This document shows positions 1 to 64,000 of a stretch of DNA of 64,000 bases, in pieces. The translations under genes were made by a program, and so were the position numbers. Within the stretch, counting starts at the first letter, position 1. Each line of letters begins with the position of its first letter. Source of the stretch: Pseudorhodoplanes sinuspersici (GTDB lineage Bacteria; Pseudomonadota; Alphaproteobacteria; Rhizobiales; Xanthobacteraceae); assembly GCF_002119765.1 (NCBI RefSeq), contig NZ_CP021112.1, positions 800,501-864,500 of the forward strand, written 5' to 3'. A model generated the notes under the pieces. That model had not been told where the DNA came from, searched no databases, and worked only from the letters and a program-made list of their open reading frames with translations.

Positions 1-52
1 GAGTGGCGGTCTTGGGGGCTTCATTCGAACCACCCTGCTGTTGATTGGACAT
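1..52 (-). CDS. N-terminal fragment of an unknown protein, cut by the window edge
   Basis: An ATG on the minus strand at 50-52 is preceded by a good ribosome site (AAAGGA, about 5 bases away) and opens a frame that runs off the left edge. Only 17 residues are visible, beginning MSNQQQGGSNEAPKTAT. They are polar and low in complexity and give no clue to function. The stretch from 53 to 202 is AT-rich and probably holds the promoters for this gene and its divergent neighbour. Confidence 0.5.
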   Translation of the reverse strand, partial: MSNQQQGGSNEAPKTAT

Positions 53-202
53 AGTATTTCCTTTCGAGAAAATCGCTTCAGTAAGTTTTGGTAAGTCTTT
101 CTACTTTTGAGAGATGGCCATCAAAAAATAATCCACAAGTAGCAATCGAAGCTTTATTTCAGAATTGCTGTTCTTGAAGTTCTTCTCCGGCTAGGAATGC
201 AG

Positions 203-397
203 ATGCTTCAGCACACCGACTTTTCCGTCGTCGTGAAGAATAAGGCTCGGCTGCCGAGGCCCTGGCGATGGGAAATCTATCGAGCCGGACGCCGTACTCC
301 GATTGGACATTCCGACGTTTATTTTGAAACCGCGAGTGAAGCCAAACAGGCCGGACAAAAAGCTTTGAAGCTGCTTCTCAGCGAGTTTCCTGAGTAA
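203..397 (+). CDS. small hypothetical protein (about 64 aa)
   Basis: A short basic protein with the core PRPWRWEIYRAGR, followed by an acidic/Ala-rich segment ending in KALKLLLSEFPE. Small proteins of this look (W-x-W-E-I-Y-R-A-G-R, then F-E-T-A-x-E-A) are, from memory, common unannotated proteins in Bradyrhizobium relatives; I know no function for them. I prefer the ATG at 203 because AGGA lies 6 bases upstream. An ATG two codons earlier (197) is possible. It stands alone, facing away from the partial gene at the left edge, with 150 bases of gene-free sequence after it. Confidence 0.6.
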   Translation: MLQHTDFSVVVKNKARLPRPWRWEIYRAGRRTPIGHSDVYFETASEAKQAGQKALKLLLSEFPE

Positions 398-551
398 CGC
401 CACATTGGCCCACCCGCTTATTCTTCGGCCCGCTCGTTTATTCTTCGCAATTCATCTTGGAACACTCATACGGTCGCGGTCAGATCCGATGAACGATCGT
501 CAGCGCACCATACGGAACAAAAAAAGCCGGACGATAAAGGCATACGTCAGC

Positions 552-953
552 TTACGGCAGTCGCGCCAGCGGCAGCACATGATCACGCGTCAGCGGCGCG
601 AGATGCAGTTGCGACAGCATGGCGGCATCGGCCCAAACCGCCTCTTCGATCTCGGCCTGCGGCATGACGGGACCGGCAACATCGAGCGCATAGACCGCGG
701 CCCGCACGCGAAAGCCGGGCTCGTTCGCCGCCGGTGCGTCGAACAGGCCGAGCGGCCGCACGCTCTCGGCGACAACCTGACAACCCAGCTCTTCATCGAT
801 CTCACGCATCAGCGCCGCAACATCGTTCTCGCCGGCATCGCGCTTGCCGCCCGGCTGCATGAAGGCCGCCGTACCGCGCTTTCGCACCAGCAGCAGCCGC
901 CCCGCTTCGTCGCGAATAAGCGCAGCGACGATACTGATGACCTTCTCACTCAC
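552..953 (-). CDS. Nudix hydrolase (MutT-like)
   Basis: A 133-residue Nudix-fold pyrophosphohydrolase, expected to cleave a nucleoside-diphosphate-linked substrate in the cytoplasm with Mg2+ or Mn2+. The Nudix box is complete at residues 36-57: GKRDAGE, seven residues, then REIDEELG. The substrate cannot be read from sequence. I chose the GTG start at 951-953 because GGAGG lies 6 bases upstream and because this start overlaps the ruvB stop codon by 8 bases, which points to translational coupling. A longer frame starting at 1010 would lie inside ruvB. Last gene of the leftward ruv block. House-cleaning of oxidised nucleotides would suit the DNA-repair context, but that is inference. Confidence 0.88.
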
Positions 954-1995
954 TCTCGCCCTCCTGCCCGAACAGACCGAATTGCGCCGGATCGCGTGGC
1001 GGCTCGGCAAGCCCGAGATGTTTGAATGCGTGCCCGGTGAGCAGACGCCCGCGCGGCGTGCGCTGCACGAAACCCTTCTGGATCAGGAACGGCTCGATGA
1101 TGTCCTCGATGGCGTCGCGCGGTTCCGACAACGCCGCGGCGATGGTCTCGACGCCGACCGGCCCGCCGCCGTAATTGCGCGCAATCATCGTCAGATAACG
1201 CCGGTCCATCGCATCGAGCCCGGCATTGTCGACCTCCAGCGCGCTCAGCGCCTTGTCAGCGACCACGCGGTCGATCGCCTTGTTGCCGTCGACATGGGCG
1301 AAGTCACGCAGCCGCCGCAGCAGACGTCCGGCAATGCGCGGGGTGCCGCGCGAGCGGCGCGCGATCTCGTTGGCGCCGTCCTTGGTGATGCCGACGCCGA
1401 GCACGCGCGCACCGCGCGTGACGATCAGTTCCAGTTCGGCTTCGGTGTAGAAATTCAGCCGCACCGGAATGCCGAAACGATCGCGCAGCGGATTGGTAAG
1501 GAGGCCTGCGCGCGTGGTCGCGCCGACGAGCGTGAATTTCGACAATTCGATCTTCACCGAACGCGCCGCCGGACCTTCGCCGATGATGAGATCGAGCTGG
1601 AAATCCTCCATCGCCGGATAGAGCACTTCTTCCACCTGCGGATTGAGACGATGGATCTCGTCGATGAACAGGACATCGCGCTCTTCGAGATTGGTGAGCA
1701 AAGCGGCGAGGTCACCGGCCTTGGAAATCACCGGACCGGAGGTCGCGCGGAAATTCACGCCGAGTTCACGCGCGACGATCTGCGCCAGCGTGGTCTTGCC
1801 GAGACCGGGCGGGCCGACGAACAGCACATGATCGAGCGCTTCTTTCCGCGCTTTCGCGGCGCTGATGAAGATATCGAGATTGGCGCGCGCCTTTTCCTGG
1901 CCGATGAAATCGCCAAGCTTCAGCGGCCGCAGCGATGTGTCGGTGTCATCGTCTTCGCGCTTTTCGGGTGAAACAAGGCTGCGCTCGGTCGCCAA
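946..1995 (-). CDS. ruvB: Holliday junction branch-migration ATPase RuvB
   Basis: RuvB is the hexameric AAA+ motor that, loaded by RuvA, drives branch migration of Holliday junctions. Walker A GPPGLGKT lies at residues 61-68, Walker B LFIDE at 109-113, and the arginine-finger region and C-terminal winged helix (family signature [16 protein letters not shown]) follow. At about 349 residues it has the normal length for alphaproteobacterial RuvB. The start is not an ATG: by alignment with remembered RuvB N-termini, the TTG at 1993-1995 ([14 protein letters not shown]) or the ATT just before it fits best. The longer open frame to 2118 overlaps the upstream deaminase and is not credible as protein. 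It starts 2 bases after the deaminase stop, so the two are co-transcribed. Confidence 0.96.
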
Positions 1996-1997
1996 AA

Positions 1998-2420
1998 TCA
2001 GGTGCCCCGCGAATATTTGTTCGGCAGCAATTCGCCGATCGACACCGCTGACGGCTCCGGCCCGTTCGGCACGATCACCCGTGCCTTGGCATCGTAATCG
2101 TGAATGAGTTCGCGGCACGAACCGCAGGGGGACACCACCTTGATATTCTGATCGGCCTCATACGGCCGTGGATGGCGGACAGCGACGATGGTCTCGATGC
2201 CCTTATCGCCACCTTCGGTGATCGAGCGGCCGATGGCGATGGCTTCCGCACACACCGCCATACGGCCGAGATAGGCATCGATATTCACGCCGGTGATGAT
2301 GCGACCGTCGCGTGTGCGCATCGCTGCACCCACCTCCTGCCAGTCATTGCGATAGCGGTTCTTGATCGCCTCGCTCGCGGCGGCGATCAGTTCCTGATCT
2401 TCTTCACTCAGTTTCGACAC
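1998..2420 (-). CDS. cytidine/blasticidin-S deaminase-like zinc enzyme
   Basis: A small zinc-dependent deaminase of the CDA fold, expected to hydrolyse the amino group of cytidine or a related base. The zinc signature is visible: CAEAIA (Cys ligand plus catalytic Glu) and SPCGSCRE (two Cys ligands). The first part reads [10 protein letters not shown] rather than the GCNVENASYG of classical Cdd, so it looks closer to the blasticidin-S-deaminase-like branch. Two GTG starts are possible: 2418-2420 (AAGG 7 bases upstream, chosen) and 2448-2450 (ten residues longer). It sits between ruvA and ruvB, which are usually adjacent, with a tight junction to ruvB. Substrate uncertain. Confidence 0.85.
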
Positions 2421-2454
2421 GCCTGCACCTTGTACAATGTCATTTGGCACAATA

Positions 2455-3072
2455 TCACTTCGCCAGTTCCTTCAGCCCGAAGCGGATCAGCTTCGCTGTG
2501 TCCGCCCCCTCGCCCGCGCCGCGCGAAGCGGCGGCGATCGCGGCGGCCGCCTGCGGCTGACCATAGCCCAGATTGACCAGTGCCGAGATGGCATCGCGCA
2601 CCGGCTGCGGCGCGCGGTGGTCGTCCATGTCGCCTGATAATTTCACAACGGCCGGATCGACATCGCCGAAGGCCGGCACTTTTTCCTTCAATTCCGTCAC
2701 AATGCGTTCGGCCACCTTGGCGCCGACGCCGGGCGTGCGCGAGATCGCCGCCTTGTCGCGCAGCGCAATGGCATTCGCAAGATCGGACGGCCGCAGCGTG
2801 CTGAGCACCGCCAGCGCCACCTTCGCGCCGACCCCCTGCACCGTCTGCAGCAGTCGGAACCATTCGCGCTCCACCTCGCTCGCAAACCCGAACAGCCGGA
2901 TCTGATCCTCGCGCACATGCGTCTCGATCGACAGCGTCGTCGCCTCGCCCGGCGACGGCAGCGATTGCAGCGTCCGGGCCGAACAATGGACCTGATAGCC
3001 GACGCCATGCACGTCGACGATCACATAGTCTTCACCGTAAGAATCGATAGTGCCTTTGAGCTTGCCAATCAT
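2455..3072 (-). CDS. ruvA: Holliday junction DNA-binding protein RuvA
   Basis: RuvA tetramers clamp the four-way junction and load RuvB. The 205-residue protein begins with the typical OB-fold N-terminus ([20 protein letters not shown]). Two helix-hairpin-helix DNA-binding motifs follow, [14 protein letters not shown] at about 78-91 and [13 protein letters not shown] at about 112-124. A flexible acidic linker leads to the C-terminal RuvB-binding three-helix domain ([20 protein letters not shown]). Length and architecture are normal. It lies 70 bases downstream of ruvC and is followed by the deaminase gene, whose longer possible start lies only 4 bases beyond the ruvA stop. Confidence 0.97.
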
Positions 3073-3142
3073 CGCTGTTCAGGATGCGAACCATGTCGCC
3101 GTTTTTGGGGCATCGGAATCCGGGCCACAGCCGTCATGTTTT

Positions 3143-3649
3143 TCAGGCTCCGACCACGCGCAATTCGGCCCGTGCGCGATGGTGCGCATGGGTGATGGCG
3201 ATCGCCAGTGCGTCGGCCGCATCGTGCGAGCGAGGATTGGCTTTCGGCAGCAATACGTCGATCATCATGCGGATCTGCGCCTTCTCGGCGTGACCGGCGC
3301 CGACCACAGTCTTCTTCACGAGGTTCGGTGCGTACTCCGCGACCGCGAGGCCGGCGCGCGCCGGGATCAGCATGGCGATGCCGCGCGCCTGGCCAAGCTT
3401 CAGGGTCGCGGCGCCATCGCGATTGACGAAGGTCGCCTCCACCGCTGCCTCGTCGGGTGCGAACTCCTCGACCACCCTCGCCAGGCCATCGTGGATCGCC
3501 ACCAGCCGTTCGGCCAAAGCGGCGCGCTCATGCGTCTCGACGGAACCGCAGGCGAGAAACACCAGCTTGTTGCCCTCGCAGGCGATCACGCCCCAGCCGG
3601 TACGGCGGAGACCGGGATCGATGCCGAGAATGCGAATCGGGCGCTTCAT
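3143..3649 (-). CDS. ruvC: crossover junction endodeoxyribonuclease RuvC
   Basis: RuvC resolves Holliday junctions by paired symmetrical cuts, working with RuvAB. The 168-residue protein has the RNase H-like fold, with the four acidic catalytic positions in place: D11 ([12 protein letters not shown]), E71 (VEATFVNRD), D143 and D146 ([11 protein letters not shown]). I chose the ATG at 3647-3649 ([13 protein letters not shown]); the longer open frame upstream has no RuvC homology and runs into the divergent TSUP gene. First gene of the leftward ruv block. Its promoter must lie in the 100 bases between it and the TSUP start at 3750. Confidence 0.97.
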
Positions 3650-3749
3650 GCTGCCGCTCTGATAGCACGCCGGACGCATGGAAGGCGCGCGTCGCAGGCC
3701 CTCACAGCCCCCAGGCCGGCCTGATAAGCAGTTTTTTGCCGGGGGTTCC

Positions 3750-4529
3750 GTGATCGAATTACCTAATCTAGCGACGTTTTCCACTGTCATGGCCGAACCG
3801 CGCTTCATCGCTGGCGTCGGTGCCGCCGTGCTCGCCGGCATCGTGCGCGGTTTTTCCGGCTTCGGCTCGGCGCTGATCTATGTGCCGCTGATGGCGGCGA
3901 TCTACGATCCGAAGATCGCGACGGTCTCGTTCGTGATCGCCGACTATCTCAGCATGTCGCCCTATTTTGTGCAGGCCTTCCGCAAGTGCCATTGGCGTGA
4001 CGTGCTGCCTGCCTTCCTCGCTGCCGCAACCACCGTGCCTTTGGGCACGATGCTGCAGAAGACTGCCGATCCGATCGCCTTGCGCTGGGGCATGGCCGCC
4101 TTCGTCACGCTGTTCGTGGTGCTGCTGGCGGCCGGATGGCGCTATCACAGCAAACCGAATATGGCCGGCGCGATTGGGGCCGGCGCCCTGTCCGGCATCG
4201 CCGGCGGCGCAACGCAGATGTCGGGCCCGCCGCTGATCCTGTTCTGGCTGAGCGGCCCGCATCCCGCGCCAGCGGTGCGGTTCAACCTGATGGCGTGTCT
4301 CGCGCTGATCGGCTTCACACTGGTCCTCAGCTATGCGATCCAGGATCTGTTCAAGGCGACGCCCATCGCCCTCGGGCTGCTGCTCTGGCCGATCTACATC
4401 GTTTCGGTTTTCCTCGGCGCCACTCTGTTCGGCCGCACATCCGATCGCAGCTACCGCCGCATCGCCTATCTCATCATCGCCGCCTCGGCGGTGTTCAGCC
4501 TCCCCCTGTTCGATTCCTGGTTTCGGTGA
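3750..4529 (+). CDS. TSUP (TauE/SafE) family membrane carrier, first of a tandem pair
   Basis: A 259-residue integral membrane protein of the sulfite exporter TauE/SafE family, made of about eight hydrophobic helices. The family signature [20 protein letters not shown] lies near residue 30, and a second inverted-repeat half follows after [16 protein letters not shown]. Family members move small organic or sulfur-containing anions, but the substrate cannot be told. The GTG start at 3750 has a GGGGG stretch 4 bases upstream and makes the N-terminus align without gaps with the next gene (both have 16 residues before D/E-P-R-F), which decides the start over ATG 3789. Its stop overlaps the next start by one base (TGATG). 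Confidence 0.9.
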
Positions 4530-5308
4530 TGACCGAAGTATTTTCAGCGCAGGCCTTCAACACCGTCATTTACGACCCGCGCTTCGTCGCCGCTGTCGGC
4601 GTGGCGTTCCTGTCGGGCCTTGTGCGCGGCTTTTCCGGTTTCGGCTCGGCATTGATCTATATCCCGCTGATGGCGGCAATCTACGAACCGCGAGTGGCGG
4701 CGATCACGCTGCTGCTGACCGATTTCACGTCCAGCGCACCATTCACCGTGCCGCAGACGCGGCGCTGCAACTGGCGCGAGGTCGCTCCGGTCTGTCTTGC
4801 GGCAGCAGCGACGATCCCGTTCGGCGTGCTGGCGTTGCAATATCTCGATCAGACGATCCTGCGATGGGGCGCCGTGGCGCTGATCACCGCCCTGCTGGCG
4901 GTGCTGGTGAGCGGCTGGCGCTATCACGCCGAACCGAGATTATCGGCGTCGGTCGGCGTCGGGCTTTTCGCAGGCTTCGGATCGGGCGCATTGCAGATCG
5001 CCGGCCCGCCGGCCATCATCTACTGGCTTGGCGGACCGGGCAGCGCTTCGATCATTCGCGCCAACCTGATGGTCTATCTGACCTCGACGCAGCTCGTAGC
5101 TTTCCCGCTCTATTACATCCGCGGGCTGTTCAGCGCCGATGTGATTATCCTCTCGCTATTGCTCGGTCCGATCTTCATTGGATCGATGCTGCTTGGATCG
5201 CGGATGTTCAAGGGCGCCTCAGACACAGTCTACCGCCGCGCCGCCTATATCATCATCGCCTTGTCGGCGCTGGTGAGCCTGCCGCTGTTCGATGAACTGA
5301 TCCAGTGA
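4529..5308 (+). CDS. TSUP (TauE/SafE) family membrane carrier, second of a tandem pair
   Basis: Also 259 residues, a clear paralogue of the preceding gene: both carry [12 protein letters not shown][VI]PLMAAIY, then a WRYH[SA][KE]P loop and S[GA]PP[LA]I near the middle, and both end in SLPLFD. The ATG at 4529 overlaps the TGA of the first gene by one base, so the two are translationally coupled. Equal length and adjacency suggest a tandem duplication that has since diverged. The pair may work as a heterodimer or as two carriers with different substrates; the sequence does not say which. The next gene, chrA, converges from the other strand with only 17 bases between. Confidence 0.9.
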   Translation: MTEVFSAQAFNTVIYDPRFVAAVGVAFLSGLVRGFSGFGSALIYIPLMAAIYEPRVAAITLLLTDFTSSAPFTVPQTRRCNWREVAPVCLAAAATIPFGVLALQYLDQTILRWGAVALITALLAVLVSGWRYHAEPRLSASVGVGLFAGFGSGALQIAGPPAIIYWLGGPGSASIIRANLMVYLTSTQLVAFPLYYIRGLFSADVIILSLLLGPIFIGSMLLGSRMFKGASDTVYRRAAYIIIALSALVSLPLFDELIQ

Positions 5309-5325
5309 GAGGCCATTGCGGCGGG

Positions 5326-6540
5326 TCAGGTCATCCCCAGGATCGCGCCGGCGATCGCGCACAGGACGACAACCAGCCATGGCGGCGTTTTCCACATCGT
5401 CAGCAGCAGGAACGCCGCGGCACCCACGGCAAAATCCCAGCGGCTCAAAATCCCGGATGTCCAGACCGGGTGGTAGAGCGCGGCCAGCAGCAGGCCGACG
5501 ACGGCGGCGTTGACGCCCTTGAGCGCCGCCTGCGCGGCCGGTCGCGTCCGCAATATGTTCCAGAACGGCAAGGCGCCGACGATCAGCAGAAACGACGGCA
5601 GGAACACCGCGACGAGGCACAGCGCGGCTCCCGCCCAGCCGTTCGGCTGCGGCCCCATCGCTGCGCCGAGGAAAGCAGCAAAGGTGAAAAGCGGGCCGGG
5701 CACGGCCTGCGCCGCACCGTAACCGGCGAGAAAGACATCGTTCGACACCCAACCAGGCGGTACGACTTCGGCCTGAAGCAGCGGCAGGACGACGTGGCCG
5801 CCGCCGAACACCAGCGATCCCGCGCGATAGAATGAATCGAAAAGAGCAAGGCTCTGGCTCGGAAAGGCCGCCGCGGCGAGCGGCAGCCCGACAAGCAGCG
5901 AGAAGAAGATGGCCAATGCTGCAACAGCCACAGTCCGGCTGACCGGCGACGGCAGCGCCACCTGACCTTCAGGCCCGCCATCGCGGAAGAGGGCCAGCCC
6001 CACCAGTCCGCCTAGAACGATGGCTCCGACCTGTCCCCATGCCATCGGAATAGCCAGGGTCAATGCCGCCGCTGCCACAGCCAGCGTCGCCCGCTCGCGA
6101 TCGGGAGCCAGGCTGCGCATCATGCCGAGCACGGCCTGCGCGACAACGGCCACCGCCGCGATCTTGAGCCCGTGCAACCAGCCGCTGCCGAGCGCGTCAC
6201 CGATGCTGGCGACGCTGTACGCGAACAGCACCATGGCGATGGCGGACGGCAAGGTGAACCCGAGCCACGCGGCAAAGCCGCCGGCAAAACCGGCCCGCAG
6301 GAGACCGACAGCGATGCCGACCTGGCTGCTCGCCGGCCCCGGCAAGAACTGGCACAGGGCGACAAGATCGGCATAGTCCTTGTCGTCGAGCCATTTGCGG
6401 CGGGCAACGAATTCGTTGCGGAAATAGCCGAGGTGGGCGATGGGACCGCCGAAGCTTGTCAGCCCGAGCCGCAGAAAGACGGTGAAGACTTCAGAGAGCG
6501 ACCTGTGCTTCCGCACAGTCAGATCGTGATCGCCCGCCAT
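5326..6540 (-). CDS. chrA: chromate transporter ChrA (long, two-domain form)
   Basis: An inner-membrane CHR-family carrier, known in other bacteria to export chromate. The 404 residues form two homologous CHR halves. The first carries the signature FLRLGLTSFGGPIAHLGYFR and later CQFLPGPASSQVGIAVG. The second has the parallel GSLVFGGGHVVLPLLQAEV and GAAQAVPGPLFTFAAFLGA. The start MAGDHDL at 6538-6540 is preceded by AGGGGAA; upstream in-frame codons look non-coding. It stands alone with no chrB regulator, so the true substrate (chromate, sulfate or another oxyanion) is not established here. It faces the TSUP pair tail to tail. Confidence 0.92.
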   Translation of the reverse strand: MAGDHDLTVRKHRSLSEVFTVFLRLGLTSFGGPIAHLGYFRNEFVARRKWLDDKDYADLVALCQFLPGPASSQVGIAVGLLRAGFAGGFAAWLGFTLPSAIAMVLFAYSVASIGDALGSGWLHGLKIAAVAVVAQAVLGMMRSLAPDRERATLAVAAAALTLAIPMAWGQVGAIVLGGLVGLALFRDGGPEGQVALPSPVSRTVAVAALAIFFSLLVGLPLAAAAFPSQSLALFDSFYRAGSLVFGGGHVVLPLLQAEVVPPGWVSNDVFLAGYGAAQAVPGPLFTFAAFLGAAMGPQPNGWAGAALCLVAVFLPSFLLIVGALPFWNILRTRPAAQAALKGVNAAVVGLLLAALYHPVWTSGILSRWDFAVGAAAFLLLTMWKTPPWLVVVLCAIAGAILGMT

Positions 6541-6719
6541 GGATTCCCCTGACAGAAATTCTGCCCTCCCGGCGGAGCACAGTCGCAAGTATCGACGGGC
6601 GCAAGTAACCGGACGAAGTAACAATCTGATGTCGTCGCGGGGCAGCAATCTCCGGCGAATTTCAGGACCGCTTCAAGCCCCGGACCATGACCGAACGGCC
6701 CCGGTCGCCCTGCGCAACG

Positions 6720-7466
6720 TTACGCGCTCATCTTCGACATCAGCGAATCCGAGACTTCAAAATTCGCATAGACGTTCTGCACGTCGTCGCTTTCTTCCAG
6801 CACCTCGATCATGCGCAGCAGCTTTTCGCCCTGCTCGTCATCGACGGCGAGCGTGTTCTGCGGCTTCCAGATCAATGCCGACTTGCGCGGCTCGCCGAAT
6901 TTGGCTTCCAGTGCCTTCGATACTTCAGCGAGCGCGTCCTGCGCGGTGTAGATTTCGTGGCCGGTCTCGCTCGAGATCACATCGTCCGCGCCGGCATCGA
7001 TGGCCGCTTCCAGCATCGCATCGGCGCTGGCGACATCGGCATTGAACTCGACGATGCCGACATGATCGAACATGAAGGACACAGCGCCGGTTTCGGCCAT
7101 GTTGCCGCCGTTCTTGGTGAAGGCGGAACGCACATCGCCGGCGGTGCGGTTGCGGTTGTCGGTCAGCACCTCGACAATGATGGCAACGCCGCCGGGACCA
7201 TAGCCCTCGTAGCGCACCTCATCGTAACTCTCCGCGTCGCCGCCCTGGCTCTTCTTGATGGCGCGCTCGATATTGTCCTTGGGCATGTTTTCCGCGCGAG
7301 CGGCGATGATCGCGGCCCGCAGACGCGGATTAAAGTTCGGATCGGGCATGCCCATCTTGGCAGCGACGGTGATTTCCCGGCCGAGCTTGGAGAACAGCTT
7401 GGAGCGCGCCTTATCCTGGCGCCCCTTGCGGTGCATGATGTTCTTGAATTGGGAATGACCTGCCAT
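6720..7466 (-). CDS. yebC: YebC/PmpR family (TACO1-like) regulatory or translation factor
   Basis: A 248-residue cytoplasmic YebC-family protein. The hallmark N-terminus [15 protein letters not shown], then [14 protein letters not shown], and the GYGPGGVAI motif are all present. Family members have been described as DNA-binding regulators (PmpR) and, more recently, as factors that help ribosomes through proline-rich stretches, as does mitochondrial TACO1. Which applies here is unknown. I placed the start at 7464-7466 because homologues begin MAGHSQFKN. In alphaproteobacteria yebC often lies upstream of ruvC; here it is about 3 kb away, separated by chrA and the TSUP genes. Confidence 0.95.
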
Positions 7467-7553
7467 GTTCCGGACCGACGCAATCAAGTGAGATTCTGCG
7501 CGGCGTTATAGGCGAGGCGTCGGCGAAAATCCAGAACGCGGGCTTTGCGAAAT

Positions 7554-8111
7554 TCAGAGCATTTCCGGCTTGAAATAGCGCCGATAGCTGACCTCCCGGC
7601 CCGAAATCATGAACCGGCCGTCGCCCCGGTAATGGACGGTGCGCGGAAAACGCGGCCGCTCCGCGACATGCGCCTTCACCACCTCCCAGACGAACAGGCT
7701 GTATTTTTTGACCAGCCTGGCGTCGGCCAGACGGCATTCGAAATTGGCATAACATTCCTTGATCAGCGGCGCCTTCACCTCGGTTGCAGGCTCAGCGGTC
7801 AGACCGAATTGCGCGAACTTGTCGATGTCGGCGCCGGAAGAGTTGCCGATGCCGATCACGGTGCGGATCAGATCTTCGGTCGGAACATTGATGACACACT
7901 CGCGGCTGCGCCGGACCATCTCGAAGCTGTGATTGTTTTGCCAGATGTAACAGCCGATCAGAGACGGCGAGAATTCCATGATCATGTGCCAGCCCATGGT
8001 CATGATGTTGTTCTCGCCCTTCCAGTGCGAGGAGACCAGCACGATCGGTCCAGGCTCGATGAAACGGCGGACGTCGGAAACGGGGAAGTCGGTCTTGCGA
8101 TATGTTTTCAT
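7554..8111 (-). CDS. flavin reductase-like FMN-binding split-barrel protein
   Basis: A 185-residue flavoprotein of the flavin-reductase-like/DIM6-NTAB split-barrel family. The features seen are PGPIVLVSS near the N-terminus, then NNIMTMGWHMIMEFSPSLIGCYI, and a conserved CVINVPTEDL segment, which match the FMN phosphate and ring-binding strands of the family. Members either reduce free flavin for a partner monooxygenase or act alone on small molecules; no partner oxygenase is adjacent. It ends 34 bases before the start of nothing else on this strand, and the metallo-hydrolase gene lies just upstream on the same strand (its stop is at 8146), so the two may share a transcript. Confidence 0.85.
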   Translation of the reverse strand: MKTYRKTDFPVSDVRRFIEPGPIVLVSSHWKGENNIMTMGWHMIMEFSPSLIGCYIWQNNHSFEMVRRSRECVINVPTEDLIRTVIGIGNSSGADIDKFAQFGLTAEPATEVKAPLIKECYANFECRLADARLVKKYSLFVWEVVKAHVAERPRFPRTVHYRGDGRFMISGREVSYRRYFKPEML

Positions 8112-8145
8112 CCCGCTCCAACATCCGACAATCGGCTTCGATCTG

Positions 8146-9132
8146 TTACAGCACCGTCTGCATCGGCGCGGCGAAGTAGCGATAGGCGTCGCCCTGCTTG
8201 GCGAGATAACCCACGCCCGGCCATGGAAAGTGATACGACACGAATGGCATGCGCTGCGATGCCAGCATGTCGAACACTTTCAGCCGGCTGGCGACGCCCT
8301 GCGCACCGTCGGTATCGAAAGCGAAAGCCACACGCGGCGTCTGCGTCGAGATCACGGCGTGATGGGCGATATCGCCGGAATTGAGCAGCGTTTTGCCTTC
8401 CGAGGTGACGACGTAAATCGTATGCCCGACGGTATGGCCCGGCGCCGCCATCGCCTGAATGCCGGGCAAGATCTCCTGCCCGTCCTTCACAAACACCATA
8501 CGATCCTTGTTCGGCAGAAGATGCCGCCGCGTGCCCTCGATCATCGGCTTCATCATGTCGCCCTTAGCCTTGGACTCGTCGGTCCAGAAATCGAAATCGG
8601 CCTGCGACATGTAAATCTTTGCATTCGGGAAATTTGGCGCACCGGCGGCCGAGATCAATCCCCAACAATGGTCGGGATGCGCATGGGTCAGCACCACGGC
8701 GTCGACGTCTTTCGGATCGATACCCGCGGCTTTCAAATTGGCGAGCAGGCGGCCGCTCTTCGGCCCGAACATTTTCGAGCCGCCATCGCCGGTATCGAAC
8801 AGCACGAGTTGATTGCCGGTATTGATCAGCAACGTATTCTGATCCATTTCGACATTGTCGGTCGGCAGGAAATTGTCGGCCAGAATCTTCGCCATATCTG
8901 CCTTGGACACGCCAGAGAATATGCCATCGCTTGGCGCACCAAGCGAGAGCGGGCCATCCGAAATCACCGTCGCCTCGAAAGCGCCAAGCTTGAAGCGATA
9001 GAAGGCGGGCGCCTGCACGTTCTGCATCGGCGCCTTCGCAAAGGCGTTACTGGTCGGCAATGCACCTGCGGCGACCAAAGCCGACAGGCCGGCAAGATAT
9101 TGCCGGCGATTGAATATGGTTTGATTCAGCAT
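8146..9132 (-). CDS. exported MBL-fold metallo-hydrolase
   Basis: A 328-residue metallo-beta-lactamase-fold hydrolase. The metal-binding core reads LTHAHPDHCWGL (HxHxDH), with a third His in GHTVGHTIYV, the bridging Asp in LLNSGDIAHHAV and a late His in VSYHFPWPGVGY. The N-terminus has NRRQYLAGLSALVAAGALP, a twin-arginine-type export signal, so the enzyme is probably folded with its metal before export to the periplasm. Similar sequences are annotated as lactonases or generic MBL proteins. The substrate is unknown. The start ATG at 9130-9132 has a GGAGA site upstream. It may share a transcript with the flavin-reductase-like gene downstream. Confidence 0.87.
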   Translation of the reverse strand: MLNQTIFNRRQYLAGLSALVAAGALPTSNAFAKAPMQNVQAPAFYRFKLGAFEATVISDGPLSLGAPSDGIFSGVSKADMAKILADNFLPTDNVEMDQNTLLINTGNQLVLFDTGDGGSKMFGPKSGRLLANLKAAGIDPKDVDAVVLTHAHPDHCWGLISAAGAPNFPNAKIYMSQADFDFWTDESKAKGDMMKPMIEGTRRHLLPNKDRMVFVKDGQEILPGIQAMAAPGHTVGHTIYVVTSEGKTLLNSGDIAHHAVISTQTPRVAFAFDTDGAQGVASRLKVFDMLASQRMPFVSYHFPWPGVGYLAKQGDAYRYFAAPMQTVL

Positions 9133-9206
9133 GACATGATCTCCGGAAAACGAACAGTCTGATACCGGATCAATCGCGTTGTCGCGACAATTCTATGACC
9201 GGCGCA

Positions 9207-10343
9207 TCAGGGACGGTCATTCCCGGTCGCGCTTTCACCGATCCAGGTATCGTTTTCGATCACGATCCTGCACGGTTCGACCGGCTTGTGGCGTTCGCGG
9301 CAGCCGTTGAGCACGGCCTTGCGCGCAGCCTCGATTGTGTTTGCGCCATATTGGGTGGAATAGGACTTTCCGTCCGGCGTCTGCGCAATCGCTTTATAGG
9401 TCGGGGCGGCGAGATAGCGTTCGAGGAAGCCGCGGCTCTTTTCCTGCATCTTGAGCTGCTTCATCAATTCGACGATGCGTTCGCGTTTCGTCGTCGGGAG
9501 ATTATGGAAACGCAGGAATGCATCCATCTCCATCAGCCATTGCAGGCGGCCGGACGCCGTGGCGAACAAGGCGTGCCCGTCGGTGCCGAATTTCTCGAAC
9601 ATCACCAGCTTCACATCGCCGCCGCCATCGAGAAAAGCGCTCTGCATCCGCTCGACGAGAGCCGGACCGAAGAAGCTGTCATTCCTGGCATAGATCCAAA
9701 GGCTCGGCACACGGCTGCTGACACCGAAGGTTCTATAGGCATTCACCAGCACGTCTTCCTTCGGGCAATCGGGCATGCGCAGACCGCCGGAAATGCTGAT
9801 GACGCCGCGCAGATTTTTGGGATTGCGCGCACCGAATGCGGTGACCGCCGCTCCTCCCGCCGAAACGCCGATGGCAATGGCCCGTTCCGGATCGGCATCG
9901 GGCCGTTTCGACACCACATCGAGCGTCGCCTGCAGGTCGTCCGCGTCGGCGGCAAGCCGGTCAGCGAATGTTGTGGTCGCGCAGCTCACAGGCGCCGCCA
10001 TCGGACCGTCGGACTGCCCGAAGCCCCGCCGCATCACGACAACAGCGAGCCAGCCGCGCCGCGCGAGATCGCGCGCAACACCGGTATAATGCGCAGCACG
10101 GCTTTCCAGCATGTCGCCGAGGTTGGAGGCCTTGCCATGAGTGATGAGCGCGATCGGCAGCCGCTCTTGAGAGCCGGTCCGTTTGACGACAAGGCCTTCG
10201 AGTCGCACCGAACGGTTGTCGATGGTGGTGCGGAAGAAGGTGCGATCGATGGTAAACTCATCGGCCGGCGCTTCCGCCCGCGCAGCATTGTATGCCGCGA
10301 ACAGCGACACCAGAAAGACAAACGCTCCGGCAAATGTTCGCAT
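9207..10343 (-). CDS. secreted alpha/beta hydrolase (dienelactone hydrolase-like)
   Basis: A 378-residue periplasmic serine hydrolase. The first 24 residues (MRTFAGAFVFLVSLFAAYNA, then ARA) form a classic Sec signal peptide. The nucleophile elbow is GVSAGGAA, and the preceding strand-turn contains LITHGKA and VVMRRGFGQSDGP, the usual oxyanion-hole region. The catalytic His probably lies in GTDGHALF and the acid in IYARNDSFFG. After about residue 300 there is a C-terminal extension with a Cys pair (NGCRERHKPVEPC). The true start is the ATG at 10341-10343; the frame's earlier ATG gives a polar leader ahead of the signal. Substrate unknown. Confidence 0.85.
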   Translation of the reverse strand: MRTFAGAFVFLVSLFAAYNAARAEAPADEFTIDRTFFRTTIDNRSVRLEGLVVKRTGSQERLPIALITHGKASNLGDMLESRAAHYTGVARDLARRGWLAVVVMRRGFGQSDGPMAAPVSCATTTFADRLAADADDLQATLDVVSKRPDADPERAIAIGVSAGGAAVTAFGARNPKNLRGVISISGGLRMPDCPKEDVLVNAYRTFGVSSRVPSLWIYARNDSFFGPALVERMQSAFLDGGGDVKLVMFEKFGTDGHALFATASGRLQWLMEMDAFLRFHNLPTTKRERIVELMKQLKMQEKSRGFLERYLAAPTYKAIAQTPDGKSYSTQYGANTIEAARKAVLNGCRERHKPVEPCRIVIENDTWIGESATGNDRP

Positions 10344-10496
10344 GCAATTTACGGTCGTTGAACGATGGCGATGACTATCGATCCGCATCGGAGCACTCGG
10401 CAAGAGTCACAACGATAGCCGTCCACATAAACGACGGCCAGTACACCCGGATGACACGACGCCGCACCAGCTATGGACGGGAAGGCCGCTTACGCC

Positions 10497-11318
10497 TCAC
10501 GCCCAGAAGTGCGGCACGGCTTCCTCCAGTCGCGCGCCAAGCCGGACCGGGGCAACGCGCGTGGCAAGGCCGGATGCGTCGTCGGTTTCCACGGCCAGGC
10601 CGCACAAGGTCGCCGGCCCCGTCGCCGCCTCGAACTTGGCCGACGGGATGCGCCGCATGAAGCGCGACAGAGGCTCATCCTTTACCATGCCGATGACGGA
10701 ATCATAATCGCCGGTCATGCCGGAGTCAGTCTGGTATGCCGTTCCGCCCGACAAAATCTGGTGATCGCTGGTCGGCACATGCGTATGCGTGCCGACGACG
10801 ACGCTGACACGGCCATCCAGGAAATGACCCATCGCCTGTTTCTCGCTCGTCACTTCCGCATGGAAGTCGACCAGGATCGCATCGGCATCGCGCTTCAAGG
10901 CGCACATGTCGAGTTCGCGATCGATCGCCGTGAAAGGATCGTCGAGCGGATCGAGGAAGATGCGGCCCATCGCATTGATGACGAGCACGCGCGCGCCATT
11001 CTTGGCCTCGATCATCGCCGCGCCGCGGCCAGGCGTGCCTTTCGGATAATTGAGCGGACGCACGAGCAGCGGCGCACGCTCGATGAAGACGAGAGCCTCG
11101 CGCTGATCCCAGGCATGATTGCCGAGCGTCACCACATCGACGCCGTTATCGATGAATTCGCGGAAGATGCTTTCGGTAATGCCGAAACCGCCGGCCGAAT
11201 TCTCGCCGTTCAAGACGACAAGATCGAGCTTCCAGTCCGATATAAGGCCGGGCAGCCGTTGATTGACGATAGCGCGCCCGGACCGGCCCACCACGTCACC
11301 GATAAACAAAATCCGCAA
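10497..11318 (-). CDS. ymdB: YmdB-family calcineurin-like metallophosphoesterase
   Basis: A 273-residue dinuclear-metal phosphoesterase of the TIGR00282/YmdB family; characterised members hydrolyse 2',3'-cyclic nucleotides. Metal-ligand motifs are seen in order: GDVVGRSGR at the N-terminus, VLNGENSAGGFG, TLGNHAWDQRE (GNH), VDFHAE, and GTHTHVPT (GxHxH). It is cytoplasmic, with no signal peptide. Start ATG 11316-11318. It begins 3 bases after the fau stop, so it belongs to the leftward transcript zapA / 6S / GNAT / fau / ymdB. The fau-ymdB adjacency is, from memory, common in Rhizobiales. Confidence 0.92.
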   Translation of the reverse strand: MRILFIGDVVGRSGRAIVNQRLPGLISDWKLDLVVLNGENSAGGFGITESIFREFIDNGVDVVTLGNHAWDQREALVFIERAPLLVRPLNYPKGTPGRGAAMIEAKNGARVLVINAMGRIFLDPLDDPFTAIDRELDMCALKRDADAILVDFHAEVTSEKQAMGHFLDGRVSVVVGTHTHVPTSDHQILSGGTAYQTDSGMTGDYDSVIGMVKDEPLSRFMRRIPSAKFEAATGPATLCGLAVETDDASGLATRVAPVRLGARLEEAVPHFWA

Positions 11319-11321
11319 ATA

Positions 11322-11930
11322 TCAGCTCCGGAAATCGATGGTCTCAAGTTCCGTTAGCACAAGGTCGAGCCTCGCGTCGAACGCGGTGGCCGGGACCCGA
11401 GGGATCTCCTGCGCGGCAAACGCTACGCCGATTGCGATTACCGGCTTGATCCCCCGGATGCGGGCAATGGTCATGTCGTAATAGCCGGCGCCATAGCCGA
11501 TGCGGTGGCCGTTGCGATCGAAGGCGGCTAGCGGCACCAGCATGATGTCGGGAAACACCTCGGGCGATTCCGGCCTGGGTTCGCGGATGCCCCAGACGCC
11601 GGAGGCCATCTCGTCACCGAACGCCCAGGCGCGCATGATCAGCGGATTGCCGCGCTTGGGCGTGACCGGCAAGGCGAGGCTCGCCCCCGCATCGCCGAGC
11701 TTGCGCATCAACGGCACAGGATTGAATTCGCTCTTCATCGGCGAATAGCCGGAGACGATCGTGCCCGGTTTGACACTGACAGGAAACGGCCGCTGCACGA
11801 CCACCTCGACCGCAGCCACACGTTCGGCTGCCGGCATGGCATCGCGGCGCGCGAGGGCTTCACCGCGAAGAACGGACTTGGGTGGTGTGGCGGTTTGAGT
11901 TTTGGTTTCCAAACTGTCGAAGCCCTTCAT
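11322..11930 (-). CDS. fau: 5-formyltetrahydrofolate cyclo-ligase
   Basis: Catalyses the ATP-dependent conversion of 5-formyl-THF to 5,10-methenyl-THF, salvaging folate one-carbon units. The family signature LVPLAAFDRNGHRIGYGAGY is complete, along with KPGTIVSGYSPMKSEFNP for the folate pocket. An N-terminal LRGEALARRDAM helix matches the ATP-binding lysine/arginine region. At 202 residues it is of normal length. The ATG at 11928-11930 overlaps the stop of the upstream GNAT gene by three bases, so the two are coupled. As in many proteobacteria, the gene lies downstream of 6S RNA and zapA. Confidence 0.93.
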   Translation of the reverse strand: MKGFDSLETKTQTATPPKSVLRGEALARRDAMPAAERVAAVEVVVQRPFPVSVKPGTIVSGYSPMKSEFNPVPLMRKLGDAGASLALPVTPKRGNPLIMRAWAFGDEMASGVWGIREPRPESPEVFPDIMLVPLAAFDRNGHRIGYGAGYYDMTIARIRGIKPVIAIGVAFAAQEIPRVPATAFDARLDLVLTELETIDFRS

Positions 11931-12448
11931 CTGGTATTCTGGTTTGGCGCAAAAACAAGACTCTTGCGGCCGGGGCGATTGCCATCTGCACCATCGGGCT
12001 GAAAGCCTGCTCGCTCAAGAAGTCGCCATGACGCCACGTTCTCGGGCCTGCACTCCGCAACGATAAGATGTTCGGGATAGACGCGAACGAGGGCGCCGAT
12101 GACACCCCTAACGGCCTCGGAAGCGAATCCGCGCCCTTGTGCGGCGGTCGCGAACCAATAGCCGATCTCGATTGTCTCGCTGTCTCGAATATGTGTTCCG
12201 ACCGTCCCAAGAAGCGCAGGCTCGCCAAGCATCCACACGCCCCAGAAACAATCTTTGCCGTCCTGATTGCTGCCGATCAGCTTTTCGGCGTTCGCAAGGG
12301 TGAACGGCCGCTCCAGGAAATGGATCGCATCAATGATAGCAGGCTCGTCTGTCATGGCACGGAACGCCTCTGCGTCGGCCAGACTCAATTGCCGTATAAA
12401 AAGCCGTTCGGTTTTGATGTCGGGCAAACTGAGAAGGAGTTGATCCAT
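11927..12448 (-). CDS. GNAT family N-acetyltransferase (RimJ/RimL-like)
   Basis: A 173-residue acetyl-CoA-dependent acetyltransferase. The first strand and helix (IKTERLFIRQLSLADAEAF) are typical of the RimJ/RimL branch. The acetyl-CoA loop is seen at AAQGRGFASEAV (Q-x-x-G-x-G/A), and the last helix at NVASWRLLERAGF. The acceptor substrate is unknown. I chose the ATG at 12446-12448 with GAAGGAG upstream; the longer open frame is the 6S RNA region read as protein. It is inserted between the 6S RNA gene and fau, with its stop overlapping the fau start. Confidence 0.88.
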   Translation of the reverse strand: MDQLLLSLPDIKTERLFIRQLSLADAEAFRAMTDEPAIIDAIHFLERPFTLANAEKLIGSNQDGKDCFWGVWMLGEPALLGTVGTHIRDSETIEIGYWFATAAQGRGFASEAVRGVIGALVRVYPEHLIVAECRPENVASWRLLERAGFQPDGADGNRPGRKSLVFAPNQNTR

Positions 12449-12559
12449 GGCCAAAGGGGTAGCCGAGCGGCTGGGATGCATCAACTCACCCGCGCCTCGC
12501 GCGGGCACCACGCCGGGAAACAGCACACAACGAAAGAAAAAGCGCGGAGCCGCGATGGC

Positions 12560-12708
12560 CGTCGGAATTTTCGACCCCGGGAACCTACAAAAGTAGGTGG
12601 GCGCCATATGTCCGAATCCACGGACCCGGCCAGGGACAGCTCCCTTCAGGATCGTAAGGCCCCGGGAGTATGATGTTTCCAGTCGCACCCCGCAGCCCCG
12701 CTTGGGCA
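12560..12708 (-). ncRNA. ssrS: 6S RNA (ssrS), regulator of RNA polymerase
   Basis: Minus-strand gene of about 150 bases between zapA and the GNAT/fau genes, the standard position of 6S RNA in proteobacteria. Seen directly: GGGUGC near the 5' end can pair with GCGCCC (about 12600) near the 3' end; an apical CUCCC/GGGAG stem surrounds the centre; and a small CCUAC-UUUU-GUAGG hairpin lies in the 3' part, with a further GC-rich segment CCCGGGG after it. This matches the long, interrupted rod expected of 6S RNA, which binds sigma70 holoenzyme and mimics open-promoter DNA. Ends are estimated from a -10-like CATACT just upstream; a covariance search would settle them. Confidence 0.72.
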
Positions 12709-12759
12709 ATGTAGTATGTGATCCGGCGTTCGGCCAGATGTATTAGCGAGACGATCTCA

Positions 12760-12787
12760 CAGGGGCGTGCGAAAGCGCGCGCCCCTG
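12760..12787 (-). terminator. hairpin after zapA
   Basis: A strong GC-rich hairpin, CAGGGGCGTGC / GAAA / GCGCGC-GCCCCTG, lying 11 bases past the zapA stop and before the 6S promoter. It lacks a clear T-tract on either strand, so it may act as a transcript-end stabiliser or processing site rather than a full intrinsic terminator. Confidence 0.55.
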
Positions 12788-12797
12788 AATGACCGTC

Positions 12798-13187
12798 TCA
12801 CCCCAGCGCCACGCCCGGTCCGTTATTCACCGACTGATTGATCTGCCGCGTGATCTCCTCGATCCGCTCGGCCGCCGTATTGAGCGCTGTGACGATGGCG
12901 GCCTGCGCCTGCTGCGCGCGATCGGCGGAAATCACACGCGCATCCTGCAGGCCGGCAATCTCCTCTTCGAGACGGCGAATGCGCTGCGCGGATTCGGCAA
13001 GCTCGTCGGCAACGGTCAGCGCGGCCATCACCGTCAGACGTTGATCGCCGATCTCACCATGGGCCCCGCGCAATTGCTCGATGCGATCATCGATCTCCTG
13101 CGCGAGCGTCATCACGTGCTCTTCCTGGCCGTCTTCGCAACCCATCCGGTATTGTCGGCCGTTGATCGTGACATTCACCTGAGCCAT
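12798..13187 (-). CDS. zapA: cell division protein ZapA
   Basis: ZapA is a small cytoplasmic protein that bundles FtsZ protofilaments at the division ring. The N-terminal domain VNVTINGRQYRMGCEDGQEE (residues 4-23) and the following HVMTLAQEIDDRIEQL are diagnostic. A long C-terminal coiled coil runs from about residue 60 to 115 (LAESAQRIRRLEEEIAGLQ). At 129 residues it is a typical alphaproteobacterial ZapA. It follows the DUF4164 gene with a 22-base gap, and 6S RNA follows it. The ATG at 13185-13187 is the only sensible start. Confidence 0.93.
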   Translation of the reverse strand: MAQVNVTINGRQYRMGCEDGQEEHVMTLAQEIDDRIEQLRGAHGEIGDQRLTVMAALTVADELAESAQRIRRLEEEIAGLQDARVISADRAQQAQAAIVTALNTAAERIEEITRQINQSVNNGPGVALG

Positions 13188-13209
13188 GGCGTTGCCTTAA
13201 GCTTGCACG

Positions 13210-13506
13210 CTATCGATCATGCTCATCGAGCAAGGTCTTGATCGTTCCCATTGCAACATCGATCCGGCGCGCAACCTCGCGGTTGGTGTCTGCAAGCCGA
13301 CGGGCTTCCGCCGCCGTATGGTCGAGTTCGGACGCAAGGCGCGCGCGATCGGTGCCGAGCGCATGAAGCTGCGCCTGGACAGAGTCGCCGCCGCGTTCCG
13401 CTTCGCGCTTGCGCGCAACCGCTGCCGAAAGCGCATCCAGCGCCTGAGCCAGCCTCCGGGCCGCCGCATCCATTGCGCTCGCATCGGTCATGGACACATG
13501 ACTCAT
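13210..13506 (-). CDS. DUF4164 family coiled-coil protein
   Basis: A 98-residue, almost wholly helical protein (AAARRLAQALDALSAAVARK, then heptads to the end, RIDVAMGTIKTLLDEHDR). It fits the DUF4164 family found upstream of zapA in Rhizobiales; no function is established there. Adjacency to zapA and the shared coiled-coil nature suggest a division-related partner, which is inference. I preferred ATG 13504-13506 (AAAGAG 7 bases upstream) over a GTG six codons earlier. The roughly 240 bases between it and tkt must hold both divergent promoters; only a GC-rich hairpin near 13600-13620 stands out there. Confidence 0.82.
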   Translation of the reverse strand: MSHVSMTDASAMDAAARRLAQALDALSAAVARKREAERGGDSVQAQLHALGTDRARLASELDHTAAEARRLADTNREVARRIDVAMGTIKTLLDEHDR

Positions 13507-13745
13507 CAAAAACTCTTTCGACACAAGGCCTTAAGCCAGCAAGCCTAAATTCCCGCTTCAACGACGTCAACGCCTGCGCGCGGGCCGTCCCCAAGCATTC
13601 CGGCCTTATTCCGGCGATTTGTGCAAAGGCGCCGCCGATTGCGTTCACACTCTGGACTCATCCCGCTACCTGCGTGATATGTCCGCGCCAATCATCCTGA
13701 TCGCCTGATCCGCGGCGGATACCGCCGCGCAACCGGAAAATTTCT

Positions 13746-15731
13746 ATGTCGCGCGCACAACATGACCGCATGGCCAACGCTATCCGCGCGCTGGCCATGG
13801 ACGCCGTGGAACAGGCCAAATCGGGTCATCCCGGTCTGCCGATGGGCGCCGCCGACATCGCCACCGTGCTGTTCTCGCAATTTTTGAAGTTCGATCCGTC
13901 CGACCCGAAATGGCCGGATCGTGACCGCTTCGTGCTGTCGGCCGGTCATGGCTCGATGCTGATCTATGCCCTGCTGCATCTCACCGGCTACAAGTCCATG
14001 CCGCTCGAAGAGCTGAAGCATTTCCGCAAGCTCAATTCGAAAACACCCGGCCACCCGGAAAATTTCATCACCGAGGGCGTCGAGACCACAACCGGCCCAC
14101 TCGGCCAGGGCATCGCCAATGCGGTCGGCATGGCGATCGCGGAGCGGCATCTCGCCGCGACCTTCGGCGATGTGGTGGATCATCGCACCTATGTGCTCTG
14201 CTCCGATGGCGATCTGATGGAAGGCATCAGCCAGGAAGCCATCGCGCTGGCCGGCCATCTCAAGCTCAACCGGCTGATCGTTCTTTTTGACGACAACGGC
14301 ATCACCATTGACGGCAAGCTGTCGCTGTCGGACTCGGTCGACCAGGTGAAGCGTTTTGAATCCGCCGGCTGGATCGCCGAACGCATCGACGGCCATGACC
14401 CGGAGGCGATTGCCGCTGCGATCGCCAAGGCCCAGAACGCCGATCGCCCGACCATGATCGCCTGCAAGACGACCATTGGCTTCGGTGCGCCGAATAAGGC
14501 GGGCAGCGAGAAGTCGCATGGCTCGCCGCTTGGCGCCGAGGAAATCGCCGGCGCGCGCAAGGCCCTCGGCTGGGATCATGGCCCATTCCACATTCCCGAC
14601 GACATCCGCAAACTCTGGCTCGCTGCCGGCCAGCGCTCGCAGGATGCGCGCCAGGCGTGGGAGAAGAAGCTGTCTTCGCTTCCGCCCGAGGTGAAATCGG
14701 AATTCGAACGCCGCCTGTCCGGCGAAGTGCCCGCTGCGCTCACCGACGCAGTGACGAGCGTGAAGATAACGCTTGATAAAGCGCCGAAGGACATCGCCAC
14801 ACGTTCGTCGTCCGAATTCGCACTGGAAAGCCTGTGCGCGGCGGTGCCCGAAATGGTCGGCGGTTCGGCCGATCTCACCGGCTCCAACAACACCCGCACA
14901 AAATCGATGAAGGCGATGTCGGCGTCGGATTTCTCCGGCCGCTTCATCCACTACGGCATTCGCGAACACGGCATGGCCGCGGCCATGAATGGCATGACGC
15001 TGCATGGCGGCATCATCCCCTATTCCGGCACATTCCTCGTCTTCTCCGATTATTGCCGCCCCGCGATCCGCCTCGCCGCGCTGATGGGCGAGCGCGTCAT
15101 TCACGTCATGACCCATGACTCGATCGGCCTTGGCGAAGACGGCCCGACGCATCAGCCGGTCGAGCATCTTGCCGCTTTGCGTGCAATTCCCAACGTCAAT
15201 GTGTTCCGTCCCTGCGATGCGGTCGAAGCGGTCGAGTGCTGGGAGATCGCCTTGCGGTCAAAGGACACCCCGAGCGTGCTCGCGCTCACGCGCCAGAACC
15301 TGCCGCAATTGCGCAGGAGCTACACGGCGGACAATCTGTGCGCCGCTGGCGCCTATGAGATCATGGGCGTTGACGGCGACAACGTCGATGTGTCGATCTT
15401 CGCCACCGGCTCGGAAGTGGCGATCGCCGTTGAGGCGGCGCAAATGCTCAACCGCCAGGGCAAGCCGGCGCGCGTCGTGTCCGTGCCCTGTTTTGAATTG
15501 TTCCTGAATTTGCCGGCCAAGGAGCGGCACGCGATCATCGGCGGCGCCGAGGTCAATGTCGGCGTCGAGGCGGGAATCCGTCAGGGATGGGACGAAATCA
15601 TCGGCTCCAACGGTGTTTTCGTGGGCATGAGCGGTTTCGGCGCCAGCGCGCCCTACAAGGACCTGTACAACCATTTCGGCATCACGCCGGAGGCGATTGC
15701 CGCTGCAGCGCTCAGCAAGTTCCGGCCTTAA
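13746..15731 (+). CDS. tkt: transketolase
   Basis: Thiamin-diphosphate enzyme moving two-carbon ketol units in the pentose phosphate and, where present, Calvin pathways. The 661-residue protein has all three domains: the N-terminal PP domain with [18 protein letters not shown] and the ThDP motif [13 protein letters not shown], the Pyr domain with [14 protein letters not shown] (catalytic Glu) and [20 protein letters not shown], and the C-terminal domain. Length is normal. It opens the rightward block tkt-gap-pgk-fba, so it is probably expressed with lower glycolysis/gluconeogenesis. No RuBisCO or phosphoribulokinase gene is in the window. Confidence 0.97.
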
Positions 15732-15756
15732 GGGCGACTTTGGCCGGTTCGTCTCG

Positions 15757-15784
15757 TTGCGGCTCAGTTCCGCCAGCCGCAACG
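15757..15784 (+). terminator. possible hairpin after tkt
   Basis: A 9-base-pair stem, GTTGCGGCT / AGCCGCAAC, with a 10-base loop lies 26 bases past the tkt stop. There is no T-run after it, so read-through into gap is likely. It could instead protect the tkt mRNA end. Confidence 0.35.
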
Positions 15785-15882
15785 GGGCTATGCATTTTAC
15801 CAAAATGCCGCTGGCGAGTTGAGTTGGAGCAAAATCCCGCTATACGAACCCGGACAAAACATCAGCCGGGAGCAATTTGACC

Positions 15883-16890
<1,008 letters not shown>

Positions 16891-16905
16891 TTTTGCGCGA
16901 GCCCT

Positions 16906-16991
16906 CGTAGGGCGGGTTAGCCGAAGGCGTAACCCGCCTGCCTGACGCAGATCCCGCAGTGGCGGATTACGCTTCGCTAATCCGCCCTACG
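16906..16991. repeat. composite palindromic (REP-type) element between gap and pgk
   Basis: An 86-base unit with inverted ends CGTAGGGCGG and CCGCCCTACG. Inside are two smaller palindromes: GGCGGGTTAGCC..GGCGTAACCCGCC and GGCGGATTACG..GCTAATCCGCC. The GTAGGGCGGATTAGC-type sequence is familiar to me from many unrelated bacterial genomes, mostly between genes. It may stabilise the gap mRNA or weaken read-through into pgk. Confidence 0.8.
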
Positions 16992-17025
16992 CATGACGCT
17001 CAGGATGACGAGCAAGGTTGTTCAT

Positions 17026-18219
17026 ATGTCCCAATTCCGCACCCTCGATCAGGCAGACCTCAACAACAAGCGCGTGCTGCTGCGCGTCGATCTCAACGTG
17101 CCGATGGAAAACGGCAAGGTTACAGACGCGACCCGTATCGAACGTGTGGTGCCGACCATCACCGAGATCGCCGGCAAGGGCGGCAAGGTGATCATCCTCG
17201 CGCATTTCGGCCGGCCGAAGGGACGAGATGAAAAGGACTCACTGAAGCCGGTTGCGGCTGCGCTCTCGCAGGTCATCAAGCGGCCGGTCGCCTTTGCTGA
17301 CGACTGCATCGGCGATGCCGCCAAGGCCGCCGTCGATGCGATGAAGGGCGGCGACATTCTCGTTCTGGAAAACACCCGCTTCCACAAGGAAGAGGAAAAG
17401 AATGATCCGGCCTTCGTCGAGAAGCTCGCCGCGCTTGGCGATATTTTCGTCAACGATGCGTTCTCGGCCGCGCATCGTGCGCATGCGTCCACAGAAGGTC
17501 TCGGCCACAAACTCCCTGCTTATGCCGGCCGCACCATGCAGGCCGAACTCGACGCGCTGTCGAAGGCGCTGGTCGCGCCGAAAAAGCCGGTGATCGCCAT
17601 CGTCGGCGGCGCCAAGGTCTCGACCAAGATCGAGCTCCTTGAAAACATGATCGACAAGGTCGACGCGCTGGTGATCGGCGGCGGCATGGCCAATACCTTC
17701 CTGCACGCGCAGGGCATCAATGTCGGCAAGTCGCTGGCCGAACGCGATCTTGCCGATCTCGCCCGCCGCATCATGGCCAAGGCCGACGATGCCAAATGCG
17801 CGATCATCCTGCCGGTCGATGCCGTCGTCGCGCACGAGTTCAAGGCCAACGCGCCGTCGCACGCCTATGGCCTCGACGCGATCCCGGCCGACGGCATGAT
17901 CCTCGATGTCGGCCCGCGGTCGATCGATCGTATCAACGCCGCCATTAGCGACGCGGCGACCCTGCTCTGGAACGGCCCGCTCGGCGCGTTCGAACTGACG
18001 CCGTTCGACCGCGGCACGGTTGCGGCAGCACGTCACGCCGCGGAACGAACCAGGGCCGGAAAGCTTGTCTCGATCGCCGGCGGCGGCGATACCGTCGCGG
18101 CGCTGAACCACGCCGGCGTCGCTCAGGATTTCACCTATATTTCAACAGCCGGCGGCGCATTTCTTGAATTTCTTGAGGGTAAAATTTTGCCAGGTGTGGA
18201 AGTCTTGCGGGCAAACTAG
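17026..18219 (+). CDS. pgk: phosphoglycerate kinase
   Basis: Transfers a phosphate between 1,3-bisphosphoglycerate and ADP. The 397-residue two-domain enzyme shows the substrate-binding N-terminus [35 protein letters not shown] and ILVLENTRF, the hinge region [19 protein letters not shown], and the nucleotide-domain end [17 protein letters not shown] placed the start at 17026 (MSQFRTLDQ) with AAGG about 8 bases upstream; the longer frame to 16993 reaches back into the repeat element. Third gene of the carbon block. Confidence 0.97.
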
Positions 18220-18302
18220 CCGCCCTCTTCACGCCACGGCCGCAGCCGATATAAACGCAACCAAAAGGCCGGTTTCCCGGCGCGCTTTCGATGGAGCAAC
18301 CG

Positions 18303-19328
18303 ATGAACCTTGCAGACCTCAATAAGATCGCCGTCGCCATGGTTGCCCCGGGCAAGGGCATCCTCGCTGCCGATGAATCCACCGGCACCATCAAGAAGCG
18401 TTTCGACGCCATCGGGACGGACAATACCGAAGACAATCGCCGCGATTATCGCGAGCTGATGTTCCGGACCACCGAGGCGATGTCGAAATACATTTCCGGT
18501 GTCATTCTCTACGACGAGACCATCTGGCAGAAGGCCAAGGACGGCACGCCGCTGGTCGAACTGATCAAGAAGACCGGCGCCATTCCCGGCATCAAGGTCG
18601 ATGAAGGTACCAAGCCGCTGCCGCAATGCCCGGGCGAACTGATCACCGTCGGCCTCGACAAGCTCGCCGACCGTCTGCCGAAGTATTACGAGCAAGGTGC
18701 CCGCTTTGCGAAATGGCGCGCGGTGATCGACATCGGCGACGGCATTCCCTCGCACACGGCGATCATGACGAATGCCCATGCGCTCGCCCGCTATGCTGCG
18801 CTCTGCCAGCAGGCGCAGATCGTGCCGATCGTCGAGCCGGAAGTGCTGATGGACGGCGCGCACGATATCGACCGCTGCTACGAGGTCACCCAATGGGTGC
18901 TGAAGGAAACGTTCCAGCAGCTTTATTTCCAGCGTGTCGAGCTCGAAGGCATCGTGCTGAAGCCGAACATGGCGGTGCCGGGCAAGAAGAGCGCGAAGAA
19001 AGCCTCGGTCGAGGAAGTCGCCGAGAAGACCGTCCGCATGCTCAAGGATTGCGTGCCGGGCGCGGTGCCGGGCATCGCCTTCCTGTCGGGCGGCCAGTCG
19101 GACGAGGAAGCGACCGCCCATCTCGACGCCATGAACAAGATCGGCAACCTGCCCTGGAAGCTGACCTTCTCCTATGGCCGCGCGCTGCAAGCCGCGCCGC
19201 AGAAAGCCTGGAGCGGCAAGTCCGAGAACGTCGCCGCCGCGCAGCGCGCCTTCACCCATCGCGCGATGATGAACGGCCTCGCCTCGCTCGGCGAATGGAA
19301 GTCGTCACTGGAAAAGCAGGCGGCGTAG
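18303..19328 (+). CDS. fba: fructose-bisphosphate aldolase, class I
   Basis: A metal-independent, Schiff-base aldolase of the animal/plant-like class I type. It begins VAPGKGILAADESTGTIKKR, carries IDIGDGIPSHT and IVEPEVLMDG, and has the Schiff-base lysine at K220 in IVLKPNM. FLSGGQSDEEATAHLDAMN and FSYGRALQ match the C-terminal phosphate site. Length 341 residues. The ATG at 18303 is preceded by GGAG at 6 bases. Last gene of tkt-gap-pgk-fba. Many proteobacteria use class II aldolases; no class II gene lies in this window. Confidence 0.96.
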   Translation: MNLADLNKIAVAMVAPGKGILAADESTGTIKKRFDAIGTDNTEDNRRDYRELMFRTTEAMSKYISGVILYDETIWQKAKDGTPLVELIKKTGAIPGIKVDEGTKPLPQCPGELITVGLDKLADRLPKYYEQGARFAKWRAVIDIGDGIPSHTAIMTNAHALARYAALCQQAQIVPIVEPEVLMDGAHDIDRCYEVTQWVLKETFQQLYFQRVELEGIVLKPNMAVPGKKSAKKASVEEVAEKTVRMLKDCVPGAVPGIAFLSGGQSDEEATAHLDAMNKIGNLPWKLTFSYGRALQAAPQKAWSGKSENVAAAQRAFTHRAMMNGLASLGEWKSSLEKQAA

Positions 19329-19346
19329 TCCAAGCAGAAACAATTC

Positions 19347-19388
19347 AGAAGGGTGGTATCGGCGCAAGCCGTGCCACCCTTCTTTATT
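19347..19388. terminator. bidirectional terminator between fba and the DUF411 gene
   Basis: A 10-base-pair perfect stem AGAAGGGTGG / CCACCCTTCT (19347-19356 and 19374-19383) with a 17-base loop, followed by TTTATT on the plus strand and beginning 18 bases past the fba stop. The convergent DUF411 gene stops at its edge, so the hairpin can serve both directions. Confidence 0.75.
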
Positions 19389-19839
19389 CGACAACGAACA
19401 CCTTGTCCGCGGATGGATTGTCGCCGATTTCGTAGGTGACGAACGGCTCCGTCTTCTGACCGCTCATGCCCGGTGAACCATCCGGCATGCCGGGCAGCGA
19501 GATGCCCTTGATGTCGGGCTGCTCCTTCAACAGCTTGTCGATCGCCGGCGCCGAAACGTGACCTTCGACCACGTACCGGTCGACCAGCGCGATATGGCAG
19601 CCCTCGAAGCGCTCCGCGATCCCGTGTTGCCTCCTGATCAGGGACATGTCGTGCGTCGGCACGACCGTGACCTTGAACCCGTGCTGCTGCAGGTAGTTCG
19701 CGTGGCCCTCGCAGCAGCCGCATTGCGGATTCTTGTAGAGCGTGACGCCGGGCTTGTCGGCAGCACCGGCGGGCGTAGCAAGCAACATGCCCGCCAGACC
19801 GAGCGTGGTCAGGAAAATTCGGATCATCCGCATCTCCAT
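19384..19839 (-). CDS. periplasmic DUF411 metal-binding protein
   Basis: A 151-residue protein with a Sec signal peptide (MIRIFLTTLGLAGMLLATPA, then GAA). The mature part starts VTLYKNPQCGCCEGHANYL; the CxCC motif marks DUF411, a family often found beside copper or silver resistance genes and presumed to bind metal. Later it has GCHIALVDRYVVEGHVSAPA, another family signature. The start could be ATG 19839 (AAGAG upstream, chosen) or an ATG two codons in. It lies 46 bases downstream of the multicopper oxidase on the same strand, so a copper role is likely by context. Confidence 0.9.
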   Translation of the reverse strand: MEMRMIRIFLTTLGLAGMLLATPAGAADKPGVTLYKNPQCGCCEGHANYLQQHGFKVTVVPTHDMSLIRRQHGIAERFEGCHIALVDRYVVEGHVSAPAIDKLLKEQPDIKGISLPGMPDGSPGMSGQKTEPFVTYEIGDNPSADKVFVVE

Positions 19840-19885
19840 GGATAACTCTTTTCTCTGGATCGCGAGCTGCGCTGACAGCACCGCC

Positions 19886-21325
19886 TCACACCACACGGAC
19901 CACAGCCATCATTCCCCCGGTCTGATGCTCGAGGATGTGGCAGTGAAACATCCAGTCGCCGGGATTGTCGGCGACGAAGGCGATTTCGGCGCGCTCACGC
20001 GGATCGAGCAGCACGGTGTCCAGCCATTCGCGATGCTGCGTCGGCGTTCCGTTGCGTGAGATGACGCGGAAAGCATGGCCGTGCAGATGCATCGGGTGGT
20101 GCCAGGCCGTGTCGTTGACGAGCTCCAGCACATAGGAGCGGTCGCGATCGAGCGTGAGCAGAGGCTTGAGCATGTGGCCTTTCGCGGCAATACCGTTCAC
20201 GGCCCAGACGAGACCGTTATGCATGAGCGTTCGGATGTCGGTCTGCTTGCCGTCCATCATGGCGGACATCATGCCGCCCATCATCCCGCCGCTGAAAACA
20301 ATCTCGTGCCGCTCCGCCGATTTCAGGTCCGGTTCGGCCAAGGGATTGGCGGCAAGCCGCACTGGCGGCTCATCCGCGAAGGTGCGCACCGGCACTTCAT
20401 CGCTGTAGACGAGATCGAGCAGGCGATATGCCATGCCGCGATAAAACGCGTCGGTGACCGTGAACCGCTGGCCCGGCTTTCCGCGCATGTCGATGACAAG
20501 ATCGGCCCGCATCGCCGGACCAAGCACCATGCGATTGCCTTCTGGGACATGCGGTTCGACCGGCTGGCCGTCCATTGCAATGATCCATGGCTGATGCCCG
20601 GCAAATTCAAGTGCGAACATCCGCGCATTCGCTGCGTTGACCAGCCGCAGGCGAATGCGCTCGCCGGCGCGCACAGCAAATGTCTCGCGAATGCGGCCAT
20701 TGACCGTCACCGTGTTGCCAACGCGGCCGTTGTGACTCACGTCGTGCATGTTGCCGAAATCGTCACTGATCGCGGCATTCTTCAACAGCCGCCAGTCGCT
20801 GAGAATCCAGGTCACGTCACGATCGACGGCGGGCGGCGATGACTCTGCAACGATCAGCGCGCCGTAGAGTCCGCGGCCGACCTGTTCGAAGCTGCGCTGA
20901 TGCGGGTGATACCAAAACGTCCCGGCATCCGGGCAGACGAATTCATAGGTGAAGCGTTCACCCGGCGCGATCGGTTTTTGGGTGAGATGCGGAACCCCAT
21001 CCATCGCGTTCGGCAGCCGCACGCCGTGCCAATGGACAGTTGTGTCCTCCCGCAATCCGTTCTCGACATGAATGCGAACACGCTCGCCCTGCGACACGCG
21101 AATGGCAGGGCCGGGCACACTGCCGTTATAGCACCACACCGGCGTGTCCGGATGCGGGGCGCCGACCAGCGGCACCTGTGCCTGGCCTGCGCTCAAGGAG
21201 AATTCACGGACGCTCGCGTCGGATGACGACAGAGCGGACATCGGCCACAGCGGGGCCATCGCCGCACAGGCGGTTCCGGCGAGAAAACTGCGGCGATCAA
21301 CACCGCGTGATTCGTTTGGAGCCAT
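19886..21325 (-). CDS. multicopper oxidase, Tat-exported
   Basis: A 479-residue periplasmic copper oxidase of the CueO/CopA/laccase type with three cupredoxin domains. Export is by Tat (DRRSFLAG at residues 10-17). Copper ligands are complete: HWHG, WYHPHQ, HHPMHLHGHAF and HCHILEH with a downstream Met (QTGGMM) for the type 1 site. A short Met-rich insert, GGMMGGMMSAMMDG (about residue 350), resembles the Met-rich Cu(I)-handling loops of cuprous oxidases. Likely role: oxidise Cu(I) or phenolic substrates in the periplasm. It sits between a small Cys/Met/His protein and DUF411 on one strand, forming a copper cluster. Confidence 0.95.
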   Translation of the reverse strand: MAPNESRGVDRRSFLAGTACAAMAPLWPMSALSSSDASVREFSLSAGQAQVPLVGAPHPDTPVWCYNGSVPGPAIRVSQGERVRIHVENGLREDTTVHWHGVRLPNAMDGVPHLTQKPIAPGERFTYEFVCPDAGTFWYHPHQRSFEQVGRGLYGALIVAESSPPAVDRDVTWILSDWRLLKNAAISDDFGNMHDVSHNGRVGNTVTVNGRIRETFAVRAGERIRLRLVNAANARMFALEFAGHQPWIIAMDGQPVEPHVPEGNRMVLGPAMRADLVIDMRGKPGQRFTVTDAFYRGMAYRLLDLVYSDEVPVRTFADEPPVRLAANPLAEPDLKSAERHEIVFSGGMMGGMMSAMMDGKQTDIRTLMHNGLVWAVNGIAAKGHMLKPLLTLDRDRSYVLELVNDTAWHHPMHLHGHAFRVISRNGTPTQHREWLDTVLLDPRERAEIAFVADNPGDWMFHCHILEHQTGGMMAVVRVV

Positions 21326-21430
21326 TTCGGTCTACTTTCACGACGATTCATGCTTGCGCGGCGCAAAGACTGCGCAACGAACGACAAGCGCACCGGATCG
21401 CAGGCCCGTTTGAGCGCCGGCGAGGCGCGC

Positions 21431-21769
21431 CTAACCCAATCCGGTGAATTTCGGAGGATGCAGATCCGGCGGTCCATGCGCGTCCGCCAACCGAAGCGGT
21501 CTCGCCTCCGGCAAGATTTGCGACACGAGGGCGATATAGGCCGCATTTGCGATTTGCGGCAAAATCGTTGCACTGAAGCAGAAGGTCGGACACAGATGCG
21601 GCGCTGCAGCGTCATCGCGACAACCGTCGCAGCCGTCGGACATCGGCATACTGGTTTCAGCCGCGACCGCTGCCGTTTCCAGACCGCGGACGCAATTCCC
21701 CACACCTCCGACTGCGAGCAGCAGGACCAGCGTCATCGCGACGAATGTGCGCAATTGCGTTGCGGCCAT
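21431..21769 (-). CDS. small exported/membrane protein of the copper cluster (DUF2946-like)
   Basis: A 112-residue protein starting MAATQLRTFVAMTLVLLLAV, a signal or membrane segment, followed by a short region rich in Cys, Met and His (TSMPMSDGCDGCRDDAAAPH, LCPTFC). A second weak hydrophobic stretch follows, and the end is DLHPPKFTGLG. Small proteins with this layout are often seen next to copper oxidases and are labelled DUF2946 or hypothetical. No strong ribosome site is seen. It precedes the oxidase by 105 bases on the same strand. That it is a real gene is supported by its signal-plus-Cys/Met pattern and context, not by a named domain. Confidence 0.6.
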   Translation of the reverse strand: MAATQLRTFVAMTLVLLLAVGGVGNCVRGLETAAVAAETSMPMSDGCDGCRDDAAAPHLCPTFCFSATILPQIANAAYIALVSQILPEARPLRLADAHGPPDLHPPKFTGLG

Positions 21770-21866
21770 AGCTGGACAATAACAACGGCCGCACCAAACC
21801 ACCAGCGACACGCGACGGATCAGCGGCGCCCCCTTTTTGCCGAATTGGAGACGCATCGGAACAGCA

Positions 21867-22523
21867 ATGACACCCGGGCAACCAGATCCTCAACGCCCGC
21901 AGCCGCGTCTCTATCTCGTGACGCCGGTGGCGGCCGATATCGCATCGCTGAAGCTCGATCTGCTGGCGGCGCTCGACAGCGCCGATATCGCGGCCGTGCT
22001 GTTGCGCCTGCCGGACGAAGACGACCGCTCCCTGATCAATCGCGTCAAGGCGCTGGCGCCGACCGTGCAACGGGCGGGCGCCGCGCTCATTCTCGAGGGA
22101 CATCCTGCCATCGTTGCGCGCGGCGGCGCCGATGGCGCGCATCTTCGCAGCATCACAGAATTCGAAGAAGTGGTGAATGCCTTGAAGCCCGACCGCATTG
22201 CCGGTGCGGGCGGCCTCAGCACCCGGCACGACGCCATGATCGCGGCCGAGGGCGGCGCCGATTATGTGATGTTCGGCGAACCCAATGGCGCCGACGAGCG
22301 CCCGGTTTTGCAGGCCATCGCCGAGCGGGTGTCGTGGTGGGCGGAAGTGTTCGAAGCACCCTGCGTTGCCTATGCCGGTTCGTTCGACGATATTGCACCG
22401 CTGGCTGAAGCCGGCGCCGATTTCGTCGCCCTCGGCGATTTCATCTTCGCCGATCCGCGCGGCATCGCGATTGCGGTCGCCGATGCTGCCAGCCGCCTGA
22501 CATCGAAAGCGGCGGTGACATGA
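21867..22523 (+). CDS. thiamine-phosphate synthase family protein (ThiE/TenI-like)
   Basis: A 218-residue TIM-barrel protein of the ThiE/TenI superfamily. Seen: RLYLVTPVA at strand 1, LLRLPDEDD (the pyrimidine/phosphate loop region), then GADGAHL, GADYVMFGEPNG (family GADYVxxGP position) and GADFVALGDFIF. Several classical ThiE residues differ: Q-(I/L)-R-x-K is replaced by LLRLPDED, so catalysis of thiamine phosphate formation is doubtful. It may be the divergent ThiE-like paralogue common in Rhizobiales. Start ATG 21867. Its stop overlaps the ATG of the Sel1 gene by four bases, so the two are co-translated. Confidence 0.75.
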   Translation: MTPGQPDPQRPQPRLYLVTPVAADIASLKLDLLAALDSADIAAVLLRLPDEDDRSLINRVKALAPTVQRAGAALILEGHPAIVARGGADGAHLRSITEFEEVVNALKPDRIAGAGGLSTRHDAMIAAEGGADYVMFGEPNGADERPVLQAIAERVSWWAEVFEAPCVAYAGSFDDIAPLAEAGADFVALGDFIFADPRGIAIAVADAASRLTSKAAVT

Positions 22524-23491
22524 GCAAAGTCGTCCGCATATCGCTCGCGTTATTGATGCTGGCCTCCGGTCATGCCGCCCTGGCCGCCCCGAAAAAATCC
22601 CCGGCACCCGCTCCGGCACCGGAGACATCTCCTGTCGATCCGTCGGCCGACCTTGCCTTCGGCGCCTTCCAGCGCGGCCATTACCTCACCGCCTTTGCCG
22701 AAGCGACCAAGCGGGTCGAAGCGAACGGCGACCCGAAGGCCATGACCCTGCTCGGCGTTCTCTATTCCGGCGGCCTCGGCGTCGTCCAGGACGATGCCAA
22801 GGCGGTCGAATGGTACAAGCTCGCGGCCGACCGTGGCGACCGCGAAGCAATGCTGTCGCTGGCGATGATGCGGCTCGCAGGGCGCGGCGGACCGAAGGAT
22901 CGCGACGCCGCCGCAAAGCTGTTTGCCAGCGCGGCGAAGCTCGGTCAGCCGGCCGCAGCCTACAATCTGGGCCTCCTCTATCTCGAGGGGATGCAGTTTC
23001 CGCAGGATTTCGGCCGCGCCGCCGAGCTGTTCCGGATCGCAGCCCAGGCCGGCAACCGCGAGGCGCAATACGCGCTCGCCACGATGTACAAGGCGGGCCG
23101 CGGCGTCCCCAAGGACGAGAAAGAGGCGACCCGGCTGCTCGGCGCCGCGGCGCTCGCCGACCACCTCGACGCTCAGGTCGAATACGCCATCGCCCTCTAT
23201 AACGGCACCGGCATTGAGAAAGACGAGGCCGGGGCGGCGCAGATCCTGCGCAAGGCGGCGCAGCGGGGCGCTCCGATCGCGCAAAACCGGCTGGCCCGCG
23301 TTCTCGCCACCGGCCGCGGCCTCCCGGCCGACCCGAAGGAAGCGGTGAAATGGCACATCGTCTCGAAGGCCGCGGGCGCCAGCGATCCCTGGCTCGACGA
23401 GTTCATGGCCAAGCAGAGCCCCGACACCCGGGCCGCGGCGGAAAAGGAAGCCCAGCCCTGGCTGTTCATCATCGCCAATTCACGCTCTTGA
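22520..23491 (+). CDS. exported Sel1-repeat (TPR-like) protein
   Basis: A 323-residue protein with a Sec signal (ISLALLMLASGHAALAA) and a Pro/Ala-rich spacer. It then has about six Sel1 repeats of 36 residues: GVLYSGGLGVVQDDAKAVEW, MMRLAGRGGPKDRDAAAKLF, LGLLYLEGMQFPQDFGRAAE, TMYKAGRGVPKDEKEATRLL, and so on. Sel1 repeats form helical scaffolds for protein contacts. The partner is unknown. The ATG overlaps the preceding ThiE-like stop (ATGA). The efp gene follows 69 bases on. Confidence 0.9.
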   Translation: MSKVVRISLALLMLASGHAALAAPKKSPAPAPAPETSPVDPSADLAFGAFQRGHYLTAFAEATKRVEANGDPKAMTLLGVLYSGGLGVVQDDAKAVEWYKLAADRGDREAMLSLAMMRLAGRGGPKDRDAAAKLFASAAKLGQPAAAYNLGLLYLEGMQFPQDFGRAAELFRIAAQAGNREAQYALATMYKAGRGVPKDEKEATRLLGAAALADHLDAQVEYAIALYNGTGIEKDEAGAAQILRKAAQRGAPIAQNRLARVLATGRGLPADPKEAVKWHIVSKAAGASDPWLDEFMAKQSPDTRAAAEKEAQPWLFIIANSRS

Positions 23492-23560
23492 CGGCGGCGG
23501 AGCCGCCGGGGCACACCAACGGCCGAAACAAGTCCCTCCCGAAAACCGTGGAAACGCCTC

Positions 23561-24127
23561 ATGGCCAAGATCAATGGCAACGAAATTCGTCCGGGCATGG
23601 TCATCGAGTACCAGGACACGCTCTGGGCTGCGGTGAAGACCATGGCCGTGAAACCCGGCAAGGGACCGGCCTATAATCAGGTCGAACTGAAGAACCTGAT
23701 CGACGGCCGCAAGCTCAATAACCGCTTCGGCTCCGACGAGCGCGTCGAGCGCGCCCGGCTGGAACAGAAGGACTTTCAGTTCCTGTACAAGCAGGGCGAC
23801 AGCCTCGTCTTCATGGACAACGACAGCTACGAGCAGATCGAATTGCCGGAGGATTTCGTCGGCGAGCGTTCGGCGTTCCTCCAGGACGGCATGACCGTGA
23901 CGCTGGAAATGCACGACGAACGCCCGATCGGCATCAAGCTGCCGGATTATGTGACCCTGGAAATCGTTGAGGCCGATCCGGTCGTGAAGGGGCAGACGGC
24001 GTCGTCTTCCTACAAGCCGGCCAAACTCGAGAACGGCCTGCGGGTCATGGTGCCGCCTTTCATCACCGCCGGCGAAAAGATCATCGTCGATACCAACGAA
24101 GTGACTTACGTCCGCCGGGCGGAGTAG
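23561..24127 (+). CDS. efp: translation elongation factor P
   Basis: EF-P binds stalled ribosomes between the P and E sites and promotes peptide bonds at polyproline runs. The 188-residue protein has three beta domains; the tip loop is KPGKGPAY with Lys34, the residue modified with beta-lysine by EpmA in bacteria that use this pathway. C-terminal signature [19 protein letters not shown] is normal. The modifying genes epmA/epmB are not in the window. Several proline-rich proteins encoded here (57.3-57.8 kb and 48.1 kb) are the sort that need EF-P. Confidence 0.97.
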
Positions 24128-24137
24128 GTCTTTCTTT

Positions 24138-24262
24138 CACCTCCCCCTGGAGGGGGGAGGTGACCATTTATCGCTCTAGCGATGAATGGTCGGGAGGGGG
24201 TGACTTTTGATCACCCCACCCCGGCTCGTTTTACTCGCCGCCCCTCCCCCTCCAGGGGAGGG
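24138..24262. repeat. cluster of three palindromic elements between efp and the IMPase gene
   Basis: Three adjacent palindromes. The first is CACCTCCCCCT..AGGGGGGAGGTG (24138-24162). The second is a 30-base near-perfect palindrome GACCATTTATCGCT..AGCGATGAATGGTC (24162-24191). The third is CCCCTCCCCC..AGGGGAGGG near 24241-24262. CCTCCCCCTGGAGGGGGAGG-type units are familiar intergenic repeats in Rhizobiales. They may end or protect the efp transcript. Confidence 0.75.
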
Positions 24263-24277
24263 TAAAGAGATCAGTCC

Positions 24278-25078
24278 ATGCTCCACTCCGCCCTCCTCAA
24301 CGTGATGATGAAAGCCGCGCGCAAGGCCGCGCGCGGGCTCATTCGCGATTTCGGCGAAGTCGAGAAGCTGCAGGTTTCGGTCAAGGGCCCGGCAAATTTC
24401 GTCACCGCCGCCGACCGCAAGGCCGAGCAGGTGCTGCGTGATGAATTGATGGCCGCACGGCCGGGCTATTCCTTCATCGGCGAAGAAGGCGGCAAGATCG
24501 AAGGCCCGGACAAGACCCACACCTGGTATGTCGACCCGCTCGACGGCACGACCAACTTCCTGCACGGCATTCCGCAATTTGCGATTTCGATCGGCCTTGA
24601 GCGCGAAGGCACGATGATCGCCGGTCTCGTCTACAATCCGATCACCGACGAGATGTATATCGCCGAGCGCGGCAAAGGCGCCTTCCTCAACGACAAGCGC
24701 ATCCGCGTCGCCGGACGCCGCTCGATGCAGGATGCCGTGGTCGCTTGCGGATTGCCGCATCGCGGACGCGGCGGGCTTGCGGAATTCCGCACCGAATTCG
24801 TCGCTGTACAGGAACAGGTTGCCGGTCTTCGCCGCTTCGGCTCGGCGGCGCTCGATCTCGCCTTTATCGCGGCGGGCCGTTTCGATCTGTACTGGGAACG
24901 CAACCTCTCGTCCTGGGATATGGCAGCGGGCATCCTGCTGGTGCGCGAGGCCGGCGGTTATGTCAGCGATTGCGACGGCAATGACGCGATGCTGACCAAG
25001 GGACACATCGTCGCTGGCAATGAGACCCTGCAGAAAGACCTGCTGAAAATCCTGAAGACCGCCGGCGCAGCCGGCTGA
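24278..25078 (+). CDS. suhB: inositol monophosphatase family protein (SuhB-like)
   Basis: A 266-residue Mg2+/Li+-sensitive phosphatase. The family motifs are complete: FIGEEGG (motif with metal-binding Glu), YVDPLDGTTNFLHGIPQFAIS (D-P-L-D-G-T-T) and LSSWDMAAGILLVREAGG (WDxAA). Substrates of such enzymes include inositol-1-phosphate and other sugar phosphates, and some act as SuhB in rRNA transcription; the exact role is open. The start MLHSALLNVMMKAARKAAR matches SuhB N-termini. It stands alone between repeats and a 221-base gap before the stator pair. Confidence 0.93.
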   Translation: MLHSALLNVMMKAARKAARGLIRDFGEVEKLQVSVKGPANFVTAADRKAEQVLRDELMAARPGYSFIGEEGGKIEGPDKTHTWYVDPLDGTTNFLHGIPQFAISIGLEREGTMIAGLVYNPITDEMYIAERGKGAFLNDKRIRVAGRRSMQDAVVACGLPHRGRGGLAEFRTEFVAVQEQVAGLRRFGSAALDLAFIAAGRFDLYWERNLSSWDMAAGILLVREAGGYVSDCDGNDAMLTKGHIVAGNETLQKDLLKILKTAGAAG

Positions 25079-25167
25079 GACAGGTCGGCCGCAATTTCGT
25101 TGTCATAATGCGGCAGTAGGGCCGTAGCGGCCGGTTTTGTGCGGCTCTCTCACATCCGGGCGCAAAA

Positions 25168-25192
25168 CCTGCCCGCTCAAATGTCGGGCAGG
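25168..25192 (+). terminator. hairpin between the IMPase and MotA-like genes
   Basis: An 8-base-pair stem CCTGCCCG / CGGGCAGG with a 9-base loop, followed by ACTTTAAA. The T-run is weak. It may end the IMPase transcript and separate it from the stator operon, whose promoter would then lie in 25200-25290. Confidence 0.45.
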
Positions 25193-25299
25193 ACTTTAAA
25201 CCGTTTCCAACAGGCTGTGGGACCCTCTCGGGTTCTATTTCGCCGTGTCTGTGCCATATTGATGTTACGCTTTGTCATTGAAAGGCTGGCCTTCAGACA

Positions 25300-26283
25300 A
25301 TGGCTCGTAAGAAATTCGACCCCCACAAGCTCTCCTCCCCCCGCATCTTTCTCGTCCGGATGCTGGTGTTTCTGGTGCTGGGAGGTTTGATCGGCCTCAT
25401 TCTGCATCGGCAGATCATTGCGGCCTTCATGTCCAATCCGGGATTGAACGGCCTGATTCTCGGCGTTCTGGTGATCGGTATCCTGCTGGCTTTCCGGCAG
25501 GTGATCCGGCTGTTCCCCGAAGTCGCCTGGGTCAACAATTTCCGGCTCGCCGATCCTGGCATCGCCGTCGACCGCCCCCCTGTCCTCTTGGCACCGATGG
25601 CGGCCATCCTGGGCGACCGGCTCGGCCGCATGGCGATTTCGACGCCGATGATGCGCGGCCTGCTCGACTCGATCGCCACCCGCCTCGACGAGGCGCGCGA
25701 TTTGTCGCGCTACATGACCGGCCTTCTGATTTTCCTCGGCCTGCTCGGCACCTTCTGGGGCCTGATCGAGACCGTAGGTTCAGTCGGCAAGGTGGTAGAG
25801 ACGCTCAAACCGAACGGTGACGCCGGCTCGGTATTCGAGACACTGCGCGAAGGCCTTGCCGCACCGCTCGGCGGCATGGGCATCGCGTTCTCGTCATCCC
25901 TGTTCGGTCTGGCGGGTTCGCTGGTGCTCGGCTTCCTCGATCTGCAGATGAGCCAGGCGCAGAACCGCTTCTACACCGACCTCGAAGACTGGCTGTCGAC
26001 CACCGTGCATGACATCGGCAGCGACCCGGTGACGGTGACCACATCGGCGCCCATGTCGGGCGATATGCGGGCCGCGATCGAGCGTCTGCGCGAAACCGTG
26101 GCGGAAACCGGCGGCAGCAAGGCCGCCACCGCCGCCATGGCCAATCTCGCCGAAGCGATCCAGGGCCTCGTGCATCACATGCGCTCGGAACAGCAGATGA
26201 TCCGCGACTGGGCCGATTCACAGGCTGAGCAGAATCAGGAAATCCGCAAGGTGCTTGAAATCCTGGCGCGGGAGAAAACCTAA
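25300..26283 (+). CDS. MotA/TolQ/ExbB-like proton-channel subunit
   Basis: A 327-residue inner-membrane protein. Two N-terminal membrane helices lie at about 18-38 and 45-66. A cytoplasmic region follows, then two long helices typical of the MotA/TolQ/ExbB fold: LLIFLGLLGTFWGLIETVGS (about 140-160) and LGGMGIAFSSSLFGLAGSLV (about 190-210). The C-terminal 100 residues are a cytoplasmic helical tail with coiled-coil character (SEQQMIRDWADSQAEQNQEI). With the next gene it should form an ion-driven stator, but no flagellar, Tol or Ton gene is near. Start ATG 25300; the ribosome site AAAGG is rather far upstream. Confidence 0.88.
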   Translation: MARKKFDPHKLSSPRIFLVRMLVFLVLGGLIGLILHRQIIAAFMSNPGLNGLILGVLVIGILLAFRQVIRLFPEVAWVNNFRLADPGIAVDRPPVLLAPMAAILGDRLGRMAISTPMMRGLLDSIATRLDEARDLSRYMTGLLIFLGLLGTFWGLIETVGSVGKVVETLKPNGDAGSVFETLREGLAAPLGGMGIAFSSSLFGLAGSLVLGFLDLQMSQAQNRFYTDLEDWLSTTVHDIGSDPVTVTTSAPMSGDMRAAIERLRETVAETGGSKAATAAMANLAEAIQGLVHHMRSEQQMIRDWADSQAEQNQEIRKVLEILAREKT

Positions 26284-26289
26284 AGTCCC

Positions 26290-27312
26290 ATGGCACTTGC
26301 GCGCAATCGTCGCGAACGCGGCGTCGATTACTGGCCCGGCTTCGTCGATGCGTTGTCGACGCTGCTGCTCGGCATCATCTTCCTGCTGTCGCTTTTTTCG
26401 ATCGTGCAATTCTATTTGTCGCAGGAGATCAGCGGCAAAGACACCGCTTTGCAGCGCCTGAATGCGCAGATCGCCCAGCTGACCGACTTGCTGTCGCTGG
26501 AAAAGACCGGCCGCTCCAACCTCGAGGAATTGCTGGCCAATGTCCGCTCCAACCTCGCCGCGACCGAGGCCGAGCGCGATCGCCTGCGCGGCCTCGCCGA
26601 AGGCGCCGGTCAGGCCGCGGCCGCGCAAGGCAAGGCCAGCGAACTCGCCTCACAACTCGACCTTGAAAAGCAGAGCGTGGCGCGTGCGCTCGCACAGGTC
26701 GAATTATTGAACCAGCAGATCGCCGCCTTGCGCCGCCAACTCGGCGCACTCGAAGCCGCGCTGGAAGTGTCGGAGAAGCGCGAGCGCGACTCGCAGACTC
26801 GCATCGCCGATCTCGGCAATCGGCTCAATGTCGCGCTGGCGCAGCGGGTGCAGGAATTGCAGCGCTATCGCTCGGACTTCTTCGGCCGCCTGCGGCAGAT
26901 CCTCGGTGACCGGCCGGATGTGCGCATCGTCGGCGACCGTTTCGTGTTTCAGTCCGAAGTCTTCTTCGATCCTGGTCAGGCGGTGCTGAAGCCGGAAGGC
27001 CGCGCTGAAGTCGACAAGATCGCCAACGCATTGCTCGAACTGGAAAAGCAAATCCCAAGCGATATCGCCTGGGTCATGCGTGTCGACGGCCATACCGACA
27101 TCCGGCCGATCTCCAATGTGCAATTCCCGTCGAACTGGGAATTATCCGCGGCGCGCGCCATCGCCGTCGTGCAGTACATGATCTCGCGCGGCATCTCTCC
27201 GCAGCATCTGGTCGCCGCCGGCTTTGGCGAATTTCAGCCGCTCGACACCGAGAAGACCGACGAGGCCTTCCGCCGCAACCGCAGGATTGAGCTGAAACTG
27301 ACCGAGCGGTAA
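26290..27312 (+). CDS. MotB/OmpA-like peptidoglycan-binding stator partner
   Basis: A 340-residue protein with one N-terminal membrane helix (FVDALSTLLLGIIFLLSLFS). The Asp in FVDALST sits where the proton-carrying Asp of MotB/TolR lies. A coiled coil of about 150 residues follows (about 50-200), then a C-terminal OmpA-like domain with VMRVDGHTDIRPI, SNWELSAARAIAVVQYM and RRIELKLTER, which binds peptidoglycan. The coiled coil is much longer than in MotB. It begins 6 bases after the channel subunit, so the pair form one operon. Similar pairs occur without flagella in many Rhizobiales; their role is not known to me. Confidence 0.9.
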   Translation: MALARNRRERGVDYWPGFVDALSTLLLGIIFLLSLFSIVQFYLSQEISGKDTALQRLNAQIAQLTDLLSLEKTGRSNLEELLANVRSNLAATEAERDRLRGLAEGAGQAAAAQGKASELASQLDLEKQSVARALAQVELLNQQIAALRRQLGALEAALEVSEKRERDSQTRIADLGNRLNVALAQRVQELQRYRSDFFGRLRQILGDRPDVRIVGDRFVFQSEVFFDPGQAVLKPEGRAEVDKIANALLELEKQIPSDIAWVMRVDGHTDIRPISNVQFPSNWELSAARAIAVVQYMISRGISPQHLVAAGFGEFQPLDTEKTDEAFRRNRRIELKLTER

Positions 27313-27346
27313 CATCCACCTGCCACGGGCAGGATTGAGACGATCC

Positions 27347-27805
27347 ATGTCGCAAGCGATGATCAAGCTGCGGCCTTATCAGACGACCGAATTTGACGCT
27401 GCGCTCGCGCTCTGGCAGCGCGCCTGGCAACTGGCTTATCCGCAGATCGATTTTTCAAAACGCCTTGACTGGTTTCGCGAGCACTGGAGCAACCTGCTGC
27501 TCGATTCAAAAGTCGTTGTTGCCGAATGTCCCGATGCTTCGCGCCTCGCCGGCTTTGTCGCGGTGTCGCCGCGCACCGGCTATCTCGATCAGATCGTGGT
27601 GGCGCCGGAGGCGCAGCGGATGGGCGTAGGCAAAGCGCTGCTTGGCGCCGCCAAACAGATCGGCCAGGACGGACTTTATCTGCACGTTAACAAAGACAAC
27701 ACGCGCGCTCTGGCCTTCTATCAGGCCGGCGGCTTCATCATCGCCGGCGAGGACTTCAACCGCAGGTCCGGCGCGCCGGTCTATATGATGACGTGGCGGC
27801 CGTGA
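27347..27805 (+). CDS. GNAT family N-acetyltransferase
   Basis: A 152-residue acetyl-CoA-dependent acetyltransferase. The central motif A reads QIVVAPEAQRMGVGKALLGA (V-x-P-x-x-Q/R-x-x-G-x-G/A), and motif B has LHVNKDNTRALAFYQAGGF. The substrate is not clear; the RimI-like shape would also fit a small-molecule acetylator. The ATG at 27347 is preferred; another at 27359 (MIKLRPYQ) is possible. It lies 34 bases after the MotB-like gene on the same strand and may be co-transcribed with it. Confidence 0.9.
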   Translation: MSQAMIKLRPYQTTEFDAALALWQRAWQLAYPQIDFSKRLDWFREHWSNLLLDSKVVVAECPDASRLAGFVAVSPRTGYLDQIVVAPEAQRMGVGKALLGAAKQIGQDGLYLHVNKDNTRALAFYQAGGFIIAGEDFNRRSGAPVYMMTWRP

Positions 27806-27807
27806 TG

Positions 27808-27849
27808 GTCATTCCGGGGCGCGAGCAAAGCTCGCGAACCCGGAATGAC
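27808..27849. repeat. palindromic repeat between convergent genes
   Basis: GTCATTCCGG...CCGGAATGAC ends with an internal GCGCGAGC / GCTCGCG stem. This GTCATTCCGGGGCGCG type of element is a familiar repeat of Bradyrhizobium-like genomes. It lies exactly between the GNAT gene and the convergent ABC exporter, whose stop codon it reaches, and probably acts as a shared transcript end. Confidence 0.75.
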
Positions 27850-29663
27850 TAGTGAATGTCGAACTGCAGCTTCGCCAGCCGCGCATAAAGACCGCCGGAT
27901 GCCGCAAGCTGCTCATGCGTGCCCTGGTCGACGATCCTGCCCTGATCCAGCACGATGATGCGGTCGCATGACAGCACCGTCGCCAGACGATGCGCAATGA
28001 CCAATGTCGTGCGTCCCGTCATCGAATGTTCCAGTGCTTCCTGCACCAGCGTTTCGCTTTCGGCATCGAGAGACGATGTCGCCTCGTCCAGCAGCAAGAG
28101 CGGCGCGTCGCGAAGGATCGCGCGCGCGATGGCGATGCGCTGGCGCTGTCCGCCCGACAGCGTCACACCGCGCTCGCCGATCATGGTTGCAAGACCCTGC
28201 GGCAGGCGGCGGATGAATTCGGTGGCTGCCGCCATCTCCGCCGCGCGTTCGATCTGCGCGTCGTTCGCATCGGGCCTGCCGAAAGCGATGTTGTCGCGGA
28301 TCGAGGCCGCGAAGATCGCCGCCTCCTGCGGCACCAACGCGATATGACGGCGAAGGTCGAGCGGATCGGCATCGGCGATCGTCACGCCATCGAAGGTCAC
28401 GCGCCCGGCTTCCGGATCGTAGAAACGCAGGATCAGGTTGAACACCGTGCTCTTGCCGGAACCCGATGGTCCGACGATCGCAACCTTCTCGCCCGGCGCC
28501 ACGCGGAACGACACGCCCTCCAGCGCGGAGGTTTCCGGCCGTGTCGGATAATGGAAGCGCACATTGTCGAACACGATCTCGCCGCGCGCCGGCGTGGGCA
28601 AGACGACGGGTTTCGCCGGCACCTTGACCTCGGGCCTGATGCCGAGAATTTCAAACAGTCGTTCCGCCGCACCCGAAGCCTGCTGCACCTCGCCCCAGAC
28701 CTGGCTCAGTTCCCCCAGCGCGCCGGCGGCAAACACGGCATACAGCACGAACTGGCCGAGACGGCCCGGCGTCATGTCGCCGGCCAGCACGTCCTTGGCG
28801 CCGACCCACAGCACGATCACAACGCTTGCAAAGACCAGGAAGATGCCGATCGCGGTCAGGATCGCGCGCGACAATGTCGATTGCCGCGCCGCCTGAAAGG
28901 CCGTCTCCACCGCGCCGCCAAAACGCTTTGCGGCATCGCTTTCGCTGGTGAAAGCCTGCACCGTGCGGACAGCGCCGATCGTCTCCGCTGCATAAGCCGA
29001 AGCTTCGGCCAGCGAATCCTGCGCCTGACGCGAGCGCTTCCGCACCGCGCGCCCAAAAGCCACCAACGGCAGGACAATCACCGGAATGGCGGCGAGCACA
29101 AACATCGACAGCCTTGGGCTGGTGATCACCATCATCGCGCCGGCACCGAGAAACAGCACGAGATTGCGCAACGCCACCGAAACCGATGCGCCGACGGCAG
29201 CCTTGATCTGCGTCGTGTCGGCGGTGAGCCGCGACATCATCTCGCCGGTATGGCCGCGATCGAAAAAGGCCGGCGACAACGCCACGAGATGGCCGAACAC
29301 CTGCTCGCGCAGATCGGAGACGATGCGTTCGCCGAGCGTCGTGACGAGATAATAGCGCAGCGCGCTCGCCATCGAGAGCACGAACACGACGCAGATCATC
29401 ACCGCGAAATATTTGTCGATCAGCGATTTATCGCCGGTGAAGCCGAAATCGATCATCCGGCGGACGGCGAGAGGGACCGCCAGGGTGGCCAGCGCCGCCA
29501 CGATCAGGGCCACGAGGGCGAAAAATGCCCGCGCGCGGTAGCGCAGGACATAAGGGAAGAGCAGCCGCAGCGGCTTGAGCGAAGAGCCGCGCCCGCGCTC
29601 GGTGCCCGGCGATGCTGCCGCGCCCAGTTCCCCGCGCTTTTCGCTATCCACCACAAGGGCCAT
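27849..29663 (-). CDS. ABC exporter, fused membrane and ATPase domains (MsbA/LagD type)
   Basis: A 604-residue half-transporter that would dimerise to export a lipid, peptide or drug. The membrane domain has six helices (about 30-330), with the coupling segments YFAVMICVVFVLSMASALRY and FFDRGHTGEMMSRL. The ATPase domain has Walker A GPSGSGKST, Q-loop LVPQEAAIFAAS, signature LSGGQRQRIAIARAIL, Walker B LLLLDEATSSLD and the switch His in IAHRLAT. The start MALVVDSEKRG at 29661-29663 follows GGAG; upstream residues look non-coding. Substrate cannot be told. Nothing else on its transcript is evident. Confidence 0.94.
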   Translation of the reverse strand: MALVVDSEKRGELGAAASPGTERGRGSSLKPLRLLFPYVLRYRARAFFALVALIVAALATLAVPLAVRRMIDFGFTGDKSLIDKYFAVMICVVFVLSMASALRYYLVTTLGERIVSDLREQVFGHLVALSPAFFDRGHTGEMMSRLTADTTQIKAAVGASVSVALRNLVLFLGAGAMMVITSPRLSMFVLAAIPVIVLPLVAFGRAVRKRSRQAQDSLAEASAYAAETIGAVRTVQAFTSESDAAKRFGGAVETAFQAARQSTLSRAILTAIGIFLVFASVVIVLWVGAKDVLAGDMTPGRLGQFVLYAVFAAGALGELSQVWGEVQQASGAAERLFEILGIRPEVKVPAKPVVLPTPARGEIVFDNVRFHYPTRPETSALEGVSFRVAPGEKVAIVGPSGSGKSTVFNLILRFYDPEAGRVTFDGVTIADADPLDLRRHIALVPQEAAIFAASIRDNIAFGRPDANDAQIERAAEMAAATEFIRRLPQGLATMIGERGVTLSGGQRQRIAIARAILRDAPLLLLDEATSSLDAESETLVQEALEHSMTGRTTLVIAHRLATVLSCDRIIVLDQGRIVDQGTHEQLAASGGLYARLAKLQFDIH

Positions 29664-29827
29664 GATCGTCTCCGGCGTTCCAGCCCTGTGAATGCCGCGC
29701 GGAAGGGCCCCCGGCAAGCTGGAATCCGTCAAACTTGCCCCTTTAGGGCACTTGGGCTATAGACCCCGCGAATTTCATCAATCCGTCAATCCGGTCAGCG
29801 CGGTGCGAAACCGCCGGGGTTCCTGTC

Positions 29828-30061
29828 ATGAAGTCCGATATTCACCCGAACTACCACACCATCAAGGTCAAGATGACCGACGGCACCGAGTTCGTTACCC
29901 GCTCCACCTGGGGCAAGGATGGCGACACGATGCAGCTCGATATCGACCCGAAGTCGCATCCGGCCTGGACCGGCGGCTCCCAGCAGCTTCTCGACCGCGG
30001 CGGCCGCCTGTCGCGCTTCCAGAAGAAGTTTGCGGGCTTCATCAAGGAAGACGGCAAGTAA
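29828..30061 (+). CDS. rpmE: 50S ribosomal protein L31
   Basis: A 77-residue L31 beginning [20 protein letters not shown] and carrying [20 protein letters not shown] and HPAWTGGSQ. The Cys residues of zinc-binding L31 are absent, so this is the zinc-free form usual in alphaproteobacteria. It starts just after the divergent ABC exporter's promoter region (165 bases) and ends at a strong bidirectional terminator. Confidence 0.97.
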
Positions 30062-30106
30062 TCGCCAGTCGGCTATCGCCGGTCCGACCGGCAACGAAGG
30101 ATCGCC

Positions 30107-30153
30107 AATAAAAATCACCGGACCGCGGATGACGCGGCCCGGTGATTTTTATT
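30107..30153. terminator. strong bidirectional terminator between rpmE and rcdA
   Basis: A perfect 15-base-pair outer stem AATAAAAATCACCGG / CCGGTGATTTTTATT, with an inner CCGCG/CGCGG stem. It gives a T-run on both strands, after rpmE (plus) and after rcdA (minus). Confidence 0.9.
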
Positions 30154-30175
30154 GCGCCATAGCACATGGATCGCC

Positions 30176-30691
30176 TCAGCGGCCCTCGAAGGCCGCCTTG
30201 AGCAGGCCGAGCTGATGCTCGACCGGGTTATTGGTGTTCTGCGGCGCGTCCGCCGGTGCGTGGATCGTCGCATCCAGCCGCCGCACCTGGTCGGCCAGGA
30301 CGAGCGAGCGGCGGATCAGATCCGCCAGCGTGTCCGGCAGCAAGGCCAATGTTTCTTCGTCGGCCGAAAATGTCGGCGACAACTTTACCTTCGTTTTTTC
30401 CTGATTGACCTGCGAGAGCGACATCTCGCCCTCTTTCACCGCACGATGCAGCAACAGCCACGAAGCGAGCTGCATCAGCCGCGTGGTCAGGCGCATGCTT
30501 TCGGTCGCATAGGTCAGCGCCCCGCTGCGCGGCAAGGCCTTGGATTCCCTGCGGCCTGGCCCATCGAGATAAGCGGCCGTTTCCTCGACCAGCGCCATGC
30601 CGTCGCGGAACAATTGCGAAAAGGCCTGGGAGCCCGCAAGCTTCTCGCGAAATGAAATCGCGCCGCTGTTCTGAGCGGTAAATTCCGACAT
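30176..30691 (-). CDS. rcdA: RcdA family (DUF1465) cell-cycle adaptor
   Basis: A 171-residue DUF1465 protein, the family of Caulobacter RcdA, which works with CpdR and PopA to deliver CtrA and other regulators to the ClpXP protease at the G1-S transition. Family segments are visible: FSQLFRDGMALVEETAAYLD, TYATESMRLTTRLMQLASWL, and the C-terminal linker NNPVEHQLGLLKAAF. Start ATG 30689-30691 (a GTG precedes it). It ends at the shared terminator with rpmE. A perfect CtrA-type box lies 257 bases upstream, associated with a candidate small RNA rather than with rcdA itself. Confidence 0.88.
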   Translation of the reverse strand: MSEFTAQNSGAISFREKLAGSQAFSQLFRDGMALVEETAAYLDGPGRRESKALPRSGALTYATESMRLTTRLMQLASWLLLHRAVKEGEMSLSQVNQEKTKVKLSPTFSADEETLALLPDTLADLIRRSLVLADQVRRLDATIHAPADAPQNTNNPVEHQLGLLKAAFEGR

Positions 30692-30828
30692 CACGTTTTA
30701 CGCCTCACCCGTTAGTAGCCAGAGCATAGTCGCCGCAGGGCGAGCGGGTAAAGCAAATGAGCAGCTAATTTGAATACATAGTTGCCAGACCTCCCGTGCA
30801 GAGCACGCGATGTGTTCCGATCTGGGAC

Positions 30829-30856
30829 AAAAAAGAGCCGCCGTTTCCGGCGGCTC
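30829..30856 (-). terminator. intrinsic terminator reading leftward
   Basis: GAGCCGCC / GGCGGCTC (8 base pairs, 6-base loop, 30835-30856) followed on the minus strand by TTTTTT. No protein gene ends near it on that strand: DUF1192 stops almost 400 bases earlier. It therefore most simply ends a small RNA. Confidence 0.85.
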
Positions 30857-30935
30857 GAAGTGGATAACAGGGAGGCGTCAAACAGAGTGGACAGGAGCCA
30901 CTCGATGTCCACAGAAGATGGACAATCAGAGTCAT
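30829..30935 (-). ncRNA. candidate small RNA with CtrA-type promoter box and anti-Shine-Dalgarno loops
   Basis: On the minus strand, reading leftward: a hairpin UGUCCA/UGGACA (30906-30924), a second hairpin GAGUGG/CCACUC whose loop is CUCCUGU (30885-30903), a single-stranded CGCCUCCCUG, then an intrinsic terminator ending in six U (30829-30856). CUCCU and CCUCCC are complements of Shine-Dalgarno sequences, as exposed in several alphaproteobacterial regulatory RNAs. A perfect TTAA-N7-TTAA box lies immediately upstream. The reading frame that crosses this stretch (30712-31167, minus) has no protein character. The 5' end is a guess. The 552-base gap between rcdA and DUF1192 holds this unit, the box and three repeats. 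Confidence 0.55.
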
Positions 30936-30947
30936 AGTTGGGAAAGC

Positions 30948-30962
30948 TTAAGTTTGAGTTAA
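30948..30962 (-). promoter_or_regulatory. perfect CtrA-type box TTAA-N7-TTAA
   Basis: Both half-sites are exact with a 7-base spacer. CtrA, the master cell-cycle regulator of alphaproteobacteria, recognises TTAA-N7-TTAA. The site sits about 20-30 bases before the first hairpin of the candidate small RNA, where an activator or -35 overlap would be expected. I saw no other full site in the gene-free parts of the window. Confidence 0.65.
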
Positions 30963-30991
30963 ATGAAAAATGCTTCGTAAAACATTGCAAC

Positions 30992-31078
30992 GCAACGTTG
31001 GTGTCCTGTCTCCAACGCTTCGTATCCCTTGCTGCGACGTCCGGGAAGCGTTGGAGACAAAAGGACACCAACAACGTT
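30992..31078. repeat. long inverted repeat, copy 1
   Basis: Arms of about 28 bases, GTTGGTGTCCT.GTCTCCAACGCTTC on the left and its complement on the right (31046-31078), separated by 25 bases. The arms match except for a 3-base AAA insertion in the right arm and a short shift at the outer end. As RNA from either strand it would form a very stable hairpin. Confidence 0.8.
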
Positions 31079-31087
31079 TTGATTCTG

Positions 31088-31160
31088 GTGCGGTTTTGTT
31101 TCTGACGTTCCGATAAAGAGATTGCCGCGAGGGTTGATCGGAACGTCAGAAACACCGCAC
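31088..31160. repeat. long inverted repeat, copy 2
   Basis: Left arm GTGCGGTTTTGTTTCTGACG..TTCCGAT (31088-31114) and right arm 31136-31160 are complementary with a single 3-base TTT insertion, here in the left arm. Same size, spacing and indel type as copy 1, and the same TTTTGTYT core, so the two look like members of one family. Confidence 0.8.
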
Positions 31161-31180
31161 GGAGCAATGTGCGGCCACTA

Positions 31181-31240
31181 GCCTTTTGTTTTTGACGCGC
31201 TTTCTTAACGCGAACCGGCCCACTTCGCTCGAAGACGCGC
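31181..31240. repeat. Rhizobiales-type intergenic repeat after DUF1192
   Basis: CTTTTGTTTTTGACGCGC, TTTCTTAACGCGAACCGG, CCACTTCGCTCGAAGACGCG in sequence, a familiar intergenic element of Bradyrhizobium-like genomes. It shares TTTTGTTT-TGACG with the inverted repeats just to its left, and stops at the DUF1192 stop codon. Confidence 0.65.
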
Positions 31241-31243
31241 TAT

Positions 31244-31438
31244 TCACTTCTTGAAAAACTGATCCGCACTGGCGCGCGACGATTGTTTTTTCGCGATATC
31301 AGCTTCCAGGCGCGCGATTTCCTCGCGCAGCAGCGCAATGCGCTCATTCAGCTCGGTGACTGAAATCAGCGACAAATCCTGACCGATCTCATGCTGGATT
31401 TTTCTTTTCGGTCGATCGTCATCGTCGAAAACAGCCAT
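31244..31438 (-). CDS. DUF1192 family small protein
   Basis: A 64-residue protein, MAVFDDDDRPKRKIQHEIGQ at its N-terminus, then LSLISVTELNERIALLREEI and a short coiled coil ending in QSSRASADQFFKK. This is the DUF1192 signature, widespread in alphaproteobacteria and of unknown role. No membrane segment. It faces away from the quinone oxidoreductase gene; the 120 bases between must hold both promoters. Confidence 0.9.
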   Translation of the reverse strand: MAVFDDDDRPKRKIQHEIGQDLSLISVTELNERIALLREEIARLEADIAKKQSSRASADQFFKK

Positions 31439-31559
31439 CGTCGTCGTCTCGCTGAATGTCGTAGTTGCCGCGCAAAACTAGCGTCGGTCCTGATGGTTGT
31501 CACATGATGATACGGCGACTATGAAACCCGGGACATCAATTTTTTCTCAGGAATTAACC

Positions 31560-32558
31560 ATGACCTCAATTCCCTCGCGCATGACCGTCATCGGTATCAA
31601 GGAGCCGGGCGGACCGGAGATGCTGATCCCGGAACAGCGTCCGGTTCCGACACCCGGCGCGGGGGAAATCCTCGTGAAAGTTGCCGCGGCCGGCGTGAAC
31701 CGTCCCGACGTGCGCCAGCGTCAGGGCAGCTATCCGCCGCCGATGGGCGCGGGTGACATTCCCGGCCTTGAGATCGCCGGTGAAGTCGTCGCGCTCGGCG
31801 ATGGCGTCACCCGCTGGAAAGTAGGCGACAAGGTTTGCGCACTCGTCGTTGCCGGCGGCTATGCGGAATACTGCCTCGCCTATGAAAACCACGCGCTGAA
31901 AGTGCCGCCATCGCTGACGATGGTGGAAGCCGCAGCGATGCCGGAAACATTCTTTACCGTGTGGCAGCATCTGATGATGCGCGCGCAGATGCAGAGCGGG
32001 GACTGGGTGCTGGTGCATGGCGGCACATCCGGCATCGGCACCACTGCGATCATGCTGGCGAAAGCGTTCGGCGGAAAAGTCATCACCACCGCAGGTTCGG
32101 ATGACAAATGCGAAGCGGCGAAGAAGCTCGGCGCCGATGTTGCGGTGAACTACAAGACGCAGGACTTTGTTGAAGAGACGAAGAAAGCGACCGGCGGCAA
32201 GGGCGCCAATGTCATCCTCGATATCGTCGGCGGCGATTATATCGACCGCAACTACGATGCCGCGGCCGATGGCGGCCGCATCGCGCAGGTGTCGTTCGCC
32301 GCAAATCCGAAGGCGACGGCGAATTTCGCCCGCCTCATGGCGAAGCGGCTCACGCATAGCGGCTCGACCTTGCGTCCGCGCACCGTGGCCGAGAAAGCCG
32401 AGATCGCCAAGGGCATCGCCGAAAAAGTCTGGCCGCTGGTGGAGGCCGGCAAGATCAAGCCGGTGATCGATTCCACCTTCCCGCTGGCGAAGGCATCGGA
32501 CGCGCATGCCCGCATGGAAAGCAGCGCGCATATCGGCAAGATCGTGCTGACGGTCTGA
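31560..32558 (+). CDS. NAD(P)H-quinone oxidoreductase, zinc-free MDR family (PIG3-like)
   Basis: A 332-residue medium-chain reductase without the zinc ligands of alcohol dehydrogenases. Seen: AAAGVNRPDVRQRQGSYPPP (the PIG3/quinone oxidoreductase start), PGLEIAGEVVALGDGV, and the nucleotide site LVHGGTSGIGTTAIMLAKAF. Such enzymes reduce quinones with NADPH. The PIG3 hallmark QRQGxYPPP is clear. The ATG at 31560 has AGGAA 7 bases upstream; the longer frame to 31497 has no homology. It stands alone ahead of the ArsR operon. Confidence 0.92.
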   Translation: MTSIPSRMTVIGIKEPGGPEMLIPEQRPVPTPGAGEILVKVAAAGVNRPDVRQRQGSYPPPMGAGDIPGLEIAGEVVALGDGVTRWKVGDKVCALVVAGGYAEYCLAYENHALKVPPSLTMVEAAAMPETFFTVWQHLMMRAQMQSGDWVLVHGGTSGIGTTAIMLAKAFGGKVITTAGSDDKCEAAKKLGADVAVNYKTQDFVEETKKATGGKGANVILDIVGGDYIDRNYDAAADGGRIAQVSFAANPKATANFARLMAKRLTHSGSTLRPRTVAEKAEIAKGIAEKVWPLVEAGKIKPVIDSTFPLAKASDAHARMESSAHIGKIVLTV

Positions 32559-32681
32559 ACCGCATTTCGAGCGCAGCGACATGTGCAATCGCATGATGCT
32601 GCGCTCGCAACCTTTCGGCCATCAGCCCCCGAAGCCGTCCAGCTCGACACCGTAGAAAAATCCTCAACTGCCTTGCCCACA

Positions 32682-32709
32682 CGCATTGACAAAAAAAATT
32701 GTCAATGCG
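32682..32709 (+). promoter_or_regulatory. perfect operator palindrome ahead of the ArsR-type gene
   Basis: Two 11-base arms, CGCATTGACAA and TTGTCAATGCG, separated by six A. The centre lies about 25 bases before the ArsR-type ATG at 32721, so a bound dimer would block the promoter or ribosome access. This is the best candidate binding site of the regulator encoded right after it. Confidence 0.8.
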
Positions 32710-32720
32710 AAGTTTGGACC

Positions 32721-33311
32721 ATGTTGGATGTCGACGTTCTCGATCGGCCGGAGACCGCTGCGCTCGCGCTCGATCCGGTCAAAGCCAAAATCCTCGCCGC
32801 ACTGGTGACGCCGGGCTCCGCCGCCTCGGTCGCGGGCCAGGTCGGCCTCACCCGGCAAAAGGCGAATTATCATCTGCGGGCGCTGGAAGAGGCTGGTCTC
32901 GTGACACCCGCAGAGGAGCGGCACTGGGGCGGCCTCACCGAGCGGCTCATGGTGGCGACCGCAAGCTCCTATGTCGTGTCGCCTGCCGCTCTCGGCGCGA
33001 TCGGCGCCGACCCCGCGCGCACGCGCGATCATGTCTCGGCGAGCTATCTCATTGCGCTCGCTGCGCGCGCGATGCAGGAGGTTGGCGATCTCTGGCGCCG
33101 GGCACGCCGGCAAGACAAGCGCCTCGCCACACTGTCGATCGATACTGTGATCCGCTTTCGATCGGCCACGGAGCGCGCCGCATTCACCGAGGATCTCGCG
33201 CGGGCCGTTGCCGGTCTTGCTGCGCATTACCACGACGAAGCTGCGCCGAACGGACGCGCGCACCGGCTGCTCGTCGCCGCCTATCCAGCACCGGACACCG
33301 TGAAAGCATGA
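32721..33311 (+). CDS. ArsR-type winged-helix regulator coupled to SRPBCC protein
   Basis: A 196-residue DNA-binding protein. The winged helix covers about residues 15-90: DPVKAKILAALVTPGSAASV, then the recognition region GQVGLTRQKANYHLRALEEA and the wing GLVTPAEERHWGGLTERLMV. It has no Cys-rich metal site, so it is not an arsenic or zinc sensor. The remaining 100 residues are an effector-binding or dimer part of unknown ligand. ArsR-type genes next to AHSA1/SRPBCC genes are a common pair. The ATG at 32721 sits 11 bases past a perfect palindrome, pointing to autoregulation. Confidence 0.88.
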   Translation: MLDVDVLDRPETAALALDPVKAKILAALVTPGSAASVAGQVGLTRQKANYHLRALEEAGLVTPAEERHWGGLTERLMVATASSYVVSPAALGAIGADPARTRDHVSASYLIALAARAMQEVGDLWRRARRQDKRLATLSIDTVIRFRSATERAAFTEDLARAVAGLAAHYHDEAAPNGRAHRLLVAAYPAPDTVKA

Positions 33312-33324
33312 AAGGAGCCATCCG

Positions 33325-34134
33325 ATGCCCGTGAAGAAGGACGCAAGCGGCAAGCGCTGGGTTGAAATGGAAGTGCTCGTACCCGGCTCGCCAGACGAGG
33401 TCTGGCGCGCTTTGGCGACGGGCCCCGGCTATGCCGCCTGGTTCACCAAAGCCAGCATCGAAGAGCGCGTCGGCGGCAACCTCGAATTCCATTTCGGTCC
33501 GGACGCCAAATCGACCGGGCAAGTCACGTTCTGGGAGCCGCCGTATGTCTTCGGCTATGTCGAGCGCGACTGGGCCGAAGGCGCGCCGCCGGTCGCGACC
33601 GAAGTCACCATCACCGCCCGTTCAGGCGGCCAATGCGTGGTCAGAATGGTGCATTCGCTGTTCGCATCGACCGACGATTGGGACGATCAGCTTGAAGGCT
33701 TCGAAGGCGGCTGGCCGGGCTTCTTCGAGGTGCTGCGGATCTATCTCGCACATTTTGCGGGAATGGAAGCGGCGCAGGCTGGCGCGATGGTCATGAGCGT
33801 ACAAGAAGAACCACTGGCGATCTGGACACGTTTGACCGAAAGGCTTGGGCTTGCCGGAACCAATGTGGGCGAGCGACGCACGACGGCGTCGGCTCCCGAA
33901 GCGTTGACAGGCACCGTCGAAAGCATCGTTCAAAATACGAAATCGCGTTACATCATGATGCGTCTGGAGGCGCCCGTGCCTGGCGTCGCATTGTGGGGAA
34001 CACACGCCGTGAAAGACGGCGTTCACGTCAGCGCCAGCTTCTTTTTCTACGGCGCCGATGCCGCAAAGCAGGCTGCGGCCAGCGAGCCGCTGTGGCGGAA
34101 CTGGTTCGCGGAGCAATTCCCGACGCGCGCGTAA
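33325..34134 (+). CDS. SRPBCC (AHSA1-like) ligand-binding protein
   Basis: A 269-residue cytoplasmic protein. The first 150 residues are an SRPBCC/AHSA1 fold: VLVPGSPDEVWRALATGPGY, WFTKASIEERVGGNLEFHFG, FWEPPYVFGYVERDW and EGFEGGWPGFFEVLRIYLAH. Such folds form a deep pocket for hydrophobic ligands. A second part (about 165-269) has strands resembling another truncated pocket (YIMMRLEAPVPGVALWGTHA). It follows the ArsR-type gene by 13 bases with AAAGGAG ahead of the ATG, so the two are one operon. The ligand is unknown; it may modulate the regulator's signal. Confidence 0.88.
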   Translation: MPVKKDASGKRWVEMEVLVPGSPDEVWRALATGPGYAAWFTKASIEERVGGNLEFHFGPDAKSTGQVTFWEPPYVFGYVERDWAEGAPPVATEVTITARSGGQCVVRMVHSLFASTDDWDDQLEGFEGGWPGFFEVLRIYLAHFAGMEAAQAGAMVMSVQEEPLAIWTRLTERLGLAGTNVGERRTTASAPEALTGTVESIVQNTKSRYIMMRLEAPVPGVALWGTHAVKDGVHVSASFFFYGADAAKQAAASEPLWRNWFAEQFPTRA

Positions 34135-34321
34135 CAGGCCGCGGCTTTTTTAAGGCGCGCTCCCTGTGCGATCACGAGGCATGGAGCTGGGAACGCACAG
34201 CTTGCCGATCCCTCTCCCCTTACCCGGCCGAACCGCCTATAAGTTTAAGCAGCTTTGCCGGCCCCGCGCCCCGAAATCGGCGTAAACGTCGGACTTTCCT
34301 AGAGGTTAAGGACGGGGAATT

Positions 34322-37252
34322 TTGCCGGACTATCGCGCATATCTCACTGCATCGCGACCCACGGCGGGCCGGCGGCAACTGCCGCGTGTGCTCGCCGCGC
34401 TCCTGTTCATTTGCGCGAGTCTGTTGCTGGCGCTGACGCCGGCGCGCGCCGTCGATGCTGTGAATGTGCGCCCCGACGCCGCCGCCATCGACCTGACCGA
34501 GGCCGCCGAGCGCCCCCGCGTCGAAGGCGACCGCGTTCAGGTCTCGACCGCGCCAGGCCCGGACGGCATCATCCGCAGGATCGAAGTGCGCGGCCGCGAG
34601 GCCGGCAATAACTGGGCCGTATTCGCGCTGGCCAATACCGGCGACGAGCAGATCGATCGGCTGATCGTCGTGCCGCATTATCGCATGGTCGGATCTGGCC
34701 TGTTTTGGCCGGATCTCGGTCTGTCGCGCGTTGTGACTGTGACGCCGAGCGCCGGCGAACGGCCAGAACGGCAGGATTCAGCCACCGCCGACGTGTTCCG
34801 CGTGACACTCGATCCCGGATCGGTCGTAACGTATGTGCTGGAATTGCGATCCGACAACCTCCCGCAGCTCTACCTGTGGGAACCGGACGCCTACAAGGAC
34901 AAGATCAACTCCTTCACGCTCTATTACGGCATCGTCATCGGCATTGCCGGTCTGCTTGCCCTCTTCCTGACCATTCTATTCGTGGTGAAAGGCTCGGTGA
35001 TGTTCCCGGCCGCAGCCGCGCTCGGCTGGGCGGTGCTCGTCTATATCGGCATCGATTTCGGATTCTGGGGCAAGGTCTTCGATATGTCGGCCGGCGCCGA
35101 GCGCATCTGGCGCGCGGTCGGCGAATGCGTGCTGGCCGCGACCTTGCTCGTCTTCCTGTTTGCCTATCTCAATCTCAGCCGCTGGCATGTGCGTTACGCG
35201 CACATCACCGTCGCCTGGCTCGGCGGCCTTGCCGCGCTGATTGCGGTCGCGCTGTACGATCCCGCTGTGGCATCGGGCATCGCGCGCTTCTCGTTTGCGG
35301 GCGTTGCCTTTCTCGGCTTTGCCGTTGTCGTGCTGCTGTCGATGCAGGGCTTCGACCGCGCGGTGCTGCTGATCCCGACCTGGTTCCTACTCTGCGTGTG
35401 GACCGTCGCGGCCGCTCTCACCGTCGGCGGCTTTGTCACCAATGACATCGTCGGTCCCGCTTTGCTTGGTGGCCTTGTCCTGATCGTGATGCTGATCGGC
35501 TTCACCGTCATGCAGCATGCCTTTGCCGGCTCGATCACCCACGGCATCGTCTCCGACGTCGAGCGCAGAGCCCTGGCATTGACCGGTGCCGGCGACATGA
35601 TCTGGGACTGGGATGTCTCGTCGGACAAGGTGTATACCAGCCCCGAAACCGAGCAGATGCTGGGCCTGAAGCGCGGCGCGCTGGAAGGCTCAGCCGCGGG
35701 CTGGCTTGAAGTGCTGCATCCGCTCGACCGCGATCGTTTCCGCGCTGCGCTGGATGGCGTGATCGAACAGCGCCGCGGCCGTCTGGTGCAGGATTTCCGT
35801 CTGCGCACGCCGGACGGGCATTATCTCTGGTTCGCCTTGAAGGCGCGGCCGGTGGTCGGCTCGGATGGCGAAGTGGTGCGGCTCGTCGGTACACTCACCG
35901 ATGTCACCGAGTTCAAAACCGCGGAAGAGCGGCTGCTGCATGACGCGGTGCACGACAATCTCACCGGCCTGCCGAACCGGCAATTGTTCCTCGACCGTTT
36001 CGAAGCCGTGCTTGCCTTTGCCAAAAGCGATCCGGCCATGCGGCCGACCGTCATCGTCATCGATCTCGACCGCTTTAAACAGGTCAACGATTCCGTCGGC
36101 ATGGCAGTCGGCGACTCGATCCTTTTGACGCTGGCCCGCCGCCTCATCCGCTTGCTCAAGCCGCAGGATACGTTGGCCCGTCTCTCCGGCGACCAGTTCG
36201 CGTTGATCCTTCTGTCGGAGCGCGACCCCGGCCGCATCATCGCCTTTGCGGAAAATATCCGCCGCGCGATCCGCTCGCCGATCACGTTCAACGATCGCGA
36301 AATCTTCCTCACGGCATCGATCGGCCTGTGCCTCGCCGATGGACAATCCGCCAAGAGCGAGGAAATTCTCAAAGACGCCGAGCTTGCGATGTATCATTCC
36401 AAGCGCATCGGCGGCGACCGCATCGAAGTGTTCAAGGCGGCGATGCGTGCGCGCAAATCCGACCGGCTGACGGTGGAGTCCGAATTGCGCCGTTCGATCG
36501 AGCGCGAAGAAATCAAGATCCTGTATCAGCCGATCATCCGCCTCGAAGATCGCACCATCGCCGGATTCGAAGCCCTGGCGCGTTGGGATCATCCAAAGCT
36601 TGGACGCCTGTCGCCGGCGGAATTCATCACCATCGCCGAGGAGATCGGCCTGATCGTCGATCTCGGCAATTTCATGCTCGATCGCACGGCGCGGCAATTG
36701 AGCCTGTGGCAGCGCACGACGCGGAGCCATGAAACATTGTTCGCCAGCGTCAATGTCTCCTCGCGGCAATTGCTGCGGCAGGATCTGATCCAGGATCTGC
36801 GAACGGTGCTGGCACGTTCGTCGGTGACGCGCGGCACGCTGAAACTGGAACTCACCGAGTCGATGGTGATGGAAAATCCGGAACACGCCGCGCAATTGCT
36901 GACACGGCTGCGCGAACTCGGCGCCGGTCTTGCGCTTGACGATTTCGGCACCGGACATTCGTCGCTGTCCTATCTGCAGCGCTTCCCGTTCGACACGATC
37001 AAGATCGATCAGTCCTTCGTGCGTATGAGCTCGAAGGGCACGCGCCCCGTGATCCTGCGTTCGATCATCGCACTGGCGCACGATCTCGGCATGGAAGCGG
37101 TGGCGGAAGGCGTGGAAACGGATTCCGATGCGGTCGAGCTGTATCAAATGGGCTGCGAATACGCCCAGGGATTCGCCTTCGGCCAGCCAATGACCGCGGA
37201 GGCGGCGACCAAGCTGCTCGCCTCCCACGGCCGTATGGAAGTCGCGCGTTAA
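34322..37252 (+). CDS. membrane 7TM-PAS-GGDEF-EAL protein, likely c-di-GMP phosphodiesterase
   Basis: A 976-residue sensor. Order: signal peptide (about 22-42), periplasmic 7TMR-DISMED2-like beta domain (45-185), seven membrane helices (198-400), PAS with PAC (415-540), GGDEF (545-705), EAL (715-965). The GGDEF site reads SGDQF instead of GG[DE]EF (about 622-626), so it is probably not a cyclase. The EAL side keeps EALAR, NVSSRQL, LTESMVMEN, DDFGTGHSSL, KIDQSFV and AVAEGVET, as in active phosphodiesterases. The start is a TTG at 34322 after AAGGACGGGG; no ATG precedes the signal peptide. It stands alone. Likely lowers c-di-GMP on an extracellular cue. Confidence 0.93.
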   Translation: MPDYRAYLTASRPTAGRRQLPRVLAALLFICASLLLALTPARAVDAVNVRPDAAAIDLTEAAERPRVEGDRVQVSTAPGPDGIIRRIEVRGREAGNNWAVFALANTGDEQIDRLIVVPHYRMVGSGLFWPDLGLSRVVTVTPSAGERPERQDSATADVFRVTLDPGSVVTYVLELRSDNLPQLYLWEPDAYKDKINSFTLYYGIVIGIAGLLALFLTILFVVKGSVMFPAAAALGWAVLVYIGIDFGFWGKVFDMSAGAERIWRAVGECVLAATLLVFLFAYLNLSRWHVRYAHITVAWLGGLAALIAVALYDPAVASGIARFSFAGVAFLGFAVVVLLSMQGFDRAVLLIPTWFLLCVWTVAAALTVGGFVTNDIVGPALLGGLVLIVMLIGFTVMQHAFAGSITHGIVSDVERRALALTGAGDMIWDWDVSSDKVYTSPETEQMLGLKRGALEGSAAGWLEVLHPLDRDRFRAALDGVIEQRRGRLVQDFRLRTPDGHYLWFALKARPVVGSDGEVVRLVGTLTDVTEFKTAEERLLHDAVHDNLTGLPNRQLFLDRFEAVLAFAKSDPAMRPTVIVIDLDRFKQVNDSVGMAVGDSILLTLARRLIRLLKPQDTLARLSGDQFALILLSERDPGRIIAFAENIRRAIRSPITFNDREIFLTASIGLCLADGQSAKSEEILKDAELAMYHSKRIGGDRIEVFKAAMRARKSDRLTVESELRRSIEREEIKILYQPIIRLEDRTIAGFEALARWDHPKLGRLSPAEFITIAEEIGLIVDLGNFMLDRTARQLSLWQRTTRSHETLFASVNVSSRQLLRQDLIQDLRTVLARSSVTRGTLKLELTESMVMENPEHAAQLLTRLRELGAGLALDDFGTGHSSLSYLQRFPFDTIKIDQSFVRMSSKGTRPVILRSIIALAHDLGMEAVAEGVETDSDAVELYQMGCEYAQGFAFGQPMTAEAATKLLASHGRMEVAR

Positions 37253-37314
37253 TCCTTTGAAGCGCGTTAACTCTTGGAGATGTGAACGTCCGGCGTCTTC
37301 GCGCAGCAGGTAAG

Positions 37315-37328
37315 CCTAACCGGTTAGG
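37315..37328. promoter_or_regulatory. 14-base perfect palindrome CCTAACCGGTTAGG
   Basis: It lies 63 bases after the EAL-protein stop in a gene-free 236-base stretch, followed by TTAAAAAAG. Too short for a transcript hairpin of high stability and without a T-run after it, so a protein-binding site is as likely as a terminator. The YqgE gene ends 160 bases further on, on the other strand. Confidence 0.4.
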
Positions 37329-37488
37329 TTAAAAAAGCGTTTCGATTGCACGGACAATTGCAACGATTACGGTCACACCGTCGCGAGAATTGCGTTCACC
37401 GAAACCGATTTCCACTTTGCGACAAGGGCCGTCGGTAGCGCCCCTGCTGGCGGCCCGTTTCTTCGTCGCATCTGCAGATGAAAAGACG

Positions 37489-38109
37489 TTATGCGTGGCC
37501 GGCGTCGCTCGACAGCATGCCCGGCGCGATGCCGAGTTTGCGCATCGCCCGTTCGTATTTACGCTCGGGCGCGCCAAAGATCAGTTCCGGATCGGCGCTG
37601 CAATGCAGCCAGCCGTTATTCTGGATTTCGGTTTCAAGCTGTCCCGGCGCCCAGCCGGCATAACCCAGCGCAAGGATCGCACTGGACGGTCCACTGCCCG
37701 TGGCAATCGCTTTCAGGATATCGATCGTCGCGGTGAGACAGATGCCGTCGTCGATCGGCAGCGTCGAATTTTCGATGAAGAAATCCGACGAATGAAGAAC
37801 GAAGCCGCGTCCGGTCTCCACCGGTCCGCCTTTCATCACCTTCACATCGTCATGGCGCGGAGACACCAGAATGCCTTCCTCCTCGGTGACCACATTGAGC
37901 TGCACCAGGAGATCGGGAAAATTGATGTTGCTTGCAGGCTGGTTGACGACAATCCCCATCGCCCCTTCCGGCGAATGCGCGCAGATATAGATCAGCGTCT
38001 TGGCGAAGCGGTCGTCGTTCATCGACGGCGAGGCGATCAGCATCTGGCCGTCCAGATAGCCGCGCGCTGCCGTGGATTTCTTGCCCATGCCGGACTTCGG
38101 TATCTTCAT
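37489..38109 (-). CDS. YqgE/AlgH family protein
   Basis: A 206-residue UPF0301 protein of one domain. Signature segments: [20 protein letters not shown] near the N-terminus, [20 protein letters not shown], then [14 protein letters not shown] and [20 protein letters not shown]. The family is widespread; its function is unsettled, though some work links AlgH to regulation in Pseudomonas. Start ATG 38107-38109, chosen because homologues begin shortly before YLDGQ. It is divergent from the DsbD-N-like gene with about 100 bases between. Confidence 0.93.
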
Positions 38110-38213
38110 GCAACAAGCCTAACCGCTTCTGGCCGGATTGTGAAAGGGGACTTTCGCAACACTTCACGGTGATTTCAGTGGCCCAATCGGGAAGAAAACC
38201 TTAAATCAGCGCC

Positions 38214-39059
38214 ATGTTCCCCCCTGTGTTGAGACAATCCTTATTTGCCACATTCGCGCTGGCCGCGATGGCGCAGACGGTCGCAGCCGGCGCCTCCGGC
38301 TGGGATGGCGATGATAAATCCGGCATCCGGCTGATTGCCGGCAGCAACACCACTGAAGCCGCAGGTTCCGTTCTGCGCGCCGGCGTCGAAATTCGCCTCG
38401 CGACCGGATGGAAAACCTATTGGCGTTATCCGGGAGATTCCGGCGTACCGCCGCATTTCGATTTCGAAAAATCCGACAATGTGAAGTCGGTAAACTTGTC
38501 CTGGCCGGCACCGCAACGCATCACCGATTCCGAGGGGGTCACCATCGGTTACAAGGACGCCGTGGTGTTTCCGCTCAAGATCGAGCCGAAAGATGCCACC
38601 AAGCCGGTCGTGCTGCGGGTGAAGCTCGATTATGCAGTCTGCGAAAAATTGTGCATTCCCGCGCAGGGGCAAGCCGAACTGACCCTCAAGTCCGGCCATG
38701 CGGAGACAAACGGTGTCATTGCGGCCGCTGAAAAGAAAGTCCCGCACGCAAACCCGCTCGGTGCGAACACACCATTCTCGATCAAGGCCTTCCGCCGCGA
38801 TGACAGCGCAAAGCCGGCGCGTGTGCTGGTCGATGTGGCCTCGCCCGGCGGTGCGCCAGTGACGCTCTTTGCCGAAGGGCCGGCGAGCGACTGGGCATTG
38901 CCCATCCCTGAAGAGACCGAGGGCGCACCGGCCGGATTGCAGCGATTTTCCTTTGCGCTTGATGGCATGCCGCCCGGTAAAAGCGCGGATGGCGCAAACA
39001 TCAAGCTGACGGCGGTATCCGGGCAGGACGCGATCGAGACCACGATCCGTCTCGACTAA
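38214..39059 (+). CDS. periplasmic DsbD N-terminal-domain-like protein
   Basis: A 281-residue exported protein (signal MFPPVLRQSLFATFALAAMA, then QTVAAG). The body is the immunoglobulin-like alpha domain of DsbD: ATGWKTYWRYPGDSGVPPHF, VIGYKDAV-like segment ITDSEGVTIGYKDAVVFPL, and the redox pair in YAVCEKLCIPAQGQ (C-x-x-x-C). In full DsbD this domain passes electrons to DsbC/DsbG or cytochrome partners; here the membrane and thioredoxin domains are missing. It therefore needs a partner encoded elsewhere. It precedes a peroxiredoxin gene by 86 bases. Confidence 0.87.
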   Translation: MFPPVLRQSLFATFALAAMAQTVAAGASGWDGDDKSGIRLIAGSNTTEAAGSVLRAGVEIRLATGWKTYWRYPGDSGVPPHFDFEKSDNVKSVNLSWPAPQRITDSEGVTIGYKDAVVFPLKIEPKDATKPVVLRVKLDYAVCEKLCIPAQGQAELTLKSGHAETNGVIAAAEKKVPHANPLGANTPFSIKAFRRDDSAKPARVLVDVASPGGAPVTLFAEGPASDWALPIPEETEGAPAGLQRFSFALDGMPPGKSADGANIKLTAVSGQDAIETTIRLD

Positions 39060-39145
39060 CGCGCACGCGCCCCCTATTTTGCGGCACCCTCCCATGCGAG
39101 CCGGATCGCGGCGGCGCAACCAGGAAAATAGAGAGGACTGCACCT

Positions 39146-39628
39146 ATGACCATCAAGGTCGGCGAGAAATTGCCCACTGCCACGTTCCGCGTCATGACGG
39201 CGGAAGGCCCGAAGCCGAAGACCACCGATGAAGTTTTCAGCGGCAAGAAAGTTGTGCTGTTCGCCGTGCCCGGCGCCTTCACGCCGACCTGCAGCAAAAA
39301 TCATCTGCCTGGTTTCGTCACCAATGCCACGGCAATCAAGAGCAAGGGCATCGACACCATCGCCGTGACCGGCGTGAACGACGTGTTCGTCATGGATGCG
39401 TGGAAAAAAGCTGCCGGCTCCGACGACATCGAATTCCTGGCCGACGGCAGCGCCGATTTCGCCAAGGCGGTCGGACTTGAACTCGACGCTTCGGCAATGG
39501 GCCTTGGCGTCCGCTCCAAGCGCTATTGCATGGTGGTCGACGATGGCGTGGTGAAATCGCTGGCGATCGAAGACGCTCCCGGCAAGGCCGACGCCTCCGG
39601 CGCCGAGGCGCTGCTGAAGTCGCTGTAA
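39146..39628 (+). CDS. peroxiredoxin (Prx5/AhpC-TSA type)
   Basis: A 160-residue thiol peroxidase that reduces H2O2 and organic peroxides. The active site is FAVPGAFTPTCSKNHLPGF, with the peroxidatic Cys in PTC and the catalytic Thr three residues before it. The rest matches atypical 2-Cys Prx5: VNDVFVMDAWKK, and a resolving Cys candidate in RYCMVVDDG. Cytoplasmic, with no signal peptide. GAGAGG lies about 8 bases before the ATG. It may be paired with a glutaredoxin or thioredoxin not encoded here. Confidence 0.95.
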   Translation: MTIKVGEKLPTATFRVMTAEGPKPKTTDEVFSGKKVVLFAVPGAFTPTCSKNHLPGFVTNATAIKSKGIDTIAVTGVNDVFVMDAWKKAAGSDDIEFLADGSADFAKAVGLELDASAMGLGVRSKRYCMVVDDGVVKSLAIEDAPGKADASGAEALLKSL

Positions 39629-39639
39629 TCGAAGCCTCG

Positions 39640-39770
39640 ATGTTTCCGCTCATTCCCGCCAACGGGCCGCGCTTGCGCGCGCCCGAGGACAGGCTCCGGC
39701 GGGAATCCAGCTTCTTTATGCTGGGTCCCCGCCTTCGCGGGGACGAGCGGGAATATAGAGCGAGCAAAAG
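39640..39770. repeat. REP-type element after the peroxiredoxin gene
   Basis: Contains GTCCCCGC / CTTC / GCGGGGAC (39725-39744) and, to its left, ATTCCCGCC..GGCGGGAATCC around a longer GC-rich palindrome. The same two modules occur at 57218-57276, there inside a coding sequence. It lies between convergent genes and abuts the rnhA stop. Confidence 0.85.
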
Positions 39771-39773
39771 CAG

Positions 39774-40223
39774 CTATTTCGCCGCCCGCAAATCCGCAAT
39801 CGCCGACCGCGCCAGCACGTCGGCGCGTTCATTGAGATCGTGGCCGGCATGACCCTTCACCCAATGCCATTTGACATCGTGATGTGAGATCGCGGCATCG
39901 AGCCGCTGCCACAGATCGGCATTCTTCACAGGCTTCTTGTCGGCCGTGCGCCAGCCGTTCTTTTTCCAGCCGTGGATCCATCCCATGATGCCGTTGCGCA
40001 GATACTGGCTGTCGGTATGGAGATCGACGCGGCACGGCTTCTTCAAAGCCTCCAGCGCCGAGATCGCCGCCATCAGTTCCATGCGGTTGTTGGTGGTATG
40101 CGCCTCGCCGCCCTTGAGCTCCTTGATGTGAGCGCCCGATTGCAGGATCGCGCCCCAGCCGCCGGGACCCGGATTGCCCGAACAGGCGCCGTCGGTGTGA
40201 ATGATGACGTGCGGCAGGCTCAC
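39774..40223 (-). CDS. rnhA: ribonuclease HI
   Basis: Cuts the RNA strand of RNA-DNA hybrids, clearing R-loops and primers. The 149-residue protein has the complete catalytic set: D in [19 protein letters not shown] in [14 protein letters not shown] in LHTDSQYL and D in NERADVLAR, with the His-containing flexible loop [10 protein letters not shown]. Its start overlaps the thrB stop by four bases, so the two are co-translated, a pairing common in alphaproteobacteria. Confidence 0.96.
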
Positions 40224-41197
40224 GCGAGTTCACGCGCCTCGACGCCGTAATCGTGCACGCTTTGCGCTTTCTGATGGAAGCGCAGCTTCCTGAAATATTC
40301 CTGCGGGCTTTTCGGTTTCACCAATGCACCCGGCGGCACATTCAGCCAGTCGACGACGCGCGTCAGCAGAAAACGGAGCGCCGCGCCGCGCGCCAGCAGC
40401 GGCAGGGCGTCGAGTTCGGCATCGTTCAGCGGCCGTACCCGGGCATAGCCTTGCAGCAATGCGCGGCCCTTGGTGAAATTGTAGGAAAAGTCGTTTTCGA
40501 AGCACCACGCATTCAGGCAGATCGCAATGTCATAGGCGAGCATATCGTTGCAGGCGAAATAGAAGTCGATCAGCCCCGAAAGCTTCTCTCCGAGAAAAAA
40601 TACGTTATCCGGAAACAGGTCGGCATGGATCACGCCCTCCGGCAATCCGCGCGGCCACGATGCCTCGAGGGCATCCAGTTCATTGGCAATGATCTCGTGC
40701 ATGCTATGCTGGACGTCATCCACGCGCGAAGCGCAGGACTCAAACAGCGGCCGCCATCCCGATACCGACAAGGCGTTGGCGCGCCGCAGTTTGAAATCGC
40801 TGCCGGCCAGATGCAGTTTCGCCAGCGCTTCGCCGACCGCCGCGCAATGCTTGGCATCGACCTTGCGCATCCACATGCCTTCAAGGAACGTCACCAAAGC
40901 CGCAGGACGGCCGCATAGCGTGCCGAGCGCATCGCCGTCGCGCGCCTTCACCGGCTGCGGGCAATTGATGCCACGGCTCGCAAGGTGCTCCATCAAACCG
41001 AGAAAAAACGGCAGATCGACCGCCGCCACGCGCTTTTCATACAGCGTGAGGATGAAATAGCCGGCTTCCGCGTGCAGCAGGTAATTCGAATTCTCGACAC
41101 CTTCGGCAATGCCCTTGTAGGAGAGCAATCTGCCAATATCGTAGCGTGCGATGAATGCGGCCAGATCTTCGGCGGCGACGTCGGTATAGACCGCCAC
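40220..41197 (-). CDS. thrB: homoserine kinase, APH-fold (ThrB type II)
   Basis: Phosphorylates homoserine in threonine synthesis. This is the aminoglycoside-phosphotransferase-like form used in Rhizobiales and Pseudomonas, not the GHMP type. Seen: [20 protein letters not shown] (substrate and P-loop region), FILTLYEKR (ATP-site Lys or equivalent), the Brenner motif [13 protein letters not shown] and [15 protein letters not shown]. 325 residues. It lies 3 bases after ispH, and its stop overlaps rnhA: ispH-thrB-rnhA is a conserved alphaproteobacterial order, from memory. Confidence 0.95.
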
Positions 41198-41200
41198 GGA

Positions 41201-42190
41201 TCACTCCGCGGCTTGCGGGGGCCGCAAGGCGCGCGGCAGCGGGAAAAACACGTCTTCCTCGGCGGCCGCAACGGTCTCGACCATCAGGTGATAACGCTCG
41301 GCGAAGGCATCGAGCACTTCCTCAACCAGCACTTCCGGCGCCGAAGCGCCCGCCGTCACGCCGAGCGAGGTGATTGAGCCGAACTTGGCCCAGTCGATAT
41401 CGTCCGCCCGCTGCACCAATGCTGCGAATTTCGAGCCTGAGCGCTCGGCCACTTCCTTCAGCCGCTGCGAATTGGAGGAATTGGGCGCGCCGACCACGAT
41501 CATCGCCTCGACCAGCGGCGCGACCTTCTTTACCGCTTCCTGGCGGTTGGTGGTGGCGTAGCAGATGTCTTCCTTGTGCGGGATCGTGATCGCGGGGAAA
41601 CGCTCCCTCAGCACGTCAGCAATTTCGGCGGTATCGTCGATCGACAGGGTCGTCTGCGTCACATAGGCGAGATTGTCGGCATCCTTCGGCTCATAGCGGC
41701 GCGCATCCTCGATCGTCTGGATCAGGGTGATGCTGCCTTCGGGCAATTGCCCGAGCGTGCCGACGACTTCCGGATGGCCGGCATGACCGATCAGGAGGAT
41801 TTCCTTGCCGCGCCGGAAATGAATTTCCGCCTCGCGGTGCACCTTGGTGACCAGCGGGCAGGTCGCATCGAAAGTCAGGAAATTGCGCGATTTGGCATCG
41901 TCCGGCACTGCTTTCGGCACGCCATGGGCGGAAAATACCACGGGCGCGTCGGTGTCGGGGATCTCGCCCAGTTCCTCGACGAAAATGGCGCCCTTGGCCT
42001 TCAGACTTTCGACGACATAGCGGTTGTGGACGATCTCGTGCCGGACATAAACCGGCGCCCCATAGAGCGCCAGCGCACGCTCGACCGAATCAATCGCCCG
42101 CACCACCCCGGCGCAGAATCCGCGCGGAGAGCAGAGAATGACCTTGAGCGATGGCTTTTGACCATCCGTCGCGGCGGGAGGTGCCATCAT
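41201..42190 (-). CDS. ispH: 4-hydroxy-3-methylbut-2-enyl diphosphate reductase (IspH)
   Basis: The last step of the MEP pathway, making IPP and DMAPP with a [4Fe-4S] cluster. The three cluster cysteines are in place: [29 protein letters not shown] and [14 protein letters not shown]. The substrate motif [10 protein letters not shown] is also present. Length about 329 residues plus a short variable N-terminus. The start is uncertain: ATG 42188-42190, a second ATG one codon on, or a TTG 60 bases upstream; none has a strong ribosome site. First gene of the leftward ispH-thrB-rnhA operon. Confidence 0.95.
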
Positions 42191-42328
42191 TGGCGCATGT
42201 TCGTTGGCCTCGGTGTCACCGACATGGGGGGCGGACCGGCATGAAGTCAAGGCTGACCAATCGACTTAATTGAATAGAAAAGCTATCGTGATGGTCTGTG
42301 GCTTTCATGGCCACAGAGGGGCCAACAC

Positions 42329-42790
42329 ATGACAATCACACGCGTGAAGGTTACGGGCCTGGCGCTGGCCATGGCGGCCATGGCTGCGGGTCTCGGCGGC
42401 TGTGCGGGCGGTGCCGGTCAGTACGTTCAGGACAGCCCTGCGGCCCAGCCCTATCCCGGCCTGCCGCGTCAGGCGCTGGCCGACGAGGTCTATCTCGACG
42501 GGACCGGCGTCTCGGCCCGCCGCATGGCCGGAGCGCCCGATACCAGCGTCGAAACGCTGCAGGTCACGCCGCCTCCCGCCGACGGTCCACAACACGCCGT
42601 TGTGCGCAGCCGGCCCACGGCCATCCCCCGGGCGGACGATATGTCGGCCAGCACCGGATCGACGGCCACCACCGGTGCGCGGAACTCGGCCACGTACGCC
42701 AACAAGCCCTTTACCCCGGAATGGCTGGCCAAGGAGAAGGCGGAAGACGAACGGCTCCGCAACCGGATGACCATCTGCCGGGGCTGCTGA
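42329..42790 (+). CDS. hypothetical lipoprotein
   Basis: A 153-residue protein with a lipoprotein signal: MTITRVKVTGLALAMAAMAA then GLGGCAGG, where Cys25 would be lipidated. The rest is low in structure, rich in Pro, Ala, Thr and Ser, with a charged C-terminal helix (FTPEWLAKEKAEDERLRNRM) ending in ICRGC. The final C-x-x-C hints at a late disulfide or metal contact. I do not recognise a family. It stands between ispH (divergent) and trcR. Confidence 0.8.
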   Translation: MTITRVKVTGLALAMAAMAAGLGGCAGGAGQYVQDSPAAQPYPGLPRQALADEVYLDGTGVSARRMAGAPDTSVETLQVTPPPADGPQHAVVRSRPTAIPRADDMSASTGSTATTGARNSATYANKPFTPEWLAKEKAEDERLRNRMTICRGC

Positions 42791-43000
42791 CCTCTTCCCG
42801 CCGTGAAAGCGGGGCCGCCGGGGTGGACCGGCTGGCTGAAAGCACCTTGTCCGGGAAGTAAAAACACGTTGGCCGGGAAATAAGTGTCAGTTGCCCGATA
42901 GGACCTCAGCGCCTATATTCCGGTGTAATTCCAGTCATCCCCGATGACGACCCCTGCTTCGCTCCCGATGGGCGGGCGAAGCGCGAAGGAGAATTTTGTC

Positions 43001-43720
43001 ATGCAGGAAGCGCCGCTGATGCCGAAAGCCACCGCTGTGTGGCTGGTCGAAAACACCGCGCTCTCGTTCGATCAGATTGCCGAATTCTGCAAGCTGCACC
43101 CGCTTGAGGTGCGCGCGATTGCGGACGGCGATTCCGCACAGGGTATCAAGGGTCTCGATCCGATTCAGACCGGCCAGCTCACCCGCGAGGCCATCGAGAA
43201 CGCCGAGAAGAATACCAATCTCCGGCTCAAGCTCGCCGAGCGCAAGGTGCGCGTGCCGGAGCAGAAGACCAAGCGCGGCCCGCGCTATACGCCGGTGTCC
43301 CGCCGCCAGGACCGGCCGAACGCGATCCTGTGGCTGCTGCGCAATCATCCGGAATTGAAGGACAGCCAGATCATGCGGCTGGTCGGCACCACCAAGTCGA
43401 CCATCCAGGGCATCCGTGATCGCACCCACTGGAACGCCGCCAATCTGTCGCCGCTCGATCCGGTGACGCTCGGTTTGTGCTCGCAGATCGATCTCGACAT
43501 GCAGGTCGCCAAGGCCGCGAAAGAGAAGCCGGCGCCGTCCGATCAGGATCGCATCACGCTGCTTCCGGCCTCCGTCACCACCGCACCGTCGGATATGCCG
43601 GTCGAGGAGGACAGCCGCGCCGCAGCGGCGAGCGCCAAGGCGCAGGAAGACGAAGACGTCAGCGCCGTGTTCGCCAAGCTGAAGAAGATCGGCGGCACCA
43701 AGCCGGAAGACGACGAGTAG
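43001..43720 (+). CDS. trcR: cell-cycle transcriptional regulator TrcR (DUF1013)
   Basis: A 239-residue DUF1013 protein, named TrcR in Brucella/Caulobacter literature as a transcription factor tied to the cell cycle. Signature stretches: LMPKATAVWLVENTALSFDQ, IAEFCKLHPLEVRAIADGD, and a helix-turn-helix-like RPNAILWLLRNHPELKDSQI followed by MRLVGTTKSTIQGIRDRTHW. The C-terminus is acidic and disordered (DDE end). The ATG at 43001 has AAGGAG about 10 bases upstream; the longer frame from 42944 has no homology. A second cell-cycle gene in the window besides rcdA. Confidence 0.9.
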   Translation: MQEAPLMPKATAVWLVENTALSFDQIAEFCKLHPLEVRAIADGDSAQGIKGLDPIQTGQLTREAIENAEKNTNLRLKLAERKVRVPEQKTKRGPRYTPVSRRQDRPNAILWLLRNHPELKDSQIMRLVGTTKSTIQGIRDRTHWNAANLSPLDPVTLGLCSQIDLDMQVAKAAKEKPAPSDQDRITLLPASVTTAPSDMPVEEDSRAAAASAKAQEDEDVSAVFAKLKKIGGTKPEDDE

Positions 43721-43842
43721 TTTTTCTGTCAGGCTGGATTTCGTCATGCCCGGCTTATGCCGGGCACCCTCCATCGGCATACGATTTGCCTTCACGCTAT
43801 TGTCTGCGTGACGCGAATTTTCATGACGATGGATGATGAGCC

Positions 43843-44853
43843 ATGCGCTTCAAACCAAGCCGCCGCGATCTTCTGGTTCTTTCGGGCGGCATTGTCTGCT
43901 CAGCGATTTCCCAAAGAACGAAGGCGCAGACAAAACCGAAAGTCGCCGCGTTATTCGCCGGCAGGATCGACGATAGCGGCTTCATGGAAGCGGGGTATCG
44001 TGGCCTCATGGCCGCGCGCGACAAACTCGGCGTCGAGGTCGTCTGGCAGGACCAGATCAAGCCCGAACGGGATCTGTTGGCGGCCGCGCTCCGCGACCTC
44101 GCCAAAACCGGCGCAGCCATGGTGATCGCGCATGGTGGACAAAACAACGAAGCCGCAAAACTGGTCGCGGCCGAATTTCCTCAAACCCGGTTTGTGGTCA
44201 CGCAGGGCAACGTCACCACAACAAATCTCGCAAGTTATGAGGTTCTGCAAGAAGAGTCGGCCTTTCTGGCTGGCGCCCTTGCCGCTTGGATGACAAAGAC
44301 CGGTGTTGTTGGTCATATGTCCGGCATCCGTGTCGTTCCGGGGCTGAAAGGCCGGGCCGCTTATGCCAACGGCGTCGCATACGCCAATCCGGCGGTGCGC
44401 CTGCTGACCAACTTCTCCGGCCACCAGGACGACAACGCGCTGTCGAAGCGTGTCGCATCGGCGATGATCGCGGCCAAGGCCGATATCATCTTCACGATGC
44501 TCAATGCCGGGCGCGCTGGTGCCATCGACGCGTGCCGCGAGGGCGGAGCAAAGCAAATCGGTAACGTGCGCGACTGGGCTGCGGCGATTCCGGATGTTTT
44601 CGTCGCGTCGGCTGTCGCCGATTCAGGGATCGCCTTGTTGCGTGCCGTTGAAGATCTGGTCAGCGGCGCGGCCAAGACAAATGCGATCGAGAAAATCGGC
44701 CTGAACCGCCCCGACGCAGTCCGGCTGACGATGGCGGCCGCTGTCGATGACGACCTGCGCAGGAAGATCGAAGCGCTCGCGACAGACATCCAGAGCGGCA
44801 AGGTTGACGTCTCGACAACCTGGAGCGGCGAGGAATTTCCCAATCCGGCGTGA
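43843..44853 (+). CDS. BMP/Med family substrate-binding protein
   Basis: A 336-residue periplasmic binding protein of the basic membrane protein (BMP/PnrA) family, whose members feed purine nucleosides or similar to ABC importers. The N-terminus SRRDLLVLSGGIVCSA is a twin-arginine-type signal, not a lipobox. Family core: ALFAGRIDDSGFMEAGYRGL, VIAHGGQNNEAAKLVAAEFP, QEESAFLAGALAAWMTKTGV and GVVGHMSGIRVVPGLKGRAA. No ABC permease or ATPase is near, so it is an orphan that must pair with distant genes. It converges with the Bug protein 17 bases on. Confidence 0.9.
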   Translation: MRFKPSRRDLLVLSGGIVCSAISQRTKAQTKPKVAALFAGRIDDSGFMEAGYRGLMAARDKLGVEVVWQDQIKPERDLLAAALRDLAKTGAAMVIAHGGQNNEAAKLVAAEFPQTRFVVTQGNVTTTNLASYEVLQEESAFLAGALAAWMTKTGVVGHMSGIRVVPGLKGRAAYANGVAYANPAVRLLTNFSGHQDDNALSKRVASAMIAAKADIIFTMLNAGRAGAIDACREGGAKQIGNVRDWAAAIPDVFVASAVADSGIALLRAVEDLVSGAAKTNAIEKIGLNRPDAVRLTMAAAVDDDLRRKIEALATDIQSGKVDVSTTWSGEEFPNPA

Positions 44854-44870
44854 TTTCCTCGCGCCAGCTT

Positions 44871-45845
44871 TCACTCCACCGCGAGCTTGCCCTTGACGAT
44901 CGTTTCCTTCCAGATCGCCGCTTCTGCTTTTGCGCTCTTTGCGAATTGTGCCGGTGTTTCGCCGCCCGGCAGAAAGCCGAGATCGTCGAACCTCTTGATC
45001 GCCGCCGCATCCCGCAACGCCGCCATCACCGCGGCATAGATCGCGTCGATCGCCGGCTGCGGCGTGCCTTTCGGCGCTGCAAGCCCCCACCAGTTGTCGG
45101 CGAAAAATCCCGGCACGCCGCTTTCATTGGCGGTCGGCACATCCGGGGCATTCGGCAATCGCTTGTGCGAAGCAACCGCCAGCGCTTTCACCTTGCCGGA
45201 CTCGACGAAGCCGCGACCGACACCCCAGCCGGCCAGATAAAGCTGCACTTCGCCGGTGATCGCCGCCTGCATCGCCGGCGGTGCACCGCGATAGGGCACA
45301 TGCACAAGCTCAATGCCAGTCATCTGCTTCAATCGTTCGACCGCAAGATGCGGCGTGGTGCCGACGCTCGGCGACGAATAGCTGAGCTTGCCGGGATGGG
45401 CCTTCGCATAAGCGACGAATTCGCCAAGCGTTTTCACCGGCACGTCATTGTTCATGAACATCACCGACGGCACGATCGCCGCCTTGGTGATCGGCACGAA
45501 AGATGCCAGCGGATCGAACTTTACTTTCGGGAACATGAACTGGTTGATGACGAAGTTGTTGGTCACCCCCATCAGCAGCGTATGACCGTCTGGCGCAGCA
45601 TTCGCGACGGCTGTCGCACCGATGGTACCGCCCCCGCCGCCCCGCGCATCGATCACCAGCGGCTGGCCGAGTTTCTTCTCCATCACGTCCGACAGAATGC
45701 GGATGGTGACATCGCCTGCACCACCGGCGGCATAAGGAACGATCACCGTGACCGGCCGTTCCGGAAACGCCGCATAAGCATTGCGCGGCAAAAACGGTGC
45801 GGCCGCCGCCACCGCGATGAAACTGCGTCGCGTGAGTTTGGTCAT
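44871..45845 (-). CDS. Bug-family solute-binding protein (tripartite tricarboxylate type), orphan
   Basis: A 324-residue periplasmic protein of the Bug/TctC family, which bind carboxylates for TctAB-type carriers. Tat-like N-terminus LTRRSFIAVAAAAPFLP. Family signatures: FPERPVTVIVPYAAGGAGDV, VIDARGGGGGTIGATAVANA (loop), PDGHTLLMG and the late GTPQPAIDAIYAAV. No TctA/TctB gene is near. It lies downstream of the MBL hydrolase gene by 15 bases on the same strand, so the two form a small operon facing away from a LysR regulator; a role in uptake of a carboxylate handled by that operon is inference. Confidence 0.92.
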   Translation of the reverse strand: MTKLTRRSFIAVAAAAPFLPRNAYAAFPERPVTVIVPYAAGGAGDVTIRILSDVMEKKLGQPLVIDARGGGGGTIGATAVANAAPDGHTLLMGVTNNFVINQFMFPKVKFDPLASFVPITKAAIVPSVMFMNNDVPVKTLGEFVAYAKAHPGKLSYSSPSVGTTPHLAVERLKQMTGIELVHVPYRGAPPAMQAAITGEVQLYLAGWGVGRGFVESGKVKALAVASHKRLPNAPDVPTANESGVPGFFADNWWGLAAPKGTPQPAIDAIYAAVMAALRDAAAIKRFDDLGFLPGGETPAQFAKSAKAEAAIWKETIVKGKLAVE

Positions 45846-45859
45846 CCTTATTCTCCGGG

Positions 45860-46753
45860 TTAAAGGTCGATGCGCATGAGGTCATGCGCAATCTGCAGCG
45901 GCCCCCGGTAGACGCTGCGGATTTCCTGCACGAAGGCGTCGATCTGATGCGGCCCCATCAGTTCGACCGGCATGTGTTTCTTCGCGGCGCGCTTCAGCAC
46001 CGTCGACAGTGAATCGACATGCCCGATATGCGTCGCGACAAGCTGCTTCACGCCCGCTTCGACGGCCAGCTTGCCGAGATCGGCCGGGCTCGTATGCGAG
46101 AAGGTGCCGACTTTCGAATGCCGGCGATGCTCGATGAAGGCCTCGGTGAAAGTGCATTCGTGAATGAGCAGATCGGCGTCGCGCGACAGCGCGAGGATAT
46201 TCTTGCAAGGCGCTGTATCACCGGAGAACGTCACCACCTTGCCTTCCGCCTCGATGCGGAAACCAAAACACGGTGAAACCTCCTGCGGGATGTGATCCAT
46301 ATAGGCCGCGGTGACGCGCAGATCCTTGTCTTCGAAGATCACACCGGGTGCGTATTCGCGCACATGCGGCCGTATCGCTTCCATGTTTGCCTGCCGCGCC
46401 GGGTAAGCGCCGCGTGCGCGGATATCGGCATCGAAGGCGCCGCCCTCGAACAAATGACTGACAAGATTCTTCGTGCCCTCCGGCCCGAAGACGTTGAGCG
46501 CGCCGATGCGATTGAGAATCCAGCCCGAAATCACGAAGAACGGCAATTCGCAGACGTGGTCGTGATGCAGATGAGTGAGAAACAGATCGCCGACATCGGC
46601 CGGATTGACGTCGATGCGCATAAGCTGGCGCGTCGCGCCATGCCCGCAATCCAGCATCACGTGCCGCCCGTTATCGAGCGTGATCAGAATCGCGGTGTGG
46701 CAGCGATCCGGGTCCGGAAGCGCCGCGCCGGTGCCGAGCAAAACGATCCGCAT
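45860..46753 (-). CDS. MBL-fold hydrolase, ribonuclease Z-like (AtsA-type)
   Basis: A 297-residue cytoplasmic metallo-beta-lactamase-fold hydrolase of the RNase Z/arylsulfatase shape. Metal motifs: FLTHLHHDHVCELPFF (HxHxDH), VVTFSGDTAPCKN (bridging Asp), LIHECTF (RNase Z-like Glu-Cys), and VATHIGHVDS (His). It lacks the long exosite arm needed for tRNA, so it more likely cleaves a small ester, lactone or sulfate. Start ATG 46751-46753 (a TTG two codons upstream). First gene of the operon divergent from LysR; the intergenic box suggests control by that regulator. Confidence 0.87.
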   Translation of the reverse strand: MRIVLLGTGAALPDPDRCHTAILITLDNGRHVMLDCGHGATRQLMRIDVNPADVGDLFLTHLHHDHVCELPFFVISGWILNRIGALNVFGPEGTKNLVSHLFEGGAFDADIRARGAYPARQANMEAIRPHVREYAPGVIFEDKDLRVTAAYMDHIPQEVSPCFGFRIEAEGKVVTFSGDTAPCKNILALSRDADLLIHECTFTEAFIEHRRHSKVGTFSHTSPADLGKLAVEAGVKQLVATHIGHVDSLSTVLKRAAKKHMPVELMGPHQIDAFVQEIRSVYRGPLQIAHDLMRIDL

Positions 46754-46813
46754 GAACAATCTCTCCTCTGCGGAGGCGATTGTGCGCCACCCTTTTGATA
46801 AGGGAAGATCGAT

Positions 46814-46832
46814 TTATGCTATTGTGTGATAA
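46814..46832. promoter_or_regulatory. LysR-type box TTAT-N11-ATAA
   Basis: Between the divergent MBL hydrolase and lysR genes. The palindrome TTAT-N11-ATAA fits the T-N11-A rule for LysR-type regulators. It is 29 bases before the LysR ATG and 60 before the hydrolase start, so one site could serve both promoters. Confidence 0.65.
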
Positions 46833-46861
46833 CCTATTGGAATATTACCGCCGGGCCTGCC

Positions 46862-47773
46862 ATGACCTCATCGCTCCGCACGCGCCATCTGGAAGTGCTG
46901 CTGGCCGTCGCCGCCGCAGGCTCGATGCAGCGGGCGGCACAGCGCATCCGCCTCACCCAACCGGCCATCTCCAAACTGATCGGCGAGATCGAGGCGATCT
47001 TCGGCACAGCTTTATTCGAACGCTCGAAGCGCGGCGTCTCGCTGACCGAAAGCGGGCAGGCGCTGGTCGAACGGGCGCAGTTCCTGCTCAACGATCTGCA
47101 GCACACACAGGAAGAGATCGCAGCGATCGACAGCGGCACCATCGGCCGTTTGCGGATCGGCGCATTGCCCGTCGTCGAAAGTTCGATCCTGCCGCAAAGC
47201 CTGGCGGCGCTGCGCAAGCAGGCCCCCGCTCTGCGCATCCAGATCGAGGAAGGCACGCGCGCATCCCTGCTCGCCTCACTCCGCCGCGGCGAACTCGATT
47301 GCGTGATCGGCCGGCTCGAGGTCGGCTCCGCGGAGGCTGAGCTACATTGCGAAAAACTGTTGCGCTTGCCTGTGCTCATCGTCGCCGCCACGCGGCATCC
47401 GCTCACCCAGCAGAAAAAGGTGACGCTGTCCGACCTCGCCGCCTATCCCTGGGTGCTGCCGCGCATCGGCGCACCGATCCGCACCGTGATCGACAGCTTG
47501 TTTGTCAGTGCGGGCCTCGCAGCGCCGGCGCCGTTGATCGAATCCACATCGATCCGTCTCAATTATGAACTCGTTCGCACATCGGACATGATCGGCGTGA
47601 TGAGCGAGGCCGCCGCCATGACCTATGCCGCGCAGCGCCGGCTCGCGATCCTGCCGATCGATCTCGGCGACCGCCTGCCGTACGTTGGCGTGATGATGCG
47701 ATCGGCGCGCATGTCGAAGGCCATGGCGCTGTTCCTGCGCATTCTGCGGGAACAATGCCGCGCCGGGGCATGA
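46862..47773 (+). CDS. LysR-family transcriptional regulator
   Basis: A 303-residue LysR regulator. N-terminal winged helix: LRTRHLEVLLAVAAAGSMQR, AAQRIRLTQPAISKLIGEIE, and ALFERSKRGVSLTESGQALV. The substrate-binding domain follows (GRLRIGALPVVESSILPQSL and later YPWVLPRIGAPIRTVI). The HTH helix AISKLIGEIE resembles the GbpR/AtzR branch. The ATG at 46862 is preferred over an earlier in-frame ATG at 46826, which would place the T-N11-A box inside the coding region. Divergent from the MBL-Bug operon, its likely target; the inducer is unknown. Confidence 0.92.
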   Translation: MTSSLRTRHLEVLLAVAAAGSMQRAAQRIRLTQPAISKLIGEIEAIFGTALFERSKRGVSLTESGQALVERAQFLLNDLQHTQEEIAAIDSGTIGRLRIGALPVVESSILPQSLAALRKQAPALRIQIEEGTRASLLASLRRGELDCVIGRLEVGSAEAELHCEKLLRLPVLIVAATRHPLTQQKKVTLSDLAAYPWVLPRIGAPIRTVIDSLFVSAGLAAPAPLIESTSIRLNYELVRTSDMIGVMSEAAAMTYAAQRRLAILPIDLGDRLPYVGVMMRSARMSKAMALFLRILREQCRAGA

Positions 47774-47807
47774 TCCGGAAAAGTGGGAACCGGTTTTCTA
47801 GATCATG
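47769..47807. repeat. CATGATC-type Rhizobiales repeat
   Basis: Inverted ends CATGATC and GATCATG around CCGGAAAAGTGGGAACCGG, followed by CTCAAACAAAAGG. It is the familiar CATGATCCGGAAAAGTGGG element of Bradyrhizobium-like genomes. It starts within the lysR stop region. Confidence 0.85.
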
Positions 47808-47854
47808 CTCAAACAAAAGGCGTCCCGATGACGCTGCGTCATGCGAAATGGTCG

Positions 47855-47986
47855 CACCTGTCAAGTCTTACAGGTGGGCAAGCGCGACAAAGTCTGACTT
47901 TTGTGCCGCGTCGGCTCACCTTAAGTGCCCCACACTTCGGAAACCGACATCCGAGCCCCGGTGCATTTCGGTGTGCCGGGGTTTTT
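47855..47986 (+). ncRNA. candidate structured leader or small RNA upstream of the L,D-transpeptidase
   Basis: Three nested-free stems in a row: CACCTGT/ACAGGTG (47855-47876), ACAAAG/CTTTTGT within GCGCGACAAAGTCTGACT, and a TCGG..CCGA closure (47911-47947). A perfect terminator follows (47956-47986). No reading frame in this 132-base stretch looks like protein. The gene-free 311 bases from 47774 to 48084 hold this unit, the repeat at its left, and about 100 bases before the transpeptidase ATG. It could be a riboswitch-like attenuator for that gene, an independent RNA, or a long 3' end of lysR. Confidence 0.45.
47956..47986 (+). terminator. intrinsic terminator
   Basis: A 10-base-pair stem CCCCGGTGCA / TGTGCCGGGG (two G-T pairs), 6-base loop, and TTTTT. 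It reads rightward and lies 183 bases past lysR and about 100 before the L,D-transpeptidase start. Confidence 0.85.
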
Positions 47987-48084
47987 CGTTTGACGTTTCA
48001 TTGTGGCTTCCCGGCACTAGTCGGTCCGCTCTGCGCCGATATTGTGCCGCCCTCATCGGCGGGGGCGTCGAGGGAACATCATCA

Positions 48085-48921
48085 ATGAAATTGCAGATTT
48101 TCTTCGCTGCGTCGGCCTTGGCGCTCGTTGTGACTGAGGCCGCCGCTCAGGATAGCAATTCGGTAAAAACACGGCACGCAGCGGCACCGGCCGCAAGCGC
48201 CAATGATGCGACCGCGGCCCCGCTCGCGCAGCCGGCGCCGGAAGCCAGGACCGAGCCGGCCCGCGCAGCTAAACCCAAGCCGAGAAAGCGCACGGCGCGT
48301 CGTCCGGCACCTCAGCCGCAACCGCAACCGGCGGAGCCTGAAAACTGGATCGGCCGCATCTTCGGTGCGCCGATGCAGAACCCGTCCACTGATCCGCGCA
48401 TGCCCGCCGGCCGCGGCGCACCGCGCTATGCGGTCGCGCGTCCGCCGTCGAACAAGCTGTTTCTCGGCATGTTCTATTCGATCATTCCGAAGGAGACCGT
48501 GGCCTTTCACGAGGATTACAAGCCCGGCACCATCGTCGTGCGTCATCGCGAACGGCGGCTCTATTACGTGCTCGGCAACGGTCAGGCGATCCGCTACGCC
48601 ATCGCGGTCGGCCGCGAAGGCGCAGCCTGGTCCGGCACCAGCGTCGTATCGAACAAGCGCGAATGGCCGGACTGGAGGCCGACCCCGTCAATCCTCGCGC
48701 GCCAGCCGGACCTGCCGCGTCATGTGGAAGGCGGCCCGAACAATCCGCTGGGCGCCCGTGCGCTCTATCTCGGCCAGACGCTGTATCGCATCCACGGCAC
48801 CAACGAACCCTGGATGATCGGCGAGGAAGCGTCATCCGGCTGCATCCGCATGACCAACGAGGATGTGATCGATCTCTACAATCGCACGCGCCTCGGCGCG
48901 ACGGTTGTCGTGCAGCAGTAG
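48085..48921 (+). CDS. L,D-transpeptidase (YkuD/ErfK type)
   Basis: A 278-residue periplasmic enzyme that forms 3-3 cross-links in peptidoglycan or attaches proteins to it. Signal peptide MKLQIFFAASALALVVTEAA then AAQD. A Pro/Ala/Lys-rich linker (about 30-85, with KPKPRKRTARRPAPQPQPQP) reaches across the periplasm. The YkuD domain (about 130-278) ends with the catalytic HGTNEPWMIG and SSGCIRMTNEDV. Proline runs (PQPQPQP) suggest EF-P dependence. Start ATG 48085. A candidate structured RNA with terminator lies upstream, and a clean terminator follows. Confidence 0.93.
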   Translation: MKLQIFFAASALALVVTEAAAQDSNSVKTRHAAAPAASANDATAAPLAQPAPEARTEPARAAKPKPRKRTARRPAPQPQPQPAEPENWIGRIFGAPMQNPSTDPRMPAGRGAPRYAVARPPSNKLFLGMFYSIIPKETVAFHEDYKPGTIVVRHRERRLYYVLGNGQAIRYAIAVGREGAAWSGTSVVSNKREWPDWRPTPSILARQPDLPRHVEGGPNNPLGARALYLGQTLYRIHGTNEPWMIGEEASSGCIRMTNEDVIDLYNRTRLGATVVVQQ

Positions 48922-48951
48922 CCGACGCGACATGATATTACTGCGGGGGCA

Positions 48952-48977
48952 AGGCCGGGCGAAAGCCCGGCCTTTTT
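48952..48977 (+). terminator. intrinsic terminator after the L,D-transpeptidase
   Basis: A 9-base-pair stem AGGCCGGGC / GCCCGGCCT with a GAAA loop and a run of T, 30 bases past the stop codon. A textbook rho-independent terminator. Confidence 0.92.
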
Positions 48978-49022
48978 ATTGCGCTGTCTTTCCTCACAAC
49001 GGAGAGAGATAAACAAGCGACA

Positions 49023-50942
49023 TCATCTGCCCATCCCTTTCCCCTTCAACGCGGTCCCGATCTCATCCAATATTGCCGGATCGTCGATCGTTGCCGGCAT
49101 CGTCCAGTCTTCGCCATCGGCAATCTTTTTCATCGTGCCACGCAGAATCTTGCCGGAACGCGTTTTCGGCAATCTGGACACCGTGATCGCGAGCTTGAAG
49201 GCCGCGACCGGGCCGATGCGATCGCGCACCAGCGCGACGATCTCCGTCTCGATCTCCGCATGGGCGCGCGGCACGCCCGCTTTCAGCACCACGAAGCCGC
49301 ATGGCACTTCGCCCTTCAACGCGTCGGCAACACCGATCACCGCGCATTCGGCGACATCGGGATGCGCCGCCAGCACCTCTTCCATGCCGCCGGTGGAGAG
49401 ACGATGGCCGGCGACATTGATGATGTCGTCAGTGCGTCCCATCACATGCACATAGCCGTCGTCATCCTTGAAGCCGGCATCAGCGGTTTTGTAATAACCG
49501 GGAAATTCGGCGAGATACGATTCCTTGAAGCGCTCGTCCTGTTGCCACAGAGTTGGAAAAGCGCCCGGCGGCAATGGCAGCTTCACCACGATCGAGCCAA
49601 TGGCGTTGGACGCAACCTCGTTGCAGCTTTCGTCCACGACGCGCACGTCCCAGCCCGGCATCGGCACCGTCGCCGAACCATGCTTCACCGGCAGCATGCC
49701 AAGCCCGACCGGATTGCCGGCAATGCACCAGCCGGTTTCGGTCTGCCACCAGTGATCTACCACCGGCTTGTGCAATTTCTCTTCCGCCCATGCGATGGTC
49801 GGCGGATCGGCGCGCTCACCGGCCAGAAACAGCGTGCGGAAATGCGACAGGTCATATTGCGCCAGTAGCTTGCCGTCCGGGTCTTCCTTTTTGATCGCGC
49901 GAAACGCCGTCGGCGCGGTGAAGAGCGCCACCGCCTTGTGCTGCGAGATCACGCGCCAATAAGCGCCGGCATCCGGCGTGCCGACCGGTTTGCCCTCGTA
50001 CATGATCGACGTCGCGCCATGAAACAGCGGCGCATAGACGATATAGGAATGCCCGACCACCCAGCCGATATCGGAGCCGCACCACCAGACTTCGCCGGGA
50101 TCGACGCCGTAGAGATTCTTCATCGACCATTTCAACGCAACGAGATGGCCGCCATTGTCGCGCACGACACCCTTCGGGATGCCGGTCGTGCCGGACGTAT
50201 AGAGAATGTAGAGCGGATCGGTTGCCAGCACGGGCACGCATTCAGCGTGTTTGTTCGCCGCGATGGCGGCATCGCGTACATCCCTCCAGTCGTGATCGCG
50301 GCCGGCGATCAGCAAAGCCTGCTCCTGCGGACGTTGCAGGATCATGCAGGCCGATGGCTTGAACGCCGCCATCGCGATCGCTTCATCGAGCAACGGCTTG
50401 TATTTGACGATACGCCCCGGCTCGATGCCGCAACTGGCCGTCAGCACCAGTTTCGGCTTGGCATCATCGATGCGCTTGGCCAGTTCGTTCGCCGCAAAGC
50501 CGCCGAACACCACCGAATGCACCGCGCCGATGCGCGCACAGGCCAACATCGCGAACACCGCTTCCGGCACCAGCGGCATGTAAATGATGACGCGGTCGCC
50601 CTTGCCGACACCAAAATCCTGCAGGATCGCGGCCAGCGTCGACACCTCGAACAGCATCTCCTCATAGCTGAAGGATGCGACCGTATGGGTGACCGGTGAA
50701 TCGTAGATCAGCGCCGCCTGCTTGCCGCGTCCGCGCCGCACATGGCGATCCAGCGCGTTGTAGCAGGTGTTGACCACACCGCCGGCGAACCAGCGGCCAT
50801 AGACTCCCATCGCCGGATCGAAGACCTTCTTTGCCGGCTCGATCCAATCGATCTCCCGCGCGGCCTCCGCCCAGAAGCCTTCCGGGTCGCGCAGCCACTG
50901 CGCATAGACCTCGTGATACCGGCTCACGGTTTTCGCATCCAT
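49023..50942 (-). CDS. prpE: propionyl-CoA synthetase
   Basis: An AMP-forming acyl-CoA synthetase of 639 residues that activates propionate (or acetate) to the CoA thioester. Seen: the ACAS N-terminal segment with GVYGRWFAGGVVNTCYNALD, the P-loop ILYTSGTTGIPKG (about 245), WWCGSDIGWVVGHSYIVYAP, HWWQTETGWCIAGNP, GRTDDIINVAGHRLSTGGME and the acetylatable Lys in RSGKILRGTMKKI. RLSTGGMEEVLA rather than RIGTAE favours propionate over acetate, as in PrpE. The start is the ATG at 50940-50942 after GGGAGGG; the long upstream frame is antisense to the TSUP genes. Confidence 0.95.
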   Translation of the reverse strand: MDAKTVSRYHEVYAQWLRDPEGFWAEAAREIDWIEPAKKVFDPAMGVYGRWFAGGVVNTCYNALDRHVRRGRGKQAALIYDSPVTHTVASFSYEEMLFEVSTLAAILQDFGVGKGDRVIIYMPLVPEAVFAMLACARIGAVHSVVFGGFAANELAKRIDDAKPKLVLTASCGIEPGRIVKYKPLLDEAIAMAAFKPSACMILQRPQEQALLIAGRDHDWRDVRDAAIAANKHAECVPVLATDPLYILYTSGTTGIPKGVVRDNGGHLVALKWSMKNLYGVDPGEVWWCGSDIGWVVGHSYIVYAPLFHGATSIMYEGKPVGTPDAGAYWRVISQHKAVALFTAPTAFRAIKKEDPDGKLLAQYDLSHFRTLFLAGERADPPTIAWAEEKLHKPVVDHWWQTETGWCIAGNPVGLGMLPVKHGSATVPMPGWDVRVVDESCNEVASNAIGSIVVKLPLPPGAFPTLWQQDERFKESYLAEFPGYYKTADAGFKDDDGYVHVMGRTDDIINVAGHRLSTGGMEEVLAAHPDVAECAVIGVADALKGEVPCGFVVLKAGVPRAHAEIETEIVALVRDRIGPVAAFKLAITVSRLPKTRSGKILRGTMKKIADGEDWTMPATIDDPAILDEIGTALKGKGMGR

Positions 50943-50962
50943 CGGCGTTTCCCTCCCTCCCG

Positions 50963-51058
50963 CCTCATCCCGAGAAGGCTGCGAGGCAGCCGTCTCGAAG
51001 GATAGGCGGGCCTCACCCTTCGAGACGCCCGCTAACGCGCGGCTCCTCAGGGTGAGGA
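50963..51058. repeat. REP-type element between prpE and the TSUP pair
   Basis: CCTCATCCCGAGAAGGC..GCCGTCTCGAAGG and CCTCACCCTTCGAGACGCC..GGCTCCTCAGGGTGAGG, forming nested palindromes with inverted CCTCA..TGAGG ends. The CTTCGAGACG / CTCAGGGTGAGG modules recur in many alphaproteobacterial genomes. Confidence 0.75.
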
Positions 51059-51212
51059 TTATGATTTTGTGCGATTGTGAGTTGGCCACCGGTAATTGCA
51101 AGCACCCGCTGGATGACCCAATCGTCGTATCTGAGCGCAGGCGCGCCATGCCAAATGAGCAATGGCGGCAGGGCGCCGGCTGCGGTTTTATCCGCGCAAA
51201 CGAGATCCCCCC

Positions 51213-51977
51213 TTGCACCTCCCAACCGACCCGCTGTTCTGGATCGTCGCTGCGATCGCCGTGACGCTGCTTGGCCTTGCCAAGGGCGGCTTTACCGGCG
51301 TCGGGATGGTGGCAACGCCGATGCTGGCCTTGATCGTGCCGCCGCTTCAGGCCGTGACCCTGATGCTGCCGATCCTGCTGCTGCAGGATGTCATCTCGGT
51401 CTGGGTGTATCGGAAGCATTGGGACCCCTGGAACCTGAAGGTCCTGATCCCGGGGGGCCTGATCGGCGTCGGCCTGGCCGGCCTGCTGGCGGCCTATGTC
51501 CCCGGTTATGTCGTGAAGCTGAATGTCGGCATTATCGGCGCCGCTTTCGTGCTGTGGCGCTGGTTCGGACCCAAGGGCGGCGACATCGGCATCCGGCCCA
51601 GCGCGGCGAGCGGCCTGTTCTGGGGAGCAATGTCGGGCTTCACCTCGACGCTGGCCAATGCCGGAGCACCGCCCTGGCAAGTGCATATGATGCCACAGCA
51701 TCTGCCGAAGCTAATCTTCGCGGGCACGGCAACGATGTATTTCGCCGCCACCAATTTTGTGAAGGTTGTGCCCTATGCTGCGCTCGGCCAGTTCAACACC
51801 GACAATCTCCTGATCTCCGCCGTGTTGTTTCCGCTGGCCATCGCCACGAATTTTATCGGCGTCTGGCTGGTGCGCGTCACGCCGCAGGAAACCTTCTACA
51901 AGATCGTCTATGTCATCACCTTCGTCATATCGCTGGAGCTGATCCGCAGCGGCACCACGACCTTTCTGCACGGATAA
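51213..51977 (+). CDS. TSUP (TauE/SafE) carrier, first gene of the second tandem pair
   Basis: A 254-residue membrane protein of about eight helices. TSUP signature: LLGLAKGGFTGVGMVATPML near the N-terminus, and the second repeat FWGAMSGFTSTLANAGAPPW. Strong similarity to the next gene: both have LLQDVISVW[VW]YRK.WDPWNLK and [VI]RVTPQE.FYKI. The TTG at 51213 (LHLPTDPLFW) aligns without gaps with the neighbour's MSIITDPVFY, which is why I chose it; no ATG fits. Substrate unknown. It belongs to a different TSUP branch from the 3.7-5.3 kb pair. Confidence 0.88.
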   Translation: MHLPTDPLFWIVAAIAVTLLGLAKGGFTGVGMVATPMLALIVPPLQAVTLMLPILLLQDVISVWVYRKHWDPWNLKVLIPGGLIGVGLAGLLAAYVPGYVVKLNVGIIGAAFVLWRWFGPKGGDIGIRPSAASGLFWGAMSGFTSTLANAGAPPWQVHMMPQHLPKLIFAGTATMYFAATNFVKVVPYAALGQFNTDNLLISAVLFPLAIATNFIGVWLVRVTPQETFYKIVYVITFVISLELIRSGTTTFLHG

Positions 51978-51979
51978 CG

Positions 51980-52741
51980 ATGTCCATCATTACCGATCCC
52001 GTTTTCTATCTGATCGCTGTCCCTGCAGTGATCCTGCTCGGCATGTCCAAGGGCGGCTTTGCCGGCATCGGCGTCGTGACCACGCCGCTGATCGCGCTCT
52101 ATCTGCCGCCGCTCGAAGCCGCAGCCCTGATCCTGCCGACGCTGATCACGCAGGACGTGATTTCGGTCTGGTGGTATCGCAAGGATTGGGATCCGTGGAA
52201 TTTGAAAGTGCTGCTGCCGGGCGCCGTAGTCGGCATGGGCCTTGCCTGGATTTTCGCCGGCTATGTCACCGACTCAGCCCTGCGCATCGTCATCGGCACC
52301 ATCGGCATATCCTTCGTGCTGCATCATGTGCTGAAAACAAAGCCGGCTGAGCCACAGCGCAAGAGCGCCTTGAGCGGCTTCTTCTGGGGTGGCGTATCGG
52401 GTTTCACTTCATTCCTGTCGCAGGCCGGTGGCCCGCCCTATCAGGCGCATGTGCTGCCGCAGCGTCTGCCGAAGCTGACCCTTGTCGGTACCACCACGAT
52501 CTTCTTTGCCATCGTCAACGCACTGAAGATCGGCCCCTATTTCGCGCTCGGACAATTCACGCCGCGCAACATTGCGACATCGCTGTTGCTGCTGCCGATC
52601 GCCGTGGCAGGAAACGCCTTCGGTATCTGGCTTGTGCGCGTGACACCGCAGGAAGCCTTTTACAAGATCGCCTATACCATCGTGTTCTGCGTCTCGATCA
52701 TGCTGCTGTGGCAGGGCATCAGCGGCCTGATACGCGGCTGA
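51980..52741 (+). CDS. TSUP (TauE/SafE) carrier, second gene of the second tandem pair
   Basis: A 253-residue paralogue starting 2 bases after the first gene's stop (TAACGATG). It has LLGMSKGGFAGIGVVTTPLI, the WDPWNLK helix pair, and FWGGVSGFTSFLSQAGGPPY, parallel to its neighbour. Gly/Pro-rich signature loops fall at the same positions, so it is a product of tandem duplication. It lies about 70 bases before the glycerophosphodiesterase on the same strand. The pairing of two TSUP genes is repeated at 3.7-5.3 kb. Confidence 0.9.
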   Translation: MSIITDPVFYLIAVPAVILLGMSKGGFAGIGVVTTPLIALYLPPLEAAALILPTLITQDVISVWWYRKDWDPWNLKVLLPGAVVGMGLAWIFAGYVTDSALRIVIGTIGISFVLHHVLKTKPAEPQRKSALSGFFWGGVSGFTSFLSQAGGPPYQAHVLPQRLPKLTLVGTTTIFFAIVNALKIGPYFALGQFTPRNIATSLLLLPIAVAGNAFGIWLVRVTPQEAFYKIAYTIVFCVSIMLLWQGISGLIRG

Positions 52742-52808
52742 TTTCGGTCACGCTGCTGACACAGCCATCCTCTTAAGTCGGTGCTCAGTTTTTCCGTCAG
52801 ATCTCCAA

Positions 52809-53783
52809 ATGCGTCGTCTTGTCGCTGCGTCCTTGTTAGCTGCTTTCCCCCTCGCCGCCCTTGCCTTCGATCTGCAGGGCCATCGCGGTGCGCGGGGGCT
52901 TGCGCCCGAAAACACCATTCCCGCGTTCGAACGGGCGCTGCAGATCGGTGTTTCGACGCTCGAACTCGACCTTGCCGTGACGAAAGATAACGTGCTCGTC
53001 GTCAGTCACGATGCGGCGCTCGATCCCGACATCACCCGCGGTCCGGACGGCAAGTTCCTCGAAGGCAAGACACCCGCCATCCGCTCACTGACCTTCGCGG
53101 AATTGGAACGTTACGATGTCGGACGCATTCGTCCCGACAGCGCCTATGCGGCACGCTTTCGTGATCAGCGCGGCGCCGACAATGTCCGCATTCCGGCGTT
53201 GACCGAGGTGTTCGATCTCGTCAAACGCACTGGCGCCGATCATATCCGTTTCAACATCGAGACCAAGATCGAACCGGAATCCGGCGGCACCGTGCCGGAC
53301 CCGGAAAGCTTCGCGGCCCTGTTCGCAAAAGCGGTCCGCGATGCCGGCCTGACGTCGCGTGTGACGGTACAAAGCTTCGACTGGCGCACGCTCGTGGCGA
53401 TGAAGCAGATCGCACCGGACATTGAACGCTCCTGCTTGACGATTGAAGACTCGATGGAAAACAATATCCAGCGCGGCAAGCCCGGCCCCTCACCCTGGAC
53501 CGCCGGCTTCGACATCGACGATGTCGGTGGCTCCGTGCCACGTCTGGTGAAGACCGCCGGCTGCTCAACCTGGTCGCCCTACTTTCACGACATCACCGCG
53601 GCGCTGGTCAAAGAAGCGCAAGCGCTCGGCCTGAAGGTGATCCCTTGGACCGTGAACGAAATGGACGATCTCACGCTCGTCATCGAAACCGGCGTCGACG
53701 GCCTGATCACCGATTACCCCGACCGCGGCCGCGCCGCCTTGCCGAAAACGATCACGCCACCGAAGCGGATCATGGTGGAATAA
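52809..53783 (+). CDS. periplasmic glycerophosphodiester phosphodiesterase
   Basis: Splits glycerophosphodiesters (from phospholipid turnover) into glycerol-3-phosphate and an alcohol. The 324-residue protein has a signal peptide (MRRLVAASLLAAFPLAALA). The catalytic core is FDLQGHRGARGLAPENTIPA (HRG..PENT), followed by LELDLAVTKDNVLVVSHDAA (E-x-D, catalytic His) and, at the end, TVNEMDDLTLVIETGVDGLI and TDYPDR. The short insert after HDAALDP, rich in charged residues, is usual for GDPDs. Context gives no further hint. Confidence 0.93.
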   Translation: MRRLVAASLLAAFPLAALAFDLQGHRGARGLAPENTIPAFERALQIGVSTLELDLAVTKDNVLVVSHDAALDPDITRGPDGKFLEGKTPAIRSLTFAELERYDVGRIRPDSAYAARFRDQRGADNVRIPALTEVFDLVKRTGADHIRFNIETKIEPESGGTVPDPESFAALFAKAVRDAGLTSRVTVQSFDWRTLVAMKQIAPDIERSCLTIEDSMENNIQRGKPGPSPWTAGFDIDDVGGSVPRLVKTAGCSTWSPYFHDITAALVKEAQALGLKVIPWTVNEMDDLTLVIETGVDGLITDYPDRGRAALPKTITPPKRIMVE

Positions 53784-53890
53784 AATACTGCCGCTGCGCT
53801 CACGCCGCCGGGCCGCACCGTCTATGATCCATCTCATTGATCGGAACATGATGCCTGAATAGGCTTGGTTTCGCTCAAGGGGACCAGGCA

Positions 53891-55519
53891 ATGGCGAAAA
53901 CGCCCTACGACATCGATCTCGATCGCAACGCCGCGAATTTTCAGCCGCTGACGCCGTTGCAATTTCTTGAACGCGCCGCCAGCGTCTATCCCGATCATAC
54001 CGCCATCATTCACGGGCCGTTGCGCCGCAACTACCGCGACTTCTACGCCCGGGCCCGCCGCCTCGCCTCGGCGCTGCAACGACACGGCATCGGCAAAGGC
54101 GACACCGTCTCCGTCGTGCTGCCGAATACGCCGGCGATGCTGGAATGCCACTACGGTGTGCCGATGACTGGCGCCGTGCTCAACGCCATCAACACGCGGC
54201 TCGATGCGGCGGTGAACGCCTTCACGTTCGACCATGCAGACACGAAAGTGCTGATCGTCGATCGCGAATTTTCCAGGGTGATGAAGGACGCGCTTGCGCG
54301 CGCCAGCGTCAAACCACTGGTGATCGATTACGACGATCCGGAATTCAAGGGCGACGGCGAGCGCATCGGCACCATCGAATACGAAGATTTTCTGAAAGAC
54401 GGCGATCCGCAATTCGCGTGGCGGATGCCTGACGACGAATGGGATGCGATCTCGCTCAACTACACCTCCGGCACCACCGGCGATCCGAAAGGCGTCGTCT
54501 ATCATCACCGCGGCGCCTACCTCTTGGCGATGGGCAATGTGCTCACCTGCGGCATGAGGCGCCATCCGGTCTATCTGTGGACATTGCCGATGTTTCATTG
54601 CAACGGCTGGTGCTTCCCCTGGACCGTATCCATCGTTGCCGGCACGCATGTCTGTTTACGACAAGTGCGCGCGGCGGCGATGTACGATGCCATCGCCACG
54701 CACAGGGTCACGCATCTATGCGGCGCGCCGATCGTGATGTCGACGCTTCTCGCCGCAAGCGACGCCGAGAAGAAGCCGCTGCCGCACCTGGTCGATTTCG
54801 CCACCGCCGCTGCGCCGCCGCCGGAAGCGGTACTTGCCGGCATGAAAGCCGCGGGCTTCAATGTCACACATGTTTACGGGCTGACCGAAGTTTATGGCCC
54901 AGCCACCGTCAATGACTGGCACGACGAATGGGATGCGTTGCCGCTGCCCGAGCAGGCAGCGCTGAAAGCGCGGCAAGGGGTGCGTTACCCCGTGCTCGAA
55001 ACGCTCGACGTGATGGATCCGGACACCATGACGCCGGTGCCGCGCGACGGCGCGACGCTGGGCGAAGTCATGTTCCGTGGCAACGTGGTGATGAAGGGCT
55101 ATCTCAAGAACAAGACGGCCAGCGACAAGGCCTTTGCGAAGGGATGGTTTCACTCCGGCGATCTCGGCGTGATCCATCCGGATGGATATATCCAGCTCAA
55201 GGACCGCTCGAAGGACATCATCATTTCCGGCGGCGAGAACATTTCCTCCATCGAGGTGGAAGATGCGCTGTTTAAGCACCCGGCGGTATCCGCCGCCGCC
55301 GTCGTTGCCAAACCCGACGATAAATGGGGCGAAACGCCCTGTGCTTTCATTGAACTAAAGTCGGGCATGAGCGCCACCAGCGAAGACCTGATCGCCTGGT
55401 GCCGGCAACATCTCGCCGGCTACAAGGTGCCGCGCTTCGTCGTGTTCGCGGAATTGCCTAAAACTTCGACCGGCAAAATTCAAAAATTCAAACTGCGCGA
55501 GATGGCAAAATCGGTTTAG
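53891..55519 (+). CDS. acyl-CoA synthetase (AMP-forming, medium-chain/AlkK-like)
   Basis: A 542-residue ANL-superfamily ligase. Motifs: P-loop LNYTSGTTGDPKGVVYHHRG (about 188), HVYGLTEVYGPATVNDWHDE (A5), GWFHSGDLGVIHPDGYIQLK, DRSKDIIISGGENISSIEVE (A8 region) and the C-terminal KTSTGKIQKFKLRE with the catalytic Lys. WDEWDALP and YGPA-type features place it among medium-chain or methylthioalkyl/fatty acyl-CoA ligases (AlkK/DmdB-like), but the acyl chain cannot be fixed. Start ATG 53891 with AAGGGGACC upstream. It stands alone. Confidence 0.93.
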   Translation: MAKTPYDIDLDRNAANFQPLTPLQFLERAASVYPDHTAIIHGPLRRNYRDFYARARRLASALQRHGIGKGDTVSVVLPNTPAMLECHYGVPMTGAVLNAINTRLDAAVNAFTFDHADTKVLIVDREFSRVMKDALARASVKPLVIDYDDPEFKGDGERIGTIEYEDFLKDGDPQFAWRMPDDEWDAISLNYTSGTTGDPKGVVYHHRGAYLLAMGNVLTCGMRRHPVYLWTLPMFHCNGWCFPWTVSIVAGTHVCLRQVRAAAMYDAIATHRVTHLCGAPIVMSTLLAASDAEKKPLPHLVDFATAAAPPPEAVLAGMKAAGFNVTHVYGLTEVYGPATVNDWHDEWDALPLPEQAALKARQGVRYPVLETLDVMDPDTMTPVPRDGATLGEVMFRGNVVMKGYLKNKTASDKAFAKGWFHSGDLGVIHPDGYIQLKDRSKDIIISGGENISSIEVEDALFKHPAVSAAAVVAKPDDKWGETPCAFIELKSGMSATSEDLIAWCRQHLAGYKVPRFVVFAELPKTSTGKIQKFKLREMAKSV

Positions 55520-55688
55520 CGGGAGGAGCGAGATAATTCGAGCGGTGGTTGAAAAACTCGAGGCCGTTATGGACGATAACGACTTTGTTAGATCGCGGCA
55601 TCGCCACGTTAACGATAAATCCAAGCAAACTAATTAAAATCGTACATTTACGGCTTGATTACTTGTCGTTGCCGGAATCGGAGAGCAG

Positions 55689-56882
55689 ATGGCTTCGGAA
55701 CGCCATACGACGTCGGTAACCCAAGCTATTATGCCCTTAAAGATCATTCATGTGTTTCGCGCACCGATCGGCGGTCTGTTCCGCCACGTCCTTGACCTCG
55801 TCGATGGCCAGGTCGCGCGCGGCCATCGCGTCGGCATCATCGCGGATTCGATGACCGGCGGTGAACGGGCAGATGAGATTTTCGCCGCACTGGCACCGAA
55901 GCTGTCGCTTGGCCTGACCCGCATCCCGATGCGCCGGCCGCTCAACCCAACCGACCTTTCCGCCACCCGGCACGTCGCCCGCCGCATCAACGAAACCAAT
56001 GCGGATGTGATCCATGGCCATGGCGCCAAGGGCGGCGCTTATGCGCGGCTCGCTTTTCCGCGCAATCAGGTGCTGCGCGCCTACACGCCGCATGGCGGCA
56101 GCCTGCTGCTGAACCACGACAATCTGTCGGGCCGCATGTATCTCATGCTGGAGAAGATGCTCTTGGCGCGACGCGCTTTGTATCTGTTCGAAAGCGCCTA
56201 TAGCGGCGATATTTTCCGCGAGAAGATCGGCACACCGAACGGCATGGTTCGCGTCATTCATAATGGCGTCTCAACGAACGAATTCGAACCGGTCGCACCG
56301 GCACGGGATGCGACCGACCTCGTCTTCATGGGCGAATTCCGTGCCGTCAAGGGTATCAATATTCTGATCGATGCCATCGCGCTGTTGCACGTACGCGACC
56401 GCAAGGTCACGGCCACGCTTGTCGGCAGCGGCCCGGATGAAGCAGAACTCTCGGCGCATGTCGAACGGCTGTCGTTGCAGGATTCGGTCCGCCTTATGCC
56501 GGCGATGCCGGCGCGTCATGTGCTGACGCTCGGCAAGGTGATGGTCATCCCCTCCTTTGCGGAATCGTTGCCCTATGTCGTGCTGGAAACGGCAGCTGCC
56601 GGCATGCCACTGATCACAACGAATGTCGGCGGCATTCCGGAAATCTACGGCCCGCTGTCGGACGCGCTGGTGCCGCCGGGCAATGTCGAAGCGCTGGCCG
56701 ATGCAATCGAACGCACGCTCGCCAATCCGGCTGCGGCGGCAAAACTTGCGCAGGACCTGCGTGCACGCGTCGCCGCCTCCTTCTCGCAGGACGGCATGGT
56801 CGATGGCGTCTTGTCAGCCTATCGGCAGGCGCTTGGCGACACATCGGCAGCGACATCGCACGCGCTGGTTCAGCGACGCTAA
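55689..56882 (+). CDS. glycosyltransferase family 4 (GT-B)
   Basis: A 397-residue cytoplasmic GT-B enzyme. The N-terminal domain starts IMPLKIIHVFRAPIGGLFRH, with the acceptor-side GGL loop. The C-terminal domain has FMGEFRAVKGINILIDAIAL (E-F-R-x-x-K-G), LVGSGPDEAELSAHV and the nucleotide-sugar site PSFAESLPYVVLETAAAGMP (E-S-x7-E). Sugar donor and acceptor unknown; no polysaccharide genes are adjacent, so it acts as a lone transferase. A tail-to-tail gene follows within 4 bases. The 170-base gap upstream is AT-rich, with a small palindrome CGTTATGGACGATAACG (55566-55582). Confidence 0.9.
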   Translation: MASERHTTSVTQAIMPLKIIHVFRAPIGGLFRHVLDLVDGQVARGHRVGIIADSMTGGERADEIFAALAPKLSLGLTRIPMRRPLNPTDLSATRHVARRINETNADVIHGHGAKGGAYARLAFPRNQVLRAYTPHGGSLLLNHDNLSGRMYLMLEKMLLARRALYLFESAYSGDIFREKIGTPNGMVRVIHNGVSTNEFEPVAPARDATDLVFMGEFRAVKGINILIDAIALLHVRDRKVTATLVGSGPDEAELSAHVERLSLQDSVRLMPAMPARHVLTLGKVMVIPSFAESLPYVVLETAAAGMPLITTNVGGIPEIYGPLSDALVPPGNVEALADAIERTLANPAAAAKLAQDLRARVAASFSQDGMVDGVLSAYRQALGDTSAATSHALVQRR

Positions 56883-56885
56883 GCT

Positions 56886-57299
56886 CTATTTTTTCGCGTC
56901 GCTATTCGAATTCTCTGTCTTTCCCGGCTTCTCAAGCTTTTCCAGCCGCGCCTGCAAGGCTGTGAGCGTGGCCTTCATCGCCGCGACTTCGTTGCGCGCG
57001 GCAGCCAGTTCTTTCGTCGCGGCATCGAGTTTCAATCGCGCATCACGGGCATTGCGATCGATGACATTCTGCAGAAAATCGATATTGGCCTGCAGGCACG
57101 ACGTGCGGCGTTCCATTTGCTTTTCGGCGGTGCAGACTTCCAGGCCACGCACGTCCTGGGCTCTGGTTGAATGAGTCGAAGCGGCCAGAACAATCAGCGC
57201 AACACACCATCCGTTCGTCCCCGCCAAAGCGGGGACCCAGCCCTTTGCTTTCTGGATTCCCGCATTCGCGGGAATGAGCGGAGAAACGGGTCGCCTCAT
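56886..57299 (-). CDS. exported coiled-coil protein whose N-terminus is built from a REP element
   Basis: A 137-residue protein whose ATG (57297-57299) overlaps the stop of the Cys/Pro-rich gene as ATGA. Residues 1-30 read MRRPVSPLIPANAGIQKAKG then WVPALAGTNG, the translation of a REP-type repeat. A hydrophobic segment CVALIVLAASTHSTRAQ then acts as a signal peptide core. The mature part has a Cys pair (LEVCTAEKQMERRTSCLQAN) and a coiled coil (LKLDAATKELAAARNEVAAM, then LTALQARLEKLEK) and ends in a polar tail. I do not recognise a family. No in-frame start exists after the repeat, so if the protein is made, it carries the repeat-derived leader. Confidence 0.65.
   Translation of the reverse strand: MRRPVSPLIPANAGIQKAKGWVPALAGTNGWCVALIVLAASTHSTRAQDVRGLEVCTAEKQMERRTSCLQANIDFLQNVIDRNARDARLKLDAATKELAAARNEVAAMKATLTALQARLEKLEKPGKTENSNSDAKK
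57218..57276. repeat. REP-type element inside the coiled-coil protein gene
   Basis: GTCCCCGC / CAAA / GCGGGGAC (57218-57237) and ATTCCCGC / ATTC / GCGGGAAT (57257-57276), separated by CCAGCCCTTTGCTTTCTGG. Same modules as the element at 39640-39770. On the minus strand it is read in frame as protein. Confidence 0.9.
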
Positions 57300-57832
57300 T
57301 TCGAAGGCGGGCTGGCGGGATCGGTGCATACGAATTCCTTCGGCTGGCAGGCGATCGGCATGCTTGAACAGGTGAACGTGGCATCGCAAGTGCGGCAGCC
57401 GTCGGAAAAGGTCCGGCAATGGGGCGCATTGCGCACCACCTTCTGCCACCAGCTTTCGCGATCGCTTGGCGCAGGCAACGCCGGCGGCTGCAGATCGTTC
57501 AGCCGCTTGTCGCCGTCCGGGGCCGTCTGGCCTTGATCGGCAGGCGCTTGTGGCGACTGCAGCCGTGATGGCTGTTGCGGCACTTGCTCCGGCTCTGGTG
57601 TCGGCACTGCCGGCGTTTGCGGTGCAGGGGTTTGCGGTGTCGGAGCTTGCGGCGCCGGAGCAGGAAGCACCGGCCCCGGATGCATCGGCGTCCGGGGGAT
57701 GACCGGCCGCGTTGGCACCGCGGAATGTTTCTTCGGATGACCTTTCGGCAGCACCTCGAGATCGGCGGCTGCGGCGATGCCGCAGCACGCAATGACGATC
57801 ATCAAGGCGCTTGCCGCTCGCAACAGCATCAT
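57296..57832 (-). CDS. secreted Pro-rich protein with a six-Cys C-terminal domain
   Basis: A 178-residue exported protein: signal MMLLRAASALMIVIACCGIA, then a Lys/His start, a long Pro/Thr/Gln linker (about 40-110: repeats such as APQAPTPQTPAPQTPAVPTP) and a compact C-terminus with six Cys (C-x6-7-C-x2-C-x5-C-x6-C-x6-C) ending TDPASPPSK. The Cys pattern suggests three disulfides. I do not recognise the family. Its ATG overlaps the Bug gene's stop as ATGA, and its stop overlaps the next ATG likewise. The proline runs imply EF-P dependence. It could anchor or bind something in the periplasm near the solute-binding protein. Confidence 0.75.
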   Translation of the reverse strand: MMLLRAASALMIVIACCGIAAAADLEVLPKGHPKKHSAVPTRPVIPRTPMHPGPVLPAPAPQAPTPQTPAPQTPAVPTPEPEQVPQQPSRLQSPQAPADQGQTAPDGDKRLNDLQPPALPAPSDRESWWQKVVRNAPHCRTFSDGCRTCDATFTCSSMPIACQPKEFVCTDPASPPSK

Positions 57833-58809
57833 TCGATCTTCAGGTTGAGTTGGCGGATCAGCGTCGACCATTTGGTCTCATCGCGATCGAGCAAGGCGGC
57901 ATGTTCTTCCGGCGTGCTCGATAGCGGTTCGGCCGCATCATTGGCGATGCGCTGCCGCACCTCCTCATTGGTGAGGGCCGCGCGCAATTCCTTGTTCAGC
58001 CGCTCGATGATTGGACGCGGCGTACCGGCCGGCGCAAGGAGACCGTAGTAAAGATCCGCTTCAAAGCCCGGCAGCCCCGATTCGGCGACCGTCGGCACAT
58101 CCGGCAGGTGACTGGAGCGCTTCAACGATGTCACAGCAAGCGCCCGCAGTGTACCGGCCTTCAGGTTTCCGAACGCCGGCGGGATGATGTTGCAAGCAGC
58201 GGCCACATGCCCGCCGACAAGATCGGTGATGCTCTGCGCCGTACCCTTGTAGGGAATGAGATTCATCTGCACGCCGGCGGACGCCATGAACAATTCGGCG
58301 CAAAGATGCGAACCGGTGCCTTTCGGCGAGGAGCCGATATTGATCTTGCCGGGCTCTTTCTTCGCCGCTGCGACCAGATCGGCGATGCTTTTATAGGGCG
58401 CCGAAGGCTGCGTCATGAAGGCCATCGGCATGACGGCGATCAATCCGATCGGGACGAAATCCTTGCGGATGTCGTATCCGGGATTGGTGTAGAGGCTTTG
58501 ATTGATGCCCATTGTGCCGGTATGGCCAAGCAGCAACGTATAGCCGTCTGGCGTAGCCTTCGCCGCCGCGCGCGTGCCGATCACACCGCCGGCGCCGCCG
58601 CGATTATCGACCACGATCTGCTGACCCAGGGCGACCGACAATTTATCGGCGATGATGCGCGCCATGGAATCGTTGCCGCCGCCGGGTGGAAACGGCACCA
58701 CCAGCGTGATCGGACGGGTGGGATAATCCTGCGCGGCCACGGAGCCGCCGGACACCACCAATAAAAATGACAAAAACGCCGCGATCAACAACGGATGCCT
58801 CTTCCTCAT
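57829..58809 (-). CDS. Bug-family solute-binding protein, first gene of an ATGA-coupled operon
   Basis: A 326-residue TctC/Bug periplasmic binding protein with a Sec signal (LLIAAFLSFLLVVSGGSVAA). Family signatures: YPTRPITLVVPFPPGGGNDS, VVDNRGGAGGVIGTRAAAKA, PDGYTLLLGHTGTMGINQSL, and GTPRPIIERLNKELRAALTN near the end. No TctA/TctB partner is near. The GGGGGG run 5 bases before the ATG is a strong ribosome site. Its stop (TGA 57829-57831) overlaps the ATG of the Pro/Cys-rich gene, so those two unusual proteins are made with it. Ligand unknown (many bind carboxylates). Confidence 0.92.
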   Translation of the reverse strand: MRKRHPLLIAAFLSFLLVVSGGSVAAQDYPTRPITLVVPFPPGGGNDSMARIIADKLSVALGQQIVVDNRGGAGGVIGTRAAAKATPDGYTLLLGHTGTMGINQSLYTNPGYDIRKDFVPIGLIAVMPMAFMTQPSAPYKSIADLVAAAKKEPGKINIGSSPKGTGSHLCAELFMASAGVQMNLIPYKGTAQSITDLVGGHVAAACNIIPPAFGNLKAGTLRALAVTSLKRSSHLPDVPTVAESGLPGFEADLYYGLLAPAGTPRPIIERLNKELRAALTNEEVRQRIANDAAEPLSSTPEEHAALLDRDETKWSTLIRQLNLKIE

Positions 58810-59079
58810 AGTATCCCCCCTCGAATTATTATTGGATCAGAAAGCAAGACCGCCGGTCTCCGTTTCGGAGAGCCGACGGTCGGGCCGTCTGATTGCATTC
58901 TAACCGCATGATCCGGATGGCGTGAAATCACTGCGCCAAATGATCGTCATTCACGTCAATGATTGGTGTGCAGCAAGCAGATCAATCGATGCAATCTGCT
59001 TGCACTTGCTGCTGACACTTGGTTGCGAGGCAAAACGGCAATCCGTTGTACCGATCGCACACGCTCAAATACCGGAAAA

Positions 59080-59259
59080 TCAATGGATGCTGGACGATGC
59101 CTGCATCCGTGCGATTTCGTCTTTGACTTGGAGTTTGCGACGCTTCAACTCAGCAATTTTAGCGTCGTCAGTCGAAGGGTGCGCTATGGCATCGGCGATC
59201 TCTTCCTCAAGAGCCCGATGCTGGGCCTTGAGTTCAACAAGATGCTCTTGAATCGACAT
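59080..59259 (-). CDS. DUF465 (YdcH-like) small helical protein
   Basis: A 59-residue protein read directly from the sequence: MSIQEHLVELKAQHRALEEE, then IADAIAHPSTDDAKIAELKR, RKLQVKDEIARMQ and SSSIH. The LK..H..LE..I..A...P..D...I..LKRRKL..KDEI pattern is the DUF465/YdcH hallmark. ATG 59257-59259 follows GAGGAGG. It forms a helical hairpin of unknown role. It is divergent from a second DUF465 gene 256 bases away. Confidence 0.85.
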   Translation of the reverse strand: MSIQEHLVELKAQHRALEEEIADAIAHPSTDDAKIAELKRRKLQVKDEIARMQASSSIH

Positions 59260-59298
59260 GGGGAAACGGCCTCCTCGAAGGATCGGTTGGAGTCCTGA

Positions 59299-59336
59299 CC
59301 TGTCAATTTAGACAGGAAATCAATCTAGACAGGAAA
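59299..59336. repeat. GACAGG inverted and direct repeats between the DUF465 genes
   Basis: CCTGTC-AATTTA-GACAGG (59299-59316), then a second TAGACAGGAAA 17 bases on (59326-59336; first copy 59309-59319). It sits 40 bases upstream of the leftward DUF465 start. Palindrome plus direct repeat in an AT-rich promoter region looks like an operator. Confidence 0.55.
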
Positions 59337-59515
59337 AATGTGGCAAGTCGACAGCAAGTCTTGCTGCAATGCGAAAAATCCCCGTTTTTCCCTTAACTAG
59401 TCCACGTCGCGCTTGTATGCAGTCTGCCAAAGCCGGATAACGTCACTCCGCCGCACCTCGCATGACGACTTGCAAGCCCATTGAACGATAGCCTTTTCAT
59501 AAAAGAATAGCGGAC

Positions 59516-59722
59516 ATGACGGGTGAGGACGAAGCCGCGCTGCGCGCGGAACTGGCCAGGTTGCAGCAGGAGCATCGCGATCTCGATGCCGCGATCGAGG
59601 CTTTGATGGCCGCTCCGAGCGCCGACCAGATCCAGGTCCAGCGCTTCAAGAAGCGCAAGCTGGTGCTGCGTGACCGCATTTCCTTTATCGAGGACCAGCT
59701 GACGCCGGATATTATCGCATAG
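59516..59722 (+). CDS. DUF465 (YdcH-like) small helical protein, second copy
   Basis: A 68-residue protein, [20 protein letters not shown] then [20 protein letters not shown] and [20 protein letters not shown]. It shares with the leftward gene the L..L..EHR.LDAAI..L...P..D...I.R.K.RKL.L.D.I layout. An acidic N-terminus and a C-terminal QLTPDIIA differ. Role unknown. The two DUF465 genes face away from each other across a promoter region. Confidence 0.85.
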
Positions 59723-59849
59723 GTTACCGTCATTCCGGGACGCCGGGTGGCCGCAGATTGCGCATTGCCCGTGCAGAACGTTCGCTTTTGCTTGCTGCGC
59801 CGCAACCCCTCCCTATAATCCGCCGCTTCTTTTCGCCCGGATCTGTTTC

Positions 59850-60401
59850 ATGGCCGCCCGGCCCGCATCAAAAAAGACTGCCGCCAAAACCGGCAAGAAG
59901 CCCGTCGCCATCATCATGGGAAGCCAGTCGGACTGGGCCACCATGCAGCATGGCGCGCATATGCTGGATCAGCTCGGCGTCGGCTATGAAGCGCTGATCG
60001 TCTCCGCGCACCGCACGCCGGACCGGCTGTACGATTTCGCCAAATCGGCGGAAAAGAACGGCTTCAAGATCATCATTGCCGGCGCCGGCGGGGCGGCGCA
60101 TTTGCCGGGCATGGCGGCGGCGATGACGACGCTGCCGGTCTTCGGCGTGCCGATGAATGTCACCGCGCTGGAGGGCACGGATTCGCTTTTGTCGATCGTG
60201 CAGATGCCGGCCGGCATTCCGGTCGGTACGCTGGCGATCGGCAAGCCGGGCGCGATCAATGCCGCCCTCCTCGCCGTCAGCGTGCTGGCGCTGAACGACA
60301 AGACGCTGGCCCGGAAACTGGCGGCGCATCGCAAAGCGCAGACCGACGGCGTCGCCAAACGACCCAAGGCCATTGACGATATCAAACCGGCAAAGCATTA
60401 A
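59850..60401 (+). CDS. purE: N5-carboxyaminoimidazole ribonucleotide mutase
   Basis: Converts N5-CAIR to CAIR in purine synthesis. The 183-residue protein has [20 protein letters not shown] near the N-terminus (the Ser-Asp signature), [16 protein letters not shown], and the [20 protein letters not shown] core; these are the class I PurE features. A short basic leader [18 protein letters not shown] precedes the fold; whether it is translated or a later start is used cannot be decided, but no better ATG is seen. purK follows 5 bases on, the usual order. Confidence 0.96.
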
Positions 60402-60406
60402 AACCG

Positions 60407-61510
60407 ATGTTCACACGCGCGAACGCTCCGCTCTCACCCGGCGCGACCATCGGCATTCTTGGTGGCGGGCAGCTCGCCCGCATGCTGGCACAGGCCGCCT
60501 CGCGCCTTGGGCTGAACTGCCACATCTTCGCACCGGACGAGGATAGCTGCGCCTTCGACGTGGTCCGCCGCGTCACCCATGCCGCCTATGACGACCAGGA
60601 TGCGCTCGCGCGATTCGCCAAGGATTGCGACGCCATCACCTATGAATTCGAGAATGTGCCCTCGCAGACCGCGGCCTTCCTGTCGCAGCGCCGCCTGGTG
60701 CTGCCCGATCCGCGCATTCTCGCCACCACGCAGGACCGGTTGGTCGAAAAGGAATTCGTGGAGAGCCTGGGCATCGCCACCGCCCCTTACGCTGCGGCCG
60801 GCGATGTGCCGCAGCTGTTCGAGGCGGTGCGCCGGATCGGCCTGCCGGCGATCCTGAAGACGCGCCGCATGGGCTACGACGGCAAGGGCCAGATGAAGAT
60901 CGAGCCCGACGGCGATGCCGCCGCGGCCTGGCGTGCGCTGCACGGCGCGCCCTGCATTCTGGAAGGCTTCGTGTCCTATGAGCGCGAGATCTCGGTCGTG
61001 GTGGCGCGCGGCCGCGACGGCACGCTGCAAAGCTTCGACGTCACCGAGAACGAGCACCGCGACCACATTCTCAAAATCTCGCGCGTGCCGGCTTCGGTGC
61101 CGCAGCCGGTCGCCGACGAGGCGATCCGCATCGCCGAAACCATCGCCACCGCGTTCGATTATGTCGGCGTGCTGGCGGTCGAGATGTTCGTGTTGCGCGA
61201 CGGCACGACGCAAAGCGTGCTGGTCAACGAGGTCGCGCCGCGCGTGCACAATTCCGGTCACTGGACCATCGACGGCTGCACCGTCTCGCAATTCGAGCAG
61301 CATATCCGCGCCGTCGCCGGCTGGCCGCTGGCGCAGCCGAGCCGGCTCGGCCTCGTCGAGATGACCAACCTGATCGGCGCCGAGGCCGACGATTACGCCA
61401 AATGGCTGACGATCCCCGGCGCCTCACTGCATCTTTACGGCAAGGGCGACGCCACGCCCGGCCGCAAGATGGGGCATGTCACGCGGGTCTGGAGCGGCAT
61501 GCAGTCGTAA
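60407..61510 (+). CDS. purK: 5-(carboxyamino)imidazole ribonucleotide synthase
   Basis: The ATP-grasp partner of PurE, using ATP and bicarbonate to make N5-CAIR. The 367-residue protein has the N-terminal dinucleotide-like IGILGGGQLARMLAQAASRL, the ATP-grasp lysine region ILKTRRMGYDGKGQMKI, EGFVSYEREISVVVARG, and the C-terminal NEVAPRVHNSGHWTIDGCTV with metal-binding Glu/Asn. It is directly downstream of purE and ends before a short hairpin. Typical PurK length. Confidence 0.96.
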   Translation: MFTRANAPLSPGATIGILGGGQLARMLAQAASRLGLNCHIFAPDEDSCAFDVVRRVTHAAYDDQDALARFAKDCDAITYEFENVPSQTAAFLSQRRLVLPDPRILATTQDRLVEKEFVESLGIATAPYAAAGDVPQLFEAVRRIGLPAILKTRRMGYDGKGQMKIEPDGDAAAAWRALHGAPCILEGFVSYEREISVVVARGRDGTLQSFDVTENEHRDHILKISRVPASVPQPVADEAIRIAETIATAFDYVGVLAVEMFVLRDGTTQSVLVNEVAPRVHNSGHWTIDGCTVSQFEQHIRAVAGWPLAQPSRLGLVEMTNLIGAEADDYAKWLTIPGASLHLYGKGDATPGRKMGHVTRVWSGMQS

Positions 61511-61534
61511 AAGCGCGGCACGCACACTGTGCTC

Positions 61535-61555
61535 CTTCCCCCTGAAAGGGGGAGG
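61535..61555 (+). terminator. hairpin after purK
   Basis: CCTTCCCCCT / GAAA / GGGGGAGG, 25 bases past the purK stop. No T-run follows, so it may be a repeat-derived RNA end rather than a strict terminator; CCCCCTTTCAGGGGGAAGG-type units recur in Rhizobiales. Confidence 0.5.
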
Positions 61556-61736
61556 TTCGTGGATTGACGGAATCGGCGGGGATTCCGGATCAGCGCCATT
61601 TTTGATTCCGGATGTTGGCTGGAACGGACGTCAGCATCCGATGACCTGCCCGTAACCGCCGGGTTCGGGGCGCTTTGCCGGGCGCACTGCAAAAAACCGC
61701 GTCTTGAGCTGCGCATAGGGCATTCCGCAATCGCGC

Positions 61737-61790
61737 TTGACCATTCTATCTAACATTCGTTAGAATATCATCTAACTAACATTCGTTAGA
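61737..61790 (+). promoter_or_regulatory. TetR-gene promoter overlapped by two tandem operators
   Basis: A sigma70-like promoter, TTGACC (61737-61742), 18 bases, TAGAAT (61761-61766). Two copies of the palindrome CTAAC-ATTC-GTTAG lie on it at 61750-61763 and 61776-61789, 26 bases apart centre to centre; the first extends to TCTAACATTCGTTAGA. The first copy lies between -35 and -10, the second at the start of the message. Both end within 9 bases of the TetR ATG. Confidence 0.85.
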
Positions 61791-61797
61791 AAAGATC

Positions 61798-62475
61798 ATG
61801 GCCGCGCTGGCGACGAGCAGAACATCGCGTTGGGAGCCGACCGCCCGCTGGGCGATCCGGCATCGTGAAGTGGTGGACGCAGCGGCCACGGCTTTCGCGG
61901 AAAAGGGCTTCGACGGCGCAAGCACGCGTGACATCGCCGAACGCCTCGGCATCCGTGCCGCGAGCCTTTATTATTACTTGCCGTCCAAGGAGGCGGCGCT
62001 CGCCGCGGTGTGCGAGCTCGGCGTCCGCGACTTCATCGCCAATCTGCGCGGCATCCTGGACCGCAGCGAGCCCGCGGCGGAGAAGCTGCGGTCGGCGGTC
62101 GCCAATCATCTCGCGCCGCTGCGCACGCATCCGGCGGCCGATTACATCCGCGTCTTCCTGCGTCACCGGCACCAGCTTCCGGACGGGCCGCGGCAGGCGG
62201 TCGCCAAGCTCGCCGCCGAATATCAGGGATTGATGGAGCAGATCTTCGTCGAAGGCGTCGCAAGCGGCGAGTTCCGCGCCGATCTCGATCCGAAGCTCGC
62301 GACGCTCGCGCTTCTCGGTCTCTGCAATTCCGTGATCGGCGCGCGCTCACTGCCGCGCGGCGCCAGCATCGACGATTTCATCGACGAATATTCGAAGATC
62401 GCCATTCATGGAGTGATTTCCGGTGACGCCGCGCGAAAGAGCCGGCGCAAAAAGAAGAGTGCGGAGGAAGACTGA
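61798..62475 (+). CDS. TetR-family transcriptional repressor
   Basis: A 225-residue repressor. The N-terminal HTH covers about residues 23-70: HREVVDAAATAFAEKGFDGA, STRDIAERLGIRAASLYYYL and PSKEAALAAVCELG (the TetR recognition helix region). The C-terminal ligand domain has no recognisable effector. The ATG (61798) follows two identical operators, so it almost certainly represses itself and the downstream methyltransferase, whose ATG lies 2 bases after its stop. The natural inducer is probably the methyltransferase substrate or product. Confidence 0.93.
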   Translation: MAALATSRTSRWEPTARWAIRHREVVDAAATAFAEKGFDGASTRDIAERLGIRAASLYYYLPSKEAALAAVCELGVRDFIANLRGILDRSEPAAEKLRSAVANHLAPLRTHPAADYIRVFLRHRHQLPDGPRQAVAKLAAEYQGLMEQIFVEGVASGEFRADLDPKLATLALLGLCNSVIGARSLPRGASIDDFIDEYSKIAIHGVISGDAARKSRRKKKSAEED

Positions 62476-62477
62476 CG

Positions 62478-63776
62478 ATGGCTATCGATGTTGCAGCGAT
62501 GCGGACGACTCCGCCCGGATATTTCACCTCGCGCTGGGGGTTGCCGGAATATTCCGACTGGCGCGACGAGAGTATGTCGTGGAAAGAGGCCTGCTATATC
62601 GGCGATTGGTCTTTCTTGTGGGAGCGGCGATTCAAAGGGCCCGACGCGATCAAGCTGTTCTCCGATATCAGTGTGAACAGCTTCGCCAAATTCGATATCG
62701 GCCAAAGCAAGCATGTCATCCACTGCGACGACAACGGCAAGGTCATCCACGAAGGCATCTTGAGCCGATTGTCGGAAGACGAGCTGATGCTGTTCGGGCG
62801 CGGCTGTTTCTGGGCCGACTACAAGCTGCGGCACGGACAATACGATTGCACATCGAAGGCGGATGACTGGTTCAACCTTCAGGTCTCAGGCCCGACCGCG
62901 ATCTATGTCGTCGAGAAGGCCGCCGCACAGAGCCTGCGCGACGTAAAGTTCATGCATTCGGGGAAAATCAGGATCGCCGGCTGTGAGTTGCTCGCGCTCC
63001 GTCAGGGCATGGCGGGCGAGATCGGCTTCGAGTTGCAGGGGCCGATGACGCATCACAAGGTCGTCTATGACGCGATCATGGAGGCCGGAAAGGACTTTGG
63101 CATCCGCAAGCTCGGCGGCCGCGCGGTCTTCATCAATCATCTCGAGGCGTGCTTTCCGACCATCATCACTGATTATTGTCCGGCGATTTTCGGCGACGAC
63201 ATGAAGGACTATCGCGACGAATTCCAGGCCGCGATGCCGGGCTTTGCGGCGACGTTCAATATCGCCGGCAGCTTCGAAGCGAACGATATCAGCGCCTGGT
63301 ACCGCAGCCCGGTCGAGCTCGGCTGGGGAAAAAATGTCAAATTCGATCACGACTTTATCGGGCGCAAGACGCTGGAGGCCGAGGTCGCGGCGCCAAAGCG
63401 CGTGATGCGCACCCTGGTCTGGAACGCGCAGGATATCGTCGACGTCTATGCCTCCCTGTTCCGGCAGGATCATCCATACGATTACATGGAAATGCCGCGC
63501 GATCAGCGTGGCTTCATGTATGCCGACAAGGTCGTAAAAGACGGCAAGCTTGTCGGCGCCGCGACCTCGCGCGGCTACAGCTACTATTTCAGGGAAATGC
63601 TTTCGCTATGCACGATCGATGTGGCGCAGAGCGAGCCGGGGACCGAAGTCACCGTGATCTGGGGCAATCCGGGAACGCCGCAGAAGGAGATTCGCGCCAC
63701 AGTTTTCCCGGCGCCCTACAAGACAGATAACCGGCGCGCCAACCTTGCCTCGCTGCCGAATAGTAAAAAGAGCTGA
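62478..63776 (+). CDS. LigM/GcvT-like tetrahydrofolate-dependent methyltransferase
   Basis: A 432-residue GcvT/YgfZ-fold enzyme. Family features: YFTSRWGLPEYSDWRDESMS near the start, RLSEDELMLFGRGCFW, LRQGMAGEIGFELQGPMTHH (GcvT GE.GFE.) and SPVELGWGKNVKFDHDFIGR, TSRGYSYYFREMLSL. This subgroup resembles LigM/DesA, tetrahydrofolate-dependent O-demethylases of methoxylated aromatics, and other aminomethyltransferase-like catabolic enzymes. The demethylated substrate cannot be named. It is co-transcribed with the TetR gene; an ABC binding-protein gene follows, suggesting uptake and demethylation of one compound. Confidence 0.85.
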   Translation: MAIDVAAMRTTPPGYFTSRWGLPEYSDWRDESMSWKEACYIGDWSFLWERRFKGPDAIKLFSDISVNSFAKFDIGQSKHVIHCDDNGKVIHEGILSRLSEDELMLFGRGCFWADYKLRHGQYDCTSKADDWFNLQVSGPTAIYVVEKAAAQSLRDVKFMHSGKIRIAGCELLALRQGMAGEIGFELQGPMTHHKVVYDAIMEAGKDFGIRKLGGRAVFINHLEACFPTIITDYCPAIFGDDMKDYRDEFQAAMPGFAATFNIAGSFEANDISAWYRSPVELGWGKNVKFDHDFIGRKTLEAEVAAPKRVMRTLVWNAQDIVDVYASLFRQDHPYDYMEMPRDQRGFMYADKVVKDGKLVGAATSRGYSYYFREMLSLCTIDVAQSEPGTEVTVIWGNPGTPQKEIRATVFPAPYKTDNRRANLASLPNSKKS

Positions 63777-63864
63777 TGCCGATCCAGAGCGGGCCGGCGT
63801 GTCCGGTGCCCCCGCGACCCGCTGCCGCTGGACTTTGGTTGGGGCCACGTCACCAAAACAAAAA

Positions 63865-63886
63865 GGCCGACAAAGCGGCCGGGAGG
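63865..63886 (+). promoter_or_regulatory. hairpin abutting the ribosome site of the binding-protein gene
   Basis: GGCCG / ACAAAG / CGGCC (63865-63880) immediately before GGGAGG (63881-63886), the Shine-Dalgarno of the next gene. It could control translation of the ABC binding protein relative to the methyltransferase, or be a weak attenuator. Confidence 0.4.
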
Positions 63887-63893
63887 AATCGTC

Positions 63894-64000
63894 ATGAAAC
63901 GAGCGTTACTGATTGTGGGAGCCGCCTTTCTGCTCGCGGGGCCTGCCGCTGCCCAGGCCAAGCCGATCAAGATCGGGTTTGTTTCAACCTTCAGCGGCCC
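63894..64000 (+). CDS. ABC transporter substrate-binding protein, N-terminal fragment (branched-chain amino-acid type)
   Basis: The window ends 107 bases into this gene. The visible 35 residues are a Sec signal (MKRALLIVGAAFLLAGPAAA then QAKP) followed by IKIGFVSTFSGP, the hallmark start of type I periplasmic binding proteins (LivJ/LivK-like: I-K-I-G-x-x-x-x-x-S/T-G-P). In catabolic clusters such proteins often bind aromatic acids. The ribosome site GGGAGG is strong. Its permease and ATPase genes presumably lie beyond the edge. Confidence 0.8.
   Translation, partial: MKRALLIVGAAFLLAGPAAAQAKPIKIGFVSTFSG

Follow-up and report, generated by a model that had tools for sequence, protein, structure and literature searches.

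The gap between rcdA and a DUF1192 gene in Pseudorhodoplanes sinuspersici raises three connected questions: which RNA is encoded there, what switches it on, and on which mRNA it acts. The original prediction, made for the 64,000-nucleotide stretch of DNA that was analysed (hereafter the window), described a perfect TTAA-N7-TTAA box followed on the minus strand by two hairpins, a CCUCCC run and a terminator with six U, lying between rcdA and a DUF1192 gene, and proposed a CtrA-controlled small RNA (sRNA) possibly linked to RcdA. All of these elements and both flanking genes are present at the positions listed here, rcdA being the gene of a DUF1465 protein, the family known as RcdA. A weak third hairpin, with CCUCCC in its loop, is an extra element that was absent from the prediction.

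30829-30925, minus strand: sRNA of family BjrC1505, placed by the Rfam match and the promoter geometry; its end is the U run
30948-30962: CtrA-type box TTAA-N7-TTAA of the putative sRNA promoter (TTAAGTTTGAGTTAA; minus-strand reading TTAACTCAAACTTAA), kept at comparable spacing in other genomes
30931-30936, minus strand: -10-like element TATGAC, assigned from the sequence, 11 nt after the box
30906-30924, minus strand: hairpin 1, from folding and covariation
30885-30903, minus strand: hairpin 2, GAGUGG-CUCCUGU-CCACUC, from folding and covariation
30865-30882, minus strand: near-invariant core UUUGACGCCUCCCUGUUA, the proposed mRNA-pairing region, from conservation and folding
30870-30875, minus strand: CCUCCC, loop of the weak hairpin 3, from folding
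30829-30856, minus strand: intrinsic terminator, with a covarying stem (30835-30856) and then six U
30696-30713, minus strand: proposed target site of the sRNA, covering the ribosome-binding site of rcdA (AACGGGUGAGGCGUAAAA), from predicted pairing
30176-30691, minus strand: rcdA (Pfam DUF1465), the next gene downstream of the sRNA
31244-31438, minus strand: DUF1192 gene, the upstream neighbour of the sRNA

Two other features of the window were observed. Two long imperfect palindromes lie side by side upstream of the sRNA promoter, before the DUF1192 gene is reached (30975-31170; fold z -10.2), and since ~160 nt of this sequence recur as an 85% copy elsewhere in the same genome (L249:10463-10625), they are probably a REP-like repeat. 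A 6S RNA (RF00013, 69.7 bits) is found at 12543-12701 on the minus strand.

Family, distribution and structure of the RNA

The covariance-model search of the region gives a full-length match to the Rfam family RF02356 (BjrC1505) at 30828-30969 on the minus strand, with 114.7 bits against a threshold of 50 and an E value of 1.5e-21. The alignment spans model positions 1-140, the structure and the terminator are the same as those of the family, and it is the one match in the whole 5.97-Mb genome. Because the sRNA is a full-length RF02356 member it is not a new RNA, and in this sense the claim of a new system does not hold; what looks new, judging from the sequence, is the wiring of the sRNA, namely its CtrA-type promoter box. 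The BjrC RNAs were reportedly first described in 2012. In the literature searched no function was found for RF02356 or BjrC1505: RF02356 is mentioned nowhere, and BjrC1505 by a single paper, which lists the name in a table. Nor did this search, of the main text of mostly open-access papers, turn up a CtrA-controlled RNA beside rcdA.

In an order-wide sample the Rfam model gives a match in 245 of 297 genomes, 212 of them above the threshold, and a more sensitive rescan of 36 of these genomes returned the same 22 positives while the 14 negatives stayed negative. The sRNA is found in 16 of 18 genomes from the genus and family to which the window belongs and in 120 of the 151 genomes of the family of G136, a genome whose copy resembles, by eye, the Mesorhizobium copy. 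Class-wide, 25 of the 240 sampled genomes have a match (12 above the threshold), and none was obtained in 14 control genomes, a set that includes Caulobacter vibrioides. A sequence-pattern scan of named genomes found at least 118 matching stretches, and among the matches listed are Bradyrhizobium, Afipia, Nitrobacter, Rhodopseudomonas, Mesorhizobium, Phyllobacterium, Bosea, Roseibium, Hyphomicrobium and Sneathiella.

The region 30829-30945 folds well below its shuffles (z -5.89; 0 of 200 as low). For 22 diverse sequences (alignment A1, drawn from 28, with L105, L106, L112, L114, L142 and L231 omitted as hard to align) RNAalifold gives a structure of 21 pairs, 13 of which have changes on both sides. 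In the same structure 93.9% of the cells are paired and 33 are double-change cells, each value being reached by 0 of 500 shuffles; the number of covarying pairs is likewise equalled by 0 of 500, and when the partners are slid by 1-3 columns only 2-7 double-change pairs remain. The compensatory changes sit in hairpin 1, in hairpin 2 and in the terminator, and a further such pair is found at the base of hairpin 3. The predicted stems thus covary in relatives, and the terminator is conserved. A small protein encoded inside the RNA is unlikely given the varying lengths of the RNA, 86-105 nt across the 28 sequences.

An anti-Shine-Dalgarno run lies within the most conserved stretch, UUGACG-CCUCCC-UGUUA, and in 18 of 27 folded sequences (the 28 without L112) the core UUGACG-CCUCCC-UGUUAA forms a weak hairpin whose loop is CCUCCC. 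Hairpin 3 lies beyond covariation testing because this core hardly varies. CUCCUGU, the loop of hairpin 2 that the original prediction stressed, varies between lineages; the near-invariant part is GACGCCUCCCUGUU.

Membership in the suhB/MmgR family (RF00519) was rejected, with 22.3 bits against a threshold of 41. By eye, the two families have in common CCUCCCU, an AGACUU-like linker and a GCCGC terminator. The genome of P. sinuspersici encodes two mmgR/suhB RNAs (L237, C1:3405812-3405886, and L238, 5030356-5030431), in which this CCUCCCU-linker-GCCGC terminator module is shared with the BjrC1505 sRNA at a level below the family threshold.

The box upstream of the RNA

The second question regards what switches the RNA on. 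TTAAGTTTGAGTTAA is the sole exact TTAA-N7-TTAA in the window (shuffle mean 0.03), and there are five exact boxes in 464 kb of the same genome. Three exact boxes were also seen within 5 kb of each other in this genome (L243:5671, 9008 and 10538), perhaps a CtrA-controlled cluster.

In other genomes the box was scored as the best match in a 70-nt window. Among loci selected by the family model at least 7 of 8 positions are matched in 106 of 110, as compared with 2 of 110 in the adjacent upstream control window and 12.6% in dinucleotide shuffles; this set is biased because the RF02356 model covers the box. It comprises 110 of 117 loci, as L026, L079, L110 and L113 are without an anchor and L090, L093 and L098 were cut or not placed. 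The box could also be left out of the selection by choosing loci by the 3' part of the RNA (pattern GACGCCTCCCTGT-N5-15-AGCCGC), and here a match of at least 7 of 8 was found in 109 of 114 loci and in 4 of 114 adjacent control windows; 114 of 118 loci were counted, four being too near an end. The TTAA-N7-TTAA box is thus conserved in relatives by either selection, and these comparisons strongly support its assignment to the BjrC1505 RNA. Three of the five misses (L148, L154 and L159, whose records are titled Bacilliculturomica, Bacteroidetes and Spirochaetales) seem to be chance hits inside genes, and the promoter consensus omits them.

The consensus set holds only loci with a box of at least 7 of 8 positions (209, dereplicated to 149) and gives TTAAC-N5-RTTAAGCTTT. 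The A at the third position is found in 120 of 149 promoters, and so is the C after the first half-site, which served only as a tie-breaker; GC-TTT after the second half-site, which was unscored, is represented by G in 100, C in 88 and T in 86, 114 and 116 of the 149. The three positions 11-13 nt beyond the box are T, A and T in 89, 107 and 92 of 149 promoters, respectively, and a strict TATNAN-like pattern 10-11 nt after the box in only 54, so that the -10-like element is a loose one. In 116 of 149 promoters the start of hairpin 1 lies 23-25 nt past the box. This spacing would place the start of the sRNA near 30923-30926 and the centre of the box near -31, in the -35 position. The -10-like element shares its last letters with a GANTC site (30929-30933), the methylation motif of CcrM.

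The first ~45 positions of the RF02356 model match the promoter with its CtrA box, and many of their 5' pairs are broken in the window. Based on the promoter geometry, these positions would therefore be promoter, which suggests that the family boundary is too long and that the model begins inside the promoter.

CtrA is encoded in the genome of P. sinuspersici (C1:3144913-3145584) with 95% identity to a CtrA query sequence, and it is encoded in 18 of 18 genomes searched. The part of the predicted CtrA control that concerns the box stands, as the box is conserved order-wide in sequence and spacing; that CtrA itself binds there we infer. One may argue that the box binds another regulator or that CtrA represses the sRNA, since the direction of regulation is itself deduced and the first half-site reads TTTAC, not TTAAC, in Bradyrhizobium-type relatives. 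We find this very improbable: the box stands in the -35 place at a similar spacing, and two letters of the CtrA consensus that is reported in the accessible sections of two papers (PMC3616915, PMC12403871), a third-position A and a C following the first half-site, each occur in 120 of the 149 promoters.

The neighbouring rcdA gene and the predicted pairing

The third question is on which mRNA the sRNA acts, and the gene next to it is the obvious place to look. In 107 of 117 loci rcdA follows the sRNA on the same strand, at ~460 nt or less in all but two of them, and DUF1192 was found in 88 of the 117. Over the 297 genomes of the order, 265 of which have rcdA, both genes are present in 238, neither in 25, only rcdA in 27 and only the sRNA in 7 (Fisher p 5e-16, uncorrected for kinship). 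The seven sRNA-only genomes are G017, G050, G120, G121, G131, G150 and G198, of which G050 scores under the family threshold (42.3 bits). Because these rcdA-less genomes keep the sRNA, rcdA cannot be its sole target, and the sRNA does not depend on rcdA.

Such a layout may also belong to a cis-acting leader of rcdA, in which the CtrA promoter would drive rcdA and the hairpins and the terminator would attenuate rcdA or mask its ribosome-binding site in the read-through mRNA. The common strand and the short distance agree with a leader, as does the result that in the window a further CtrA-type box is missing before rcdA, the best match there having 5 of 8 positions; in other species CtrA motifs and several starts upstream of rcdA are reported in the available portions of PMC3616915 and PMC10469942. 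We nevertheless regard a leader as unlikely, since the terminator is conserved and covarying, the sRNA is retained in the seven genomes that lack rcdA, and a separate box of at least 7 of 8 positions lies between the terminator and rcdA in 59 of 199 loci (4.3% in shuffles), 45 of the 59 at 110-170 nt before the rcdA start. These second boxes, together with the sRNA in rcdA-less genomes, make the sRNA and rcdA look like separate units in many genomes.

The pairing between the core and the rcdA ribosome-binding site was first noticed by eye and the tests were made afterwards. Among 400 ORF start regions in 464 kb of the same genome rcdA ranks first, with -25.8 as compared with -25.3 for the second and a median of -12.3, and when opening energies are included 0 of 384 controls are as low. 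GAGGCGU stands before rcdA in 11 of 20 dereplicated leaders of the window's family (the same-family list with the duplicate L001 removed) and GGCGU in 17 of 20, whereas 10 and 53, respectively, of the 1363 control starts have them. In these counts the leaders of related genomes are not independent of each other, the rcdA starts were called by a script and some will be wrong, and the controls are long ORFs chosen by a script, some of which are not genes. Among the 384 control starts of the window's own genome GAGGCGU is found in one.

Outside the window's family and named near relatives, GAGGCGU is found in 8 and GGCGU in 29 of 172 rcdA leaders. Over 206 loci the rcdA median is -14.6 versus -11.6 for 767 controls, a shift to lower energy; 22 of the 206 leaders beat the 5th percentile of the controls and 0 the 1st. 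With a slightly shifted core the window's rcdA stands at 1.2% of the 767 controls, which come from many genomes. When Shine-Dalgarno strength is matched and a fixed core is used, the median percentile of rcdA is 0.28 (195 dereplicated leaders); the 31-row 'family' list of this run also holds L010, L143, L166, L185 and L195, whose family membership is unconfirmed. The predicted pairing is strong here and weak order-wide, and thus rcdA is a good candidate and a likely target in the window's lineage and not an order-wide constant. Of the proposed link to RcdA, the synteny and the top-ranked pairing here and in relatives hold, but the pairing is not conserved across the order.

The ctrA mRNA is not supported as a target, as in 18 genomes its start regions give only -11.4 to -14.8 kcal/mol. 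When the 250 nt upstream of ctrA are included, single genomes reach lower values, -20.5 in the window's genome, at the far edge, and -19.6 in L327, with no shared position; the energies for L312, L313, L319 and L322 are void, their anchors lying outside the sRNA. When 31 genomes were screened with a strict complement-plus-ATG pattern, 26 had scattered matches and the genome of the window had none.

These results bear on whether rcdA is the real target at all. The sRNA could be a CtrA-driven anti-Shine-Dalgarno RNA whose real targets are other mRNAs, the rcdA match reflecting an ordinary G-rich ribosome-binding site together with common ancestry. The core is near-invariant even where the rcdA pairing is lost, the sRNA persists where rcdA is missing, the second start in the genome pairs nearly as well, and ctrA leaders also look conserved in the family, so that conserved leaders are not unusual. 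On the other hand, rcdA is first among the 400 starts, no control is as low with opening energies, and the crude pattern screen of 31 genomes names no competing target. We give this explanation a real but minor share of our confidence.

Proposed regulation and comparison with known RNAs

The explanation that we favor, with somewhat better than even confidence, is a CtrA-activated trans-acting sRNA that blocks translation, with rcdA as its best-supported target here and in near relatives, by which CtrA would protect itself. The locus would encode a trans-acting sRNA of ~97 nt of the BjrC1505 family, and phosphorylated CtrA, bound at the box centred ~31 nt upstream of the start, would activate the promoter in place of a -35 element. 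The sRNA is predicted to fold into three strong stems and one weak hairpin that displays the CCUCCC loop; this loop would pair with G-rich ribosome-binding sites and block translation. As the pairing would cover the rcdA ribosome-binding site, rcdA translation would fall, and less RcdA would mean less CtrA proteolysis. RcdA is described as an adaptor in CtrA proteolysis in Caulobacter, in the available part of PMC8959179, and because of this role CtrA would lower its own destruction.

A broader option, which we hold as doubtful, is that the CtrA-sRNA-RcdA loop is ancient and order-wide, a two-gene cassette in which rcdA was joined or replaced by other targets in some lineages. In such a loop the sRNA would silence the adaptor that feeds CtrA to ClpXP, and the positive feedback would sharpen CtrA accumulation.

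The nearest known case is CcnA of Caulobacter crescentus, for which the accessible text of PMC8959179 describes a ncRNA whose promoter has a CtrA box and whose C-rich loop pairs with the G-rich 5' regions of cell-cycle mRNAs, features similar to those proposed here. Unlike the sRNA of the window, CcnA is 182 nt long, lies at the replication origin and targets ctrA and gcrA (same source). EcpR1 of Sinorhizobium meliloti is, like the present RNA, a Rhizobiales-wide trans-sRNA, acting on cell-cycle genes (PMC4414408, PMC7143759, PMC12403871, as far as these texts were available). It differs in being located by rpmG, downstream of pleD-divK (PMC4414408, PMC12403871), and in having a sigma70 promoter, induction by ppGpp and dnaA and gcrA as targets (PMC4414408, PMC7143759, PMC12403871). 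Identity with EcpR1 was rejected, as the neighbours here are DUF1192 and rcdA.

If the favored explanation is right, CtrA would be the switch and rcdA a plausible first target of a widespread and so far unexplained sRNA. This sRNA would also be the second independent case, after CcnA, of a CtrA-controlled RNA that acts back on CtrA, and a CtrA motif assigned to rcdA elsewhere, in other species, may instead be that of the BjrC1505 sRNA.
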